Shown one piece after another: positions 1-64,000 of a stretch of 64,000 nucleotides of DNA. Source of the DNA: Cristatella mucedo (Eukaryota > Bryozoa > Phylactolaemata > Cristatellidae); contig WPIO01000011.1 of NCBI GenBank assembly GCA_009760855.2, forward strand, positions 6,267,501-6,331,500, written 5' to 3'. Position 1 is the first letter of the stretch. Each line of letters opens with the position of its first letter. The translations under genes were made by a program, and so were the position numbers. The notes beneath the pieces were generated by a model that was not told the DNA's origin, did not search any database, and saw only the letters and a list, made by a program, of their open reading frames with translations.

Positions 1-558
1 TTCAATACCTTGGCTAGTTTTCGCACTACGTCCAGGGGCGTATGGGAAGACCTTCTCACCTGACATTAAGATGTCATCGGTCGACGGTTAACCCAAACTT
101 AAGATATCTGCTGTGACAGCATAAAGGCCTTCGAGATGGATATAACTTATCGTGTATCGGCCATCGGCCTCTCAACTTACGTCAACGGTGCAGCCGAAAG
201 CTGCAGTTGCCAGCATTCCAGCTCTCTCGGCCTACGACGGACTGCATCAAGCAGCTAGCAGGCTGAGGTCACAGCAAGTATTTGTCAGTCTCAACACAAC
301 GTCTCCTAATTTAAAATTGCGAGTGAGTTTCGTGAACTCGTTTATTTGGCTAGAGAATCTGGGTAAACTGGACTGGTGAAAACTCAGTCCCACTCTCGAA
401 TTAACGGTCGCTAATTAAATCATGTCTTTCCATTCCAGGTCAACAGTTACATTAGCCACATCAACGCTCGTTCGGCTCCAAGAGTGAAGAAGCTGGTGGC
501 ACCTTCACCTTGACGGCTGCTCGTAACACCCGGCTAGCTAGTGAGTCCCTCCGGCGCC
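1..558 (+). repeat. 5' flank of the HtrL-like gene, duplicated at 13,637-14,260
   Basis: This stretch aligns by eye with 13,637-14,260; both begin with TTCAATACCT and share the GGGGCGTAT block. A pyrimidine-rich stretch ending in CAG at 436-438 (CTTTCCATTCCAG) looks like a splice acceptor, so the gene downstream probably has a 5' UTR exon boundary here. The 75-codon open frame at 152-379 is not clearly conserved and I do not call it a gene. Confidence 0.6.
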
Positions 559-1647
559 ATGGCAGTCACAGTCACCAAGGCAGAGGCCAGCTGCCGAATC
601 AAGTGGCGCAGAGCAACCGTTCTAGTCATGCTATCGGTTGGCATAGTGATCCTATTTCTGACCTTCCGACCTACAATATCTTCGGTTTCGGCTGAGCACT
701 TTGAGAACGCTAATAGGACTGACCTCGTTCAGTATCCATCAGTCGCTTGGACGGCTTCACAGTCCTCCGAGATGAACAGGAGCCCCAACGTGACAATAGT
801 TACGGCTTTCTTCAATATCGGATCTTTTGCTAAAGGCAGTCCTGGAAATATTAGAGGACCTTCGACTTATGAAAAGTGGATATCCACGTACGGTCACATA
901 GAGAACTCGGTGGTAGCTTATTTTGACAACGATGCCATGGCGAAGTATTTCACCAGGCTTAGACTAGGCAAACCTACGAAAGTCGTCATGGTCGACCGAA
1001 AGGAGATGTGGGCCTTCACTCTGCAGAATCGAACCCAGTCGATATTCGACCAGCCCGGCTACCCACAAAATCACCCCAAATCCACAAACGCTGCATACGT
1101 GTGTGCCATGCACGCCAAGTACGAGCTGCTAGCCACAACTGTCCGACAGGACCCGTTCAACACGATCTATTTTGCTTGGCTCGACGCGGGTTTGTTTCGT
1201 GATCTGGCAGGCAGCCAGAACATGCCACCCTTCGTCATTAACTCACCCGAGTGCCACCGAAGCGAGGCAGTGGCATTCTCCAAGGTTTACTCGATGAGCG
1301 ATAGATCTGTGGCAGACATCATGAGGAATGGCCTGGACTGGGTAAGTGGGGCGTTCCTGATTGCCAAATCAGACGTGATGCTCAGGTTCTGTGCAGACTA
1401 CATGCGTCGAGCCGAGGATCTGCTGGGCCGCGGACTGGCCAATCACGACCAGAGCGTCATCTTGTCGCTATACGCGCCTAGCTCGGATTGGACGGCGGCC
1501 GTGCCCCTTCAGGGCTTTTATGGAACCGGCTTCAACGAATGGTTTTATATCGCTTACCTACAAAGGCAGGACTGGATTGACCGAGGCCCTCGACCCAAGG
1601 CCAGAAGGCCAGACGGCCTTCAATGTTCGTACGTTCTGTATAAATGA
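559..1647 (+). CDS. HtrL/YibB-like membrane-anchored protein
   Basis: The open frame encodes 362 residues from an ATG in a strong Kozak context (GCGCCATGG); the frame is open a little further upstream but only from a GTG. A basic stretch (KWRR, residues 15-18) precedes one hydrophobic segment (about 19-36), giving a type II signal-anchor topology as in Golgi enzymes. From residue 77 the protein resembles the HtrL/YibB family: the strand NVTIVTAFFNIG, the STYEKW motif, a YFDNDA segment, and YFAWLDAGLFR around residue 207. Family members occur in bacteria and some invertebrates and are thought to be glycosyltransferase-like, but the activity is not established. Potential N-glycosylation sites are NRT (52) and NVT (77). 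No introns interrupt the domain. A broken paralogue lies at 14,261-15,345. The family call is from recognition, not a search. Confidence 0.8.
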   Translation: MAVTVTKAEASCRIKWRRATVLVMLSVGIVILFLTFRPTISSVSAEHFENANRTDLVQYPSVAWTASQSSEMNRSPNVTIVTAFFNIGSFAKGSPGNIRGPSTYEKWISTYGHIENSVVAYFDNDAMAKYFTRLRLGKPTKVVMVDRKEMWAFTLQNRTQSIFDQPGYPQNHPKSTNAAYVCAMHAKYELLATTVRQDPFNTIYFAWLDAGLFRDLAGSQNMPPFVINSPECHRSEAVAFSKVYSMSDRSVADIMRNGLDWVSGAFLIAKSDVMLRFCADYMRRAEDLLGRGLANHDQSVILSLYAPSSDWTAAVPLQGFYGTGFNEWFYIAYLQRQDWIDRGPRPKARRPDGLQCSYVLYK

Positions 1648-3236
1648 GCTAGGAAAAATATTCACCACAGTGTCGCTTCGTCTCGTCTAGCAGCTCAGTC
1701 GCAACTTTGGGTCAAATGCAGTGCTAACTTTTGCTGTCAACTGAAGGCTATCAACTGCAGGAAGAGATTGTAGATGTAAGGGCAGGTAGGGCTACCCGGG
1801 AAATATCTGGAAGATCTTCTTCGGGCGGCTTCCTAACAAAGGCCGCCTCTCACTTTTGAGCTGGCCAATTACATAAGCTTTCTCCAAACTTTGATCTCGC
1901 TCGTTGAAATGCTACTTTTTTTACCCAGGCGATCTCACTGCGATCAAAACTAAAAACACCAAAAACGGAGGTTATATAGTCGCTAGGCTACTTGCTTCTT
2001 ACTCTCGATCTCCTCTCCACGTTAAAAGGCTACTTTTTCGACATGCAGGTTCCTGTAAGCTATGCTAAAGGCTACTTTTTTCGTCACTAATCCAACATCA
2101 ATTGCACCAATAAATCAAGGTGAGGCATTAGATGCATACAATTGATGTATATAATTGGATGTTAAGAAATTTTAGCTCGGAGAAGAAGAGAAAGAGAAAA
2201 GAAGCTGCAGTCATTGCTTGCAACTCAGACTAGACTAGAGCTACGGCTACAATTACTGCGATAGAATGCAAGAAGCTAAAAGCCGTTATGATCCACAGGA
2301 GCCGCACGGTAGTTGGCTTGCGACTTTAAACTCTTAAATATCTATCAATGAGTCTAATTATCTTAATTGCTATTAATTATTTGGTTATTATAGGTAATTA
2401 ATAATATAAATATTAGTAATTAATTGTGATGGTTATTAGCTTTGGACTTGTATTTTCCTAGTGATAAGAACTTCGGAAAACAGAAAAGCGAGAATAAACG
2501 GGCATAAAAAGTTACTCATTCGGGCTCACTCTTTCCGTGCTGATCAGTCCTCTGGGTGCTTGTTAGAGCTAATACAGCACAACTTATCACTGACCTATTT
2601 ATTTGCTTCTTACCAGAGCATTTAGACGGCATGGAAATTGATATCGCTCTCTTTAAGTGCTATGTAGGTGTTTTATTATAATGAGAAGCACCACTGAGCC
2701 AGGAGGAAAGTCCAGGAAGCGAGTAGCAGCTTGAAAGTACTAGCTAACAAAGTACGGCTGGAAAAGAATTCGCTGACTTGTCGGCAGAAATGAAACAAAT
2801 TAATGTCTCGAGAATTCGCGAGAATTCCGGAAGTGAATTCCACAGTCTAGAACCTGCACAACAAAACCACCGGTCACCAACGGTCGATAACCGAGTGAAT
2901 ATTGTACAGTTAATTTACACTCTCCGGACTTACAGAATCCGATGAGGCTGAAACTAGTGCTGCTGCTCAGAGGGGCATGAAGGAGCCAAGCCACGTGATC
3001 GATCTTGCGAGACAGGACGGAGGTAGGAATTTTGCGACGATGACGACGAGTTGACGGAAGCTGCTGTAGCACCATAAGCAATGGAGACACATTGCTTAAC
3101 CCCTGAATGTGTTGAAGAGCCTTGCAACCATGAAGGTAAGCCAAAGTAGAAGTAAGCTTGTTAAAGCCGGCCACCTCCCGTTCTTATCCACACGACACGC
3201 CGCCGCCTGTCACGAGCAGTGCGCCATGTGACGCCG
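1648..3236. other. Non-coding stretch, no recognised feature
   Basis: Holds the presumed 3' UTR of the HtrL-like gene and then AT-rich sequence. A 124-codon minus-strand open frame at 2,800-3,174 has no recognisable domain and no conserved copy in the window. I see no gene here. Confidence 0.5.
2109..2114 (+). promoter_or_regulatory. Candidate polyadenylation signal of the HtrL-like gene
   Basis: AATAAA lies about 460 bases after the stop codon. No closer canonical signal was noticed. Assignment to this gene is inferred from position only. Confidence 0.35.
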
Positions 3237-3275
3237 TTCTTCCAGTCCGTCTCCGATGGAGACGGACTGGAAGAA
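3237..3275. repeat. Perfect 18-bp inverted repeat with 3-base loop
   Basis: The arms TTCTTCCAGTCCGTCTCC (3,237-3,254) and its exact reverse complement (3,258-3,275) are separated only by GAT. No mobile-element ends or flanking duplications were seen. Confidence 0.9.
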
Positions 3276-3475
3276 GCCACCTGCCACCTCTCGACCCTGA
3301 TAATAACTATTACAACATATCATAATAACAATTAAATAATATCTTGGCTGACTCAACATCCTCATTTACATAGCGAAAGGTGCGTTGACGTACTTGGTTC
3401 GAGTGCAAGCGCCGTTCGACCCAGTACAGACGACAAATGAGAAAAAGTGTGCTCGATCTCGTAGATAGCACATAA

Positions 3476-3507
<32 letters not shown>

Positions 3508-3538
3508 CTGCATTAATAAATATATATATATATATATT
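3476..3538. repeat. (TA)n microsatellite
   Basis: Two runs of alternating TA (about 3,476-3,507 and 3,521-3,538) are separated by a short AT-rich spacer. Confidence 0.9.
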
Positions 3539-3724
3539 AAAATATAAAAATGTACTCTTGATTCCCTAGATGATTAAAGAAGTGTGTTCGGAAAGAAGCG
3601 AGGTCGCTCCGAGCCGGAAATTAATCAGCCGTAAGTGGCTTTGAAAGCCATAGGCTGCTGCTATTTGTGCTTTCTCCTTACACGGCGTTAATGTTACCTC
3701 GGCCGCCTGAAGAGCAGCGAGCAC

Positions 3725-3912
3725 CACAACTTTGCTGCTTATTTCGTAACTTTGTTGCTAATTGCTTAGTTGCTGATTGTGTCATTGAGTCGCTTACTGC
3801 GTAACTTTGTTGCGTACTGCATTGTTGCTTATTGCTTTGTTGGTTAATGCTTTTTCGCTTCTTGCTTTGTAGCCTATTGCGTAACGTTGTTGCTTATTTG
3901 TTGCTTATTGCA
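3725..3912. repeat. Degenerate tandem repeat rich in TTGCTTATTGC
   Basis: Variants of TTGCTTATTGCGTAACTTTG recur irregularly: TTGCTTATT, TTGCTAATTGC, GCGTAACTTTG and TTGCTTATTGC appear in succession. The period is irregular, so this is an old or slipped minisatellite. No coding is evident. Confidence 0.6.
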
Positions 3913-3944
3913 AGCTTCACGTGTTTGCACTTAGCCAGCTAGGT

Positions 3945-4080
3945 AAAATAATTATAGTAATAATGGTATTACTTATGTGTAGTGACCTCGGGGAACTGGA
4001 TCTCTCACTAGGCACTTTACAGATACTACATGTAATGCATTACCAAATGTTTGGAGGTAGCAATTCAAAAGCAGCACCAG
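3945..4080 (-). mobile_element. L2-like LINE 3'-end fragment
   Basis: Read on the minus strand, this carries the degenerate 3' tail seen elsewhere (CACTTTACAG, then an ATA/TAA-rich end). It is closest to the diverged element at 29,318-30,100, sharing CTTTACAGATACT and ATGTTTG blocks. It is a short, old, 5'-truncated copy. Confidence 0.45.
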
Positions 4081-4269
4081 GCAAAGCCTAAGAGGGTACG
4101 TGCGCACCGAAGGACGAATCGAAAAGACTAAAAGACCATTTGTTCTGATAGGTAGCCTCTAGCCAGAGATTGGGGGATCTAAGAAAAAAGCTAGCTATCT
4201 GGCCAGTGCTAAGCCGCCTACCCAGTTAGCAAGAATCTCGTGGTCACGCGTTCCCTCCGTCACTCGGGC

Positions 4270-5277
4270 CTCTCGGTGTCTCGGCGGGGCTGGCTGCCTG
4301 GTCTCGGCGGGGCTGGCTGCCTGGTCTCGGCGGGGCTGGCTGCCTGGTCTCGGCGGGGCTGGCTGCCTGGCCTCGGCGGGGCTGGCGGCCTGGCCTCGGC
4401 GGGGCTGGCGGCCTGGCCTCGGCGGGGCTGGCGGCCTGGCCTCGGCGGGGCTGGCGGCCTGGCCTCGGCGGGGCTGGCGGCCTGGCCTCGGCGGGGCTGG
4501 CGGCCTGGCCTCGGCGGGGCTGGCGGCCTGGCCTCGGCGGGGCTGGCGGCCTGGCCTCTGGCCTCGGCGGGGCTGGCGGCCTGGCCTCGGCGGGGCTGGC
4601 GGCCTGGCCTCGGCCTCGGCCTCGGCTGGTCTCGGCCTCGGCTGGTCTCGGCCTCGGCTGGTCTCGGCCTCGGCTGGTCTCGGCCTCGGCTGGTCTCGGC
4701 CTCGGCTGGTCTCGGCCTCGGCTGGTCTCGGTTGGTCTCGGCCTCGGCTGTCTCGGCCTCGGCCTCGGCTGGTCTCGGCCTCGGCTGGTCTCGGCCTCGG
4801 CCTCGGCTGGTCTCGGCCTCGGCTGGTCTCGGCCTCGGCTGGTCTCGGTCTCGGCTGGTCTCGGTTGGTCTCGGCTGGGCTGGTCTCGGCTGATCTCGGC
4901 TCGGCTGGTCTCGGTTGGTCTCGGCTGGGCTGGTCTCGGCTGATCTCGGCTGGGCTGGTCTCGGTCTCGGCTGGTCTCGGCTGGTCTCGGCTGGGCTGGC
5001 CTCGGCTGGTCTCGGCTGGTCTCGGCTGGTCTCGGCTGGGCTGGCCTCGGCTGGCCTCGGCTGGCGTCGGCTGGCGTCGGCTGGCGTCGGCTGGCGTCGG
5101 CTGGCGTCGGCTGGCGTCGGCTGGCGTCGGCTGGCGTCGGCTGGCGTCGGCTGGCGTCGGCTGGTCTCGGCTGGTCTCGGCTGGTCTCGGCTGGTCTCGG
5201 CTGGTCTCGGCTGGTCTCGGCTGGTCTCGGCTGGTCTCGGCTGGTCTCGGCTGGTCTCGGCTGGTCTCGGCTGGTCG
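4270..5277. repeat. GC-rich minisatellite array with changing unit length
   Basis: About 1 kb of near-perfect tandem repeats built on CTCGGCTGG. The first third has about 15 units of 23 bp (CTCGGCGGGGCTGG followed by CTGCCTGGT or CGGCCTGGC). Next come 16-bp units (CTCGGCCTCGGCTGGT) to about 4,870, then mixed 10- and 15-bp units, ten 10-bp GTCGGCTGGC units, and about twelve 10-bp TCTCGGCTGG units up to 5,275. Long open frames on both strands (for example 345 codons at 4,244-5,281 minus) follow from the lack of stop codons in the repeat and are not evidence of genes. The plus strand is rich in short G-runs. Confidence 0.95.
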
Positions 5278-6625
5278 TCACGAGGTCTCAGGGTCGCATC
5301 GTCACTGCCTAGCAGGTTCGCTATGATTTAAGAAGCGAGCAAGGCAATATCTGAAGGCTGCATTAGCAAGGTCTTGAAAGGCCCCCCACGGTGGGTGAAC
5401 CACCGTGGCTGCTGCTGTCGGTGGCACATCTCCAGAAGGAATAGAGAGAGGAGAGGACGCCAGTCAGGGCGGTAGCACGTTGCATGCCAATTGCCTTAAT
5501 CGACCAGCCTGCAGAAGCCGGCTGTTGAGTAGGTAGTCCGTCCGTCAAGCTCTGCAGCCAAGTCAAACATTTCGAGAAGTGGTAAGCCGCCATAAATTGT
5601 AAGCCACAATTGTAAGCAGAAAGCCGAGTGTTAATTTCGCCGGGGCGAATGAATGCCGGTGAGTCGTCACGACCCGGTGCCGAGACAGGGGCCGAGAGGT
5701 GAGAACTTGGCACTACATGCCGGCCTGGCTCTAGCTTCGGAGCTGTCTGGGTTGGTGGCGTCGGAGGTGAGAGCCCTTTGGATATGCTAGTCGGAAGCAG
5801 TGACAGGCGACCAGAGGCCGCCAGAGATCGCTGCTGCTGCTTCGTGCTATGCCATTACCTACGGCATTGGCTGCTGCTGCCGAGCACTGGGCTGCACTGG
5901 GCAGTTTGGAGAGTACACAGGGCCGCTATGGGCGTGAGGAGCAAGTTGGACCAGCGTCAGCTTCTCTGCTCCGAACTGACACCAAGAACCAATAGTCCGA
6001 CGTGTCCCTGCAGGGTGCCACTCGAACGCCCCTGTAAAGGTCAAGGTTTGTCTATCTCAGTCGATCCCAAACTCAGTGGGCTGGGGAGGGTTGTCACTGG
6101 CAGAGCCCTCCCATTGGCCGGGCTCCCACGGCCCAACAGTGTCCAGCTTTTTGTTTGGCTCGAGTAGCCTGAGCTATTCAAATGCCAAACGGCGATGCTT
6201 CTTAAGCCAGAGGAGGCCTCGACGCCTGAGAGAGATGGAGAAAACAGAGAGACAGAGAAACAAACAGACAAAGAAAAAAGGAGTCAGAAAATGAGAGAGA
6301 GACAGAAAAACAGACAGACATAGAGAGACTCGCGATATGAGCTGAGCCAGACAGACTATGAGTGATGCCTGCTTGTCAATCAAGCTTACCTCTAGCAGCA
6401 GCCGTTGATTGTGTTTAGCTGCATCTGCTCCACATCCGGCTCCCACAGGATCCAGCTTGTTGCAGGCTTATCGGTAGCCAGCTTGGGCTAGCTGGCTGTG
6501 CCGACACGTTAGATTCGGTGGCAGCTGTACATCTACCGGAAGTTGGGCATGCTTTTACAATCACTGGTTTGTGGTCCGTATGCATGAGTGCAATGGGTAG
6601 CCCAGATAGCTGCCTTTCCCTGTCA
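5278..6625. other. Unassigned stretch with small repeats
   Basis: No gene recognised. Open frames at 5,363-5,713 minus and 5,778-6,167 plus have no recognisable domain. A 9-bp inverted repeat (CCACGGTGG, spacer, CCACCGTGG) lies near 5,388-5,410. An impure GAGACAGA/CAGA purine-strand microsatellite covers about 6,228-6,330. Confidence 0.5.
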
Positions 6626-8115
6626 GGAGGAATATAATAATAATAATAATATTGCACTTGATAAAGCGCCCTCAGAGAACTTAATTTTTTTCTAGGCACT
6701 TTACATTTGCTGCAAAGTGATATGCAATAGAATAGTAAGTAAAATCATGCTTGAAAAACAAACAAAATGAATAATATGGTTAGGGGTGACATGCACAGGG
6801 TCAGCATGCAAATGTGGTTAGTGGCAGCATGCACAGTGTCAGCACGCATAAGCACATCAAGGACGAATCACAGGGACCCACTAAATGCTGTCCTAAATCG
6901 GTGTGTTTTTAAGTTTCTTTTAAATATGGTCAGGTCAGGGGATGTTCTGACGCAGGTCAGGAGGGGGTTCCAGGCTTTGGGGGCAAATGAACTAAATGCA
7001 CGGTCTCCAAAGGATTTGAGGTTTGTACGAGGTATTTCCAGACTGTTGGATTCCGAAAATCGGGTGGTACGATGCTTGGCCTGATGGGGTAGTATATCTG
7101 AAAGATAGGCTGGAGCTATAGAATAAAGAGACCTAAAAGTGAGCGACAAAACCTTGAAGTCAATCCGTTGCTTGACTGGTAACCAGTGCAGGTCGGCGAG
7201 AAGTGGAGTAATGTGGCAACTGCGACGCTCACGACAGACAAGCCTAGCTGCAGAGTTTTGCACCAGCTGCAATCGCCCGATCGCACATGCTGGTAGGCCA
7301 GTAAGCAGTGAGTTGCAGAAGTCGAGACGAGATGTCACGAATGCATGGACCAACTAGGACGTGGTATCCTTATCTAAACAAGCCCTAATTTTAGCAAAGT
7401 TGTGAAGCTGAAAATAGGCAGATTTGACTGTGGAGCTGCTGTAGTCGTCTAACGAGAGGTCGCTTTGGAATATGACACCTAGATTTCGAGCTGATTCAAC
7501 TGGAGATATGCTGGCAGAACCAAATTTGAAACTCAGCCTTTCCAATTTCTGAATCACACTGGGTTTGCCAATAACTAGTAAGTTAGTTTTATCATCGTTT
7601 AGTTTTAGAAAATTTGCTGCCATCCATGTGCGGATGTCATCAATGCATGCAGCAAGTGAGTTGAGAGAATTTGAGGTGCTCGAAGGCTAGGAGGGATCAA
7701 AGCAAAGGTACAACTGAGTGTCATCTGCATAGAAGTGAAAGCCTAGATTGTGCTGTGCAATCACATCAGCAAGAGGCAGAGTATTAACCGTGAAATGGAT
7801 CGGACCTAGCACAAAGCCCTGAGGTACTCCACATTTTAGAGGTACTTCAGATAATCTTTGTCCATTCACGTCAATACTCTGGAGTCTCCCACTGAGTTTG
7901 GACCTTAACCACTGCAGACCAGTGCCAGTAATGCCCAGGCGAGATGAGAGGCGCTCTAGAAGTACTTTGTGATCGATGGTATCAAAAGCTGCCGAAAGAT
8001 CGAGCAAAACAAGCAGAGACACTCTACCCTTGTCTGCATGCAAATGTCCTCCCGGCCCAGCCTCTTGCTCCAGCACTTGAAGTGCCTGACTAAAACTCTC
8101 CTGCCGGCTGGCTCC
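6626..8115 (-). mobile_element. LINE-A: L2-like LINE, reverse transcriptase and 3' end
   Basis: On the minus strand an open frame from about 8,076 to 6,868 encodes the C-terminal half of a jockey-superfamily (L2/CR1-like) reverse transcriptase. Visible are LDLSAAFDTIDH, GVPQGFVLGP (RT block B), FHFYADDTQLYL with the catalytic YADD, then NFLKLNDDKT and the [14 protein letters not shown] thumb/connection motif. Two in-frame stops break it: TAG for CAG after YLCFDPS (about 7,688) and TAG for AAG near 7,354, both judged against the copy at 57.6-59.2 kb. The 3' UTR ends in the stem-loop AAAGCGCC...GGCGCTTTAT and an (ATT)n tail at 6,626-6,652. It is 5'-truncated, with no endonuclease domain. This is a defective copy of a repeat, not a host gene. 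Confidence 0.9.
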
Positions 8116-8545
8116 GTGCTGTTCATGCTAGATCTCGTTTGTGCATTTTATCCAGTTTATTGCTAAGTCGTCAAGGAAACTTCTACGAATATTTACAGCC
8201 GCGGCATGCTTAAGAGTATTGATAGCAATTCACATAGATAAATAAAGCCCGTTTTTATGGCCCAACAGATGGCCTTAATGTACTTCCACTGTAAGGATAC
8301 GACATAAAGAGGATGTTGTAATCTTCCACTAATGCTACGTTTCCAGGCGGCATTTCTCTGAAAAGCTTTTTCAGAGTCATGTCTGCATAGTGCTTGCTAT
8401 GTGCTTAAGTCTGGCCAGAACATGCCAGCCATCATGGCCGTCTGGCCATTGCCGATGAGCCTGAGATCGATCACTTTATAATCGATTACTCTTATAATAT
8501 AACTATAGTAAATATAATTTATAATTGTACACAGTTTTATAAGTA
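8116..8545. other. No recognised feature
   Basis: AT-rich sequence between two LINE-A copies. No open frame or repeat could be supported. Confidence 0.5.
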
Positions 8546-9090
8546 TAATAATAACAATGATCATTCATTTGATAAAGCGCCCTTAGAGAACTCAATTTAT
8601 TTCTAGCTGCTTTACAATCAATGCAAAGGCAGCACGATCGAATCATTAGTGCTATCAGGCTCAATAAACGACAAGAACAATGTGGACAGGGGTGGCATGC
8701 ACAGAGTCAGCATGCTAGCCCAGTCCGTGGCAGCATGCAGCAGTGTCAGCACGTATACGCACATAAAGGACGAATCACAGGGACCCACTAAATCCTGTGC
8801 TAAATAGATTTTTTATTTTCTATTTAAACTTGAACAAGTCAGGAGAAGTCACGAGGCAGGTCAAGAGTGAGTTTGAGGCTTTAAAAGTATGGGAACTAAA
8901 GGCACGTTCTCCAAAGTATTTGAAGTTTGTACGATGTATAGTTAAGCAGTAAGATTCCGAAAAGCAGGTATTATGGTGCTCAGCCTACTATGGGAGTTCA
9001 TCTATTAATTAGGCTGGAGCCTAAGAATGAAGGGGGCAAAACTGAGTGAAAAAACCTTGAAGTCGATGCGTGGCTTGACTGGGAGCAAGT
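8546..9090 (-). mobile_element. LINE-A 3'-end fragment
   Basis: Minus-strand copy of the LINE-A 3' region: the tail stem-loop at about 8,570-8,610, the conserved 3' UTR blocks (GTGGCATGCACAGAGTCAGCATGC), then heavily mutated C-terminal coding sequence. It stops where the tail of an adjoining LINE-B begins. Confidence 0.85.
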
Positions 9091-9795
9091 GTAACGTAAT
9101 GTAATGTATCGTAACTCCACAAAGTCATATAGACTATGTGGGTGTTATGCTGGAGAGCTTAGTATAGCGCACTCACAGCCTAAGCGGCTTTCGGTACGCA
9201 TTCGGTAGCCAACAGACTTTGTCTCACACAACAAAGATCGAGTGGGAAGCATAGCAGAGTCAGGAGAGTAGTTGCTGTAATGATAAGCATAGAAGTAGCA
9301 GCTCAGGACCACTGAAAAAGATGTGCCATAATCGGCGGTAGGAGAATAGTTGTCGCGTAAGAAATGAGGTAGCGAGTACCACAGTCTAGGACCTGCAAAG
9401 CTAAACGTTCCGTCGCCAACGGTCTTTCAGCAGAGGAATGGGACAGCTAGTTTATTGTCCACACAGGACCTGAGGGTGCGAACAGGGTGAAACTGATGCA
9501 GCGGTTCAACTAGGTGCTAAGGAGCTATGCCACGGCAGGCCTTGTGGGTCAGTGTAAAAACTTAGCTCGGTATCCGTTGCACAACCGGGAACCATCCTAG
9601 CTCTTTTAGAAAGGAAGACACGTGCTCGAACCATTGGGACTTGACCTCTAGCCTTGCAGCCATGTTCATAGTCTGCTGCAGTGGCCTTTTAGCTTTTTTT
9701 GGCAGCCCAGCCAAAAGGGAATCACAATAATCAAGTCGAGACGGCACTAAAGAGCTAGTTAAATTTTTTACAAGCCATTGTGGGAGACAGCTTCT
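9091..9795 (-). mobile_element. LINE-B 3' part, outer element interrupted by a younger LINE-B
   Basis: Minus-strand 3' portion of a second L2-like LINE family. The (ACATT)-type tail is at 9,091-9,115. Next are the 3' UTR hallmark ATTCGGTAGCC and its stem-loop, then C-terminal coding with LVPSRLDYCDSLLAGLP at 9,562-9,828. The sequence breaks at 9,795 and resumes at 12,257; joining the two edges recreates the uninterrupted family sequence as seen at 11,540-11,560. So this and 12,257-13,400 are one element split by an insertion. Confidence 0.85.
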
Positions 9796-12256
9796 AGATC
9801 TCGTGATCACTAAGGATGTCCTCCCCAATGACTTTGTGGTGTGCCCACTGACCCTCTCAGATCATTGTTCGGTCTCGTTTACTGTTCCTGCTCCCTCGTA
9901 CTTGCAGGGCAATGTCGAATTTGCCAAATGACGTAACTTACAAAGCATTGACATGGACAAGTTTTTTAAATCTGTTTGTGATGCAGGCCTTCTTGATCTG
10001 CATTCAGACTCCACCGGCAGCCTCGATACCCTCACTGATGCGATGAACATGACACTCAGGAGTGCTCTTGACAAGCATGCTCCCGTTCGCTCTATCTGTG
10101 TTCGAAGTCGTCGAGATTCCTTTCAATTTACAAAAAACTCCTTAAGATGAGCCGTGTTAAGCGCAGGCTGGAACGTCGTTTCAAGAAATTGGGGTCTGAG
10201 GCAGACCTAGTCAATTTTAAAGACTTCCTTCGAGTTTACACCCGAAAGCTTAAAAAAGTCAGGGCTTCTTTTTTCATTAGAAAACTGAATTCCTGCCAGT
10301 CGGACACTAAACAGTTTTATAAGACAGTAAACCATTTACTGGCCAATGCTATTAGGTCTGACTCCCCAGATATTAAGGGCTCAGCCGAAAAGTTTTCAGC
10401 CTTCTTTACTGAAAAAATTGTGCACATTCGTGCCTCCATTAAGCCCCCTCCGACCAAAGCAATCGCCGTTCCTCAACCTGTGACCTTCCTTAAAAGGTTC
10501 TCCGATGTTTCTGCCTGTAAGTGGCTGCCTTAATAAGGTCTAGCAAAAAGAGCTCGTCTCCTGAAGACCCTATACCTTCATCTCTGTGGTCTTCACTAGC
10601 AGACCAACTTAGCCCTGCCATAACCAAGATTTGTAATGCTTCTTTGGGAAAAGGGGTCCTCTCCAAGTCCTTCAAATCAGGAATCGTGAGACCTATTCTT
10701 GAAAAGCCTGGATTAGACATAGAGGTCCTAGCAAACTATCGTCCAGTTATCCTTCTTCCGGTCTTATCAAAGATTCTTGAAAAAATTGTTGCTAAGCAGC
10801 TAGTTGAACATATTGAAAATAATGGAATGTCAGAAACATTTCCATCAGGTTTCAAGAGGCAGCACTCTACTGAAACTGCTCTCCTCCGTGCTAACAATGA
10901 CATTCAACGTGGCAACGATGACGGGAATGTCACTGGGCTAGCTCTGCCAGATCTGTCTGCTGCCTTCGACACCATTGATCACGAAGTTCTGCTTGAACGA
11001 TTGAGAACAACGATCGGTCTGGCAGACGAAGCACTGGCGTGGTTTAAATCATACTTGTCTGATCGTGTTCAATCCGTGTCGTGTGGGGGTCAGGTCTCAG
11101 ACATGAGAAGGGTCACCTGTGGAGTCCCTCAATGGTCTGTACTTGGTCCCTTGCTGTTCTCCATTTATACGCAACCTCTGAGATAAGTGATTAAGGCCCA
11201 TGGAATAGGATATCACTTCTATGCTGACGATACTCAGTTTTATTTGTCATTTAAACCGTCGGAATCTGCAGCAGCAACTGAGAAACTGAATGCTTGCCTT
11301 GCCGATATTCGATCATGGATGTCGGAAAACTTCCTGAAATTAAATGACGATAAAACCGAACTGCTTGTCATTATAAGCGTGTGGCTGGATTAAAAGGCTT
11401 TGCTGTTCTAATAGGTGATGCTATTGTGCGACCATCACCATGTGCTTGAAATGTAGGTGTCGTGTTCGACAGCTGCCTCAACTTCAAAAGCTTCATTCAG
11501 AAGACTGCCTCTACAGCTAGCCATCACATACGATCCCTATCCAAGATTAGAAGCTGTCTCCCACAGTGGCTTGTGAACAATTTAGCTAGCTCTTTAGTTC
11601 TGTCTCGGCTTGATTATTGTAATTCCCTTTTGGCTGGGCTACCAAAAAAAGCTATTATGCCACTACAGCTGACTATGAATATGGCTTCAAGGCTGGTCTT
11701 CAAGTCCCAGCGGTTTGAGCACGTGTCACCCCTGCTGGAAGAGCTAGGATGGTTGCCGGTTGAGCAAAGGATACAGAGCAAAGTTCTTACGCTGACCCAC
11801 AAGGCCCGCCATGGCTTGGCTCCTTTGTACCTAGCTGAACTGCTGCATCAGTTTCAGCCGGTTCGCGCCCTCAGGTCCTGTGTGGACAATAAATTAGCTG
11901 TCCCATTCCTCCACTTGAAGACAGTTGGCGGCAGAAGCTTTAGCTCTGCAGGTCGTAGACTGTGGAACTCGCTTCCACAATTCTTACGCAACGACATCTA
12001 CTCTCTAACTGCCGACTATGGCACATCTTTTTCAGAGGTCCTGAACTGATATTTCCATGCTACTCACTACCTCAACTCCTCTCCTAACTCTGCTATGCTT
12101 TCCACTTACTCTTTGTTGCGTGAGACGAAGTCTGTTGGGTACCGAATGCGTACCGAAAGCCGCTTAGGCTGTGAGTGCGCTATACAAAACTCTCCTGCGT
12201 AACACCCACATATTCTTTATCACTTTGTGGAGTTACTGAAGGAGATACATTACATT
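9789..12256 (+). mobile_element. LINE-B: L2-like LINE with endonuclease end, RT and 3' tail
   Basis: The most complete LINE-B in the window. It starts in the C-terminal end of the endonuclease (LLDLVITKD...LSDHCSVSFT). A linker follows, then a reverse transcriptase with YRPVILLPVLSKILEKIV, GFKRQHSTETALL, LPDLSAAFDTIDHEVLLERL, GVPQWSVLGPLLFSIYTQPL and HFYADDTQFYLSF. A C-terminal region with SRLDYCNSLLAGLPKKA ends near 12,049. Premature stops (near 9,930, 10,149 and 11,186) and a frameshift near 11,390 show that it is dead. The 3' UTR ends with GCGCTATACAAA and an (ACATT)n tail at 12,245-12,256. It is inserted into an older LINE-B of opposite orientation, with a probable 7-bp target duplication (AGCTTCT at 9,789 versus AGCTCCT at 12,259). 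Confidence 0.9.
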
Positions 12257-13400
12257 AGAGCTCCTAATCTTGGATTGGGATCGGATGTGACGGCTAGCTG
12301 TAGAGGCCGACTTCTGCATGAAGCTTTTGAAATTAAGGCAGCAGTCGAAAACGACACCTAAATTTCGAGCACGTGGTGATGGTCGCACAATGGCATCACC
12401 CATTAGAAGAGCAAAGACTTTTAATCCAGCCACACGCTTAGGGAGTCATATGAGCAGCACTTCGGCTTTGTCATCATTTAATTTCAGGAAGTTTTCCGAC
12501 ATCCAGGATTGAATATCGGCAAGGCAAGCATCCAGTTTTTCAGTTTCCACAGTAGATTCTGACGGTTTGAATGACGAATACAACTGAGTATCCATAGCTA
12601 AGAAATGCTATCTTATTCCATGGGCCTTAATCACTTTACCCAGGGGTTGTGTATAAATGGAGAACAGCAAGGGACCGAGTACAGACCTTTGAGGGACTCC
12701 GCAAGTGAACCATCTCGTTTGTGCGACCTGTCCCCCACAAGACACGGATTGAAAATGATCAGAAAAGTATGATTTAAACCACGCAAGTGCTTCGTTTGTC
12801 AGACCGATCGTTGTTCTCAATCGTTCAAGCAGAACTTCGTGATCAATGGTTTCGAAGGCAGCAGACAGATCTAGCAGAGCTAGGGCAGTGACATTCCCGT
12901 CGTCGTTGCCACGTAGAAGTTCATCGTTAACACGGAGCAGAGCAGTTTCAGTGGAGTGCTGCCTCTTGAAACCTGACTGAAATATTTCAGAAATTCCATA
13001 ATTTTTAATGTGTTCAACCAGCTGCTTAGCAACAATTTCTTCAAAAATCTTTGATAAGAAAGGAAGAAGGGAAAATGGGCGATACTTTCTAATACCTCTG
13101 TATCTAATCCAGGCTTTTTAAGAATGGGTCTATCGATTGCCGATTGGCAGGATATCGGGACGAACCCTTTTCCCAAATAAGCATTAAAATCTTGGTTATG
13201 GCAGGGCTAAGTTGGTCCGCCAGTGATGACCACTGAGTTGAAGGTAAAGGGTCTTCAGGAGACGAGCTCTTTTTGCTAGACCTTATTAAGGCAGCCACAT
13301 ACATGCAGAAACCTCGGAGAACCTTTTAAGAAAGGTCACAGGCTGAGGAACCGCAAATGCTTTAGTCGGAGGGGCCTTATGGAGGCACGAATGAACACAT
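12257..13400 (-). mobile_element. LINE-B 5' part, continuation of the interrupted outer element
   Basis: Minus-strand reverse-transcriptase portion of the outer LINE-B, continuous in the family sequence with 9,091-9,795. It holds degraded versions of the RT motifs: SSPEDPLPSTQWSSLADQLSPAITKI at about 13,190-13,290, LDLSAAF-type sequence near 12,865 and GVPQRSVLGPLLFSIYTQPL near 12,660. It is 5'-truncated at about 13,400. Confidence 0.85.
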
Positions 13401-13636
13401 TGTTTGAGCAGGACGGACTGCGAGAATTGGTGGGATGTGGCAACTGTGAGGCTCTGCATTATAATTACTAACTATCGGATGGCACCGTGGCACTGGGATT
13501 TGGCGACCCTATCCAAACCTACAAAGGAGCTAGTTTTCTTTGGGCTTTACAAAGCGTTATCTTACAAGTATTTCAACAGTCCTTGACCGACAGCCTGTGA
13601 AATTTACCATAGCAATCTTAAATGTTGCAGGCAAAT

Positions 13637-15345
13637 ATTCAATACCTATGCTAGAATTCTCATCATATACAGGGGCGTATTCGAAGGCTCTTATGTAACA
13701 TCAGGATGGCGTCAGGTGACGGCTAAGAGAAATTAAGGTGGCTACTGTGATAGCTATACACAAAAATATAATTCATTTACATACAGCTATCAAGGAAGCT
13801 TCGCGATGGTTACTATTGCGAGGTCGTGGTCAAGGTCGTGCAGCAGGCATTGGCTTCTCAACGTACGTCGAGGTGCAGCCGAACAAGCCGTTGCCGGCAT
13901 TCCTGCTCTTGGCCTGTAACTAGGCCAATCAATCAGCCAATCGATCAGCCGATAAGTCAGCCAATCAGCTAGTGCATCGAGCTGACTGCTAGCGATTGTC
14001 GACCTCGGCCGAGGTTGAGTTGCGAAAGAGTTTCGTGAACTCGGTAATTTGGATGGAGACATTAAGCTTACAAGCAGGACTGGTGAAAACGCAGCCCCAC
14101 TCTCAAATAACGGGATGCATGCTTTTACGTTCCAGGTCAACAGTTCCGTCTGCCACGTCGAAACTTACTTGGCTCCAAGAGTGAAGAAGCTAAATGCTGT
14201 ACACCTTCACCTTGACGGCTGCTTGTAACACCCGCTAGGCTACTGGCTCCCCCTGGCACCATGACAGCGACAGCAGCCACCTAGAGGCAGGCCGGCTGCC
14301 AAACCAAGTGGTGCAGAGCGGCCGTGCTAATCGCCATTCTTCTGGCCATAGCTGTCGTCGGGATCCTTCTCAACTCTCAACCTAAGATATCAATCATTTC
14401 GGCTGGAGCTCTGGGAACCCTGGGAAGCTGTACTTCCCCTTCCAAAAGGCAACTGTCGCCTGCAATGCTTCGCAAACCTCCCCCTCGGATGACAGGAGCT
14501 TCAACGTGACAATAATTACAGCTTTCCTTTATATCGGATCTTTTGCTAGAGGCAGCACTGGAAATTTGAGTGGTACTTCTACTTATGAAAAGTGGATGAC
14601 CACGTGAGAACTTTGAGAACTCGTTGGTAGCTCATTTTGACGACGACGCGATGGCCCAGTATTTCTCCAGGCTTCGACAAGGTGAGCCTACGAAAGTCTT
14701 CATGGTCAACCGAAAGGAGATGTGGGCCTTCACTCTGCAGAATCGAACCCAGTCGATATTCGACCAGCCCGGCTACCCACGAAATCACCCCAAATTTACC
14801 AAGGCTGGCATGCTCGAAATGCTCGCCAAGTACAAGCTGCTGGCGATAACTTTCCGACAGGACCCGTTCAGCACGATCTATTTTGCCCAGCTCGACGTGG
14901 GGCTGTGTCGTGATCTGGCAGGCAGCCACAACATGGTGCCCTTCGTCATTAACTCACTTAAGTGCCACCGAACTGAGGCAGTGGCCTTCTCCAAGGTTTA
15001 CTCGATGAGCGATAGATCTGTCGCCGACATCATGGATGATGTCCTGGACTGGGTGAGTGGGGCGTTCCTGATTGCCAGATCAGACGTGATGCTCAAGTTC
15101 TGTGCAGACTACAGGAGTCGAGCTGAGGATCTGCTTGGCAGAGGACTGGCCATTCACGACCAGAGTGTCATCTTGTTGCAACATGCCCCGAGCTCGGATT
15201 GGACGGCGGCCGTGCCCCTTCAGGGCTTTCATGGAACCAGCTTCAACGAATGGTTTTATATCGCTTACCTACAAAAACAGGACTAGATTGATCGGGGCTC
15301 TCGGCCCAAGGCCAGAATGCTTTAAACGTTCGTACGTTTTGTATC
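13637..15345 (+). repeat. Segmental duplicate of 1-1,690 (HtrL-like gene region)
   Basis: Aligns by eye with the window start through the end of the HtrL-like coding region, including the 5' flank, the acceptor-like tract near 14,130 (TTTTACGTTCCAG) and the whole coding sequence. The orientation is the same and the offset is about 13.7 kb. The LINE cluster at 6.6-13.4 kb lies between the copies. Confidence 0.85.
14261..15345 (+). pseudogene. HtrL/YibB-like pseudogene
   Basis: Paralogue of the intact gene at 559-1,647. Relative to that copy it has a TAG eight codons after the ATG (14,282-14,284), a 2-base deletion producing a frameshift and TGA near 14,605, and a TAG (15,284-15,286) replacing the Trp after the conserved YLQKQD. 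The longest remaining frame (14,624-15,286) still reads through the family core, including MWAFTLQNRT, SVADIM and WVSGAFLIA. The intact copy's WLDAG is changed to QLDVG here. The damage makes function unlikely, although a shortened internal protein cannot be formally excluded. Confidence 0.85.
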
Positions 15346-15988
15346 AATGATATATATTCAAATGAATTAAATGACATGAATTATATCAGTGAGCCAAGGT
15401 TAAACCCTCACCATTGAGCCTTGCCGTCGAGCCGTCTAGAAGCTCTGTCGGTCTCCTGCGTCCTCAGGCCTGGCAGCAGGGTTCTGTTGCTCTTAACGAG
15501 TCGCCATAATGGCCGGACGGCTCAAAATGCCACACAGGCGTCTGACTGCATCTTATTCCCCGATGTGGCCAGGCGCCGTCAGACGTCCTGACAAGGAAAG
15601 GGTCAGCCGCAAGGTCAAACGAACACAGGCAAGTCATCCCTCCCCGGCACAGCTACAGAAAAGGATGGGGTGCGATGAGAACGAGACACTTCCGGCCTGT
15701 CTCGCTCTCGGTTTGAGCCGTAAGGTTCAGGGGTCGGAGTTGTTGAGTCGTTAGCCTACCTCAACCACGGCCCGGCACCTGAACCAAGTTTTTGCTCTGC
15801 AGAATGCAGCGATTCGTCCACCCTGCTCGTACCAGCATCCGCTTCCGCTCGAACTCGTAGCTCGTGAGAGAAGTGAATGTTTTTCCATACTCATCATGGA
15901 TACCGGGTGGCTTGAGTGGTGTCGGTGTAAGCGAGTTGAATTTCAATTAACCGAAATTCTTCCTTGATATGAACTAAATACATAAAAT
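15346..15988. other. No recognised gene
   Basis: Open frame 15,509-15,754 (81 codons) is anonymous and has no copy in the window. The sequence is otherwise unremarkable. Confidence 0.45.
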
Positions 15989-16267
15989 ATGCCCGATTCA
16001 GCACAAGATTTCCACGGGGCAGTACGTGTGAGTGAGAATGTTTCTTCTGGTTCTGCTACTTATGGTAATGTCGGTGGTGGGTAGACTGTTACTATATCTT
16101 GGATTTTGGATAACATGAAACGTTCTGGCGAGTTATTATTTAACATTGATGGCAATCGCTATACACTTAGTTTAGATGGGCGTATCTGCTGTTGTGGCTA
16201 TCAGATGGGTTATTATAGAAAAGAGTTTACAGGCAATGGTCAGGAATGTACTTCCCGGCGTGAGTGA
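15989..16267 (+). pseudogene. Unrecognised small coding-like frame with one internal TAG
   Basis: From the ATG at 15,989 one frame runs 93 codons to the TGA at 16,265 and is interrupted only by a TAG at codon 32 (16,082-16,084), right after a Gly-rich VGGG. The two halves look like protein: SENVSSGSATYGNVGGG before the stop and TVTISWILDN, LLFNIDGNRYTLSLDG and a CCCGY cluster after it. I do not recognise the family. It may be a decayed exon or element fragment; stop-codon readthrough is possible but has no support here. Confidence 0.3.
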
Positions 16268-16616
16268 GAGGAGCTTTTCAGTTACGAGTATTATTAATAT
16301 TAATAACCGTATTAAGGGAAAGTAGTTAGTATTACTTAATTATGCTAAACTAAGCTAAATAATTACTAAATAGTTAATTAATTAACTTAATAATTATTAG
16401 TAAGTGCATTTAATTATTGGATGAACGACTTGATGTGTTGTTAGTATCTGACAAGCGAATGCAGTCTTAGTCGTTTGAATTATTTTCAGTTAGCTACCGT
16501 CTCATTTTTATATAGACGACGGAAGCATTTGATTTTGACAGAGATGAAACTAGTCAAGATGCCGTCAAGCGTGTATAGGAGACATTTCAATTCCTAGCCA
16601 ACCTCTTACCGTGCAT
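16268..16616. other. AT-rich stretch, no recognised feature
   Basis: Low-complexity TTAATTA/AATTATTA runs near 16,310-16,420; nothing else supported. Confidence 0.5.
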
Positions 16617-17727
16617 TGCAGTCAATGATTAACTGGAAAACATTTTAAAAATTAGGGCTACCGTTAAACTACCTCCAAACAATAAACGCAATTACTTTAT
16701 AGTTGTAAACGGATTTTCATATTAAGTGAATTCACCTGATGCACACACTGAATCTGCCGTTTTCAGCCTAATTACTGATCTTGATGTAGATCAATACTTG
16801 TTCGATTACAATTTATTACCGTAATTTCATTGGTGACATAAAATCAACACCACTTCTTAGTCACACTGGTGAATTTACTTCTTTTCTTCCGATATTTTAA
16901 ACAACTTATTTTCAATTAACGGTGAAGAATATGATGAATAAGAAAAAGCCTAACCTAAGAGAAGAGCCGATTCTTTGAAATACGTTCTCCTAATGAAATG
17001 AAAAGAATCGATTCATGAAAATCAATTAATGGAAAGAATGATTCCCTCAATACGTTTAATCTGCAGAGATCTTATGCTTGCACAGCGTCATTGAGCTGTC
17101 GCCCTTGTTTCCAACGTGTCATCTCGGACGTTTGGTTGCTTATAGACTCGTAGTGCCAGTGACAGCGTCAAGTTAGCTTGCAGCTACGAGATATCGTCTG
17201 AGTTGCGGATTCAAGATGGGAGTCGGTGTCGAGTGTTCTCATATTGCCTGATCTATCTTCATTATACATTATGCAGCTGGCCGTCAACAGAGTCACACAT
17301 CTTCTATGCGTGCCATCAGCACCTCAATATCAACCACAGATAGCTGCAGTTGAGAACCATATGAAGATTGCCTTAATCGTCACATACAGCTCTTTGAGCC
17401 ACCTCTTTGGCACGTCGCCTCTGGATGATATAACCAGTCAGCGATAAGAGATTGATGACTCTGAGCCACTGTTATGGAACTGACCCAAGAGGGCCATTAA
17501 CCATCACAGTTTCCCTACAAAGACAAGATAGGAACCAAACTAACAAAAAACCGTAACTACATATGCCTCTGCACTTTTGCCAAAACAAGCTCACCGGATC
17601 CGTAATGCAACAGCACTAGCCTAATAAAATAATCCAGAACTTGAGTACACTGCATCATCTTCTTTGCTGGAAACGCAGTCAAGCCAGAAAGTAACACCGT
17701 TGTGGTTGCGGCAAGATATCACCATTG

Positions 17728-17982
17728 GGACAGCATTTAGTGAGTCTCCGTGATTCTTCCTGTATGTGCTTATGCGTGCTGACACTGTGCATGCTGCCAC
17801 TAAATCACACTTGCATGCTGACCATGTGCATGTACACCCCTAACCGTTTTATTCACGTTGTTTATCAAACATGATATCAATCACCATTCAATCGCGTTTC
17901 CCTTTGCAGAAAATGTAAAGAGCCTAGAAATAGATTGAGTTCTCTGAGGGCGATTTATCAAGTGCATTGTTATTTTAATTAT
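17728..17982 (+). mobile_element. LINE-A 3' UTR and tail
   Basis: Plus-strand 3' end of LINE-A: GGACAGCATTTAG, the alternating CATGCTGAC/CATGCTGCC blocks, then the stem-loop and ATTGTTATTTTAATT tail. It has no coding part left. It is part of tandem unit 1. Confidence 0.85.
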
Positions 17983-19147
17983 GCCTATTTCCAATCAATG
18001 CAAAGTGGTCAACGATCAACTGGAAAACATTCTAAAAATTATGGCTACCTTTAAAGTATCACCAAACAACCATCTCAATTACTTTAGTGTTGTAAACTGA
18101 TTTTCATATTAAGTGAATGCATCTGATGCACACATAGAATCTACCGTTTTCAGCTTAACTACTGATCTTACGGTTGATCAATACTTGTTGGATTACCAGA
18201 CTTAGTTTCAATCGATTAACGTAATTTCATTTGTGACATAAAATCAACACCACTTCTCAGTTACAGTGATGAATTTACTTTTTTTCCTTTCGATATTTCT
18301 ACCAACCTATTTTCAATTAACGATGAAGAATATGATGAATAAGAAAAAGCTTAACCTAAGAGAAGAGCCGATTCTTTGAAATACGTTCTCCTAATGAAAT
18401 GAAAAGAATTGATTCATGAAAATCGATTAATGGAAGGAATGATTCTCTCAATACGTTCAACCTGCAGAGATCTGATGCTTGCACAGCGTTATTGCACTGT
18501 CGCCCTTGTTTCCATCGTGTCATCTCGGACGTTTGGTTGCTTATAGACTCGTAGTGCCAGTGACAGCGTCAAGTTAGCTTGCAGCTACGAGTTATCGTCC
18601 GAATTGCGGATTCGAGATGGGAGTCGGTGTTGAGCGTTCTCAGAATGCCTGTTCTATCTTCATTCTTCATTATGCAGCTAGCCGTCAACAGAGTCACAAA
18701 TCTTCTAAGCGTGCTGTTATCACCTCAATATCGATCGCAGATAGCTGCAGTTGACAACCATATGAAAATTGCCTTCATCCTCACAAGTAGCTTTTTGAGC
18801 CGCCTCTTTGGCACGTCACCTCTGGACGATATACCATGGCAGTGATAAGAGATTGGTGACTCTGAGGCACTGTTATGGAACTGACCCAAGAGGGCCATTA
18901 ACCATCACAGTTTCCCTACAAAGACAAGATAGGAACCAAACTAACAAAAAATCTCATAACTACATACATTTCTGAAATTTTAAGGATATGAAGGATCAAG
19001 GAGAACTATCTCAAATGACGAAACATTGCTCAGGTTCTGTCTCATGGCTCCAAGTTCGTGCAAACTGCACACATCCCGTAGCTTTCATACTCAAGACGGA
19101 GCATAGCTGAATCTTTATTTACTGCGATACACATTTTCTTTACCTTG

Positions 19148-19403
19148 GGACAGCATTTAGTGAGTCTCCGTGATTCTTCCTTTATGTGCTTATGCGTGCT
19201 GACACTGTGCATGCTGTCACTAAATCACAATTGCATGCTGACCATGTGCATGTACACCCCTAACCATGTTATTCACGTTGTTTGTCAAACATGATATCAC
19301 TCACCATTCAATCGCGTTTCCCTTTGCAGAAAATGTAAAGAGCCTGTAAATAGATTGAGTTCTCTGAGCGCGATTTATCAAGTGCATTGTTATTATAATT
19401 ATT
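19148..19403 (+). mobile_element. LINE-A 3' UTR and tail (second tandem copy)
   Basis: Same fragment as 17,728-17,982, with the same left boundary GGGACAGCATTTAG and the same right neighbour (CCTATTTCCAATCAATGC). So it was copied by the tandem duplication rather than inserted separately. Confidence 0.85.
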
Positions 19404-19904
19404 CCTATTTCCAATCAATGCAATGTGGTCAACGATTAACTGGAAAGCATTCTTAAAATTATGGCTACCTTTAAACTATCACCAAACAACCATCTCAACC
19501 AACTCTCCTATTTTTATCTCGGGTAAACTGCCCAATCTCAAGCAAACTATCCTGTAGCACACAGAAAAATCAATAAGATATCGCTCGATAAACCAAAACC
19601 AAGACTTCATCTAGCACGGGTCAAGCAATAGATACCATTCTTACCGATTCAGTTAATATGCAAGAGCTAATAAAAACCGAGTTCACTTTACGGCTGAATC
19701 ATCTATGCAAGGACGAAGCAGGGATTCCGTAACCCATATGAAGGCAATGTTAATCGAGCCCGTTGTACAAGGATCAATCTCAACCATATTATTCCAAGAC
19801 AGGCAAAGCGAGAAACCAGCGTATACCACTCGTGCACACTCGTGCAAACGAACAAGTTGAAACCCGTAAAGATCACTAATGCAAATCAGCACCACGGTAA
19901 TCGA

Positions 19905-20332
19905 TTTGTAGAGCCAGATCCGACAGCTGGTAAACAAGCTCGCCGAATCCGTATTGCAACAGCACCAGGTTCATAAAATCAATCAAGAATTTGAGTACAC
20001 TGTATTCGTCTTCTTGGCTGGAAACGCTGTGATGCCAGAAAGTAACACCGTAGTGCTTGCAGCAAGAGATCACCATTAGAACAGCATTTAGTGAGTCTCC
20101 GTGATTCGTCGTTCATCTGCTTATGCCTGCTGACACTCTGCATGCTGCCACTAAACCTCACATGCTTGCTGACCCTGTGTATGTCACCCCTAACCATGTT
20201 ATTCATGTTTTGTTATCAAACGTAATATCACTCACCATTCAATCGCGTTTCCCTTTGCAGAAACTGTAAAGCGCTTAGAGAGAGATTGAGTTCTCTGAGG
20301 GCGCTTTATCGAGTGCATTATTATTATAATTA
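19905..20332 (+). mobile_element. LINE-A 3' end with a duplicated left flank
   Basis: From 20,079 this is the LINE-A 3' UTR, stem-loop and (ATT) tail. The left flank 19,905-20,078 matches 17,575-17,727 of tandem unit 1, and the right neighbour TATGCCTATTTCC is also shared. So this is a third, rearranged duplicate. The minus strand of the left flank has an open frame (19,876-20,076) whose MVISC.H.GVTFW start is shared with unit 1, but unit 1 loses the frame. No family recognised. Confidence 0.75.
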
Positions 20333-21565
20333 TGCCTATTTCCGACCTTTTGTGACTTCTAAAATTAACCTCAAAACATGCTCACACGATCGACATCGCG
20401 AGGCGATACAGGTGGCTGAACGTCATACTGCCGTATTTAGATGTGCTGCTGTCGAGAGTGTGGATTGTCTGAATAAATATATATGGTGAAGTCGAAAGTG
20501 AGAGTCAGAAATATCTACTGCAGTTGTGGTTGTTAGCCGTAAGTCTGTGAAGAGTAAGGCTTAGAGTGGCACAAAGCTGAAAATTGAGCGTACTTTCATG
20601 GGAAGCAGGCTTGGTCTCGCAACGGTTAATCTTGAAGATGCAAAAGAAGATGTAGAAGGATTTGACCACGGTAGCACAGGTGCAGGCACTAGTTAAAGCT
20701 CCTTGTGTCGAAAATGGACTATGACAGACCAAGAGGCAAGGTTCTCGCTTTTCAAGACCAGGGTCGTATGTTCAAATATTTCAGTTAATGATCATTTATT
20801 GCCATCTGAAAGCAGAGGCGTTAGACATGAAGGATGTTCTGAAAATAGACACATGAGGCTTTTTAATCAGGCAATATTAGTTTTTGAAATAGGGAAGCCC
20901 AAAAGATCGCTTGAGAAACCCGAGATTGGGCTTTTACATGAGAGCTTTGAAAAGGCTATTGATAACTTGCACGTGTCTAGCACTTTAGCCTGTGCTGACG
21001 ATACCAGGTACGAAGTGGTCTATCTTCGTGAGCCGGTTATAGCCACCGATGAGCCTGCGACTGTTGCAACTTGCTTCAAGACTGCTACTGCTCAAAATGT
21101 CAATGTTAATGGACTTTCTCTGACTGAAAGCCTACTACAGATGACTGCACTACAAGTAATGTGCTTGTAGCTAAGCCTTGCTACATGCCAGACGACGATC
21201 TTTGTATTGACGATCATTCGGGTATTGACAAGGTTAAAAGTCCAACGATACGTTTTGTTATGCCCAACTCTATTTACACCAGCTGATACATACTTCAACT
21301 ATGCTAACTCAGGATAACCTGAACTGTGCTTTTACACCTGCACAAAGTCGACGTATAACCTTTCATTGCCGACTCAGGTCTTAATCTCGTACTACCTCAA
21401 CAGACTCTTCTTTGCGAATATATTGTGTCAACTACACAATAAAGCTTGGCAGAAGGCGACATTGCATGTGTGCACCTACCGGCTTGGCTCTAGCTGGATT
21501 TTCATAAAATATCAATTTTCGCACGTGAACTTGCTGTGTATAGGCAAAACGCATGGCAAAATCAC
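20333..21565 (+). other. Unassigned stretch with an anonymous 155-codon frame
   Basis: The longest frame is 20,703-21,170 (155 codons). Reading continues for a further 37 codons in another frame (KPCYMPDDDLCIDDHSGIDK) to a stop near 21,282. A third piece reads FIADSGLNLVLPQQTLL near 21,362-21,412; its DSG resembles a retropepsin motif, but this is too little to call. It could be a decayed retroelement or gene. No homologue is recognised. Confidence 0.3.
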
Positions 21566-21650
21566 AATAATAATAATAATAATGCACTTGATAAAGCGCC
21601 CTCAGAGAGCTCAATCTCTCTCTAGGTGCTTTACATTTGCTGCAACGGGA
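21566..21650 (-). mobile_element. LINE-A tail-only fragment
   Basis: Minus-strand (ATT)n tail at 21,566-21,583 followed by the LINE-A 3' stem-loop (GATAAAGCGCCCTCAGAGAG ... CTAGGTGCTTTAC). It is an extremely short 5'-truncated insertion. Confidence 0.85.
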
Positions 21651-22588
21651 AACTTGCACGCAGACTTGCTGTGTGTAAGCGAAATGCGCAGGTCAACTCA
21701 CTGTTGGGTAAAAGGAAACTGCACAACATAATGCTCGGTTTTGCTATTTGAAACCATTTCCCAGTCGGACCCTAATCGTATGATTAAGTAAAGTAATATT
21801 TGAGTAACAACGGGTTAGCAAATTAACCAGTACAATTTCAATAGTAAACCTATAACTTTGTGAGTAAGTCTCCCATACCCAAGGAACAGTCTCCAAGGTT
21901 TTTGTACCATCTCAGAATATTACGAGCACTATTGTTATGGTACAGCTATAGTTTTTGTCATGCGAATACCATCAAAATACAGAAAATAAACTATCTTACA
22001 TATGCAGTGACAATAAAAGTTCCTATTTATCAAATTAGGAATACCCTATTGCATCAATTTACGAGTTGTTTATGAGTAGGCTTTTAATAAATACAACATT
22101 TAAGTGTGCCCTAAATTAAACCGTTCTGCAATTAAAAGTACAAGTCTCTCTTCACAGTTCGTATTCAATCTTGGCTAATGTCACGAACCAATCGCTGGTA
22201 TGTCGTGGCCTTTTTAACGCTGAGAAAGCATTTCAGCTGTGGCTACCGATTTCCTACATTGGTTTAATAATTTAGGCGAACTTGAGGTTCATTGCACCTG
22301 CATATCTGCAATAACATAGTTGCCGTTCTAGGCAAAAAGTGTGCAAAATTTATTTATCCACGCTAGATTTATTTGTGCTCCAGTTGGTAGCATACTATGG
22401 CTTTCTGCAAATTCCAGCATTACGTTTATTATGTTTACTGCGTTTTCGTCTGGTAGCTATGAGTACTTTTAGGTTCTGATTGCACAACCACTGGCCTTCT
22501 ATTTGGATACAGCCTCACTGCCATCATTTTAATAGCACTCGGAGAAAACGCAATCCATAATGAGGGTGATTGCTCTGTGGCTGTTATC

Positions 22589-23460
22589 ATAGTAATAATC
22601 ATAAAACGTTTGATAAAGTGTACTCAGAAAACTGAATCTCTTACTAGGCACTTTGCCTTTGCAGCAATAGAAACACGATCAAATATTGAATGGAATCATG
22701 ATTGATAAACAACACGAACAACATGATTAGAATTGACTTGCATAGCCTCCACATACTAGTGTGGTTACTGGCAGCTTGCACCAGTATCAGCACGCATAAG
22801 CACATCAAGGAAGGATCGCAAGGATGTAACTAAATGCTTTCATAAATAGGTGCGGTTTTGGTTTCTTTTAAATGCGGTCAAGTCAGGGGAAGTCGTGAAG
22901 AAAGTCGGAAGTGAGTTATAGGCTTTCGGAGTGTACAATTTGAAAGCACGGTTTCCAAAGGACTTGAGGTGTGTATGAGTTACACGCAAGCAAGCAAGAT
23001 TCTGAAAAGCAGGTGGCACGATGCTGAGCCCAGTGAGGCAGTAGATCCATTAGGCAGGCTGGAGCCAAAAAATGAAGGGACCTAAACGTGGGTGACCAAA
23101 CCTTAATAATAATTACAATAATATAATAATAATAATTATGCACTCGATAAAGCGCCCTTAGAGTACTCAATCTCTCTTTAGGCGCTTTACATTTTCTGCA
23201 AATGGAAATGATATTGATATTGATAATGATATTGATTGTCATTGCCATTGCAGACTGGTTGCTAGTGAAGTTTGGCAAGAAGTGGTGCTGTGTGGCAACT
23301 GCGAGATTTTCGACTGACAAGCCTAGCTGCAACGTTTTGCATCAGCTGAAAGCGCCTCATTGGACGTGTGGGTAAGCCAGCAAGCAGTGAGTTACAGAAG
23401 GCAAGACGAGATGTCACAAATGCATGGACCAAATGTTATTGGTATCCCTGGAATAAGTGG
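22589..23460 (-). mobile_element. LINE-A fragment interrupted by a second LINE-A tail
   Basis: An old minus-strand LINE-A (3' stem-loop at about 22,610-22,660, C-terminal region to about 23,445) is split by a short LINE-A tail at 23,104-23,245. Coding blocks resume after it with degraded HITPLL- and LDFCNSLL-like sequence. Confidence 0.8.
23104..23245 (-). mobile_element. Nested LINE-A tail with (ATATTG)-type simple sequence
   Basis: Minus-strand ATT-rich tail and stem-loop (CACTCGATAAAGCGCCC ... CTTTAGGCGCTTTAC), then a run of TGATATTGATATTGATAATG up to about 23,245. It is inserted in the older LINE-A. Confidence 0.8.
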
Positions 23461-24289
23461 AATAGGCAACTTCAATCTTTAATCTTTAACCAACTTTAAT
23501 TTAATTCTTAGGTTTTTTCCCGCAAGCTTAAAAGATTCATTAATATATGAATAGCTTTTAAATTTTGATAACTCGTTCACATTGTCCCGGTGATCTTTTT
23601 TATTGATCAAGTAACGGAGTTACCTATTAGACCTTCAGTTACTAAATAAAAATAAAAAGGACTTTAATAAGCATCTTTCTATCAACATGCACTAGTGCTA
23701 AGCATACTTTGATCCTATTGCTGCTTTATTGCAATATTCAAGCTTTTTCCTCTTAGCCCGATCATATAGTATTATCTTAGCAGATCAATATTTGTCAAAA
23801 AATGCAGTCTTAATATTAGTTTGTCTGTAGGTTGGTCATTGCAGCTTATCATTCGCTCAGCTATGCGATAGCACCGGTAGCCCTCAAATTGTCCACGTAA
23901 ATATCATAAACCATCAAATTTCATTCGTTGGTTAACACTTTTTGAACGAACTAAGGTGAGTGAATTTTCACTACGTCCTTAAAATGCCTTAAAGGTAGCA
24001 GGCTCTCGCCAAAGGAGAGGTTAATCCTGGCAATGCATTTCAATCAGAGCAATAGCGATGCATTGACACACTGCTAATGCCTGGTAAACCCTTAAGGCCG
24101 GAGAAGAGAATTGTCGAGCCTGTCGAGTCCAATGAGGTCGATTTCCTTCAGCAAATCGTATGTATACCTAATGCGAAATATTATAAATACTCATTCACTG
24201 ATTCAAAGTCCAAAGCACTAATACCTGATATTTTATTACGCAATGCTTGCTACGCATCTTTCAAAAAGCGACACGACGGTAATGAAAGA

Positions 24290-24455
24290 AGGAATATTCA
24301 TGGCATAAGAGGAGCTAATATGCATTCACGTGCTTCGAGTATGCGATGGGGCTCAAGCACACGACCTCGGTCATCGAATGCATTCACATTGACCATTGCT
24401 GAGACAATCCTCTTTACCACTGGGACAAACCAGCTCGGTAATGCTAGAACATTTG
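24290..24455 (-). mobile_element. tRNA-headed SINE with L2-like tail (old copy)
   Basis: On the minus strand this reads AGCTGGTTTGTCCCAGTGGT (box A region), then CAATGGTCAATGTGAATGCA, then GACCGAGGTCGTGTGCTTGA (box B region) and GCCCCATCG. This matches the SINE at 36,188-36,322 and at 54,545-54,710. Because the pair 24,290/54,545 lies at the same position in both copies of the segmental duplication, the insertion predates it. The tail is decayed. Confidence 0.65.
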
Positions 24456-24584
24456 AGACAGGGAAAGAAATGGAGCATTAATGGCGTAGCCTGGAGTCGG
24501 ATATGTTAATGAAGCATAGTCAAAAAAATTAATCTAGGGTGGAGTTAAACCAGAGAATTTTAAACCGCAGTAAAGCAAACAGAG

Positions 24585-24665
24585 AAAGAGACCGACAGAC
24601 AGAGAGACGGATAAGCAGAAAGGCAGACAGACAGATAGACAGAGAGACAAATACCAAGAGAAATA
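24585..24665. repeat. Impure GACA/GAGA microsatellite
   Basis: A purine-rich GACAGACAGAGAGA-type run. Its counterpart in the duplicate copy (54,850-54,960) is longer and different. Confidence 0.75.
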
Positions 24666-24946
24666 TAGTGAGATAAAAATAGCAGAATTAAACGTATGCC
24701 TATTAACAGACACTGAGAGAGGCACAGGCGGAGTTCGAAGCTGAAAAGGCAAGGTTGAAAAGACAAAGAGAGACCAACCTAAGAGTCCGTGAACATTAGC
24801 TGATAAACAAAGAGAAGATGCAACTACTGGTGAGGCCTCGAAAGAGAGATTCAGATACAATATATACCTAAATATGTACATACACTACCTATGTAATGTG
24901 GAGTCAGAAATAGAGGTGACACAAATAATGATCTTTCTGCTCAGGT

Positions 24947-25260
24947 CGGCACCTGTGGTTGGGCTATGCTGTTTACTTGGTGCATCATTGGTGAATCATT
25001 GTCTTCGGCCGAAGACAATGATGCTGCTGACATTGACCTCAAGACATTGACCTCAAGAGCTTCCCTGAGCCGACAAAACCAGGTCCCAGTAGCTGATTTT
25101 CGACGAGATGCTACGCCAGAATGTGAAGGTGCACAACCGGAAGGCCATTGCCGATTCCACGTTCGGCACGAGCATCATCGATGCGCCGACAGCCCAGGCC
25201 AACGAGGCGTTCATGTGGATCACAATCGCTTGTGGCTTTAGGGCTGAGAGGTGGCTCTGT
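24947..25260 (+). pseudogene. Conserved coding-like exons, first copy (unknown protein)
   Basis: An acceptor-like TCTTTCTGCTCAG precedes GTCGGCACC, exactly as in the duplicate at 55,231. Downstream one frame reads FDEMLRQNVKVHNRKAIADS and ends CGFRAERWLCCH. The duplicate has DEMCRQNTKVHKQKAITDP in the matching frame, so the reading frame has been partly kept. A 28-bp palindrome lies inside this copy (24,995-25,022), which disturbs the first part. I do not recognise the family; it may be two small exons of a membrane or secreted protein, possibly dead in this copy. Confidence 0.35.
24995..25022. repeat. Perfect 28-bp palindrome
   Basis: ATCATTGTCTTCGG is followed immediately by its exact reverse complement, with no loop. 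It is absent from the matching place in the duplicate (55,231-55,330). Confidence 0.9.
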
Positions 25261-25659
25261 TGCCACTAGCCCTGCAGGCTGAGATCGAGTGAACCGGCTG
25301 CCTGATCGATATTGGAGGAGCAGTCAGTGGCTTCTTCTCAATCAGAGCTATAGCGACAGAATTTATTTCGATAGTTTGTCTCTTCTCCACCAACTTGAAG
25401 CTAAAGCAGATCAAGTCGATTCGGCTGGTACTAGGTAATCCGAGAGTCTAGGCTGAAACCACTTGCCGATGAGGCCTCCTTGCATCTGCCTCATAGGCAT
25501 CAATTCCTCTCACCGCCTATCATCTACATGTCTTGATTGCAAGACGTGACTCCAACTTGTCTCGTTTTTGTCAGTGGTTTGCATCTTCCACTAGGCTTTT
25601 GCGAGATTTTGATTTGACAACCAGCCGAAGTCAACAAATAACTTCAGTTTGATGACATC

Positions 25660-25930
25660 AGGGCCGGCTGCTTGCCTCCTGCTAGCCACTAGACAGAGGC
25701 ATGGACTGCCTTGCCAGCTTGCTGCAGCCTGCCCTCTTAGAGTTATCAGGCATTGGCCGGCTGGCTGCAGTGCTTGCAGGCAGGCAGGCTAGGCGAAGAA
25801 GTAGAAGCATTCTGCTCCTGCTGCTCTGGCCACAAATCCAGCCTGTTGACTTTCCAGTGTGCGACTGCCGGCCTAGCAACTCATCGAGATAATCACTCGT
25901 AGGCATACTGACTGGTATGGCTAGTCGTTA
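25660..25930. repeat. Strongly conserved segment of the duplication, function unknown
   Basis: One of the best-preserved stretches between the two duplicate copies (pairs with 55,920-56,190). Frames are open on both strands in both copies (plus 25,701-25,892; minus 25,682-25,906), and both conserve much amino-acid sequence simply because the DNA is conserved. I cannot decide whether either strand is coding. Confidence 0.4.
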
Positions 25931-25990
25931 AAAGACATAGTCGCTAATAGAGGATTTCAGCAACAGGGGTAGAACTTTAGGCATTCGGCT

Positions 25991-26213
25991 TCATAATTAT
26001 AATAATAATAATACACTTGATAAAGCACCCTCAGAGAACTTAATCTCTTTCTAGGCGCTTTACATTTGCTGCAAAGGGAAATGCAATTGAATGGTAAGTA
26101 AAATCATGCTTGAAAAACAAACATAATGAATAATATGGTTAGGGGTGACAAGCACAGGGTCAGCATGCAAATGTGGCTAGTGGCAGCATGCACAGTGTCA
26201 GCACGCATAAGCA
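25991..26213 (-). mobile_element. LINE-A 3' end, absent from the duplicate copy
   Basis: Minus-strand AAT-rich tail, stem-loop and 3' UTR (GGTTAGGGGTGACA ... GTGTCAGCACGCATAAGC). In the duplicate the flanks are joined directly (56,235-56,250: GGCTGCATCAGATTC). So it inserted after the duplication or was lost from the other copy. Confidence 0.85.
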
Positions 26214-26619
26214 AAATTCATCAGATTCTTCGACTGCCACGGTCCACAGGCCCTGCTTCGCCCTCGATCTGCTTGTGTCTCGACGATACTTGGCTAAGCT
26301 AGTGCAGCTTCAGTGATTATTTGTATGCTAAGTCTAAATAACGTGGGTGCATTTCTTTCCTTAGCCTTTCAGACTTGCTGCCGGTGACGATGGCAGTCAA
26401 TCGTGCTGACACAGCTGCTTTCCTAGCTTGAGGGTCGGCCTCCTGCTTAATGCTGCCACCACTTGTTCGGGTCCTGAACCAGAACACCTGCACCTCTTGC
26501 ACAAGTTTTCGCTGATCGAAGTCCTAGAGTTACATGCAGCCAAGCTTCGTGTATGCAAGCCAGCCATGGAAACGACAATTGTTGATGCTTATGCCTGCTG
26601 GAGCTATCTGTATAGGCAT

Positions 26620-26930
26620 GTACCCTCACCTCTTGCACACATTTCCTAGGATCGAAGTTCTTGTGTGGTATGCAGTCAAGCTTCGTGCATGCAAGCCAGC
26701 CATAGACACGATCATTATTACGGCTGCATACACTGTGCATGCTGCAGCTACCTGGAATTTGCATGCTGATCCTTTGTAAGTCACCTCTAAGCGTGCTACT
26801 CTTGTTGTTTATTGAGCATGCAACCGCAACCATTCAATAGTGCTTTCTTTGCAGCAAATATAAGGTCTCTAGAAAGAGATTGAGTACCCTGAGGGCACTA
26901 TTTCAAATGTATTATAACTATTATTAATTG
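26620..26930 (+). mobile_element. LINE-A-like 3' end (old, shared by both duplicates)
   Basis: Plus-strand 3' UTR blocks (GCATGCTGATCC, TAAGTCACCTCTAAGC), then GTCTCTAGAAAGAGATTGAG and GAGGGCAC with an ATTATAACTATTATT tail. A matching copy lies at 56,640-56,805, so it predates the segmental duplication. Confidence 0.7.
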
Positions 26931-27340
26931 TATTACGAAATTACAGAATTGGAACTTGTGGGCTAGAGAGAAATTAAGAAAGAATGCAGAACAATTATAG
27001 CTAATGGGCAACTTTATCTAGATGCCGGATTTGTATGAACGGTATTTCTATAAATTTAGCTTGCAGGCTTACGGGTTCGTTCGTGTGTAATTTTTTAGCA
27101 TGTCACAGCAACTGATTTGTTGAACTCGTGTGTTATACGGCCATCTACTAAGTTGGAGCCATCTTCTTACTGCATCCATTTAGACTTGGAGTTTAATCCT
27201 GATCCGGTTTATGTGAAATATAGATGCTATTGTTTTTATATTATACAATCCAAAATTACTTTCAGCTCCAACGTTCAAAATTGATAGAATAGGCTAATTA
27301 AAAGGAGACAGGAATATCTGAAATTATATGTGGGTAAGGA
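26931..27340. other. No recognised feature
   Basis: AT-rich, with no supported gene or repeat. Confidence 0.5.
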
Positions 27341-27987
27341 TAATAATAATAATACATATTATTTAGCACCACCTGAGAACTCAATCTTGTTGTAGGAACT
27401 TTGCATTTGCCGCAGAGGAAGCACGATCTAATGAATAGTGGTGGCATGCTCAGTAAACAACTAGAATCACATTTTAGGGGTGGTATGCTCAGGGTCAGCA
27501 TGCAAGTATGGTTAGTGGCAGCATGCAGTGTCACTGCACATAAGCACGTAAAGGTCGAATGACAGGGTCCAACTAAAGATTTTGATAAATATGTGCGCTT
27601 TTAGTTTCTTTTAGATGTAGACAAGTCAGGAAATTTCGTCGAAAAAGTCGGGATTGATGCATGGGTTTTGGGAGCATACACTGTCTATCAAGGATTGAGG
27701 TTTGTACAAGGTATAGATTAACGATTAGATTCCGAAACGCAGGTCGTGGAAAGTTTAACCCGGAGGGGAAATAGATCTTATAGGTAGGCTGGAGCCAAAG
27801 AATGAAGGAAGCTAAAAGCCAGCAACAAAACTTTAAAGTTGATGCATTGCTTGACTGGGAGCCAGTGCAGGTCAACAAGAAGTGGTGGGACCTGGTATCT
27901 GCTATGCTCATGACAGACAAGTCTAGGTGCACAGATTTGCAGTAGCTGTAAGTGTCTGATGGGACACGCCGGTAAGCCAGCAAGCAG
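27341..27987 (-). mobile_element. LINE-A fragment
   Basis: Minus strand: (AAT)n tail, degraded stem-loop (TTTAGCACCACCTGAGAACTC) and 3' UTR. C-terminal coding follows with many indels; sequence resembling the HITPLL/LHWLPVK segment is still visible near 27,840-27,900. Confidence 0.8.
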
Positions 27988-28257
27988 TTATAACTCTATA
28001 GCCTCATGTATGTATTGCCATAATAGCTTAATTGTGTATTACCAATATGCAGTAAACGGTACAGATATGCCCACTAGACCACGTGAACCAATGGGGTGTA
28101 ACTTGAAATGTAAGTGCGTCACCCTAGGCCTACATGAAGGGGCTAGCCAACAGACGTTAAGCTGAATCGGAAATCTCGTTGTCTACCATTCTGAATGCTT
28201 GTGAAGTCGGCCAGGTTTTTATTTTTTTGGGAAACCTGTTTCTCTCTACTGTATTAT

Positions 28258-28302
28258 CTTTCTCTCTCTGTCTCTCCGTCTCTGTCTCTCTGTCTGTCCG
28301 TC

Positions 28303-28380
<78 letters not shown>

Positions 28381-28420
28381 CCTCTCTCTCCCTCACTCGC
28401 TCTCTCTCTCTCTCCTTTTC
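28258..28420. repeat. (TCTG)/(TCTC) pyrimidine microsatellite
   Basis: About 160 bases of TCTC, TCTG and TCTCTC repeats on the plus strand. It runs directly into an acceptor-like TTTTCTCTAATAG at 28,416-28,428. Confidence 0.95.
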
Positions 28421-28428
28421 TCTAATAG

Positions 28429-28636
28429 CAGTTTATTGATTTCTTCAGTGAACCAAAACTCTTGCTCCATACCACCCAATTATCGCAGCAGCTATGACTT
28501 TGACGGAACTTACGAACGTAACTTCGGCACCCTTGCCTTTAATGGAACTGAGACGCTTCGCTTTGCGTCTCCGAATGAGCTCAGCTACAAGAGTTTCATG
28601 CGACCGGTAGTTTTTAAACCTGTTAACATCTAACTT
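28429..28636 (+). CDS. Candidate terminal exon of an unknown protein
   Basis: Right after a pyrimidine-rich tract ending in TAATAG, one frame is open for about 68 codons to a stop at 28,631-28,633. It reads SLLISSVNQNSCSIPPNYRS, with YDFDGTYERNFGTLAFNGTE in the middle and FMRPVVFKPVNI at the end. The composition is protein-like and no ATG fits the start, so an internal-to-terminal exon entered in phase 2 is the natural reading. No upstream partner exon was identified and the family is unknown. It could also be a chance frame. Confidence 0.3.
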
Positions 28637-28639
28637 AGT

Positions 28640-29317
28640 CTGGCCTCTGAAAAGCTCTGATTAGAAAGAAGGCTATTAGGCAGTGCTTTGGTGCTCTGAA
28701 CATAAGTACTAGGTAAAACCACCAGGCATTTCGTCTGTCCAGACTTGAATGACGAGTGACCTGTTGCTCCTGCCTAAAATCTTAAGAGACTCTCCGCGGG
28801 TTTTGTGCGTTGTCTTCGCCTGTGGATGTTGAGCCAGGGTTAGCTTCAAAATAATCTTTGGCTACAGAAAGTAATTTTAGCTGAATGTTCACAGCCTACT
28901 AATCATGAAAATGTAGTTCCTAGTTATCAGAATTTGATAAAAATTGTAAACTATCGTTTTACAAACAATCTGGACCAGATTAACACCGTATTGACGCCGA
29001 TTCTTATGGATTCTCGTTTTCATCACCCCACACTTGAGGCGCCAGTGTGTATCTATATTCTTGAGAATCGTGTTAAAAGATCTGCACATTACCGCAATGT
29101 TCCGGCGCTTAGTATCTTTCATTTAGCAAGTGTTCGCTTGATTTGAGACTGGTCTCTATATCAAAAGTGTTTATATTAATATGAATTTAATATTATTTAG
29201 TACCGTCTAAATTTTTAGAGAAAGACAACTTCAGGCACCTAATTATGGCCAGGCTACCCATAACTAATGCCAGGTAGTAAAACATTATTTATATCAAAGT
29301 TCAATAATATTTAATGA
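28640..29317. other. No recognised feature
   Basis: Opposed short open frames at 28,889-29,146 overlap each other and show no domain. Nothing else is supported. Confidence 0.45.
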
Positions 29318-30100
29318 GAATAATAAATTCCTATAGCGCCCTCAGAGAACTGCATCTCTCCTATTCACTTTACAGATACTGCATATAAAGCATTAAATAA
29401 TGTTTGACGGCAACTTCGGCAAGCGGCAGGCTTTGTATAAGCAGATATGTGGACACTAACGTAGAATCACAAAGATGGCCAAATGCTGTACTAAACAGTA
29501 GCATTCTAAGCTTATTTTTAAAGTTCATCATGTCAGTGAACGTTTTGCCGCGCGTCTGTAGTCAGTTGCAAGCTTTAGGAGCATAGAAGCTATAGGCACG
29601 GCCTCCGACGATTTCGAGGTTCGCATGAAGTAGCTAGTATTTTCAAGTCGGAACTGTTGTTTATACGGTTGTTCGCCTGGTGGAGGAGTGATAGGTAGGT
29701 TGGAGCCAGAGAATGAAGATACCTAAAAGTTAGTGATAGTACGTTGAAGTCAATGTGCTTTGCTATGGGAAGCCAGGTGAGTGCAGATCGGCGAAAAGTG
29801 GTGTGATGACTTGCGACACTTAGGACGGAAGAGCCTAGCTGCAGAGTTTTGCACCGGCTGTAAGCGCCTAATTCCACGGGCAAGTAAACTATTAAGTGGT
29901 GAGTTACAGAAATCGAGACAGGAAGCTACAAGTGCATGGACCAATTTAGATGTGACATCCCTGCCAAAACAAACCCGAGTCTTAGCAATTTTATACAGCT
30001 GAAAGTGGGCAGACTTGACTCAGAAGCTGACGCGATCGTCAGATGAAAGATCACTTTGGAATAGCACACCTGGATTACGAGCACATTCCATGAGATATAT
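29318..30100 (-). mobile_element. Diverged L2-like LINE (LINE-A relative)
   Basis: Minus strand: AATAATAAATTCC tail, GCGCCCTCAGAGAACTGC stem and CTTTACAGATACTGC, then coding remnants including VHALVASCLDFCNSPLNSLL and [13 protein letters not shown] (29,750-29,944 frame). It is more divergent from the other LINE-A copies and shares 3' details with 3,945-4,080, suggesting an older subfamily. Confidence 0.75.
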
Positions 30101-30582
30101 CAGGAAACTTCTATATTTAAAACTCCCTTTTATGTGATTATTGTCACGGTTAGCATCCTCTTGACCGGATATGATCTTTAATAATATTGAACTTCCAATA
30201 AAAATTCCTTCGTTGGAAGCTAATTTATGCAGTATTGGAGCTGCCGGTCATGTATGGCAAGCATAGAGCCCATGCTGAGAAGGCAACCCGGCATAGAAAC
30301 ACTGTATCACTGTGTTTACGTCAATTTTTAATTTAGCTAATAATGATACGTTGTTTGCGATGCATTTTAATGGACCGTAATATGTGAGAGACAGTGCAAA
30401 AACTATAGAGCGGTATAAAAACAGCAAGCAACCAATAAAGCCCTATACGAAGAGGAAGCTGCAGTCACGGGTAAAATTCGGGACTACATCAACTTTCGTT
30501 TGTTCCTTAGGATGTCATTAAATCTTTCTGGTGTCAATTTTAGGTGAAAGTAACGTGTAGCGAGCAAGAACTAAGAATACCG
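30101..30582. other. No recognised feature
   Basis: AT-rich. A short block near 30,235-30,330 (GGAGCTGCCGG, CTGTATCACTG) resembles 34,708-34,760 but is too short to classify. Confidence 0.4.
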
Positions 30583-30726
30583 TGCTTGTTTGGACAGTGG
30601 TTCTCGCCTTTAATGGCCGAGGTCAAGATGAATGCATATAGTAACCGAGGTATTAGGCTCAAGCTCCGTGGCGCAAAGGAAGCGTCTGGATAAAGACTAA
30701 GTTATCCTATGCGAATGAATTATGCT
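30583..30726 (+). mobile_element. tRNA-headed SINE with L2-like tail
   Basis: Plus strand GCTTGTTTGGACAGTGGTT (box A region), GGTCAAGATGAATGCAT, ACCGAGGT...GGCTCAAGCTCCGTGGC (box B region), then GAAGCGTCTGGATAAAGACT and ATGAATTAT. The order matches the SINE at 36,188-36,322. The tail stem-loop is mutated. Confidence 0.65.
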
Positions 30727-31509
30727 TTGTTATGCAGTTTATGAGCAATCAAGTAAACATTCTGCTGGTATTGTCGTTAAATTGTCTCCATGCTCTGTTC
30801 TCTATCTTGGAACGGCATCCGTTGGCTTAATTAAATATTGGTATAATAATAGTATATTAATTATAATTAGTATAATAATAGTACGATTTTGAATGATAGG
30901 CTTATCACCAATAAAAGCTTAGGCTCTCAAAGACAATCAGTAAGTACGAACATTGCAATACCTTCACGGTTAGCTTTGAGTCCAAATCTAATGTATTTAG
31001 CCACTTTACGCATCATTTATAGTAGCTTAGGCGATATCGTATTTCCTACGTCAAAGTAGCTGGAAAATATAATCCACGAAAATTTCCAAATACATATCTT
31101 ACTTTAATTAAGTAATAAAGTTAAGCAACTTCCATGCAAAGCAAAGCAAATACATGGCAAGCGCCACTTCTGCCTAAAATTCACTGGTCCGCCTCAATGC
31201 ATCGAATCAAATTAAAGATATTCGTTTACGGTTAAGGGATAGATAAACTCTTGGGTGTCGGCCCCCAGCCCAATCAGATGACCTTTTCGCTTCATCGTAC
31301 TCTAGTACCCATTATTTCTCTCCGTGTAGAAATCTCGCCTGCTATCGCTAGATGTTGAAATAGTTGGGCTAACCCCTCTTTTTACTTATGCACATCGAAA
31401 ATCTTCGACTTATCAGCTAGAACTACTACTACCGGCAATGTAAATGTGTCTTAAATGTTCCATCCAAAAGTGGATCGTTTGCAGTCAGCTATTCCTTTGG
31501 TATACCAAA
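30727..31509. other. No recognised feature
   Basis: AT-rich, with short direct repeats around 30,838-30,880 (TATAATAATAGTA, TATTAATTATAATTA). No gene supported. Confidence 0.5.
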
Positions 31510-32290
31510 CTAGCCATCCACCTATCCAACATTATGAGCTGTCTTCCACAGTGGCCTGTAAAAGATTTAACTAGCTCCTTTGTTCCATCTCGGCTTGATT
31601 ATTGCAATTCCCTATTGGCTGGGCTACCAAAAAAGGCGATTAGGCCACTGCAGCTGACTATGAATATGGCTGCAAGGCTAGTCTTCAAGTCCCAGAAGTT
31701 TGAGCACGTGTCTCCTTTGCTAAAAGACCTAAGATGGATGCCGGTTGACCATCGGATGCAGAGCAAGGTTCTTACCCTGACTCACAGGGCCCGCCACGGC
31801 TTGGCTCCTTCGTACCAAGCTGAACTGCTGCATCAGGTTCAGCCTGTTCGCGCCCTCAGGTCCTGTATAGATAAAACATTAGCTGTTCCATTCTTCATCT
31901 TAAAGACCGTTGGCGACAGAAGCTTTAGCTCTGTTGGTCCTGGACCGTGGAACTCGCTTCCACAGTTCTTACGCAACGACATCTACTCTCCTACTGCCGA
32001 CTATGGCTCTTTCTTTTCAGCGGTCCTGAGCTACTACTTTTATGCTACTCAATACCTCAACTGCTCTCCTGGCTCTGCTATGCTTCCCACTTTCTCTTTG
32101 TTGTGTGAGACGAAGTCTGTTAGCTACCGAATGCGTACCGAAAGCCGCTTAGGCTCTGAGTGGGCTATATAAATATCTCCTGCGTAACACCCACATGGTC
32201 TTTATGACTTTATGGAGTTACAGACGGTGGTACATTACATACATTACGTACATTACGTACATTATGTACATTACATACATTACATTACAT
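31510..32290 (+). mobile_element. LINE-B 3' part with expanded tail
   Basis: The open frame 31,444-32,172 covers the LINE-B C-terminal region: CLPQWPVKDLTSSFVPSRLDYCN, LLAGLPKKAIRPLQLTMNMAA and WNSLPQFLRNDIY. It is the best-kept C-terminal region of this family in the window. The 3' UTR ends in GTGGGCTATATAAA. The tail at 32,225-32,290 is an enlarged series of ACATT, ACGTACATT and ATGTACATT units. It is 5'-truncated before the YADD region. Confidence 0.9.
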
Positions 32291-35200
32291 TTGCCAGTGT
32301 GCTGTGCGAACTTGCCGGACCAAACTGCAGCGACACGTACAAAAACATTAAATACTAAAATAGGCTCCAGTGACTGGTGGCACTGACGGTTTTTGCGTTC
32401 TTTCATTCAGTTTTTGTAAGTACGATGGTCGTATTAGCTCCTAAAACTGACATAAGAAATTCTCAGTTATTTATTCTCTTGAAGGAAGCTGTATAATCCG
32501 TTGACTGCGTTACAGTGCTTTTAGAAAGAAATCCAAACTATCCAAGAAATCCAGAAATCCAAGTAATCCAGCTATCCAGATATCCAAGTAATCAAAACAA
32601 ACGCATATATTAGCATTGTAAATGTAATTCACAAAAAAGAATATAAGTATATATATATATCCTATATATAGACGTAAAGATACATTTATTTATTTTAGCA
32701 GGTAGAAGTTGTATACCTGCTTGGGTTCTTCTTATCCCATGGCAGCTATATACGATTATAAAGAGTAATATTGGCTGTAAATATCTCATTAACGGTTGTT
32801 AGCCAGTAGCCTTCTGTTTCAGCACGTACTTGAACGAGGAAGAGTTAAAACCAAATATCTTCCTTATACCTTCTCTCAAATAATAGGCTTGAGACAATTT
32901 TTTCCATGTGGGCTACGTTGATAAAGGCTCTTCAAATTACTTTACTGGCATCCTTGGTGAACATTACTTTCATGTTTGTGTTTTTTTTTATGATGCATTT
33001 CACTAGTCGTCGTGCGTTATATGAAATTCTTAGGCTTGCACCTTCCAATAGTGCAAGCAAAATTTGTTGTGGTTTAAAACTCTGCAGTCAGATCTGGGCT
33101 CTAGGCTGGCGGTCCGGCTCGAGGCGGTGGTTGCCTGCCTATAACCGTAGGCAAACAGGCCAGCTTTCCCTCGGAGTCGTAACTGAGAGTTTCAGCGAAA
33201 GGGGCTCAACCTTACTTGTTTCAACTTTCCTTCAACTTGTCGTGGTCTAGTGCTGCCTTTTTGCTTAGTAGCCTCACCAAAATCTTTTTTCTAAATTGCA
33301 GTGATACTACTTGCTGCTAAGGGCATAGTTATTATGTTATTTATGTAAGGCAGCAGCAGATCCATAGCACCATAGAAATTCGAAAGTGCAAAAGGGGGCT
33401 ATGTTACTTTTAGAGCAACGTATCGATATCACGTGAGAACGCGAGATCACGTGAGAGAGCCATCTTTCGAGACACGGGTGATTTTTTGCATTGCAGATGA
33501 TCGTTTTGGCACGTTTATGATTTAGATTGATGTTTGTAGTTTATGGTTTAGATTTATGACTATGCATATAAGTGATACATCACGTTTATTATCTGAGTTT
33601 TATGGCTTAGCTGGGCCTAGGCAGTTTAGGTTTTTCTGTCTTTGCAGGTAAACGGTTGGTCAATTTTAGAGGTTAGAGTTATTGCAGTTTAATTTGTGGC
33701 TTCGTGATCAGTATAGATGGCCTGTGCTTGGATTCAATGGAAGCTACCACAGTAAGGAGTCTAGAGGGTTGAATATCTCTGCCACCAGTTGCGAGAGTGA
33801 GTGACCGAATTAGATACCCTAAGTCAGTGTGCCTCTTGAGAACTCGTAAATGTATGGAAGCTAATAGTTTAATGCTAAATTTAGAATAATCCATGAGCTA
33901 TAAAAGAATAAATAACCTGAGTAAATGAGTATAGTGTATATTAGGCTTCATCGTCATCTGCCTCAGGAGGTGTCAAAACTTGGTGCAAGAATGTTTGCTA
34001 ATACACACATTTCTGTACTCAGGACAATCAAAATCAGCTCTATCATAATTGTGGCAGCTTAAAGCTGAAGCTTTATAGCCTCGTGCTAAATGCGACCAGG
34101 AAGATAAATCTTATTAGCTTAACTGAAAAGTGCTGTACAGTAACTTACGGGTTGCAGGTTCTTTTGAAACGAAATTCTTTTTCGGCTATCGAGTCCACAT
34201 CGGATGGCCTGTGCTTGACTAGAATTTCGATTATAGATTATTTATATTCTCACTTTCCGACTGCCGTCACTGCAGTCTACTCTTACTTATTCCTTCAGGC
34301 TAGCCAAGGACATAGATAGCAGCGGTATCCATACTTGTATAGGCCACTCACTTCCGCATCATGCAATACTTAACTGGTCGCCGACAAACCACGGCAGGCA
34401 CGTTGCTTGCAACACCTACCAATTATTTTCTGATAGAATCATTCATTTACTCAGCACACTAGGGTCCAGAAGGATCCGCGGCTCAAACGGTGAGAACAGA
34501 TCAACCTATTCAGCATTAAAATTAAAAAACCTTAATCATGTTTAGCGAGTGATTCGTCACGATATCGAGGATGATACGAAGGGAGGTCTTTCATTGCCAG
34601 AATATGATCTAATATCTGTAGCTGAGGAGCATACATTTAACTGCTAACCATAAGGCTATTGTTTGTTTCCGTTTAAGCTCCAAAATTCCGCGTAACTAGG
34701 GGACCCAATTGGAGCTACCGGCAGTGATACACAGGAAGCTGTATCAGTGATTCCGTGTTTAGTAATCCAGGGTATCAAATTCTATCCATAGACTTTTTGA
34801 CACAACAAAATTCAAATTTCCGAACCGGTTAATGTCAATTCGTGGTATTTTGTCGCTGTAGAGTAATCACTTTTTAAGTCTAACTCAAAATTATCGGCTA
34901 GCTTCAACATTGTTTTCAAAAACTAACGAAACTCATCAAAATAAGCTAAAAATGGTTCTAGATAAATCTCTTGACAGGTGTAATATAAAGCAAGGTTGCA
35001 AATTTTGGCCTCATGACTTCTCATGAGTGAGATCCCTCTTAAAAATATAAAATGGTGTAGCAATATATTCCGCGGATTGAAATAAATCCGAAGACTCATC
35101 AGTAGGTCTTTGTTAGCGGAACACTATCCCTCAGTTGTGAAAACTGTCTTTGCCGTCCTATCATATGATATTCATGCTGCCGACTCATAGGCGTCTTTTA

Positions 35201-35315
35201 AATAAATTCTACGCATTTATGTACTATAGTTTTCTCCTGCTTTCACGCTGGGTTTAGTGATCATATTTATTTATGACTATATACGATAGAAATATGGAAT
35301 TAAATGATTTGCAAA
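32291..35315. other. Long stretch without recognised genes or repeats
   Basis: The frame 32,906-33,250 (114 codons) opens with a hydrophobic segment (about residues 8-30, LQITLLASLVNITFMFVFFF) after MWATLIK and might be the first exon of a membrane protein, but nothing downstream supports it. A (TA)n patch lies at about 32,647-32,670. Short ATCCAGA/ATCCAAG repeats lie at 32,540-32,595. No other structure was seen. Confidence 0.4.
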
Positions 35316-35400
35316 GCGCCAAAAGAACATAATTCTGATTCTCTATTCTGGCGTTTCATGTAAGCTACGGAGCTTGAGCCAATGACCTCGGTCACCATAA
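35316..35400 (-). mobile_element. tRNA-SINE fragment (tail side)
   Basis: Minus strand; GCGCCAAAAGAACATAATT, TTCTGGCGTTTCATG and GAGCTTGAGCCAATGACCTCGGTCA match the tail and box B part of the SINE family. It sits directly beside another minus-strand copy. Confidence 0.55.
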
Positions 35401-35410
35401 ATATAAATAT

Positions 35411-35545
35411 ATAATTCATTTGTATAGCGCCCTAAGAGAACTTAATCAATATTCCGGCGCTCCACATATGCCTCCGAGCTCGAGCCCACGACCTCAGCCA
35501 GACCTTGGTCGCAATATACATAAGCCTTGACCTTGATCGGTGCAA
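35411..35545 (-). mobile_element. tRNA-headed SINE with L2-like tail
   Basis: Minus strand; the 3' end ATAATTCATTTGTATAGCGC, TAAGAGAACTTAATC, GGCGCTCCACATATG, then GCTCGAGCCCACGACCTCAG containing the box B complement. The head beyond about 35,510 is poorly preserved. Confidence 0.75.
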
Positions 35546-35940
35546 TATGTCTTTGTCTAATGCCACGATTTCATTAGGTCTAGTTGTCCAAGGAGCCAAA
35601 TAAACAACATATAGTGGCTTTAATCCAATAGTTACCACATTTTATTAATTAAACGTTTGGAAAAGCATATAAGACCAAACTAATCTTTATCCATGCGCTT
35701 AGAATCTGCTGGAAAGGGGTAGATAACCCTGGAATGCATCCAGGCAAATTATAAGGATAAGAGCCATACGCTAAGCCATGTAATTATGATGCGTATGCCA
35801 GGGTGTGAAAGCACCCAAATAGAAACTTAGGTGACCTGTCGGTAGAACTTACTATATCTAGTGAACAGCACCAAATCAAATTATGCGAAGCCACGTTTGC
35901 AAGGTATAATGCATTGTGAAAAGTCAATTTTAATATACCC

Positions 35941-36172
35941 CAGTGGTTCTCAACATGTGGGTCATTCTACCGCTTCCTGGTGGAACGACTCTTTCGCAGT
36001 GATCGCCTAAGACCAACGGAAAACAAGCATCTCCACATTTTGCACACAATAATTTAATGAAAGGGTGACAGGAATAAAAAAAAATATATAATACACACAA
36101 TAATTAATGGTCGCCACGACGCGAGGAGCTGTATTAAAGGGTCGCGGCATTAGGAAAGTTTGAGAAGCACTG
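35941..36172. mobile_element. hAT-type MITE (SPIN/Charlie-like ends)
   Basis: Begins CAGTGGTTCTCAACATGTGG and ends TAGGAAAGTTTGAGAAGCACTG, so the terminal inverted repeats are about 15 bp. The internal AAAGGGTCGCGGCATTAGG and CGCCTAAGACCA match the well-known non-autonomous hAT elements related to SPIN. It has no transposase. The 8-bp flanks (ATATACCC and CCATAGCG) do not match, so the target duplication is lost. Confidence 0.85.
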
Positions 36173-36187
36173 CCATAGCGAATGAAA

Positions 36188-36322
36188 GCTGGTTTGGCGA
36201 AATGGTTAAGGTGCTGGCCTACGACCCAGCCTTAGCCGAGGTCGTAGGGCTCGAGCCCCGTGGAAAAAGTGAAGCGCCTGAATACAGATGAACTTCTCTT
36301 AGGGCGCTATACAAATGAATTA
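36188..36322 (+). mobile_element. tRNA-headed SINE with L2-like tail (reference copy)
   Basis: GCTGGTTTGGCGAAATGGTT contains the Pol III box A and GGGCTCGAGCCCC the box B, in a tRNA-like head of about 75 bases. It is followed by GAAGCGCCTGAATACAGATG, ACTTCTCTTAGGGCGCTATA and CAAATGAATTAT. The last 50 bases match the LINE-A 3' stem-loop (AAGCGCC...GGGCGCT). So this is a SINE that carries a LINE-type tail. Confidence 0.85.
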
Positions 36323-36323
36323 T

Positions 36324-36550
36324 ACCACCGACTGCTGCCTTTGCCGCACAGAGGCTGAGACCGTCTGCCACGTTCTAGGCCACCGCCGGTGGACACTGCA
36401 AGCAATAACTGCTCGCCACAGCCTGGTTCTCGGTGGCCTAAACGTGGCTCTTCCGACCACCGGGCTCTCCTGCATCTCGGCAGGTAGCGCCTTCCCGCTC
36501 GCCGGGGATGCGGCTTGAAAGCCGGACCTGGTCGTCAACAACGGCACCGA
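36324..36550 (+). mobile_element. R2/NeSL-like LINE C-terminal fragment, left piece
   Basis: One frame reads DCCLCRTEAETVCHVLGH and then ITARHSLVLGGLNVAL. This fits the CxxC...ETxxHVL...RHxxV zinc-knuckle region found downstream of the RT in R2/NeSL-superfamily LINEs. Near its end another frame reads KPDLVVNNGT, as in the C-terminal endonuclease region. The usual Cys after HVL is replaced. It is interrupted by a LINE-A insertion and continues at 36,929. Confidence 0.55.
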
Positions 36551-36928
36551 ATGGAGACCGTGCATTTAGCTCGTATGCTCCCACAGCCTGGAACTCCCTC
36601 CCGACCTGCATCAGAACATCCCCTGACCTGACCACATTTAAAAGAAACTTAAAAACATACCTATTTAGGACAGCATTTAGTGGGTCCTTGTGATTCGTCC
36701 TCGATGTGCTTATGCGTGCTGACACTGTTCATGCTGCCACTAACCACATTTGCATGCTGACCCAGTGCATGTAACCCCTAACCATGTTATTCGTTTTGTT
36801 TGTTTTTCAAGCATGATTTTACTTACTATTCTATTGCGTATCACTTTGCAGCAAATGTAAAGCGCCTAGAAAGAGATTAAGTTCTCTGAGGGCGCTTTAT
36901 CAAGTGCAATATTATTATTATTATTATA
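36551..36928 (+). mobile_element. LINE-A 3' end inserted in the R2/NeSL-like fragment
   Basis: Starts GGAGACCGTGCATTTAG, encodes the last LINE-A codons (AFSSYAPTAWNSLPTCIRTS ... FRTAFSGSL), and has a full 3' UTR, an intact stem-loop and (ATT)n at 36,910-36,928. It looks young: the coding end is open and the tail is clean. Confidence 0.9.
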
Positions 36929-37265
36929 GCTGAGGCAACGGTGCCGTTTTAAAGCAGCAATGATACCCTGGTGGCGGTGAGAGAAAACGGTTGGTAACTA
37001 CGTGACCGATAGCCAGCGGTCCATAAGGACCGCTGGCTATCGGTCGACAGTGGTGAGCGCCTTCGTGCCTGACGCCCTGAGTGGCTGGAGGCCAGATGAT
37101 GAAGCTTGCCTGGCGGACCTCGGCGTCGTGAGAAAGGAACGGACGGCATTAGGGCGGCCGTGCGCCCCGGACGCCATTTCGGGGTTGGAAGCCACGCGGA
37201 CCCTGTTCGTTTACTCGGAGTCACATGTAGCCTCCTCGGACCCGGCAGGGCAGGGTTCCTCCTGA
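36929..37265 (+). mobile_element. R2/NeSL-like LINE C-terminal fragment, right piece
   Basis: The frame 37,002-37,265 reads VVSAFVPDALSGWRPDDEAC, then LADLGVV and GRPCAPDAISGLEATRTLF, ending SSDPAGQGSS. The spacing resembles the VVGALGSW...ND...L..LG...C.DAI.GS end of R2/NeSL-type proteins. The upstream part is disturbed by a 19-bp foldback. It may stem from the same element as 36,324-36,550. The family call is by recognition only. Confidence 0.5.
37004..37045. repeat. Perfect 19-bp inverted repeat with 4-base loop
   Basis: GACCGATAGCCAGCGGTCC at 37,004-37,022 faces its exact reverse complement at 37,027-37,045 across ATAA. It lies within the R2/NeSL-like coding remnant. Confidence 0.9.
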
Positions 37266-37544
37266 TAAGGTGCCATAATTTGTTGTAACATTTTAATAAA
37301 TATATTTATAACGTGTGAGTATATATGGTGATCGAATCAGATGGGTCACTAGCTGGCTCTATAATAAGACAAAATCGTTGGGGTATTTATTGAAGCTTGA
37401 AGTGAGTTAGACTCCTGCTGTGCTTTTAAACTGAACACGGGTTTAATTTGGAGAGACAAAAAAGCGAACAGACTGGAAGCTTCGTAGCAGGTGATTCTAG
37501 AGCCCCCTGGCGGCCCCAATGGAGTCAGCTATGTACATTAGTGC
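37266..37544. other. No recognised feature
   Basis: Sequence between the R2-like fragment and the duplicated block; AATAAATATATTTATAA near 37,292. No gene. Confidence 0.45.
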
Positions 37545-38140
37545 CTTTGAAAAAATTAATTTCTATGCCTTTTATGACTTTCAAGCACTGCTAGCTTATG
37601 ACAGCATTCTTCAAAAAGGAAATTGACTTTGCAAATCGTCCTACCTTATCTTTAAGGTTCGAAAACTTCACTACCCAGATCGTGAGTACAAATTCTACAA
37701 CCTAATTTTGTTAGACGTCCCAATCGTTACGAATATTGAATTTCTTCTGTTTTCTATTCAAGTGAGGCTATTACGTCTCCTAGCCACAATAAACTTTACA
37801 AAAACCAGAATTAAAGTACCCGGCGGCTATAGGTGTATTTCTGTGCAATTTTTGAATTCTGGCTGAAAGATGCGTTAGCCGACTACTACTTGCATGTGCC
37901 TCTATACAAGCCCAAGATTCCCCTCTCTTAGCCCTTTAGTCTGAAGGGTACCTTATTGACTAACGCAGGTACTAGTAAGTGCCTTGCAGACTCTGTTGCC
38001 GATACTCAAAATAAATTACTGGATTGTTGGATCGCGTTGACAGTTACTTTATCCGGTTCATTTCAACAACATTTTTGCGTGGATTTCCTCAAAGTAAGCT
38101 GTAAATCAAGCCTATTCTGATGTATTTCTGTCAAGAGACT

Positions 38141-38757
38141 AATAATATAACAATAATATTAATACCTTCAGAGATTTCAATCCATTTCTAAGCGTCTTGG
38201 AATGGCTGAAAACGAAGCATAGTTAAATGTTTAGTGGAAGTATGCTAAATACATGACATGAATAACTTGGTTAGGGGTGACATGCACAGGGTGAGCATGC
38301 AAGTAAGGTTAGTGGCAGCATGCACAGTGCCTGCATGCATAAGCACAAATCACAGGGACCCACTAAAGGCTGTGACAAATTGATGCGTTTGTTTTCTTTT
38401 TAAATGTGGACAAGTCGAGAGATGTCATGACGCAATTCATTAGTGAGTTCCTGGCTTTGGGAGCATATGAACTCAGGACACAGTCTCCAAAGGATTTGAG
38501 GTTTGTACAAGGTATTGGTGAACAGTTAGACTTCGAAAAGCTGTGGTGCAAAGCTTAGCCTGGTGGGAAGGCTAGATATGATAAGTAGGCTGAAGCCAAA
38601 GAATGAAGAGACTGAAAAGTGAGTGACAAAATCTTGGAAGTCGATGCGTTGCTTGACTCGGAGCCAGTGCAGGTCGGCGAGAAGTGGTGTTACGTGGCAA
38701 CTGTGACAGATGAGGCTAGGCCCTGAGTGTTGAGCCAGCTGTAGTTTAAGAGAATAG
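38141..38757 (-). mobile_element. LINE-A fragment
   Basis: Minus strand: ATT-rich tail, mutated stem, 3' UTR (GGTTAGGGGTGACATGCACA), then C-terminal coding remnants including LKSFGDCVLSSYAPKA and [12 protein letters not shown]. No counterpart lies at the matching position of the second duplicate. Confidence 0.8.
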
Positions 38758-39742
38758 CACATGAATCGAAAAAGTTTCGACATGTATTCCGTTTTCAAAT
38801 CGAAGTACGCACCCTAAAGTAGTTTATAAACGACTACATTTGCTCAAATTTGGTAATTCAGGAATTCGCTTTCGTGATGAAGCCCCTAAGCTATTTCACC
38901 GGCATTATTATAATGTAATGTCTTTAGTAACGACTTTTTTTACTATCTATCGGATCCGGAAGTTAGCTCTTTCCTGCTTCTCGAAATAAGCTCACTCTCT
39001 TTAATTTTGTCGATCTCAATTTCAGGTATAGCGACTTGGACGTACATTTGGGGGTAAGGCAGCCAGTATTGGGAGTTATACCCTCAAAATGGCCGCTAAT
39101 AGTGCGAGTTGTCCCCCCAAGCACATTTATTATTATCGTACAAAGACCAATAAAATGAATGGCACAAAAATTGGCACAAATAACACTGGTAGCATTAACT
39201 ATTGTTTGATGAGATATAGCGGCAGTGTTGACCTGATGACCTGAAAAAGTCCAAGGTCACATATAGCACTGCAGCTCACTCATACCACCACATTGCCTGA
39301 TTTACTACCAGTCATTGTACAAATATGGAAAACCGCTCAAAAGATGCAAGACACTCGACTACACGCTCCCCCACACACACAATTTTAAAAAAATCGACAT
39401 CTCAAACTGTTGACTGTCATCACGACCACAGCCTAGGGTCATTTTGTGACAGGCACATTATATACATACACACTCATCATGCATAGATGCACAGGGGGAA
39501 ACATGTAGGCAGGTGAGCTCCCCCTATATTCCAAATTTCACACCGATCGGCCGAGTTTTGACGAAGCTGTAAATTTATAAGGTAAACAGTGGTAACAAGC
39601 ATTAACAACTGCAATGACCAAGAATGAACATGGAGTAAGTGCTAGCATGTACTGAATGTATATGAAAATATATATTATAATTGTTTTGCTAAATTCTATT
39701 TACTCATTAAGATCCAGCTGAGTGAATGCCCACACCTTAGGT

Positions 39743-39925
39743 CAGCGGTTCTCAACCTGTGGATCGCGACCCCTTTGGGGACAAACGAACTATTCACAGG
39801 GGTCGCTAAAGACCTCAAAAACACGCATTTCCACGTTTCGCACACAATAATGGTATTTTTTTGGTGGCCACAGCATTGTGAACTGTATTAAAGGGTCGCG
39901 GCTTTAGAAAGGTTGAGAGCCACTG
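39743..39925. mobile_element. hAT-type MITE (SPIN-like) with empty site in the duplicate
   Basis: 183 bases, starting CAGCGGTTCTCAACCTGTGG and ending GGTTGAGAGCCACTG, with CGCGACCCCTTTGGGG and TATTAAAGGGTCGCGG inside. The left 8-bp flank CCTTAGGT and right flank ATTTAGGT match at 6 of 8 positions. The duplicate copy has the unfilled site CACACCTTAGGTGTATCTGC with a single CCTTAGGT at 59,336-59,343. SPIN and relatives are hAT elements known from many animals and inferred to move horizontally. Confidence 0.92.
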
Positions 39926-40974
39926 ATTTAGGTGTATCTGCCTACATGCAGGCGATGTAAGCGAGAACGTATGCCTACCTGCCTTTGCCTAGGCAGGGTT
40001 AGTGTTACTATATATCTCATCTTTACGACGATGTTTGACTGAGTAACATATTATGACTATGCTTGAATATTTATTTGCGTGAAAACACATTTAGTTACTA
40101 AACTGGTTGACTGGCAGCTTTACAAGAAACAAAACAAATGCTCCATGCTGTGAATAGCGATTCGCCTCGTTGCCTCTCAGTTCGTAGAAGCAACAGAAGG
40201 AGGCAAATTAGTCTGTGCAGTTTAATAACAATGAATAAATAAAAGTAAATTTGTTAAACCAGGCTAGACTGTGGGTCGGCATTACTGGACAATGTCACGT
40301 GGACATCTGAAAGGCTTCTATAAATATTGAGCGTATGTCACTAAAAACGAACTTCCTTAGTCGATGAACTTTTGTCAATTGCTCGTTTACCCTAAATATT
40401 TATTAATTTTTGGAAGTTAAAGGCCGAGTTTAGATGCTTTTGAATACCATACGATCTAATAATAGGATTATTTGCTAATAGAACCACCTGGTTTACAATG
40501 CCAGACACCAAATCAGACCCGGACGAGGAACGACCTATTAATGTCATCAAGGGGACCTGTGGAACTTTCTTTGTTCATTGCTAATTTGAAAGTAGCAGTA
40601 TAGCCACAACTGGCATTGTTGAAAAGAATGATTTTAAGTGATTTGCAATTCTCAATGCAGCGAGCAAACATATCGACAGCCTTCTAAGTAAGAGCAATTT
40701 CTTTCGGGGAGAGCAGTTAAGTTAGGAGGCAGCAGCACCGGCATAGCATCCAATTCCTGCGACTCGGTTATATGAGGCCCGGACAGCAAGATCTAGCCTG
40801 CTTGGATCTGATCTGTGGCCTTTCAACAGCCTGTCGAAGCCTCCTGTACGCTCCTATCTATAATGCAAGCAGTGCACACTGAGCTAGTTCCCTAGCTAGC
40901 TCCTCCTGCTTTGACGTGGTGCTATGAGTACTTGGGTCTAATTTATACTGTACACATAGGTCCACTATACACTC

Positions 40975-41160
40975 ACTTTTAGGTCGCTTCATTCTTTGGC
41001 TCCAGCATACCTATTAAATCTACTCCCATACCAGGCTTAGCGTCGCATCACTCGCTTTTTGGAATCTAATCATTTGCTATTACCTCGTATGAACCTCAAA
41101 TCCTTTGGAGACCGTGCAATAAGTTCGTATGGTCAAAAAGTCTAGAACTCGCTTCCTACT
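40975..41160 (+). mobile_element. LINE-A C-terminal fragment (shared by both duplicates)
   Basis: Plus strand; TCATTCTTTGGCTCCAGC, GAACCTCAAATCCTTTGGAG and GACCGTGCAATAAGTTCGTA match LINE-A coding near the C-terminus. It is present at 60,445-60,665 too, so it predates the duplication. No tail remains. Confidence 0.7.
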
Positions 41161-41720
41161 GGCGTCACGTCCCCTAATTCGACCGCAAGACGGCTCGCAG
41201 CATACAGCATCGTGATGATTAAACGATTACAGCGCCGGCACTTAGACCATGCCAACGTAAAGTTAAGCATCGAAACGAACTTGACGGCGAGCAAGAGGGA
41301 TTGCAAGTTTGCGAGTCCCCAACAGACTTCCTCGCCCTGCGGAGGAGTACCCAATCGGTTACTAGTTTTGAGTTTGCAAGAGAGCCAACGAGCACGTGCT
41401 GTGAGCATCCTGCATTCGGTCTGAGATATACGAAGACTTTATGCTACACGGCTGGAGGTCAGATGGCTCCAGCATGTCCAACTGCTTCGTGAATGACTGG
41501 AGCTGCAGCTCGCGGAGCCGAATTTTTTGCTGCAAAGTTGCGTGAACACAAGCAGCAAAAGAAGCTTGCTCTTTGGCAGTTGTGCAGACTGGTTTCACGA
41601 CCATCCGGCCTTGAGACTCACAAGCAGTCGGCTTAGGCTCGTATTAAGCCTGCCATGGCGTACGACGTCCAGATAGCAGGAACCTCAGGGGACGGCTACA
41701 CCATTCTAGGACTTCAACTT

Positions 41721-41907
41721 GGTGAGCCGTGATGGCACACTAGGTAAGGCGTTGCTTTTATTAACTCGATCCCGAGGTCGTGGGTTCGATTCCTGCGGTG
41801 GGCGATCCTTTATCGCTGCTGCAAGAGGTTGTGATAGCCATTAAGGCTCTTCAGTCGTTACAAAAAAGAGGCTGTTTAATCAGCTAGGATTTATTTATTT
41901 TTATTTA
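41721..41907 (+). mobile_element. Second tRNA-derived SINE, with perfect target duplication
   Basis: Head GAGCCGTGATGGCACACTAGG (box A TGGCACACTAGG) and GTGGGTTCGATTCCTGC (box B GGTTCGATTCC at 41,783-41,793); a short body follows and the tail is TTTATTTATTTTTATTTA. It is flanked by perfect 8-bp repeats TTCAACTT (41,713-41,720 and 41,908-41,915). The duplicate copy lacks it (empty site about 61,193-61,203). It differs from the L2-tailed SINE in head and tail. Confidence 0.88.
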
Positions 41908-42201
41908 TTCAACTTTACCGCAGCAATCGTGCACCGGGGCCAATGCCTGTGCTGTCCCGAGCATTCTTACAGCTACTGTGCAGTCACCGCAGCAGGTGAC
42001 GCTGCCACTGCCTCAACCGGCAGGAAGCTACTTTGCAGGCAAGACTAGGGCATCCAATTACGGCGAAGCTCGATTTCGGTTAGCCCCACCCCTTAGCACT
42101 GACTCGGCCAGCCAGCCTAGCTCTGTCAAATCTGTTCTGATTGGCCTAGCTGCTGGACGAGAACCTCGATTCCTCTGTCAGCGCCCGACACTTTTTCGAA
42201 G

Positions 42202-43282
42202 ATGCTCTCCTATCGACGTCTGTTCGCCAACGCAGTGGTGATGATGGTAATGCTTCCATCCATAGTGTAAGTGAGCTGGCTCCCTCAAGCGAAAACCTGT
42301 GCTTGCCTCTCGAGCCTTTGAAAAGCCTAACTGTAGCCCCGTTCAGTAGACGGCTGCTTCATCCAAAGCTCGGCTCGGGCCTATTCGTATAGTGACATCC
42401 TACTCGTGATTAGGACCTACATCGAGCGTCTACCCGGCGATGCCTCTCTGCCTGATGTCACATATTTGTCCTAATTTCCTACTGGGTTGCAGCTCCTGCA
42501 GAGGCGGTGGTGGGCAGCAGTGCTTGGCTGCCTTACTCCTCCACCCAGTGGTGCTGGCGGTTATTCCTCCAGGAGCGGCAGCATTCCTTTGGTCTAAGCT
42601 AATCCTGTCTGAAAGCCATTCAGACATAAATTGTGTGCTGACCCGAGTACAAGCATCTCAAATATAATGAGTCTAGATATAGTTCTGCGATGGCATTATA
42701 ACAAATGTATTATTTCTTTTTTAAATTTATTATAAAGGGGCGTCGCTGTGTTTAAAGCTTGTGAGCGAAGGTGACCACTGAGAGTGTTGCCATCGCCTAG
42801 TGCCGATACTTGTTTGAGGTCGGATGTTCAGGCGCCATGTTGCACTTTTACAGTAGCTGCTGTAACAGGAGGCCTTCATTCTGGAATATGCCATGCCCTC
42901 CGGGTGATTACTGTGGATGCGAGTACACGGAGCAAGACGATGTGCTAAGCAATCAGGCAGAACTGAAAGATGCCGGTGTGTGGTGCCAAGTGATTAAGGT
43001 GAGTAGAACGATCCGGGTTTGTAGCTGAAGCGATCCAAGTGAGTAGCGTCGCTCCAACGCTGGCCAGACAGCTTGACATCTTCCTTCAATGCCGATCGCA
43101 TTAAACCGTCCTGCTATCCCTTCTGTCGTCTCGTTGCACAGAATGAGCGAGAGCACTTGGTGCGGGCCCTAGCAAAATGCCAAAAGGCAGGAGCGGAAGC
43201 GACGCAACAAGTGAATCGCTCCCTCGGCAACTACAACGTTCACTACGAAGCCTGTGTCCGCGCGGGCAAAATAAGGAGCTAG
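42202..43282 (+). CDS. Small secreted cysteine-containing protein, copy A (three exons proposed)
   Basis: Exon 1, 42,202-42,266, encodes MLSYRRLFANAVVMMVMLPS, a signal-peptide-like start, and ends at a consensus donor (GTAAGT). Exon 2 ends at 42,998 (AAG before GTGAGT) and carries HFYSSCCNRRP, PCPP, CGCEY and WC. Exon 3, 43,142-43,282, follows a good acceptor (TCGTTGCACAG) in the same phase and ends EACVRAGKIRS before TAG. Conserved cysteines with copy B (61,472-62,670): CC, C, CxC, C and C. The start of exon 2 is unclear. Compared with copy B, the likely acceptor-to-HFY interval is 19 bases shorter, which would shift the frame, so this copy may use another junction or be damaged. I recognise no family; the role is unknown. 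An AATAAA follows at 43,501. Confidence 0.6.
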
Positions 43283-43500
43283 AAGCTGCAGTTCTGGGTA
43301 TTACGCTGCTAGAAGTAATTCAAAGGGACCAGCTAGCTGTTGCTGGCCGGTTGCAGATGGACGACGTGCATATCTGCCACAGATCTGCCGCCCGACTGCC
43401 TGACGGCTAAAGCATGGCAGTCTGTTCTCTTTCTAACGCCTCGCGATACCTGTCACGCCGTCGCTTTTGTCAGTGTTTGTTTAACCATTTTAATCGCGGG

Positions 43501-43506
43501 AATAAA
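43501..43506 (+). promoter_or_regulatory. Polyadenylation signal, secreted-protein gene A
   Basis: AATAAA in the conserved context AATAAAGCCAACTT, 219 bases after the stop codon. The same motif and context lie at the matching position of copy B. Confidence 0.65.
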
Positions 43507-43619
43507 GCCAACTTCTCGCTCACGATGCCTTACTTGCTCTGCTGGTCACAAGCCCAAAAGGCTCAGCTGTTGAGGCCCCTTTCTTACCAGATAAAATGAC
43601 AGTATTTTACCCTCATCGT

Positions 43620-43811
43620 TGCCTCTCCTAACTCTGCTATGCTTCCCACTTTCTCTTTGTTGCGTGAGACGAAGTCTGGTGGCTACCGAATGCGTACCGA
43701 AAGCCGCTTAGGCTGTGAGTGCGCTATACAAAACTATCCTGCGTAACGCCCACATGGTCTTTATGACTTTGTGGAGTTACTGACGGGGATACATTACATT
43801 ACATTGCATTG
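43620..43811 (+). mobile_element. LINE-B 3' tail, absent from the duplicate copy
   Basis: Only the LINE-B 3' UTR (TCTCTTTGTTGCGTGAGACG, TACCGAATGCGTACCGAAAG, GCGCTATACAAA) and (ACATT)3. The duplicate runs straight from CACTCATCGAGG to TTTGCACCGAACACTC (63,012-63,055) without it. Confidence 0.9.
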
Positions 43812-44691
43812 ATTTTGAACCAAGCACTCATAATCCTACCTGATGTCGAGCTACAGCAGCTAGAATCGGTAGCACTAATGGTCCAGTCGAGCTAGTCCTA
43901 AGACCACCCAGCTGCCTGCTTGTCGGTAAACAATCTGCCAAAGATTCGTGCTGCTGCAGGCTCCAAGCTATCGACCAACCTCGAGCTCTCTATACTTACT
44001 TATCCCCGAAAGGTCAGGGTTACTGATCTCCTTCAAGCACATAGCTACGAAGAGACAACGTCTAGGTGCCAGAGTGCACTGACAACTTCCTGGATAATAT
44101 CTTTCTGCGGTAATTTTTCCGGCCCTCCCGGCGATTTCTCTCTTCTTTTTCTTAATCCCACAATTTATGATGACGTGTTTAAAACGACATATTCTAAGTC
44201 ACAGCGTGGTTGATGCCGAGTTTGCTCTCGGCCGACTGCAGTAACTTGCCAAGAGAATGGTTTTCCAACGGTCGTGAGCGATTGGTTAGGTCTGATACAT
44301 TGCCAAATTATTATATTGCTTTTATCAGAAACTCCTATGAAGGCTTGTACACAGAGCTTTGTTTGTACCTTACCCCAAATGCATCTCGCTCATGTATTTC
44401 TACGTTACGTGCCTGCTTAACGGTCACGTGCCTACTTATTCTTACGTTCCTGCTTAACAGGCTTGTTTTTCCTCGGTGAAAGCTCTTACGCCGAGGACTA
44501 TCTCTATTATGGAAAAAGCTTATTCTCCATCGGTACTGCTGACGATGCAAAAATCGCAATAAATGCACAGCAACCTCCCATTCTGGCGTAGGGCACTGCT
44601 CAATGCTGACGAACTATCAACTTCGTGTTGCTCCAAAGCCTTACCTAGGGTGAAAATAAAGAATTCTTCGTTCAGAAAAAGCCTATTTGCT

Positions 44692-44696
<5 letters not shown>

Positions 44697-44746
<50 letters not shown>
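44697..44746. repeat. (TC)n microsatellite, about 25 units
   Basis: An uninterrupted TC run of about 49 bases. Confidence 0.97.
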
Positions 44747-44748
<2 letters not shown>

Positions 44749-46934
44749 TGTTGCTTCTATTTCCATCTGTCTATAGCTCTTTCTCTCACTGTCTCGTAAT
44801 TTGAATTATTTCCTCAGACCTTAAAGGCTAATTGTCTCCCAGTCTAGATCTGCAATCACTAGTTTCACGTTTCTTTCCCTCCATCCCATGTGCAGTAGTT
44901 TCCCCTACGTTCTGCCTTGACCTTTCCTTCCCTCTCCTCCGTCCTTCCCAGCCGTGCTCTTCTTCTGCGCCTCTTTCTCATCTCTCCTTATTTCATAATT
45001 CCTGCCTTCCTTCCCCCTTCTTCTCTAGATTTAAACACTCCTCTCTGACCATCAATCCAGTCAATCACTCCGTCACAGACTTCCTGTTCCGTCCTCCATT
45101 CCTCGTGCTTCCTTCGAGTCGTATTGCTCACGCATTGTCGCCCTCTGCTCAGGCTCGCTCTGAAGTGGGATGCTTGTTCTCTCTCGTCCCTCCCGTATAT
45201 CTGAGGTGGCCAAGATTTATGAGGCGCAGTTGATAGCACGACCCGCGAGTGGCTGTAGTTACCCACGGCATTAAGCACAAGTCAGTGGCTGGTGCCACAC
45301 CTGGACCCATTGAAGACCAGGATTTCATTGTGCATACCCAAACAATGCAAGCGAGCCCGGCGATTCCTGTGTCGGTAGAAATAAAGAGGCTTTCTCAAAC
45401 CAAAAGAATACCGGATACACAAATGTTTTTTTGGGAGCACGTGACTGACAGAATGCAGCACCTTAACACAGATCCGAACGAACGTAGCTGCTTAACTACC
45501 TATAGGTAGCCATTGGTAAGTTTGGCCTTGGCCTCCAAACGGCCAAAGTGCAGCTGAAGGTGAGCACGTGCTCTTGTCACTGTTATGCAAGCCGATAACC
45601 GTGTCAAGTGTTGCAATATTTACTGCCTAAAGCGTGCCCTGATGACCGGCGGCAACGTATTCCCAGAGCCAAGTTTCGCCGGGAGCTTTAACTGTCACAG
45701 CCTCGCGATATCATGAAGGTCGCCTGAATTTTCTTTCGTTGCGCCCTCAATGCCAGTCATTTATTGAGCACCTCACTAAACTGTACCTATATTCCACGTA
45801 GTACAAGCTTTGCATTATAAACCGACTTCTGTGCTCAATTTGCGTTACGAAAGCACTACTATCATCTTTGTACTGCCTAATTATTATCTTTCGTCTTTGA
45901 ACCGCGAAACAACCTTTTAGCGACTTCCAGCCCTAGAGGTGGAACAACCCCCAGACCACAGCCGTGACCGATAAAGCAGGCAGCTACATCCGGAGGCCAC
46001 CGGTGGATTACTAGTGTTGCAGCAGCAGGTTCAGCTTTTGATCCGGAAGCAGTAATGCAGGTTGAGCATCGGCACCCCAATAGGAATTGATTAATGCAAA
46101 ATTATTATTACAACTTCGAATCTTGGATGAGTCGAAGTGGCTCTTGTTTGGCAGGTGCATCATTCTTCCCATCAGCCTTCAGTCTTCCTCCTTCCACCTT
46201 CGTTTCACACTAATGCGCCTGTCTGCTACGATGTCCACGCTGCAACTTATCAGCTGAAGTGCTTCTTCTTCAGTCTATGCAAAGCGCATAAGACGAGACT
46301 GCTACCTCTTGCTGAACGATATAAGGCGTTATTATTATTTTTATTATACTATCACAAAAATTAAAAAATTGTAATTGACTTATCTGTGTGTAGGTTCATC
46401 GAGTGAGAATGTCCGTAGTTTCGAGTGCGTCTATTATTAGTCCTTCAACTCAGTTCTTGAACTAGCCTCCTTGATAGCTAGCGGGTACTCCTGCAATGCA
46501 CCACCATTACGAACCATGAGCTTGGCAGCTGAATTTCGATGACGAGCTATGAGCATAACTGCGAAATTCTACCTGAGCCGCCTAGAAAAGAACCGCGACG
46601 AACCGATGCTCGTGAGCAGAGCGATTCAGTATTTTGGATGAACGAGACTGCAGTATGACCTATTACCTGGACTTAGGCATATGCCGGACCGCATGTGGCA
46701 CTCTTAGAGGAAATGCGTGCCGAGTCCTAGCAATGAGAGCGAGCAGCTGTGAGCCTTTGAGCCAGCCAGGTGGATGTCAAATGTCTTATCGGCTGTACTG
46801 CACGACCTATTGTTTATATTCTGTATGATACGGTGTTCCTGTTACAGATGTGTGCAGAATAGCGAGCTCTAGTCGTAAGACCGAATGAGTCCTTAATCGG
46901 ACTTCTGCCTTCCCCTTCCTTTGCTGTACAAGCC
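44747..46934. other. No recognised gene; possible L2-like tail at 46,120-46,355
   Basis: Pyrimidine-rich to about 45,130. Open frames 44,832-45,233, 45,249-45,509 and 45,877-46,080 (minus) have no recognisable domain. At 46,280-46,350 the sequence GCAAAGCGCATAAGACGAGA ... ATATAAGGCGTTATTATTAT resembles a mutated L2-like stem-loop and tail on the plus strand, with low certainty. Confidence 0.35.
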
Positions 46935-47310
46935 ACATTAAGCCACTCCTCACCGACCGACTTCTTCCGACTAGGCCACTTTTTGCCACTTCTCACGAAC
47001 CTGCATTGCCTTTTCAGCAAGCAGCGTATCGACTGCAAGATGTCTGGACTAATGTTTTATCCCATCGTTCACTTAATTCCGTGTGCCTATCTAAAATTCT
47101 TCCCAGTTGCATGTGACATCAAACCGCTAACATTTCCCACTCAAGTCGTTTAGTTGCGCTTCTTGGTAGAATCAAATGCGTTAGAGACCGTGCCATCTAT
47201 TCGCTTGCGTCCGACGCCTGAAACTCTTTCCTATTGATGACATGACATCCTCGGTCTTGACATAATTTAAAAAAGTAGAAACATGTTTTTCACGGCATTC
47301 GCTGCATCCG
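46935..47310 (+). mobile_element. LINE-A C-terminal fragment (old)
   Basis: Plus strand: CCACTTCTCACGAACCTGCA, CAAGCAGCGTATCGACTGCA and GTTAGAGACCGTGCCATCT align with the LINE-A segments encoding [19 protein letters not shown] and FGDRAFSS. There are many indels and no tail. Confidence 0.65.
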
Positions 47311-48384
47311 TGTGGATTGCCTTTGGTGCTCTTACGAGTACTGACACTGCGAAATGGGTTACTTGCCAATTAGTTGGCATTCCCAATCAAACCAATCCCT
47401 GTTCAGCACACTTAAAGCAACGTAGAAAGCGCTCCATTTTAGCAGGGTGCCGTACAAATATTTCATTCTTTTTATTGTTGGTACTCATTCAATAAACGTA
47501 TCGGCTTCGAATCTGGAGTCTACAATTAAATATCAGCCACTTAGAAAAACAGATTAAACCGCGGAGCGTTTCAATTTACCAACTCAGCTGCCCCGAAAAA
47601 AAAGCGCTGAAAGCCTGAGTCACTACTTCGGGTCTTCAGGCAGCGATTGTAAGCTGCTGGAATGCCTCGTGTAACGCCGACCGCTCGGCGGAGTGGGCGC
47701 GCCACGCCACCCGCGAGGCGTCGTAGCCAAATGCCGAGTACACGATAAGCAGGTCGCTGTGCCTACAGCATTTCTGGCGCTAACATACTTACCTTTACTA
47801 AATGGTCGCGATTTCGTGGCGTTATATAGAAAGACGTACCAAGCATGAATGGGGGATTTAATTTAACTCTATGAGCTAGAGGGAAATGGCGCGGCGCGTG
47901 TAATTCGTTTTATCCGCCCTGCCCCTAATCCTCGCAAACGTGGAGCGAGACGCTCATAGGAACCCCCCCCCCATAAACAGGGCGCTCCTACCGAAGAAAC
48001 GACTGGCAGCGCCGGTTCAGCTAACCAATGGCTCTGCATATTGTCCCGTCGAAATACTGAGCGCTCAAGAAAGCCATACCGATGGGCAGCTTTTCAGCGT
48101 GCACGCCCAAGCACATGTGTGCACGTGTGCACGCACGTCTGTAACCAACCCTTATCGTACTCATCCGCCTCCAGCCTCCCTAGAGAACTACTCGGCCAAA
48201 ATTCTAGGTAACGTAACTACCGCTTTTCAGACTCATATCACTTTGCAATAAATCATATTTACCTGATATCCTTTGGTGACCATGTGACTAGTTTATATGC
48301 GGTCGCAGCCGGCTACTTTTGAATGACTAATGTCACGACAGACACGACTTGAAGACAAAACAACTTAGCTAAAAGGTACTTGTT
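47311..48384. other. No recognised gene
   Basis: A CpG- and GC-rich patch lies at about 47,670-47,750 (GCTCGGCGGAGTGGGCGCGCC), a C9 run near 47,965, and a GTGCACGTGTGCACG palindromic stretch near 48,115. The frame 47,940-48,251 is anonymous. Confidence 0.4.
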
Positions 48385-48600
48385 TCTCTCAGCATTTAGT
48401 TAGTCATTTGGATTATTCTTTGGCACTCGAATACCTGCTGACACTGCATGTACGGTAGCACTAACCATAGCTAGATGTTGACGGTGCGCATGTCATCTCT
48501 AGCTTACCCAGGTTGTGGTTATGAACTTGTGGCTGTGACCACTAAACATTCAATTATGCAACCTTTACAACATATTTACGTTTCCTAAAAGTATATTATG
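48385..48600 (+). mobile_element. LINE-A 3' UTR remnant
   Basis: Plus strand: TCTCAGCATTTAGTTAGTCA, CCTGCTGACACTGCATG and GCGCATGTCATCTCTAGC match degraded LINE-A 3' UTR blocks. The stem-loop is not preserved. Confidence 0.55.
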
Positions 48601-49566
48601 CTCAAAGGTGGTGTTACATATATTCAAATTAACTATTCATACTTTTATTATACGTACATTCCACATTCATGTGCAGACATTTTTATCCTCTATATCACGG
48701 GCCGGATGCTGAACATGCTTTTATTTCACGCTTAGGCGTCGGTAAAAAGACCTAATATGTTGCTTACCTATCTTTCCGGTTCGCTCAGGTGGATTAGAAT
48801 CCACACTGAGTCTATTGAGATTTCCAACTGTACGTCTCGCTCAGCCAAACTATTACTTTTGACAATTCTTCTAAACAACGCACTGCCGACGTACGGTCAG
48901 CCATTGCAAATTACATGACAAAACGCAAAGCATGAGCACAAAAATTAATCCTCGATTTATGACACCAATACGTTTGCCAAACCATCCTTAGTAGTTTGAG
49001 TAGCAGCTACACGAGTGAAATGTATGAAGACCTAAAGCTTGCAATATGCCATGCCGTTAATGATACAGTGTTCGATATTCTGTAGTCAACACTAACAATA
49101 ACACTGAATTCTAAAAAGCGCAAATAATAACCTGTATATAACAGCTGATATGGCAAGTGACTTCCCACTAACTCGTGTACAGGCTCGCAGCAGTTGAGGC
49201 CAAACACGCTGACTCGCTCAGTCCCGCGCTCGAAGGTACGCCTGAAGTAGCAGGAACATGGCAGCAGCGAGGAATTTTTATATCTCTACATATGACGTCT
49301 GAATCAATAATGCAGACAAGTCTATTTGATATCGGAGGAGGGTAAAGGCACTCTACAGCAGCCGTGGCGTACACCAACGGCTCTACGAGCGAGACCTTAA
49401 ATCAGCTCCAATGCCAATGCCGAATTTTGAATCTTACCTGCCAACCTATCTCAGAGTGCAAGGTTTAATTCGGCCTCGGCCAAAGGGTATTGCATAAACT
49501 CGAATAGTGGTTGTCCATTGTAATCTCTCTGTTTTAACTGGCACCAGCGTTTCACGGACTCCTACT
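48601..49566. other. No recognised feature
   Basis: AT-rich. Minus-strand frames 49,007-49,207 and 49,168-49,377 overlap and have no known domain. Confidence 0.45.
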
Positions 49567-50460
49567 TAACAATAATAATGATAATGCATTTTTTTATGGC
49601 GCTATCAGAGAACTCTTCTTCTACGCACTTTACGTTTCCTGCAAAGGAAGAATGATGCATTGATTATTGATAGCATGCACAATGACAACAAGTATGACAT
49701 GCTTAAAGCAACATGCACAGGGTCAGAATGCAAATGTGGTTAGTTTTAGCATGCACAGGGTCAGCACGCATGTGCACGCAAAGGACGATTCATATGGACC
49801 CGCGAAAAGCTTTGATTAATAGGTATGTTTTAGCTGTTTTTATTGTGGTCGAGTCAAAGGATGTTGTTGAGCTGGTCGGAAGTTAGTTATACGGTTTGAG
49901 CGAGTGCAGACTAAAGGTGCGGTTACCAAAGGTGAAAGGTCTGCGTATTAAATTAGATTCCAAAAAGTGGGTATTAACTTGGTGAGGGAGTAGATCTAAT
50001 AGGTAGGCTGGTACCAAAGAATGTAGGAAGCTGAAGTAAGTGACAGAACCTTGAAGTATGTGTGCTGTTTGGCTGATAGCCAGAGCACGTCACCTTACAG
50101 TGTTGTTATGTGGCAATAGCCACACTCGCGGTAGACAAGCCTAGCTGTAGATCATTGCACCAACTATAAACACCAGACTGCAGAGGCCGGTGTACCATCA
50201 AACAGTGACTTACAAAAGTCAAGATGGGATATCACAAATGCATGTACCAATTTAGATTTTGTATCCCGTCAAAGCATCTCCGAATTTAATAACTTTGTGT
50301 AGCTGGAAATAGGCAGCCTTGACTGTGGAGCTGACGTGATTGTCCAATAACAAGCCACTTTGGAACATGACGCCCAGATATCGCAAAAGCTCATTAGAAG
50401 AACGTTGCAGATACGATTTTGAGCGTTAAGCTTACTTGTTTCTGAATCCAACTTGGTTTG
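49567..50460 (-). mobile_element. LINE-A fragment (old)
   Basis: Minus strand: AATAATAATGATAATGC tail, stem remnant (TGGCGCTATCAGAGAACTC), 3' UTR, then C-terminal and thumb-region remnants up to about 50,460 with sequence matching the 7,354-7,560 part of the copy at 6.6 kb. Many indels and stops. Confidence 0.75.
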
Positions 50461-50698
50461 CCCGTAAAAGCATCCTCGGCTATAAACAAAAAGAAGAAAA
50501 CTACCTCGACAACCAACTGTGGTAGTCGTTGTTCGGCTCTGCCAATTGTTTAGGCTATAAGACCAGTTGCTAAAGAAAGTTTTCTGATCGTCTTTTTGTA
50601 AGCTATTGCCGTGGCTTTTTTATTTTTTGTTTTCACCTTCCTCGGAAACAGTTGCTGTTATGAGATAAAAGGTGACACAATCCGCAATCCGTTTACAG

Positions 50699-51278
50699 CG
50701 AGGTATTCTGGCTGTGGATGGATGACAAGTTAAAGGAGATGGTGGGAAATGTTGAGTCACCGATAATTGGCCAAACTGTATGCTCCGACACCGACCTGCT
50801 CTCTGTATTCATCGATCCGCCTCATCCAGAGATTGCTTTTTCGTCAAACTCTCAAGAAAACCTGATGCCCAGTATTCCTCTGGCTCATGATGCCTATAAT
50901 TTATCAGTCAGCCTCAAGCTAGTCTTCGTTGCCAACGCTATAGTGATATATTCGGTTGACTCTTCTTTCATTGAGGCAATCAGCCTGGAGGGTAAATTTT
51001 CATTATGGTGACTCGTGACCAAATTTCTCTGTTTTAAAATACGTCCTTTAATGTCCCAGTATAGCAACATCAAATGTGTCGATGAAAGTGGCTCATCGGT
51101 TGATGATTTTGCAGATTTTTCTCGACAAGGTATCTCATCACTGAAGAACCCTATGTGGCTAGAAGTCAAAGGATGGCCAAATACTAAACTTCTTCTCGTT
51201 GGGAACGATAGTCAAACTGTGTGCGTCTTTCAAACTGCTGCGATAGCTGCTTGCAGTGCTGCACAACCTGGAGAATGA
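50699..51278 (+). CDS. 3' end of an unrecognised gene: two exons and a polyA signal
   Basis: An acceptor-like CCGTTTACAG precedes 50,699. The frame reads EVFWLWMDDKLKEMVGNVES and stays open through SVSLKLVFVANAIVIYSVDS to 50,991, where GGAGG meets GTAAAT. A second exon from 51,116 (after GATGATTTTGCAG) joins in phase and reads DFSRQGISSLKNPMWLEVKG, then LLLVGNDSQTVCVFQTAAIA, ending QPGE at the TGA 51,276-51,278. The intron would be 124 bases. AATAAA follows five bases after the stop. If unspliced, the first frame ends at 51,009-51,011. No family recognised; it is not repeated elsewhere in the window. Upstream exons were not found. Confidence 0.5.
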
Positions 51279-51282
51279 AGTG

Positions 51283-51288
51283 AATAAA
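51283..51288 (+). promoter_or_regulatory. Polyadenylation signal
   Basis: AATAAA immediately downstream of the stop of the unrecognised gene, which supports a true 3' end. Confidence 0.5.
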
Positions 51289-52484
51289 CATACTAGTGTC
51301 TATTTATTTGTTGCAAGACCCGCATATGCCAACGAAAATACTGACGATGGCTTGTAACAGATCAAGAAATCGTGTAAAACGAATACAGCACACAAACTTA
51401 CAAATAAAGAATATAAATTAGGAAACATCTATTTACGATGATTAAAATTTGTTTGATTATTTGTAATTTTAATACCTCCATAGCAATAACAAGAAGCTTT
51501 GCCATCACTTAAGCTTGTAGCACAGTGAGATCACTCGAGCTTGCAGTGCAGCATAGTATTTGGTTGTGGAGAGCTTGCATACTGCTAACACGTATTTTTC
51601 GATAATTAGGAACAATTTATGAAATTTTCTAAGCAATAGTCTGGTTTTAGATGTTTGCATTCCATCAACTTGATAATTTTTTAAACTGAGTAGGCTCTTG
51701 CGGTTAATAGGCTTAGCCGCCATATGAATAAGAGCTAGATCTCAAACGCATAGGCATTTGGTTATTCTCTGTTCCAACATTTAGCTCAAGCTATTGTAGC
51801 ATAAATACAATTATTTAATTCGATATACTACAAATAAGGATATCCTTGCAAGAGTTCCGAGAAATTCTCCCCAACACTATGAGCAACTTCCAGTGGGAGG
51901 ACCACTAAGTTTTGTAGGGCTACTTGAGAAAGCTTGTTCTTACACAAAAGTGTGCTGCAATTGGTAAATTTCAGGTACTAAATTAGGTGCATACAGAATT
52001 AAAACACAAATGAATGGAAGAGATTCACTGGGCCTCAGAAAAAGCTGAGAATTAAATTTACAGCTTTTGAGAATAACCATAGTGTATTAGCACAATTCAT
52101 GAGTCGGTAGAGTTTCAACACAGGGAGGCGAGAATTCTGAGTAGAGTAAACAACTGTCCTTGCATACTAACTGAAAGTCTAGTTCATCAAAAGAATTTCA
52201 TAGTTTTGCAGCAGCAAGCGCAGTATGACTCGAACATGTGAAAGGTCATGTGCTGTTTTAGATATTCATTCAAAAGCTATTTATGTTCAATAGGCATGCT
52301 GACGCTGCGAGGGAGGGTAGCAATCCGTACGGATTTCGGAATCTTACTTAATGTGTTACTAACGTGTGCCAGGTCAAAAGTCATGAAGCACAGCCAGCAG
52401 TTGTGCTATTCTTGAATGCTACCGGCGACATTTTACGGAAGCTGCTTAGTTTACTTGGACTTTCTGGCAATCAATTAGCGACTC
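51289..52484. other. No recognised feature
   Basis: AT-rich non-coding sequence. The 72-codon minus frame at 51,505-51,723 is anonymous. Confidence 0.5.
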
Positions 52485-53474
52485 AGGGTAGGCATCTTGA
52501 ATCTGCTAGTGCGACCGTTAAACTGAGTGGTTGCCTCATAAATATTCGATCCTTGAGATCGAGAATTTTCTTAAGCTAAACGACGGTAAAAATAAATTTG
52601 CTACTTATAGGACATGCCACGCGCTTGGCTAGATGAGAAGACTTTGCTTTTCTTAAAGACAATCCTTTGATGCGACCATAGCCATATGCTATGAATTTAG
52701 GTGCCGTCTTCAACGGGTGTATACATTTTGACAGCATCGTTAAGAAGACTGTTTCCACGGCTAGCCATCACTTCCGATGAATATTAAGGTTAGAAACTGC
52801 CTTTAAAGGTGGCCTGCAAAGATATTTAATTACCTCCTTAATTTTGTCTTGGCTAGATTACTGTAATTCCTTTTTGGCTGGGCTACCAAAAACAGCCACT
52901 AGGCTATTGCAGCTGGCTATGATGATGGGTGCATCGACAGTTTTCCGATCGCTGAGGACTGACCACGTGTTGCCTTTGCCAAAAGAGCTAGGATGGATGC
53001 CGGTCAATCAGCGAATATAGAACAAAGTTCTTATGCTGACCGGTAAGGCCCCTCATGGCTTGGCTCCTCCGTACCTGGCCGAACTGCTGAATCAATAACA
53101 GTCTCATCACGTGCTTCGGTCATGTATGGACAATAAATTAGCTGTTCTATACTTCTGCTTAAAGACTGTGGGCGACGTAGACTGTGGAACTCGCTTCCAC
53201 AATTCTTACGCAACGACAACTACTCTCCTACTGCCGACTATGGCTCATCCTTTTCAGCGGTCCTGCGCTGCTATTTTCATGCTACTCACTACCTCAACTC
53301 GTGACTCTGCTATGCTTCCCACTTTCTCTTTGTTGCGTGAGACGAAGTCTGTTGGCTACCGAATGCCTACCGAAAGCCTCTTAGGCTGTGAGTGCCCTGT
53401 AAAAACTTCTCCTGCGTAATACCCACATGGTATTCATGACTTTGCGGAGTTACAGACGGAGACACATACATCTG
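52485..53474 (+). mobile_element. LINE-B fragment, from the RT end to the tail
   Basis: Plus strand; starts in the segment after YADD (GAATCTGCTAGTGCGACCG, ATATTCGATCCTTGAGATCG), continues through LLDYCNSFLAGLP-type sequence near 52,850-52,890, and has the standard LINE-B 3' UTR from 53,310 with the tail near 53,460. Frameshifts and stops are frequent. Confidence 0.85.
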
Positions 53475-53896
53475 AGACAATTGTCCTATCTGAGCCAAAT
53501 CGGATAATAACGCATCTTAATGTTTGAATAACAATAGTTTAGCCAATTAATTAATACAATTTTGTAAGTAAATCCATGTATTCGCACGTAACTATGGTAA
53601 ACCTAAGTAGCAATTGTCAAGGTTTTGTGCTGTCTCAGAATGTTACGAGTTTTAATGTTACCATAAAGCTATAATTATTGTCATGGGACTATACGTGAAA
53701 TACAGACAATACAATATCTTGTATATGTACCTAGAAGACAAGTTTGTATTTTTAAAATTAAGAATAACCTTGTTCATTTATTTTTCTCGTTAATTATTAT
53801 GCTTTTTACGAAATTCCTGTTTGAGTGCGCCCTAAATTATCCTGTGCTGCAGTTAAAAGAAAAAGTATCTGTCTACAGCTCGCCTTCAATCAGAGC

Positions 53897-53945
53897 TAGA
53901 AACTAGACATTAAAATATGAATTATATTTTAATGTCTGGTTTCTA
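53897..53945. repeat. 22-bp inverted repeat with 5-base loop, one mismatch
   Basis: TAGAAACTAGACATTAAAAT (then AT) faces ATATTTTAATGTCTGGTTTC (then TA), separated by GAATT. It is absent from the matching position in the first copy (about 22,165-22,240). Confidence 0.88.
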
Positions 53946-54544
53946 TCAGCCTTCAAAAGTGCTGAGAAAAAGTTGATCCTTTTTTGTGTTATAAGAATAT
54001 TCAAGTATTAATCCTTAGCATGGTGAATTAAAATATATATTTAACGCAAAACAAAAATTTAGCCTTATTATTAGTCTGCCGGTATGTTGGCCATTGCAGC
54101 TTATCATTTGCTTAGCAATGCGATTACACATACAGCCCTAAATTGTAAAATTAAATATCATGAACCATCAAAAAACAATTCACAAGTGAACACTTGTAGT
54201 TTAACCCAAGGCAAGTAAATTGTCTCTATGCCCTTAACGTAAGCCTTAAGGTATCGGGCGTTCTCCAAAGCATTTAATGCTGTTAATGCTTGCGAAGCAT
54301 TTCTGCCAGAGCAATAGCTACGCATGTGCACACTGCAAACGCTTGGTAGGCTCTTAATTCCCAGAGAAGAAAATTGTTGAACTTGTCGAATACAATGAGG
54401 TCAACGTCCTTTAGCATATTGCATGTGTACTTTACGAAAAATACTATAAATAATCGTTCACTTGTTAGAAGTCCAAAGCAGTAATACCTATTGCTTTATG
54501 AGTCTAGTTTTGCTCGAGATCGTACAAAAACCAGTACGATGGTA

Positions 54545-54710
54545 ATAAAACAATATCTAGTCCTAATATAGCCCCTGAGAGAACCTTATCTCCATTCATG
54601 CACTTCAAAAATGCCATGAGCCTGGAGAACACGACTTCGGTCATCAAATACAGTTACCTTGACCATTGCTATGGCAATCAACTTAACCACAGGGCCAAAC
54701 CAGTTCGGTA
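54545..54710 (-). mobile_element. tRNA-headed SINE with L2-like tail (old copy)
   Basis: Minus strand; TAGCCCCTGAGAGAACCTTA and TCTCCATTCATGCACTTC (tail), GACTTCGGTCATC (box B side), CCTTGACCATTGCTATGGC and ACCACAGGGCCAAACCAG (head). It keeps more of the tail than its partner at 24,290-24,455. Confidence 0.75.
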
Positions 54711-54849
54711 ATGGGGAATATCTGAAAAAAGAAAGAGATAAAGCAATCAATGTGTAGCATGGGTATAATGACGCAGTCTTGATTCAAAAATAATTAAATG
54801 CAATTTAAGGCAAAAAAGGAGACAAACATAAGTTAAGGACACATAGGAA

Positions 54850-54965
54850 GAGACAGACAGACAGAGGCAAAAAACAGAGAAACAGATAGGCAGATAAACA
54901 GAAAGACATAGAAGCAGAAAGACAAAGACAAAGGGCGAGAGAGAGAGAGAGCTAGAGAGAGCGAA
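54850..54965. repeat. Impure AGACAGAC/GAGAGA microsatellite
   Basis: A purine-strand run of AGACAGACAG, GATAGGCAGATAAAC and GAGAGAGAGAG units. It corresponds to the shorter run at 24,585-24,665. Confidence 0.85.
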
Positions 54966-55230
54966 GTAGGCGTATGCATTTTAACAGACTCAGACAGACG
55001 GGTGGGCAGAGTTTGAAGCTGAAGAGCAAAACGTCAAAGAGACCAAAAGAGACCAAGCCAATAAAAAGTCCGTTGACATTAGGTGATACACAAGGACAAT
55101 ATGCAAATGACGGTCAGGCCGCGAAAGAGAGATTTATATGCAATATCTCTATAGCAATGTACATAAACTGCCCATTTTGTGTGGAACTGGAAATAGTCGT
55201 GACATAAATAACGATCTTTCTGATCAGGTC

Positions 55231-55509
55231 GGCACCAAGGTAATGGACTACGTCGTCAACGTGATGCTGGCTGCCTTCCTCAGCACCTTACTCTTAGGCA
55301 AGGGCTACCTAGTGCCAATAAGGCTGGTAAGAGGCTAATATCCGACGAGATGTGTCGCCAAAACACGAAGGTGCACAAGCAAAAGGCCATCACCGATCCG
55401 AAGTTCGGCATGGGCATCAGCAACGCCCCTTCAGACAAGACCTTGCTGCTGCCCGACCCTGCGTTCACGAGCATCGCGATGGCAGGTGGTTGCCTGGCTT
55501 TAGCCTAAG
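55231..55509 (+). CDS. Conserved coding-like exon(s), second copy (unknown protein)
   Basis: After an acceptor-like TCTTTCTGATCAG, GTCGGCACC opens a frame VGTKVMDYVVNVMLAAFLST, then LLLGKGYLVPIRL with a hydrophobic stretch, reaching a donor-like CTG|GTAAGA at about 55,328. A different frame is open across the same bases and continues SDEMCRQNTKVHKQKAITDP, KFGMGISNAPSDKTLLLPDP and FTSIAMAGGCLALA to a stop near 55,508. The second frame has a recognisable partner in the first copy (24,947-25,260). Which frame is real, or whether they are two exons, cannot be decided. No family recognised. Confidence 0.35.
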
Positions 55510-56639
55510 GAGGTGGCTCTATTGCTGCTCGGTCTGCAGGCTGAAGTTGGGTGGACAGGTGGTCAGGTCAATATTGGAGGCGCAGCCAGCTGTTTCTGCT
55601 CAAACCGAGTTTGAGAGGCAGAATTCTTTTTTCTGGTTTGTAACTTCTCTTTGTACTCGAAGACTAAGCAGATCAAGTCGATTCGGCTGGTACTAGGTAG
55701 CTATGGGGTATTGGCTGAAAGCACTTGCCGATGAGGCTTCCTTGCATCTGCCTCAAATGCATCAATTCCTCTCACCGTCTATCATCTACATGTCTTGATT
55801 GCAAGACGTGATTCCAACTCATCTCGTTGCTGTCAGTGGCTTGCATCATTCACTTGGCTTGCGTGAGATCTTGATTGGACAACCAGCCAAAGTCAGCAAA
55901 TAACTTCAGTTTGATGACATTAGGGCCGGCTGCTTGCCTCCAGCTAGCCACTCGACAGAGGCCTGAACTGCGACGGCCAGCATGCAGCAGCCTGCCCTCA
56001 TAGAGCCATCAGGCATTGGCCGGCTGGCTGCAGTGCTTTCAGGCAGGCAGGCTAGGCGAAGAAGTAGAAGCATTCTGCTCCTGCTGCTCTGGGCACAAAT
56101 CCAGCCTGTTGACTTTCCTGTGTGCGACAGCTGGCCTTTCCACTCATCGAGAGAGTCACTCATAGGCGTAGTCACTGGTATGCCTAGTCGCTAAATGACA
56201 TAGTCGCTAATAGAGGATTTCAGCCACAGGGGTAGATCGCTAGGCGTTAGGCTGCATCAGATTCTTCGACTGCCACGATCTACAGGCCCTGCTTCCATGT
56301 CGATCTGCTTGTGTCTTGGCGATACTTGGCTAAGCTAGTGCAGCTTGAGCGATTCGTTGTATACTAAGTCTAAATAACGTGGGTGCATCTCTTTCCTTAG
56401 CCTTTTTAGACTTGCTGTTGGTGACGATAGCAGTCGTTCGTGCTGACACAGCTGCTTTCCTAGCTTGAGGGTCGGCCTCCTGCTTAATGCTGCCACCACT
56501 TGTTCGGGTCCTGAACCAGAACACCCGCACCTCTTGCACAAGTTTTCTCTGATCGAAGCCCTAGAGTTACATGCAGCCAAGCTTCGTGAATGCAAGCTAG
56601 CCGTAGACACGACAATTTTTTATGCTTATGCCTGCTGAC

Positions 56640-56805
56640 GCTACCTGTATTGGCATGCTGACCCCAGACGTGTCATCTCTAAGCATATTACTCTTGTTGT
56701 TCGTTTTGCATGCTAGCCATTCAATCGTGCTTCCCTAAAAGCAACTGTAAAGTGCCTAGAAAGAGATTGAGTTCTCTGAGGGTGCTTTAACAAATTGCTG
56801 CTTGG
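56640..56805 (+). mobile_element. LINE-A-like 3' end (old, shared)
   Basis: Matches 26,620-26,930 position for position. The stem-loop reads AAAGTGCCTAGAAAGAGATT ... GAGGGTGCTTTAAC. Confidence 0.7.
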
Positions 56806-56850
56806 TTTCAGAATTTAATCTTTTATGTATAAGTATCAAAAATACCTTGT

Positions 56851-57225
56851 ACTCGTTTGAAACTCAAATACTTTGAGAATCGTGCCTTGAGTTCCTATGC
56901 TCGGAAAGGCTAGAGCTCACTTCTGACTTGCGTCACGACGTCCTCTTGTATCACCGCATTTAAAAAAGAAACAAAAAAGCATCGATTAAGCATTTAGTGG
57001 GTCTACGTAATTCGTCCTTTATGTGCTTATGCGTGCTGACATTATGCATGCAGCCACTAACTATGCTTGCATGCTGACATTAAGCATTTCACCCCTAACC
57101 ATGTAATTCTTGTTGTTTATTGAGCATACATACACAAACATTCGATCGTGCTTCCTTTGTAGCAAGTTCAAGGTCCCTAGAAAGAGCATGAGACAGCTGA
57201 GCCTGCTATATCAAATTTATTAGAG
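56851..57225 (+). mobile_element. LINE-A 3' end (old)
   Basis: Plus strand: GAAACTCAAATACTTTGAGA, GAATCGTGCCTTGAGTTC (end of coding), then AAGCATTTAGTGGGTCTACG, repeated GCATGC blocks and a decayed stem-loop. It bridges the two parts of the second duplicate copy. Confidence 0.75.
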
Positions 57226-57604
57226 GAGTCGGCTAAGTAGAGTAGTGATATTGAAAAAATCAACCTCTATGTCTGCTGAAAGACCTCCACCTCGAGTCGA
57301 TGCTTGCTACTGGATGGAAATGGTACCACGTGACTTTCGAAACTTTGCTGGGGGTGACAGCATTCTGCAAAAAGGGAATTGACTTCGCAAATCATCCTAG
57401 CTTATTCTTAAAGTGAAAAGTAAAAAGATTTCACTACCAAGTTTGCAAGTGTGAATTTTGCAGCCTAATTATTTTAATTTTCGTGAAAACCGATAGCAAT
57501 AGCCACTTTTAATGCCGGATATGCTAATGAGATTGCCATGTATTCTAAAAACAATAAACTTAGGCAAACCAGAATTAATGTAGCCTGCACACCTTGGTCG
57601 TAAG

Positions 57605-58060
57605 TTCCAGTCTGGCTTTACAGCTAATCACTCCACAGAGTCAGCATTGCTTAGGGTTACAAAGACCTACTTAGGAATGCAGACATAGGTAGAGTGTCTC
57701 TGCTGGTTTTGCTCGACTATTCGGCAGCTTTTGATACCATCGATCACAAAGTTCTTCTAGAGCGCCTCTCATCTCGCCTGGGCGTCACTGGCACTGCTCT
57801 GCAGTGGTTCAGGTCCTATCTCAGTGGGAGGCTCCAGAGTATTGACGTGAATGGACAAAGATCATCTGAGGCACCACTGAAATATGGGGTACCTCAGGGC
57901 TCAGTGCTAGGTCCGCTTCTTTTCACGGTTTATACTCTGCCTCTTGCTGATGTGATTGCCAAGCACAATCTAGGCTTTCACTTCTATGTGGATGACACTC
58001 AGTTGTACGTTTACTTTGATCCCTCCCAGCCTTCGAGCACCTCAAATTACTCCACCATTA
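57605..58060 (+). mobile_element. LINE-A reverse-transcriptase core fragment
   Basis: Plus strand; the frame 57,694-58,083 encodes LLVLLDYSAAFDTIDHKVLL, GVPQGSVLGPLLFTVYTLPL and HFYVDDTQLYVYF. The catalytic YADD is changed to YVDD, which alone need not be inactivating. Upstream, GFTANHSTESALLRVTK is in another frame, so an indel lies near 57,690. Truncated at both ends; no tail. Confidence 0.88.
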
Positions 58061-58157
58061 CTCCAAGGTCATGTCCCTGGTAACGACTTATTTTTTCTAT
58101 CTATCAGATCCCTGACTAAGCTCTGGCCTCGTTTTTCAAAATAAGCTCACTCACCTT

Positions 58158-59152
58158 CTTTAATAATAATAATAATAATAATGTACTTGATAAAGCACCC
58201 TCAAAGAACTTAATCTCTTTCTAGGCGCTTTTCATTTGCTGCAAAGGGAAATGCAATTGCATGGTAAGTAAAATCATGCTTGAAATCAAGCAAAACGAAT
58301 ATCATGGTTAGGGGTGACATGCACAGGGTCAGCATGCAAATGTGGTTAGTGGCAGCATGCACAGTGTCAGCACTCATAAGCACGTGAAGGATGAATCACA
58401 GGGACCCACTAAATGCTGTCCTAAATAGGTGTATTTTTAAGTTTTTTTTAAATGTGGTCAGGTCATGGGATGTTCTGACGCAGGTCGGGATGGAGTTCCA
58501 GGCTTTGGGAGCATACGAACTAAATGCACGGTCTCCAAAGGATTTGAGGTTTGTACGAGGTATTTCTAGGCTGTTGGATTCCGAAAAGCGGGTGGTACGA
58601 TGCTTAGCCTGGTGGGGGAGTATGTCGGAGAGATAGGCAGGAGCCATAGAATGAAGGGACCTAAAAGTGAGCGACGAAACCTTGAAGTCACTCCGTTGCT
58701 TGACTGGTAGCCAGTGCAGGTCGGCGAGAAGTGGAGTAATGTGGCGATTGAGACGCTCACGACAGACAAGCCTAGCTGCAGAGTTTTGCACCAGCTGCAA
58801 TCGCGTGATCGCACATGCTGGTAGGCCTGTAAGCAGTGAGTTGCAAAAGTCGAGACGAGATGTCACGAATGCATGGACTAACTTGGACGTGGTATCCTTA
58901 TCTAAACAAGCCCGAATTTTAGCAATGTTATGAAGCTGAAAATAGGCAGATTTGACCGTGGAGCTGATATGGTCGTCTAACGAGAGGTCGCTTTGGAATA
59001 TGGCACCTAGATTTCGTGCTGATTCGACAGGAGATATGCAGGAAGAGCCAATTTTGAGCGTCAGCCTTTCCAATTTCTTAATCACACTGGGTTTGCCCAT
59101 AACCAGTAAGTTAGTTTTATCATCGTTCAGTTTTAGAAAATTTGCTGCCACC
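58158..59152 (-). mobile_element. LINE-A C-terminal part and 3' end, best-kept copy
   Basis: Minus strand; (AAT)n tail at 58,163-58,182, stem-loop, 3' UTR, then a 252-codon uninterrupted frame (59,154-58,396) from AANFLKLNDDKTNLLVMGKP through [14 protein letters not shown] and [16 protein letters not shown] to FRTAFSGSL. Its open frame and clean tail suggest a relatively recent insertion, and it is missing from the first duplicate copy (about 39,003). At its 5' end it is fused to a non-LINE segment (59,152-59,285). Confidence 0.9.
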
Positions 59153-59285
59153 ACTTGTTCGGGTCCTGAACCAGAGCACCCTCTCCTCTAGTGCAAGGCT
59201 TCTCTGATCTAAGTCCTAGAGTTGTATGCAGCAAAGCTTCGTGAATGCAAGCTAGCCGTAGACACGGCAATTGTTTATTTTTTTA
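59146..59285. repeat. Stray copy of a segment from 26.45/56.50 kb fused to the LINE-A 5' end
   Basis: CCACCACTTGTTCGGGTCCTG and GCAAGCTAGCCGTAGACACG match 56,505-56,630 and, less exactly, 26,452-26,580. The junction lies in GCTGCCA, which both the LINE-A sequence (compare 7,616-7,622) and the segment (TGCTGCCACCAC) contain, so the join has microhomology. The closest match is the 56.5 kb copy. Confidence 0.8.
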
Positions 59286-60191
59286 TCTCAGTTTTAGGGA
59301 TAGCGACTTGGAAGCCTGGCTGTGTCAATGCTCACACCTTAGGTGTATCTGCATACATGCTGATGCCGTTCGAATTTATGCCGACCTGATTAAGCCTAAT
59401 CAGTGTTCGTGTTGGTGCTAGCTCACCTGTGACTAGATTTGGCTGACTAAAAAAGTGCGACGATGCTAGAATAGATAGTCCTGAGAAATCATATTTAGTT
59501 ACTAACTGGTAGCCTGACAGCCTTACAAGAAACCAAACTAGTGTGCCATTGCAATGAAGCTTCGCGTCTTTGCATATCAGTTCTTCATATCAGCAGAATA
59601 CGACAAATTAGTCCATGTGGTGCCTTGTAAATGACATGAAATAAGCCAGGTTCAACTTTTTGGTCGGTATTACTGGAGAATGTCATGTGGTCATCTGAGA
59701 GACGTCTGCCGACATCGAACGAACGTCACTGACAACGAATCTCCTTCGTCGATGAACTTCTGTTAATTGCTCATTTACCCTATATATCCCGTAATTTTGA
59801 AAGTTAAAAGAATAAAAAATTTATAATATTGGTACAGAGGAATATATAAATAAAATTACTTCAAGTACTCATAAAGGGTATTATACGTAGCATGCTTTCG
59901 GATACAATCAGTTCTAATAATGGGACCACTTGCTAATAGAACCCCCTGGCTTACACTGCCAGACACCAAATCTGACCTCGACGTGAAACAACCTAATAAG
60001 GTAACCAAGGGCACTTGTGTAACGTTCTTTATTCACTGCAAGTTTAAAAACTAGCAGTATAGGAGCAGCTGGAATTTTTTAGAAGAATGCTTTTGAATTT
60101 GGGAGCAGCACCGGCTTGGCATCCGGCTCGAGTGACTCTGCTGGACGAGGTCTGAACACGGCACTTAGTCAGCTTTAGCCAGCTTCCCGAA

Positions 60192-60255
60192 GCCGATCAG
60201 AGGCCTGTCGAAGTCTCATATGAGCCGATCAGAGGCCTGTCGAAGTCTCATATAA
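60192..60255. repeat. Two 32-bp tandem units
   Basis: GCCGATCAGAGGCCTGTCGA followed by AGTCTCATATGA (or ATAA) is repeated twice, starting at 60,192 and 60,224. The matching part of the first copy (about 40,820-40,850) has only one CCTGTCGAAG. Confidence 0.9.
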
Positions 60256-60444
60256 GCCGCTTTCTCAAATGCAAGCAGTGTCCGCCGCACTAGTTCCCTA
60301 GCTAGCTCATCCTGCTCATACTGGTCACGAGGCTCAGCACTGTGTTATAGCAGCCCTTGTAACTGTTGACCGGCTCTGACACATAAACCTCTGAACTGAA
60401 AACTATGCACCCAGTGATTTGCAAAATGGAGTAGCATGTGACTT

Positions 60445-60665
60445 CAAGGTTCTGTCACTCACTTGTAGATCTCTTCATTCTTTGGCTGCATCCTACCTAT
60501 CAGATCTACTTTCCTACTAGGCTAAGCATCATATCACTGGCTTTTCGTAATCTAATCCTTTATCTGTACCTCGCACGAACCTCAAATCCTTTTGGGTTCC
60601 TGCATTTTGTTCGTAGGGTCAAAAAGCCTTGAAATCACTTCCGACTTTCGTCACGACGTCTCCTA
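60445..60665 (+). mobile_element. LINE-A C-terminal fragment (shared by both duplicates)
   Basis: Plus strand; TCATTCTTTGGCTGCATCC, CGCACGAACCTCAAATCC and GGGTCAAAAAGCCTTGAA correspond to the fragment at 40,975-41,160. Confidence 0.65.
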
Positions 60666-61471
60666 CCTTGACCATGAGACATTTCGCAGCAACAAGTATT
60701 GAGAGGATGCCTCCACGGTAAAACGATTACAGCTTGGGCATGCAAACCGTGCTCACACATTGTTGCACATAAAACCGAACTCGCTGGCAAGATCTCAGGA
60801 AAGCAAGTGCACGAGTCCCCAGCCGAATTTATTGCCTTGCAGAGGAGCACCTAATTATTTCCTTGCTTGATTTTGGTAGAGCAATCACGAACACATACCT
60901 CGAGCATTCTGCAGTTGGTCAGAGAGATGTGAGAACTTTAAGCTACACATCAACAGCGTTGTGAAGGACAAGCTGGTGCTCACGGCGCCGGCTCTTTACT
61001 AAAAGGTACGTGAGCTCAATCAGCAAAAGAGGCTTGCTCCGCGTTAGGTCCGTGCACACTTGAATCACGACCATCTGAGCTTCAGGCTCACACACAGTCA
61101 GCTTAGTCCCTTAGTGAACCTGCCCTGGTGATTCATGGAGGTGAACGTCGTCCAGGTTGCCGAGAGCCCGTGAACGGCTAGAGTGTTCTATCACATCAAC
61201 TAGACGGTGGCTGTCGTGCACCGGCGCCGGGCCAAGCGTGCTGACATCTACTGTGCAGCTGCAAAACCTAGTGAAATATCCACTACCTCAGGCGGCAGGG
61301 AGCTAATTTACATGCAAGACCAGCATATCCAATCACGATGCAGCTCGAATTGAATTGGCCCACCCCTTAGCACTGACTCGGCCATCCTAGCTCAGTCAAA
61401 CCTGCTCTGGTCGGCCGAGTGGCTGGACAAAAACCTCGATTCCTGAACAGCACCCAATACTTTTTCCGAAG

Positions 61472-62670
61472 ATGCTATCCTATCGATGTCTCTTCACCAA
61501 TGCAGTGGTGATGATGGCAATACTTCTATCCGTGGTGTAAGTGAGCTTGCTCGCTCAATCGCAAACCTGTACATGACTTGCCAGCCTCTTACAAGCCTGA
61601 CTGTGTCCCAGTTTCAGTAGACGGCTGCACCATCCAAAGCTTGGCTTGGGCCAACTCGGGCAGTGACCCCCTACTCGTGATTAGGACCTGCCTCGAGCCT
61701 CTAACTTACGATGCCTCTCAGCCTGATATTGTACGTTTGTCTTCATTCTGCCAATGGGTCGCAGCTTCCGTGGTTGCCAGCAGTGTCATGCAGCCTCACT
61801 GCTCCACCCAGAGTGGAGGGTGGTCCTCACTCCAGGGGGTGGCCGCATTCGTTCAGTCAAAGCGAATCCTGTCTGAACGCCAATCAGACAGGAAGTGTTG
61901 CACCGAATTGGAGCATCTCAAAAGAAAAGAGCTAGAAAAAGTTCTCCGAGGGTGCTATAATTTATTTACTTTTAATATTTTGTTTATCATGAAGAGCTGA
62001 GCTCGGTTCTCTGAGCGTGGCCATCTCCTATTGCTGAATCTTATTTAAAGCCGAAGTAGGATGACCGAGCGCAATGTTGACTTCGACCACATGCACTTTT
62101 ACAGAAGCTGCTGCCACAGGCTCCCTGTGCTCTGGAATCAGCCGTGCCCTCCAAAACATCACTGCGAATGCGAGTACGTGCAGGCTCATGATGTGCTAAA
62201 CGGTCAGGCAATGCTGCAAGATGGAGGTATGTGGTGGCGGGCGATCCAGGTGAGTGGCTGAAGCCAAGCGTCGGGGCAAGCTGCTTAAGCGATCCAGGCG
62301 AGTAGCTGAAGCGATCCAGGCGAGTAGCTGAATCGATCCAGGCGAGTAGCCGAAGCGATCCAGGCGAGTAGCTGAAGCGATTTAGGCGAGTAGCTGAAGC
62401 GATCCGGGTGAGCAGCCGCACTCCCACACTGGCAAGAGAGGGCTTCGGCTTCATTCGGTGCCATATTTCGTGAAATCGTCATTCTGCCGTCACGTCGCGC
62501 AGACTCATCGGGAGCGCCTGGAGCTGGCCCTGACGATCTGCCCAGCTGGCACAGTAGCGATGCAAGGACTGAATAGCACCCTCAGCACCTACATGGCTCA
62601 CTACAAGGCATGCGTCCGAGCTGGCTATAAAGACAGCGAGAAGATGCAGCATGGGTTTTTATGCTGCTAG
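61472..62670 (+). CDS. Small secreted cysteine-containing protein, copy B (three exons)
   Basis: Exon 1, 61,472-61,536, encodes MLSYRCLFTNAVVMMAILLS, a signal-peptide-like start, with a GTAAGT donor. Exon 2, 62,051-62,249, follows an acceptor-like CTTATTTAAAG and joins in phase (exon 1 ends two bases into a codon, exon 2 supplies one). It carries HFYRSCCHRLP, PCPP, CECEY and MWWRAIQ, then a CAG|GTGAGT donor. Exon 3, 62,503-62,670, follows GTCACGTCGCGCAG and ends YKACVRAGYKD...FLCC. The spliced total is 432 bases, giving 143 residues. Seven cysteines are shared with copy A (42,202-43,282), plus a C-terminal CC pair only here. No transmembrane segment beyond the signal is visible. No family recognised. 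AATAAA at 62,889. The intron after exon 2 contains a 22-bp minisatellite. Confidence 0.68.
62288..62419. repeat. 22-bp minisatellite, six units, resembling the adjacent splice donor
   Basis: Six units of AGCGATCCAGGCGAGTAGCTGA (20-base core GCGATCCAGGCGAGTAGCTG). The exon 2 donor region just upstream reads GCGATCCAGGTGAGTGGCTG, so the units are copies of the donor region with GTGAGT changed to GCGAGT in most. Copy A has one or two related units (near 43,008-43,045). Confidence 0.92.
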
Positions 62671-62888
62671 AAGGAATTCGGAGAGACCAGCTAGCTATTG
62701 CTGGCCGGTCGCAGATGGTCGAAGAGCATAACTGCCACATATCTGTGGCCCGACTGCCTTAAATAGCTGTCAGGCAGTCGGGGTAACTTGGCAGCTTGTT
62801 TGTTGTCTTTCTAATGCCTTGCGTTACTTGTCTCTATTTGTTGTAGCCGTAACTTTTTCAGCGTTTGTTTTATAGTTTCATTAGAGCA

Positions 62889-62894
62889 AATAAA
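62889..62894 (+). promoter_or_regulatory. Polyadenylation signal, secreted-protein gene B
   Basis: AATAAAGCCAACTT, the same context as at 43,501 in copy A. Confidence 0.65.
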
Positions 62895-63465
62895 GCCAAC
62901 TTGCATGCTCACGGTGTCTTACCTGCTCCACTGGTGCCAAGCCCGGACAAGTGAAATACACTCAGACATCTCTGGCTCCTTTCTTACCATATGAAACGAC
63001 ACTAGTGCTACACTCATCGAGGCTTATCAGCTTGCTTTGACTTTGCACCGAACACTCACCATCCTATCCGATTTCGAGTCACAGCAGCTAGACTAGGTAG
63101 CCCTACTGGTCAAGTCAACCTGTTCTAAAGACTACCCAGTTACCTGCTTGTGTGTAATAACTCTGCCAAACATTCGCACTGCTGCAGGCTCTGAGCTGCC
63201 GACAAACCTCGAGCTCTTTATATTTACTTAACCCAGAAAGGTCAAGATAACTGCTCTGCTTCAAGCACCCGGCTGCTAAGACTCGATGAGAGAAGTAAAA
63301 CTAGGGGCCCGAAGGCACTGACATCCTCCTGGAAACCATCTTGCTACTTTTACTTTTACTTACTTGCTATATGTCCTGCCCATCCTGGCGATTTCTCTCA
63401 CCTCTCTCTTAATCCTACACTTCACAACGATCCTGGTGAAAACAACATGTTCTCAGACACGGTGT

Positions 63466-63557
63466 TTTTATAATTCATTTATATAGCGCCCCAAGAGAAC
63501 TTAATCTCTATTCAGGCGCTTAACATATGCCTCGGGGCCCGAGCCCGTGTGACTGCA
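63466..63557 (-). mobile_element. L2-tailed tRNA-SINE, absent from the duplicate copy
   Basis: Minus strand; ATAATTCATTTATATAGCGC, AAGAGAACTTAATCTC and GGCGCTTAACATATGCC are the tail, and GGGGCCCGAGCCCGTGTG the box B side. The head is truncated. The first copy lacks it: its flanks are joined near 44,206 (GCGTGGTTGATGCCGAGTTTG). Confidence 0.85.
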
Positions 63558-64000
63558 GCCAAGTTTGCTCTTGGCTGACGGCATTAACTCGGCCGGAGAA
63601 TACTTTTGACAAGGCCATGAGCGATAGGCTAGGATTTATATGGTGCCAAATTATTATATCGCCTTTAACGGAAACCTCTGTGAAGGCTTTTACACACATC
63701 TTTGTTTTTAACTCACCCCTAATGCACCTCATGTATGTATTCCTACGTAATTTCCGTGCTAAACGGTTGTAACCGTTGAGTTTCCTCAGTGGAAACTCTT
63801 AAGCTGGGGAGCATTTAAGTGCAGAAATGCCCTTTCTATACTAGTACTGCTGAAGATGAAAAAATCCAAATAAAAGGGTGATAAGCTGACATTCTGGCAT
63901 AGGGGACTTCACAAAGTGGAAGACCCATCAACTTCACATCGCTCTGAAGCCTTAACTAAGGTGAAAAGTGAGATCGCTTTATTCAGAAGTAACATCTTCG

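What the first reader, a model, noticed from the sequence alone, without database searches (positions are those of the whole stretch)
61472..62670. Secreted cysteine protein pair whose mature exons diverge faster than signal exon and UTR
The two paralogues (42.2-43.3 and 61.5-62.7 kb) sit in the same duplicated block, so all their parts are of similar age. By eye, the 65-base signal exon differs at about 10 sites (15%) and a 93-base 3' UTR sample at about 13 (14%). The 156 aligned bases of exon 2 differ at about 45 (29%), and most changes alter amino acids (28 of 52 residues identical). Signal and cysteines are kept. This pattern is known for fast-evolving secreted proteins (defence, gamete recognition, host interaction), but the function here is unknown.
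Basis: partly seen in the sequence, partly recalled or inferred. Interest (0 to 1): 0.72.

Follow-up and report, generated by a model that had tools for sequence, protein, structure and literature searches.

The report
Duplicated small secreted protein genes
Two neighbouring copies of a gene for a small secreted, cysteine-bearing animal protein have drifted apart at about the background rate while keeping reading frame, signal and most cysteines; this looks like ordinary loosely constrained duplicates rather than proven positive selection, with an unusual repeat that copies a splice site as a side finding.

Summary
The gene pair is real: two three-exon copies (42202-43282, 61472-62670) with matching GT-AG sites, an aligned AATAAA, and a kept frame while intron 1 gathered 10-13 indels. 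The raw contrast is real: signal exon 15%, mature exons 30-31% (p=0.015). Introns and flanks differ at about 25%; exon 2 is not significantly above intron 1 (p=0.17) and 16% of non-coding windows are as high. Mature dN/dS is 0.62-0.68, not different from 1; replacement changes match the non-coding rate. The whole 3' UTR differs at 19-23%, not 14%. One cysteine is lost and the C-termini differ. A mild excess of mature-exon change may exist (p=0.066 raw, 0.018 corrected), but it sits in silent sites, as reported for conotoxin exons; two copies cannot settle it. No family, fold or relative was found. Unexpected: intron 2 holds a 22-bp minisatellite copying the exon 2 donor, like the "mirages" reported in lancelet genes. 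The organism was not identified.

The parts
61472..61536 (+). copy B exon 1: start codon and probable signal peptide
   Evidence: splice context and translation; hydropathy maximum 3.06 at residues 12-22; 10 of 65 bases differ from copy A
61537..62104 (+). copy B intron 1, GT-AG, 568 bases
   Evidence: 138 of 544 aligned bases differ
62105..62249 (+). copy B exon 2: N-terminal half of the mature protein, CC...C...CxC
   Evidence: 45 differences, no gap in the MAFFT alignment
62250..62502 (+). copy B intron 2, GT-AG, 253 bases
62241..62420 (+). mirage-like array: unit over the exon 2 donor (62241-62262) and six 22-bp units at 62289, 62311, 62333, 62355, 62377, 62399
   Evidence: 20 of 22 matches between the border and the array unit
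62503..62670 (+). copy B exon 3: C-terminal half, stop TAG at 62668-62670
   Evidence: one 3-base gap against copy A
62889..62894 (+). copy B poly-A signal AATAAA
   Evidence: aligned with that of copy A
42202..42266 (+). copy A exon 1 (probable signal peptide)
42854..42998 (+). copy A exon 2
43142..43282 (+). copy A exon 3, stop ten codons before the position of B's stop
43008..43051 (+). copy A: two degenerate array units in intron 2
   Evidence: 17 and 16 of 22 matches, the two best + strand matches among starts 1-62200 (one minus-strand site elsewhere also has 16)
43501..43506 (+). copy A poly-A signal AATAAA

Best explanation
Two tandem-duplicated protein-coding genes of an unidentified animal encode a small secreted protein (from residue 23 on, 94 and 103 residues, 8 and 9 cysteines, one N-glycosylation motif at the same aligned place). 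Inferred working: exon 1 directs export; the mature chain folds into a disulphide-braced helical unit outside the cell and acts by binding something through a surface that tolerates change. After duplication, selection kept the frame, the signal and most cysteines, while the rest of the mature chain changed at about the neutral rate. The contrast with the signal exon comes mainly from constraint on the signal, not from proven positive selection on the mature part. The role I think most likely is extracellular defence or mucosal or reproductive secretion (inference only, perhaps one in three for any one of these). Shown: gene anatomy in the sequence, frame conservation, rates. Inferred: secretion, fold, function.
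For: Splice sites and codon phases match in both copies and the AATAAA signals align. Intron 1 has 10-13 indel events in 545 aligned bases at three ordinary gap penalties (28 at the cheapest), which predicts 7-9 in 377 coding bases; one 3-base gap is seen in the MAFFT alignment, Poisson P(<=1) 0.008-0.001. A neutral lineage of the same length stays free of stops in 3-6% of simulations. Cysteines kept 7 of 8 against 40 of 85 other residues (p=0.059). Omega 0.62-0.68, not different from 1. Exon 2 and exon 3 divergence is reached by 16% and 18% of non-coding windows. Mature identity (47 of 93) is close to what unconstrained change at the intron rate gives (mean 54%). The AlphaFold model of copy A is all helical, mean pLDDT 67.8.
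Against: A control simulation shows that my aligner slightly inflates non-coding divergence; against a corrected 24% the mature exons (96 of 315) are faster, p=0.018, and exon 2 stays above intron 1 at all four gap penalties tried, so some real excess may exist. Synonymous sites of the mature part exceed non-coding DNA (24 of about 60 against 361 of 1426, p=0.015; bootstrap ratio 1.84), though four-fold sites alone give 9 of 21, p=0.078. The DNA-only aligner put an 11-14-base gap in exon 2 at ordinary penalties (not examined; both exons are 145 bases long). No transcript evidence. The copy B model is poor (pLDDT 40), so the fold is weakly supported.
Confidence: 0.66

Rival explanations
1. Positive selection: the mature surface is driven to change by a partner (pathogen, prey, gamete), with the cysteine frame held fixed. 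Averaged over sites this can leave omega below 1.
For: Signal against mature contrast p=0.015; mature exons 30.5% against 25.3% non-coding, p=0.066 raw and 0.018 after bias correction; dN point estimate 0.36-0.38 against non-coding K2P of 0.29-0.37.
Against: Omega 0.62-0.68, not above 1; dN over non-coding 1.15 with interval 0.81-1.58; nonsynonymous 62 of 219 against 361 of 1426, p=0.36; no excess at codon positions 1 and 2.
Confidence: 0.17
2. Locally raised substitution rate over the mature exons, silent and replacement sites alike, as reported for conotoxin exons (Dn and Ds both rise from exon 1 to exon 3).
For: dS of mature exons 0.56-0.57 against exon 1 0.34-0.43 and non-coding K2P 0.29-0.37; P(dS/K<=1)=0.01. 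PMC3862624 Table 5, read in section 22.
Against: Rests on about 60 synonymous sites; four-fold sites p=0.078. Intron 2, which lies between the mature exons, is 29% but 17-26%, so it does not clearly share the rate. The cause offered in PMC3862624 is its authors' hypothesis.
Confidence: 0.1
3. One or both copies are relaxed or dying: near-neutral change with frame kept by chance or until recently.
For: Omega not different from 1; copy B has an odd number of cysteines after C66 to W; the copies differ in stop position.
Against: No frameshift or internal stop in either copy, splice and poly-A signals kept; shared N-glycosylation motif.
Confidence: 0.07

Closest known systems
Conotoxin precursor genes (cone snails; PMC3862624, abstract and section 22 read; PMC10561478, abstract only)
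   Same: Separate signal exon that changes slowly, later exons that change fast at both silent and replacement sites, a trinucleotide indel in the mature region, two introns in most superfamilies
   Different: No toxin relative found by the sequence and fold searches run; mature chain is about 100 residues and modelled as helical; no propeptide recognised; omega not above 1
Mirages: tandem repeats across exon-intron borders in lancelet genes (PMC3087553 and PMC3902484, passages read)
   Same: Short tandem units spanning the exon 2 border, carrying splice-signal copies, differing in number between copies; 22 bp lies in the 10-72 bp range that PMC3087553 gives for Adh3
   Different: Most units carry GC instead of GT at the donor; the gene is another one; the host here is not shown to be a lancelet
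Generic rapidly diverging secreted paralogues (defence and reproductive proteins, general knowledge)
   Same: Small, probably secreted, cysteine-bearing, tandem duplicated, mature part variable
   Different: No member family could be named; adaptive divergence not demonstrated

Membership tests
Positively selected secreted protein pair | dN/dS significantly above 1 in the mature part | tested here: not met
   omega 0.68, p=0.21 against 1; bootstrap 0.35-1.13
Positively selected secreted protein pair | replacement changes exceed change in introns and flanks | tested here: inconclusive
   dN/K 1.15, interval 0.81-1.58; whole exons p=0.066 raw, 0.018 corrected
Conotoxin-type precursor | conserved signal exon, diverged mature exon | tested here: met
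   15% against 30-31%, p=0.015
Conotoxin-type precursor | sequence or fold similarity to a known toxin family | tested here: not met
   both copies: no Pfam family at its cut-off; copy A alone: best PDB sequence E 0.19; two-row profile: no PDB match to E 10; copy A model: no Foldseek match with E<=0.001. Copy B alone was not searched in PDB
Conotoxin-type precursor | venom-gland expression and propeptide cleavage | not testable with these tools
   no expression data; organism unknown
Mirage (exon-border minisatellite) | tandem units spanning an exon-intron border | tested here: met
   border 62241-62262 matches the unit at 20 of 22; six intronic units
Mirage (exon-border minisatellite) | units carry copies of the splice signal | tested here: met
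   CAG|GCGAGT four times, TAG|GCGAGT once, CGG|GTGAGC once
Mirage (exon-border minisatellite) | regular splicing is not disturbed | not testable with these tools
   needs RNA
Pseudogene | frameshift or internal stop | tested here: not met
   both spliced frames open; one 3-base gap only in the MAFFT alignment

The most novel reading that the evidence does not exclude
The genes belong to an undescribed, lineage-restricted family of helical disulphide secreted proteins (possibly of lancelets) whose mature exons carry a raised substitution rate at silent and replacement sites, as in conotoxin genes, and in which a splice-site minisatellite keeps rewriting the end of exon 2 and offers alternative donors.
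Probability: 0.1. Interest if true: 0.6.

Novelty: new member of a known kind. Interest (0 to 1): 0.3.

Why it matters
It shows how a signal-against-mature contrast, often read as adaptive evolution, shrinks once introns of the same age are used as the yardstick. The protein has no match in the libraries searched here (none of which is a library of animal proteomes). The splice-site minisatellite, if the host is a lancelet, would add another gene to the mirage cases and gives a duplicated pair in which the turnover of such an array can be followed.

Tried and rejected
Whole-genome search for more copies: no genome held. Relatives by back-translated patterns: 3 and 55 pattern matches in viral contigs and 11 and 42 in genome contigs, none confirmed by tblastn; these are collections of viruses and prokaryotes, so absence says nothing about animals. 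Third copy in the window by tblastn: apart from A and B the best hit has E 0.52. Pfam: only sub-threshold noise. PDB by sequence, copy A: best E 0.19, a mitochondrial subunit, rejected as chance; profile: 0. Foldseek with the copy A model: 55 matches to E 10 (50 listed), none to 0.001. The copy B model was too poor to search. Alignment artefact as the cause of slow introns: simulated (15 settings, 12 runs each), the bias runs the other way. Organism: Rfam and ARAGORN (bacterial code) gave nothing; 30 further ORFs scanned with Pfam gave two families at their cut-off, HtrL_YibB and a reverse transcriptase, plus sub-threshold hits. I first guessed tick, then gastropod, from repeats by recall; short recalled tick motifs were absent, and nothing run here could decide the taxon; the mirage leans to lancelet. 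A listing of papers on amphioxus and secreted cysteine-rich families named no match (listing only). Splice-site duplication is not confined to lancelets: a potato case appears in the listing (start of abstract seen, PMC4974935).

Full report
What is there. The window holds two copies of one gene on the + strand. Copy A has exons 42202-42266, 42854-42998 and 43142-43282; copy B has 61472-61536, 62105-62249 and 62503-62670. All four introns are GT-AG with consensus-like donors, and the exon phases agree. Copy A gives 116 residues and copy B 125. Each copy has AATAAA 219 bases after its own stop, and the two signals align. tblastn of both proteins finds no third copy in the window (next best E 0.52). 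The copies lie in a larger duplicated block, pieces of 23.8-44.7 kb against 54.0-64.0 kb, broken by interspersed repeats.

Is it coding? Yes, most likely. Intron 1 has 10 to 13 indel events over 545 aligned bases at three ordinary gap penalties and 28 at the cheapest. The first range predicts 7-9 in the 377 coding bases; the MAFFT alignment has one gap of three bases there (Poisson 0.008 to 0.001). The aligner, which knows nothing of exons, placed one 11-14-base gap in exon 2 at ordinary penalties; I did not examine it, but both exons are 145 bases long and the border carries repeats. In a simulation with unconstrained substitution over one lineage of the observed length, 3-6% of sequences stayed free of stops. 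There is no transcript evidence.

The rates. Exon 1 differs at 10 of 65 bases, exon 2 at 45 of 145, exon 3 at 51 of 168, intron 1 at 138 of 544, intron 2 at 39 of 135, 5' flank at 56 of 239, 3' UTR at 47 of 206, 3' flank at 128 of 508 (one search used exon ends one to three bases off). Other gap penalties move these numbers, for example exon 2 to 23-30% and intron 1 to 20-25%, with exon 2 above intron 1 each time. Exon 1 against exons 2+3 gives p=0.015. Exon 2 against intron 1 gives p=0.17, and exons 2+3 against introns and flanks p=0.066 (96 of 315 against 361 of 1426). Among non-coding windows of the same size in the near block, 16% reach exon 2, 18% reach exon 3, and 5.5% are as low as exon 1 (windows overlap).

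Selection. By the counting method the mature part has dN 0.356 and dS 0.569; by maximum likelihood omega is 0.68 (p=0.21 against 1); for exon 1 it is 0.34-0.43 (p=0.17). Codon positions in exons 2+3 carry 29, 27 and 30 differences. Bootstrap: dN over non-coding 1.15 (0.81-1.58), omega 0.62 (0.35-1.13), dS over non-coding 1.84 (1.11-2.96). Nonsynonymous sites therefore move at about the non-coding rate (62 of 219, p=0.36). What excess there is lies in silent sites (24 of about 60, p=0.015), although four-fold sites alone are not significant (9 of 21, p=0.078). A control simulation shows that MAFFT slightly inflates non-coding divergence; after correction to 24%, a value I read off that simulation, the mature exons are faster at p=0.018. 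This is against my reading and I give it weight: a mild local excess may be real, but it does not look replacement-driven. In conotoxin genes Dn and Ds both rise from the signal exon to the mature exon (PMC3862624, section 22).

The protein. Both copies begin with a hydrophobic stretch (maximum mean hydropathy 2.58 and 3.06). No cleavage-site predictor was available; I took the mature part from residue 23, where exon 2 begins. It is 10.6 and 11.7 kDa, pI about 7.5, with an N-x-S/T motif at the same aligned place. Seven of eight mature cysteines of A are kept in B; C66 is W in B; B ends in two more cysteines beyond the position of A's stop. AlphaFold with a two-row alignment gives helices for A (pLDDT 67.8) and no confident model for B (40.3). 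No Pfam family, solved structure or fold matched.

The splice-site minisatellite. The 22-bp array in copy B's intron 2 is made of copies of the exon 2 border: the border matches the array unit at 20 of 22 bases, and six further units follow. Copy A has two degenerate units (17 and 16 of 22), the two best + strand matches among starts 1-62200, so the array probably predates the duplication. Five of B's six intronic units carry a GC donor and one a GT donor. Such repeats across exon borders are called mirages and are reported in lancelet globin and Adh3 genes, where the authors found regular splicing undisturbed (PMC3087553, passages), and in troponin C and PGBD5 (PMC3902484, one passage). This hints at a lancelet host, which I put at about even odds; nothing here proves it.

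Verdict. Observation partly confirmed, interpretation partly supported. The pair is most likely a normal tandem duplicate of an unnamed secreted protein with a loosely constrained mature part. Positive selection is neither shown nor excluded by two copies.

Noticed in passing
window 62241-62420 and 43008-43051: Minisatellite in intron 2 whose 22-bp units copy the exon 2 splice donor, in both paralogues; resembles the 'mirage' structures described in lancelets.
   Followed up: yes
window 538-1644 and 14600-15283: An open frame with an HtrL_YibB domain (Pfam E 1.1e-12) and a second stretch 88% identical to it over 300 bases that does not itself reach the Pfam family.
   Followed up: partly
window 55195-55510 and 24930-25240: By eye, in the same duplicated block, an exon-like stretch with a hydrophobic segment in one copy, apparently broken in the other; no Pfam match.
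   Followed up: partly
window 26219-26620 and 56255-56657: This part of the block differs by only 8.5% while the neighbouring pieces differ by 18% and 28%, from gene conversion or a younger repeat; the block is not of one age throughout.
   Followed up: no
window 43280-43312 and 62638-62670: Copy A stops ten codons before copy B; the frame beyond A's stop stays open to the position of B's stop.
   Followed up: partly
window 4278-5276: A 1-kb tandem array with periods of 10 and 23 bases in the most GC-rich part of the window.
   Followed up: no
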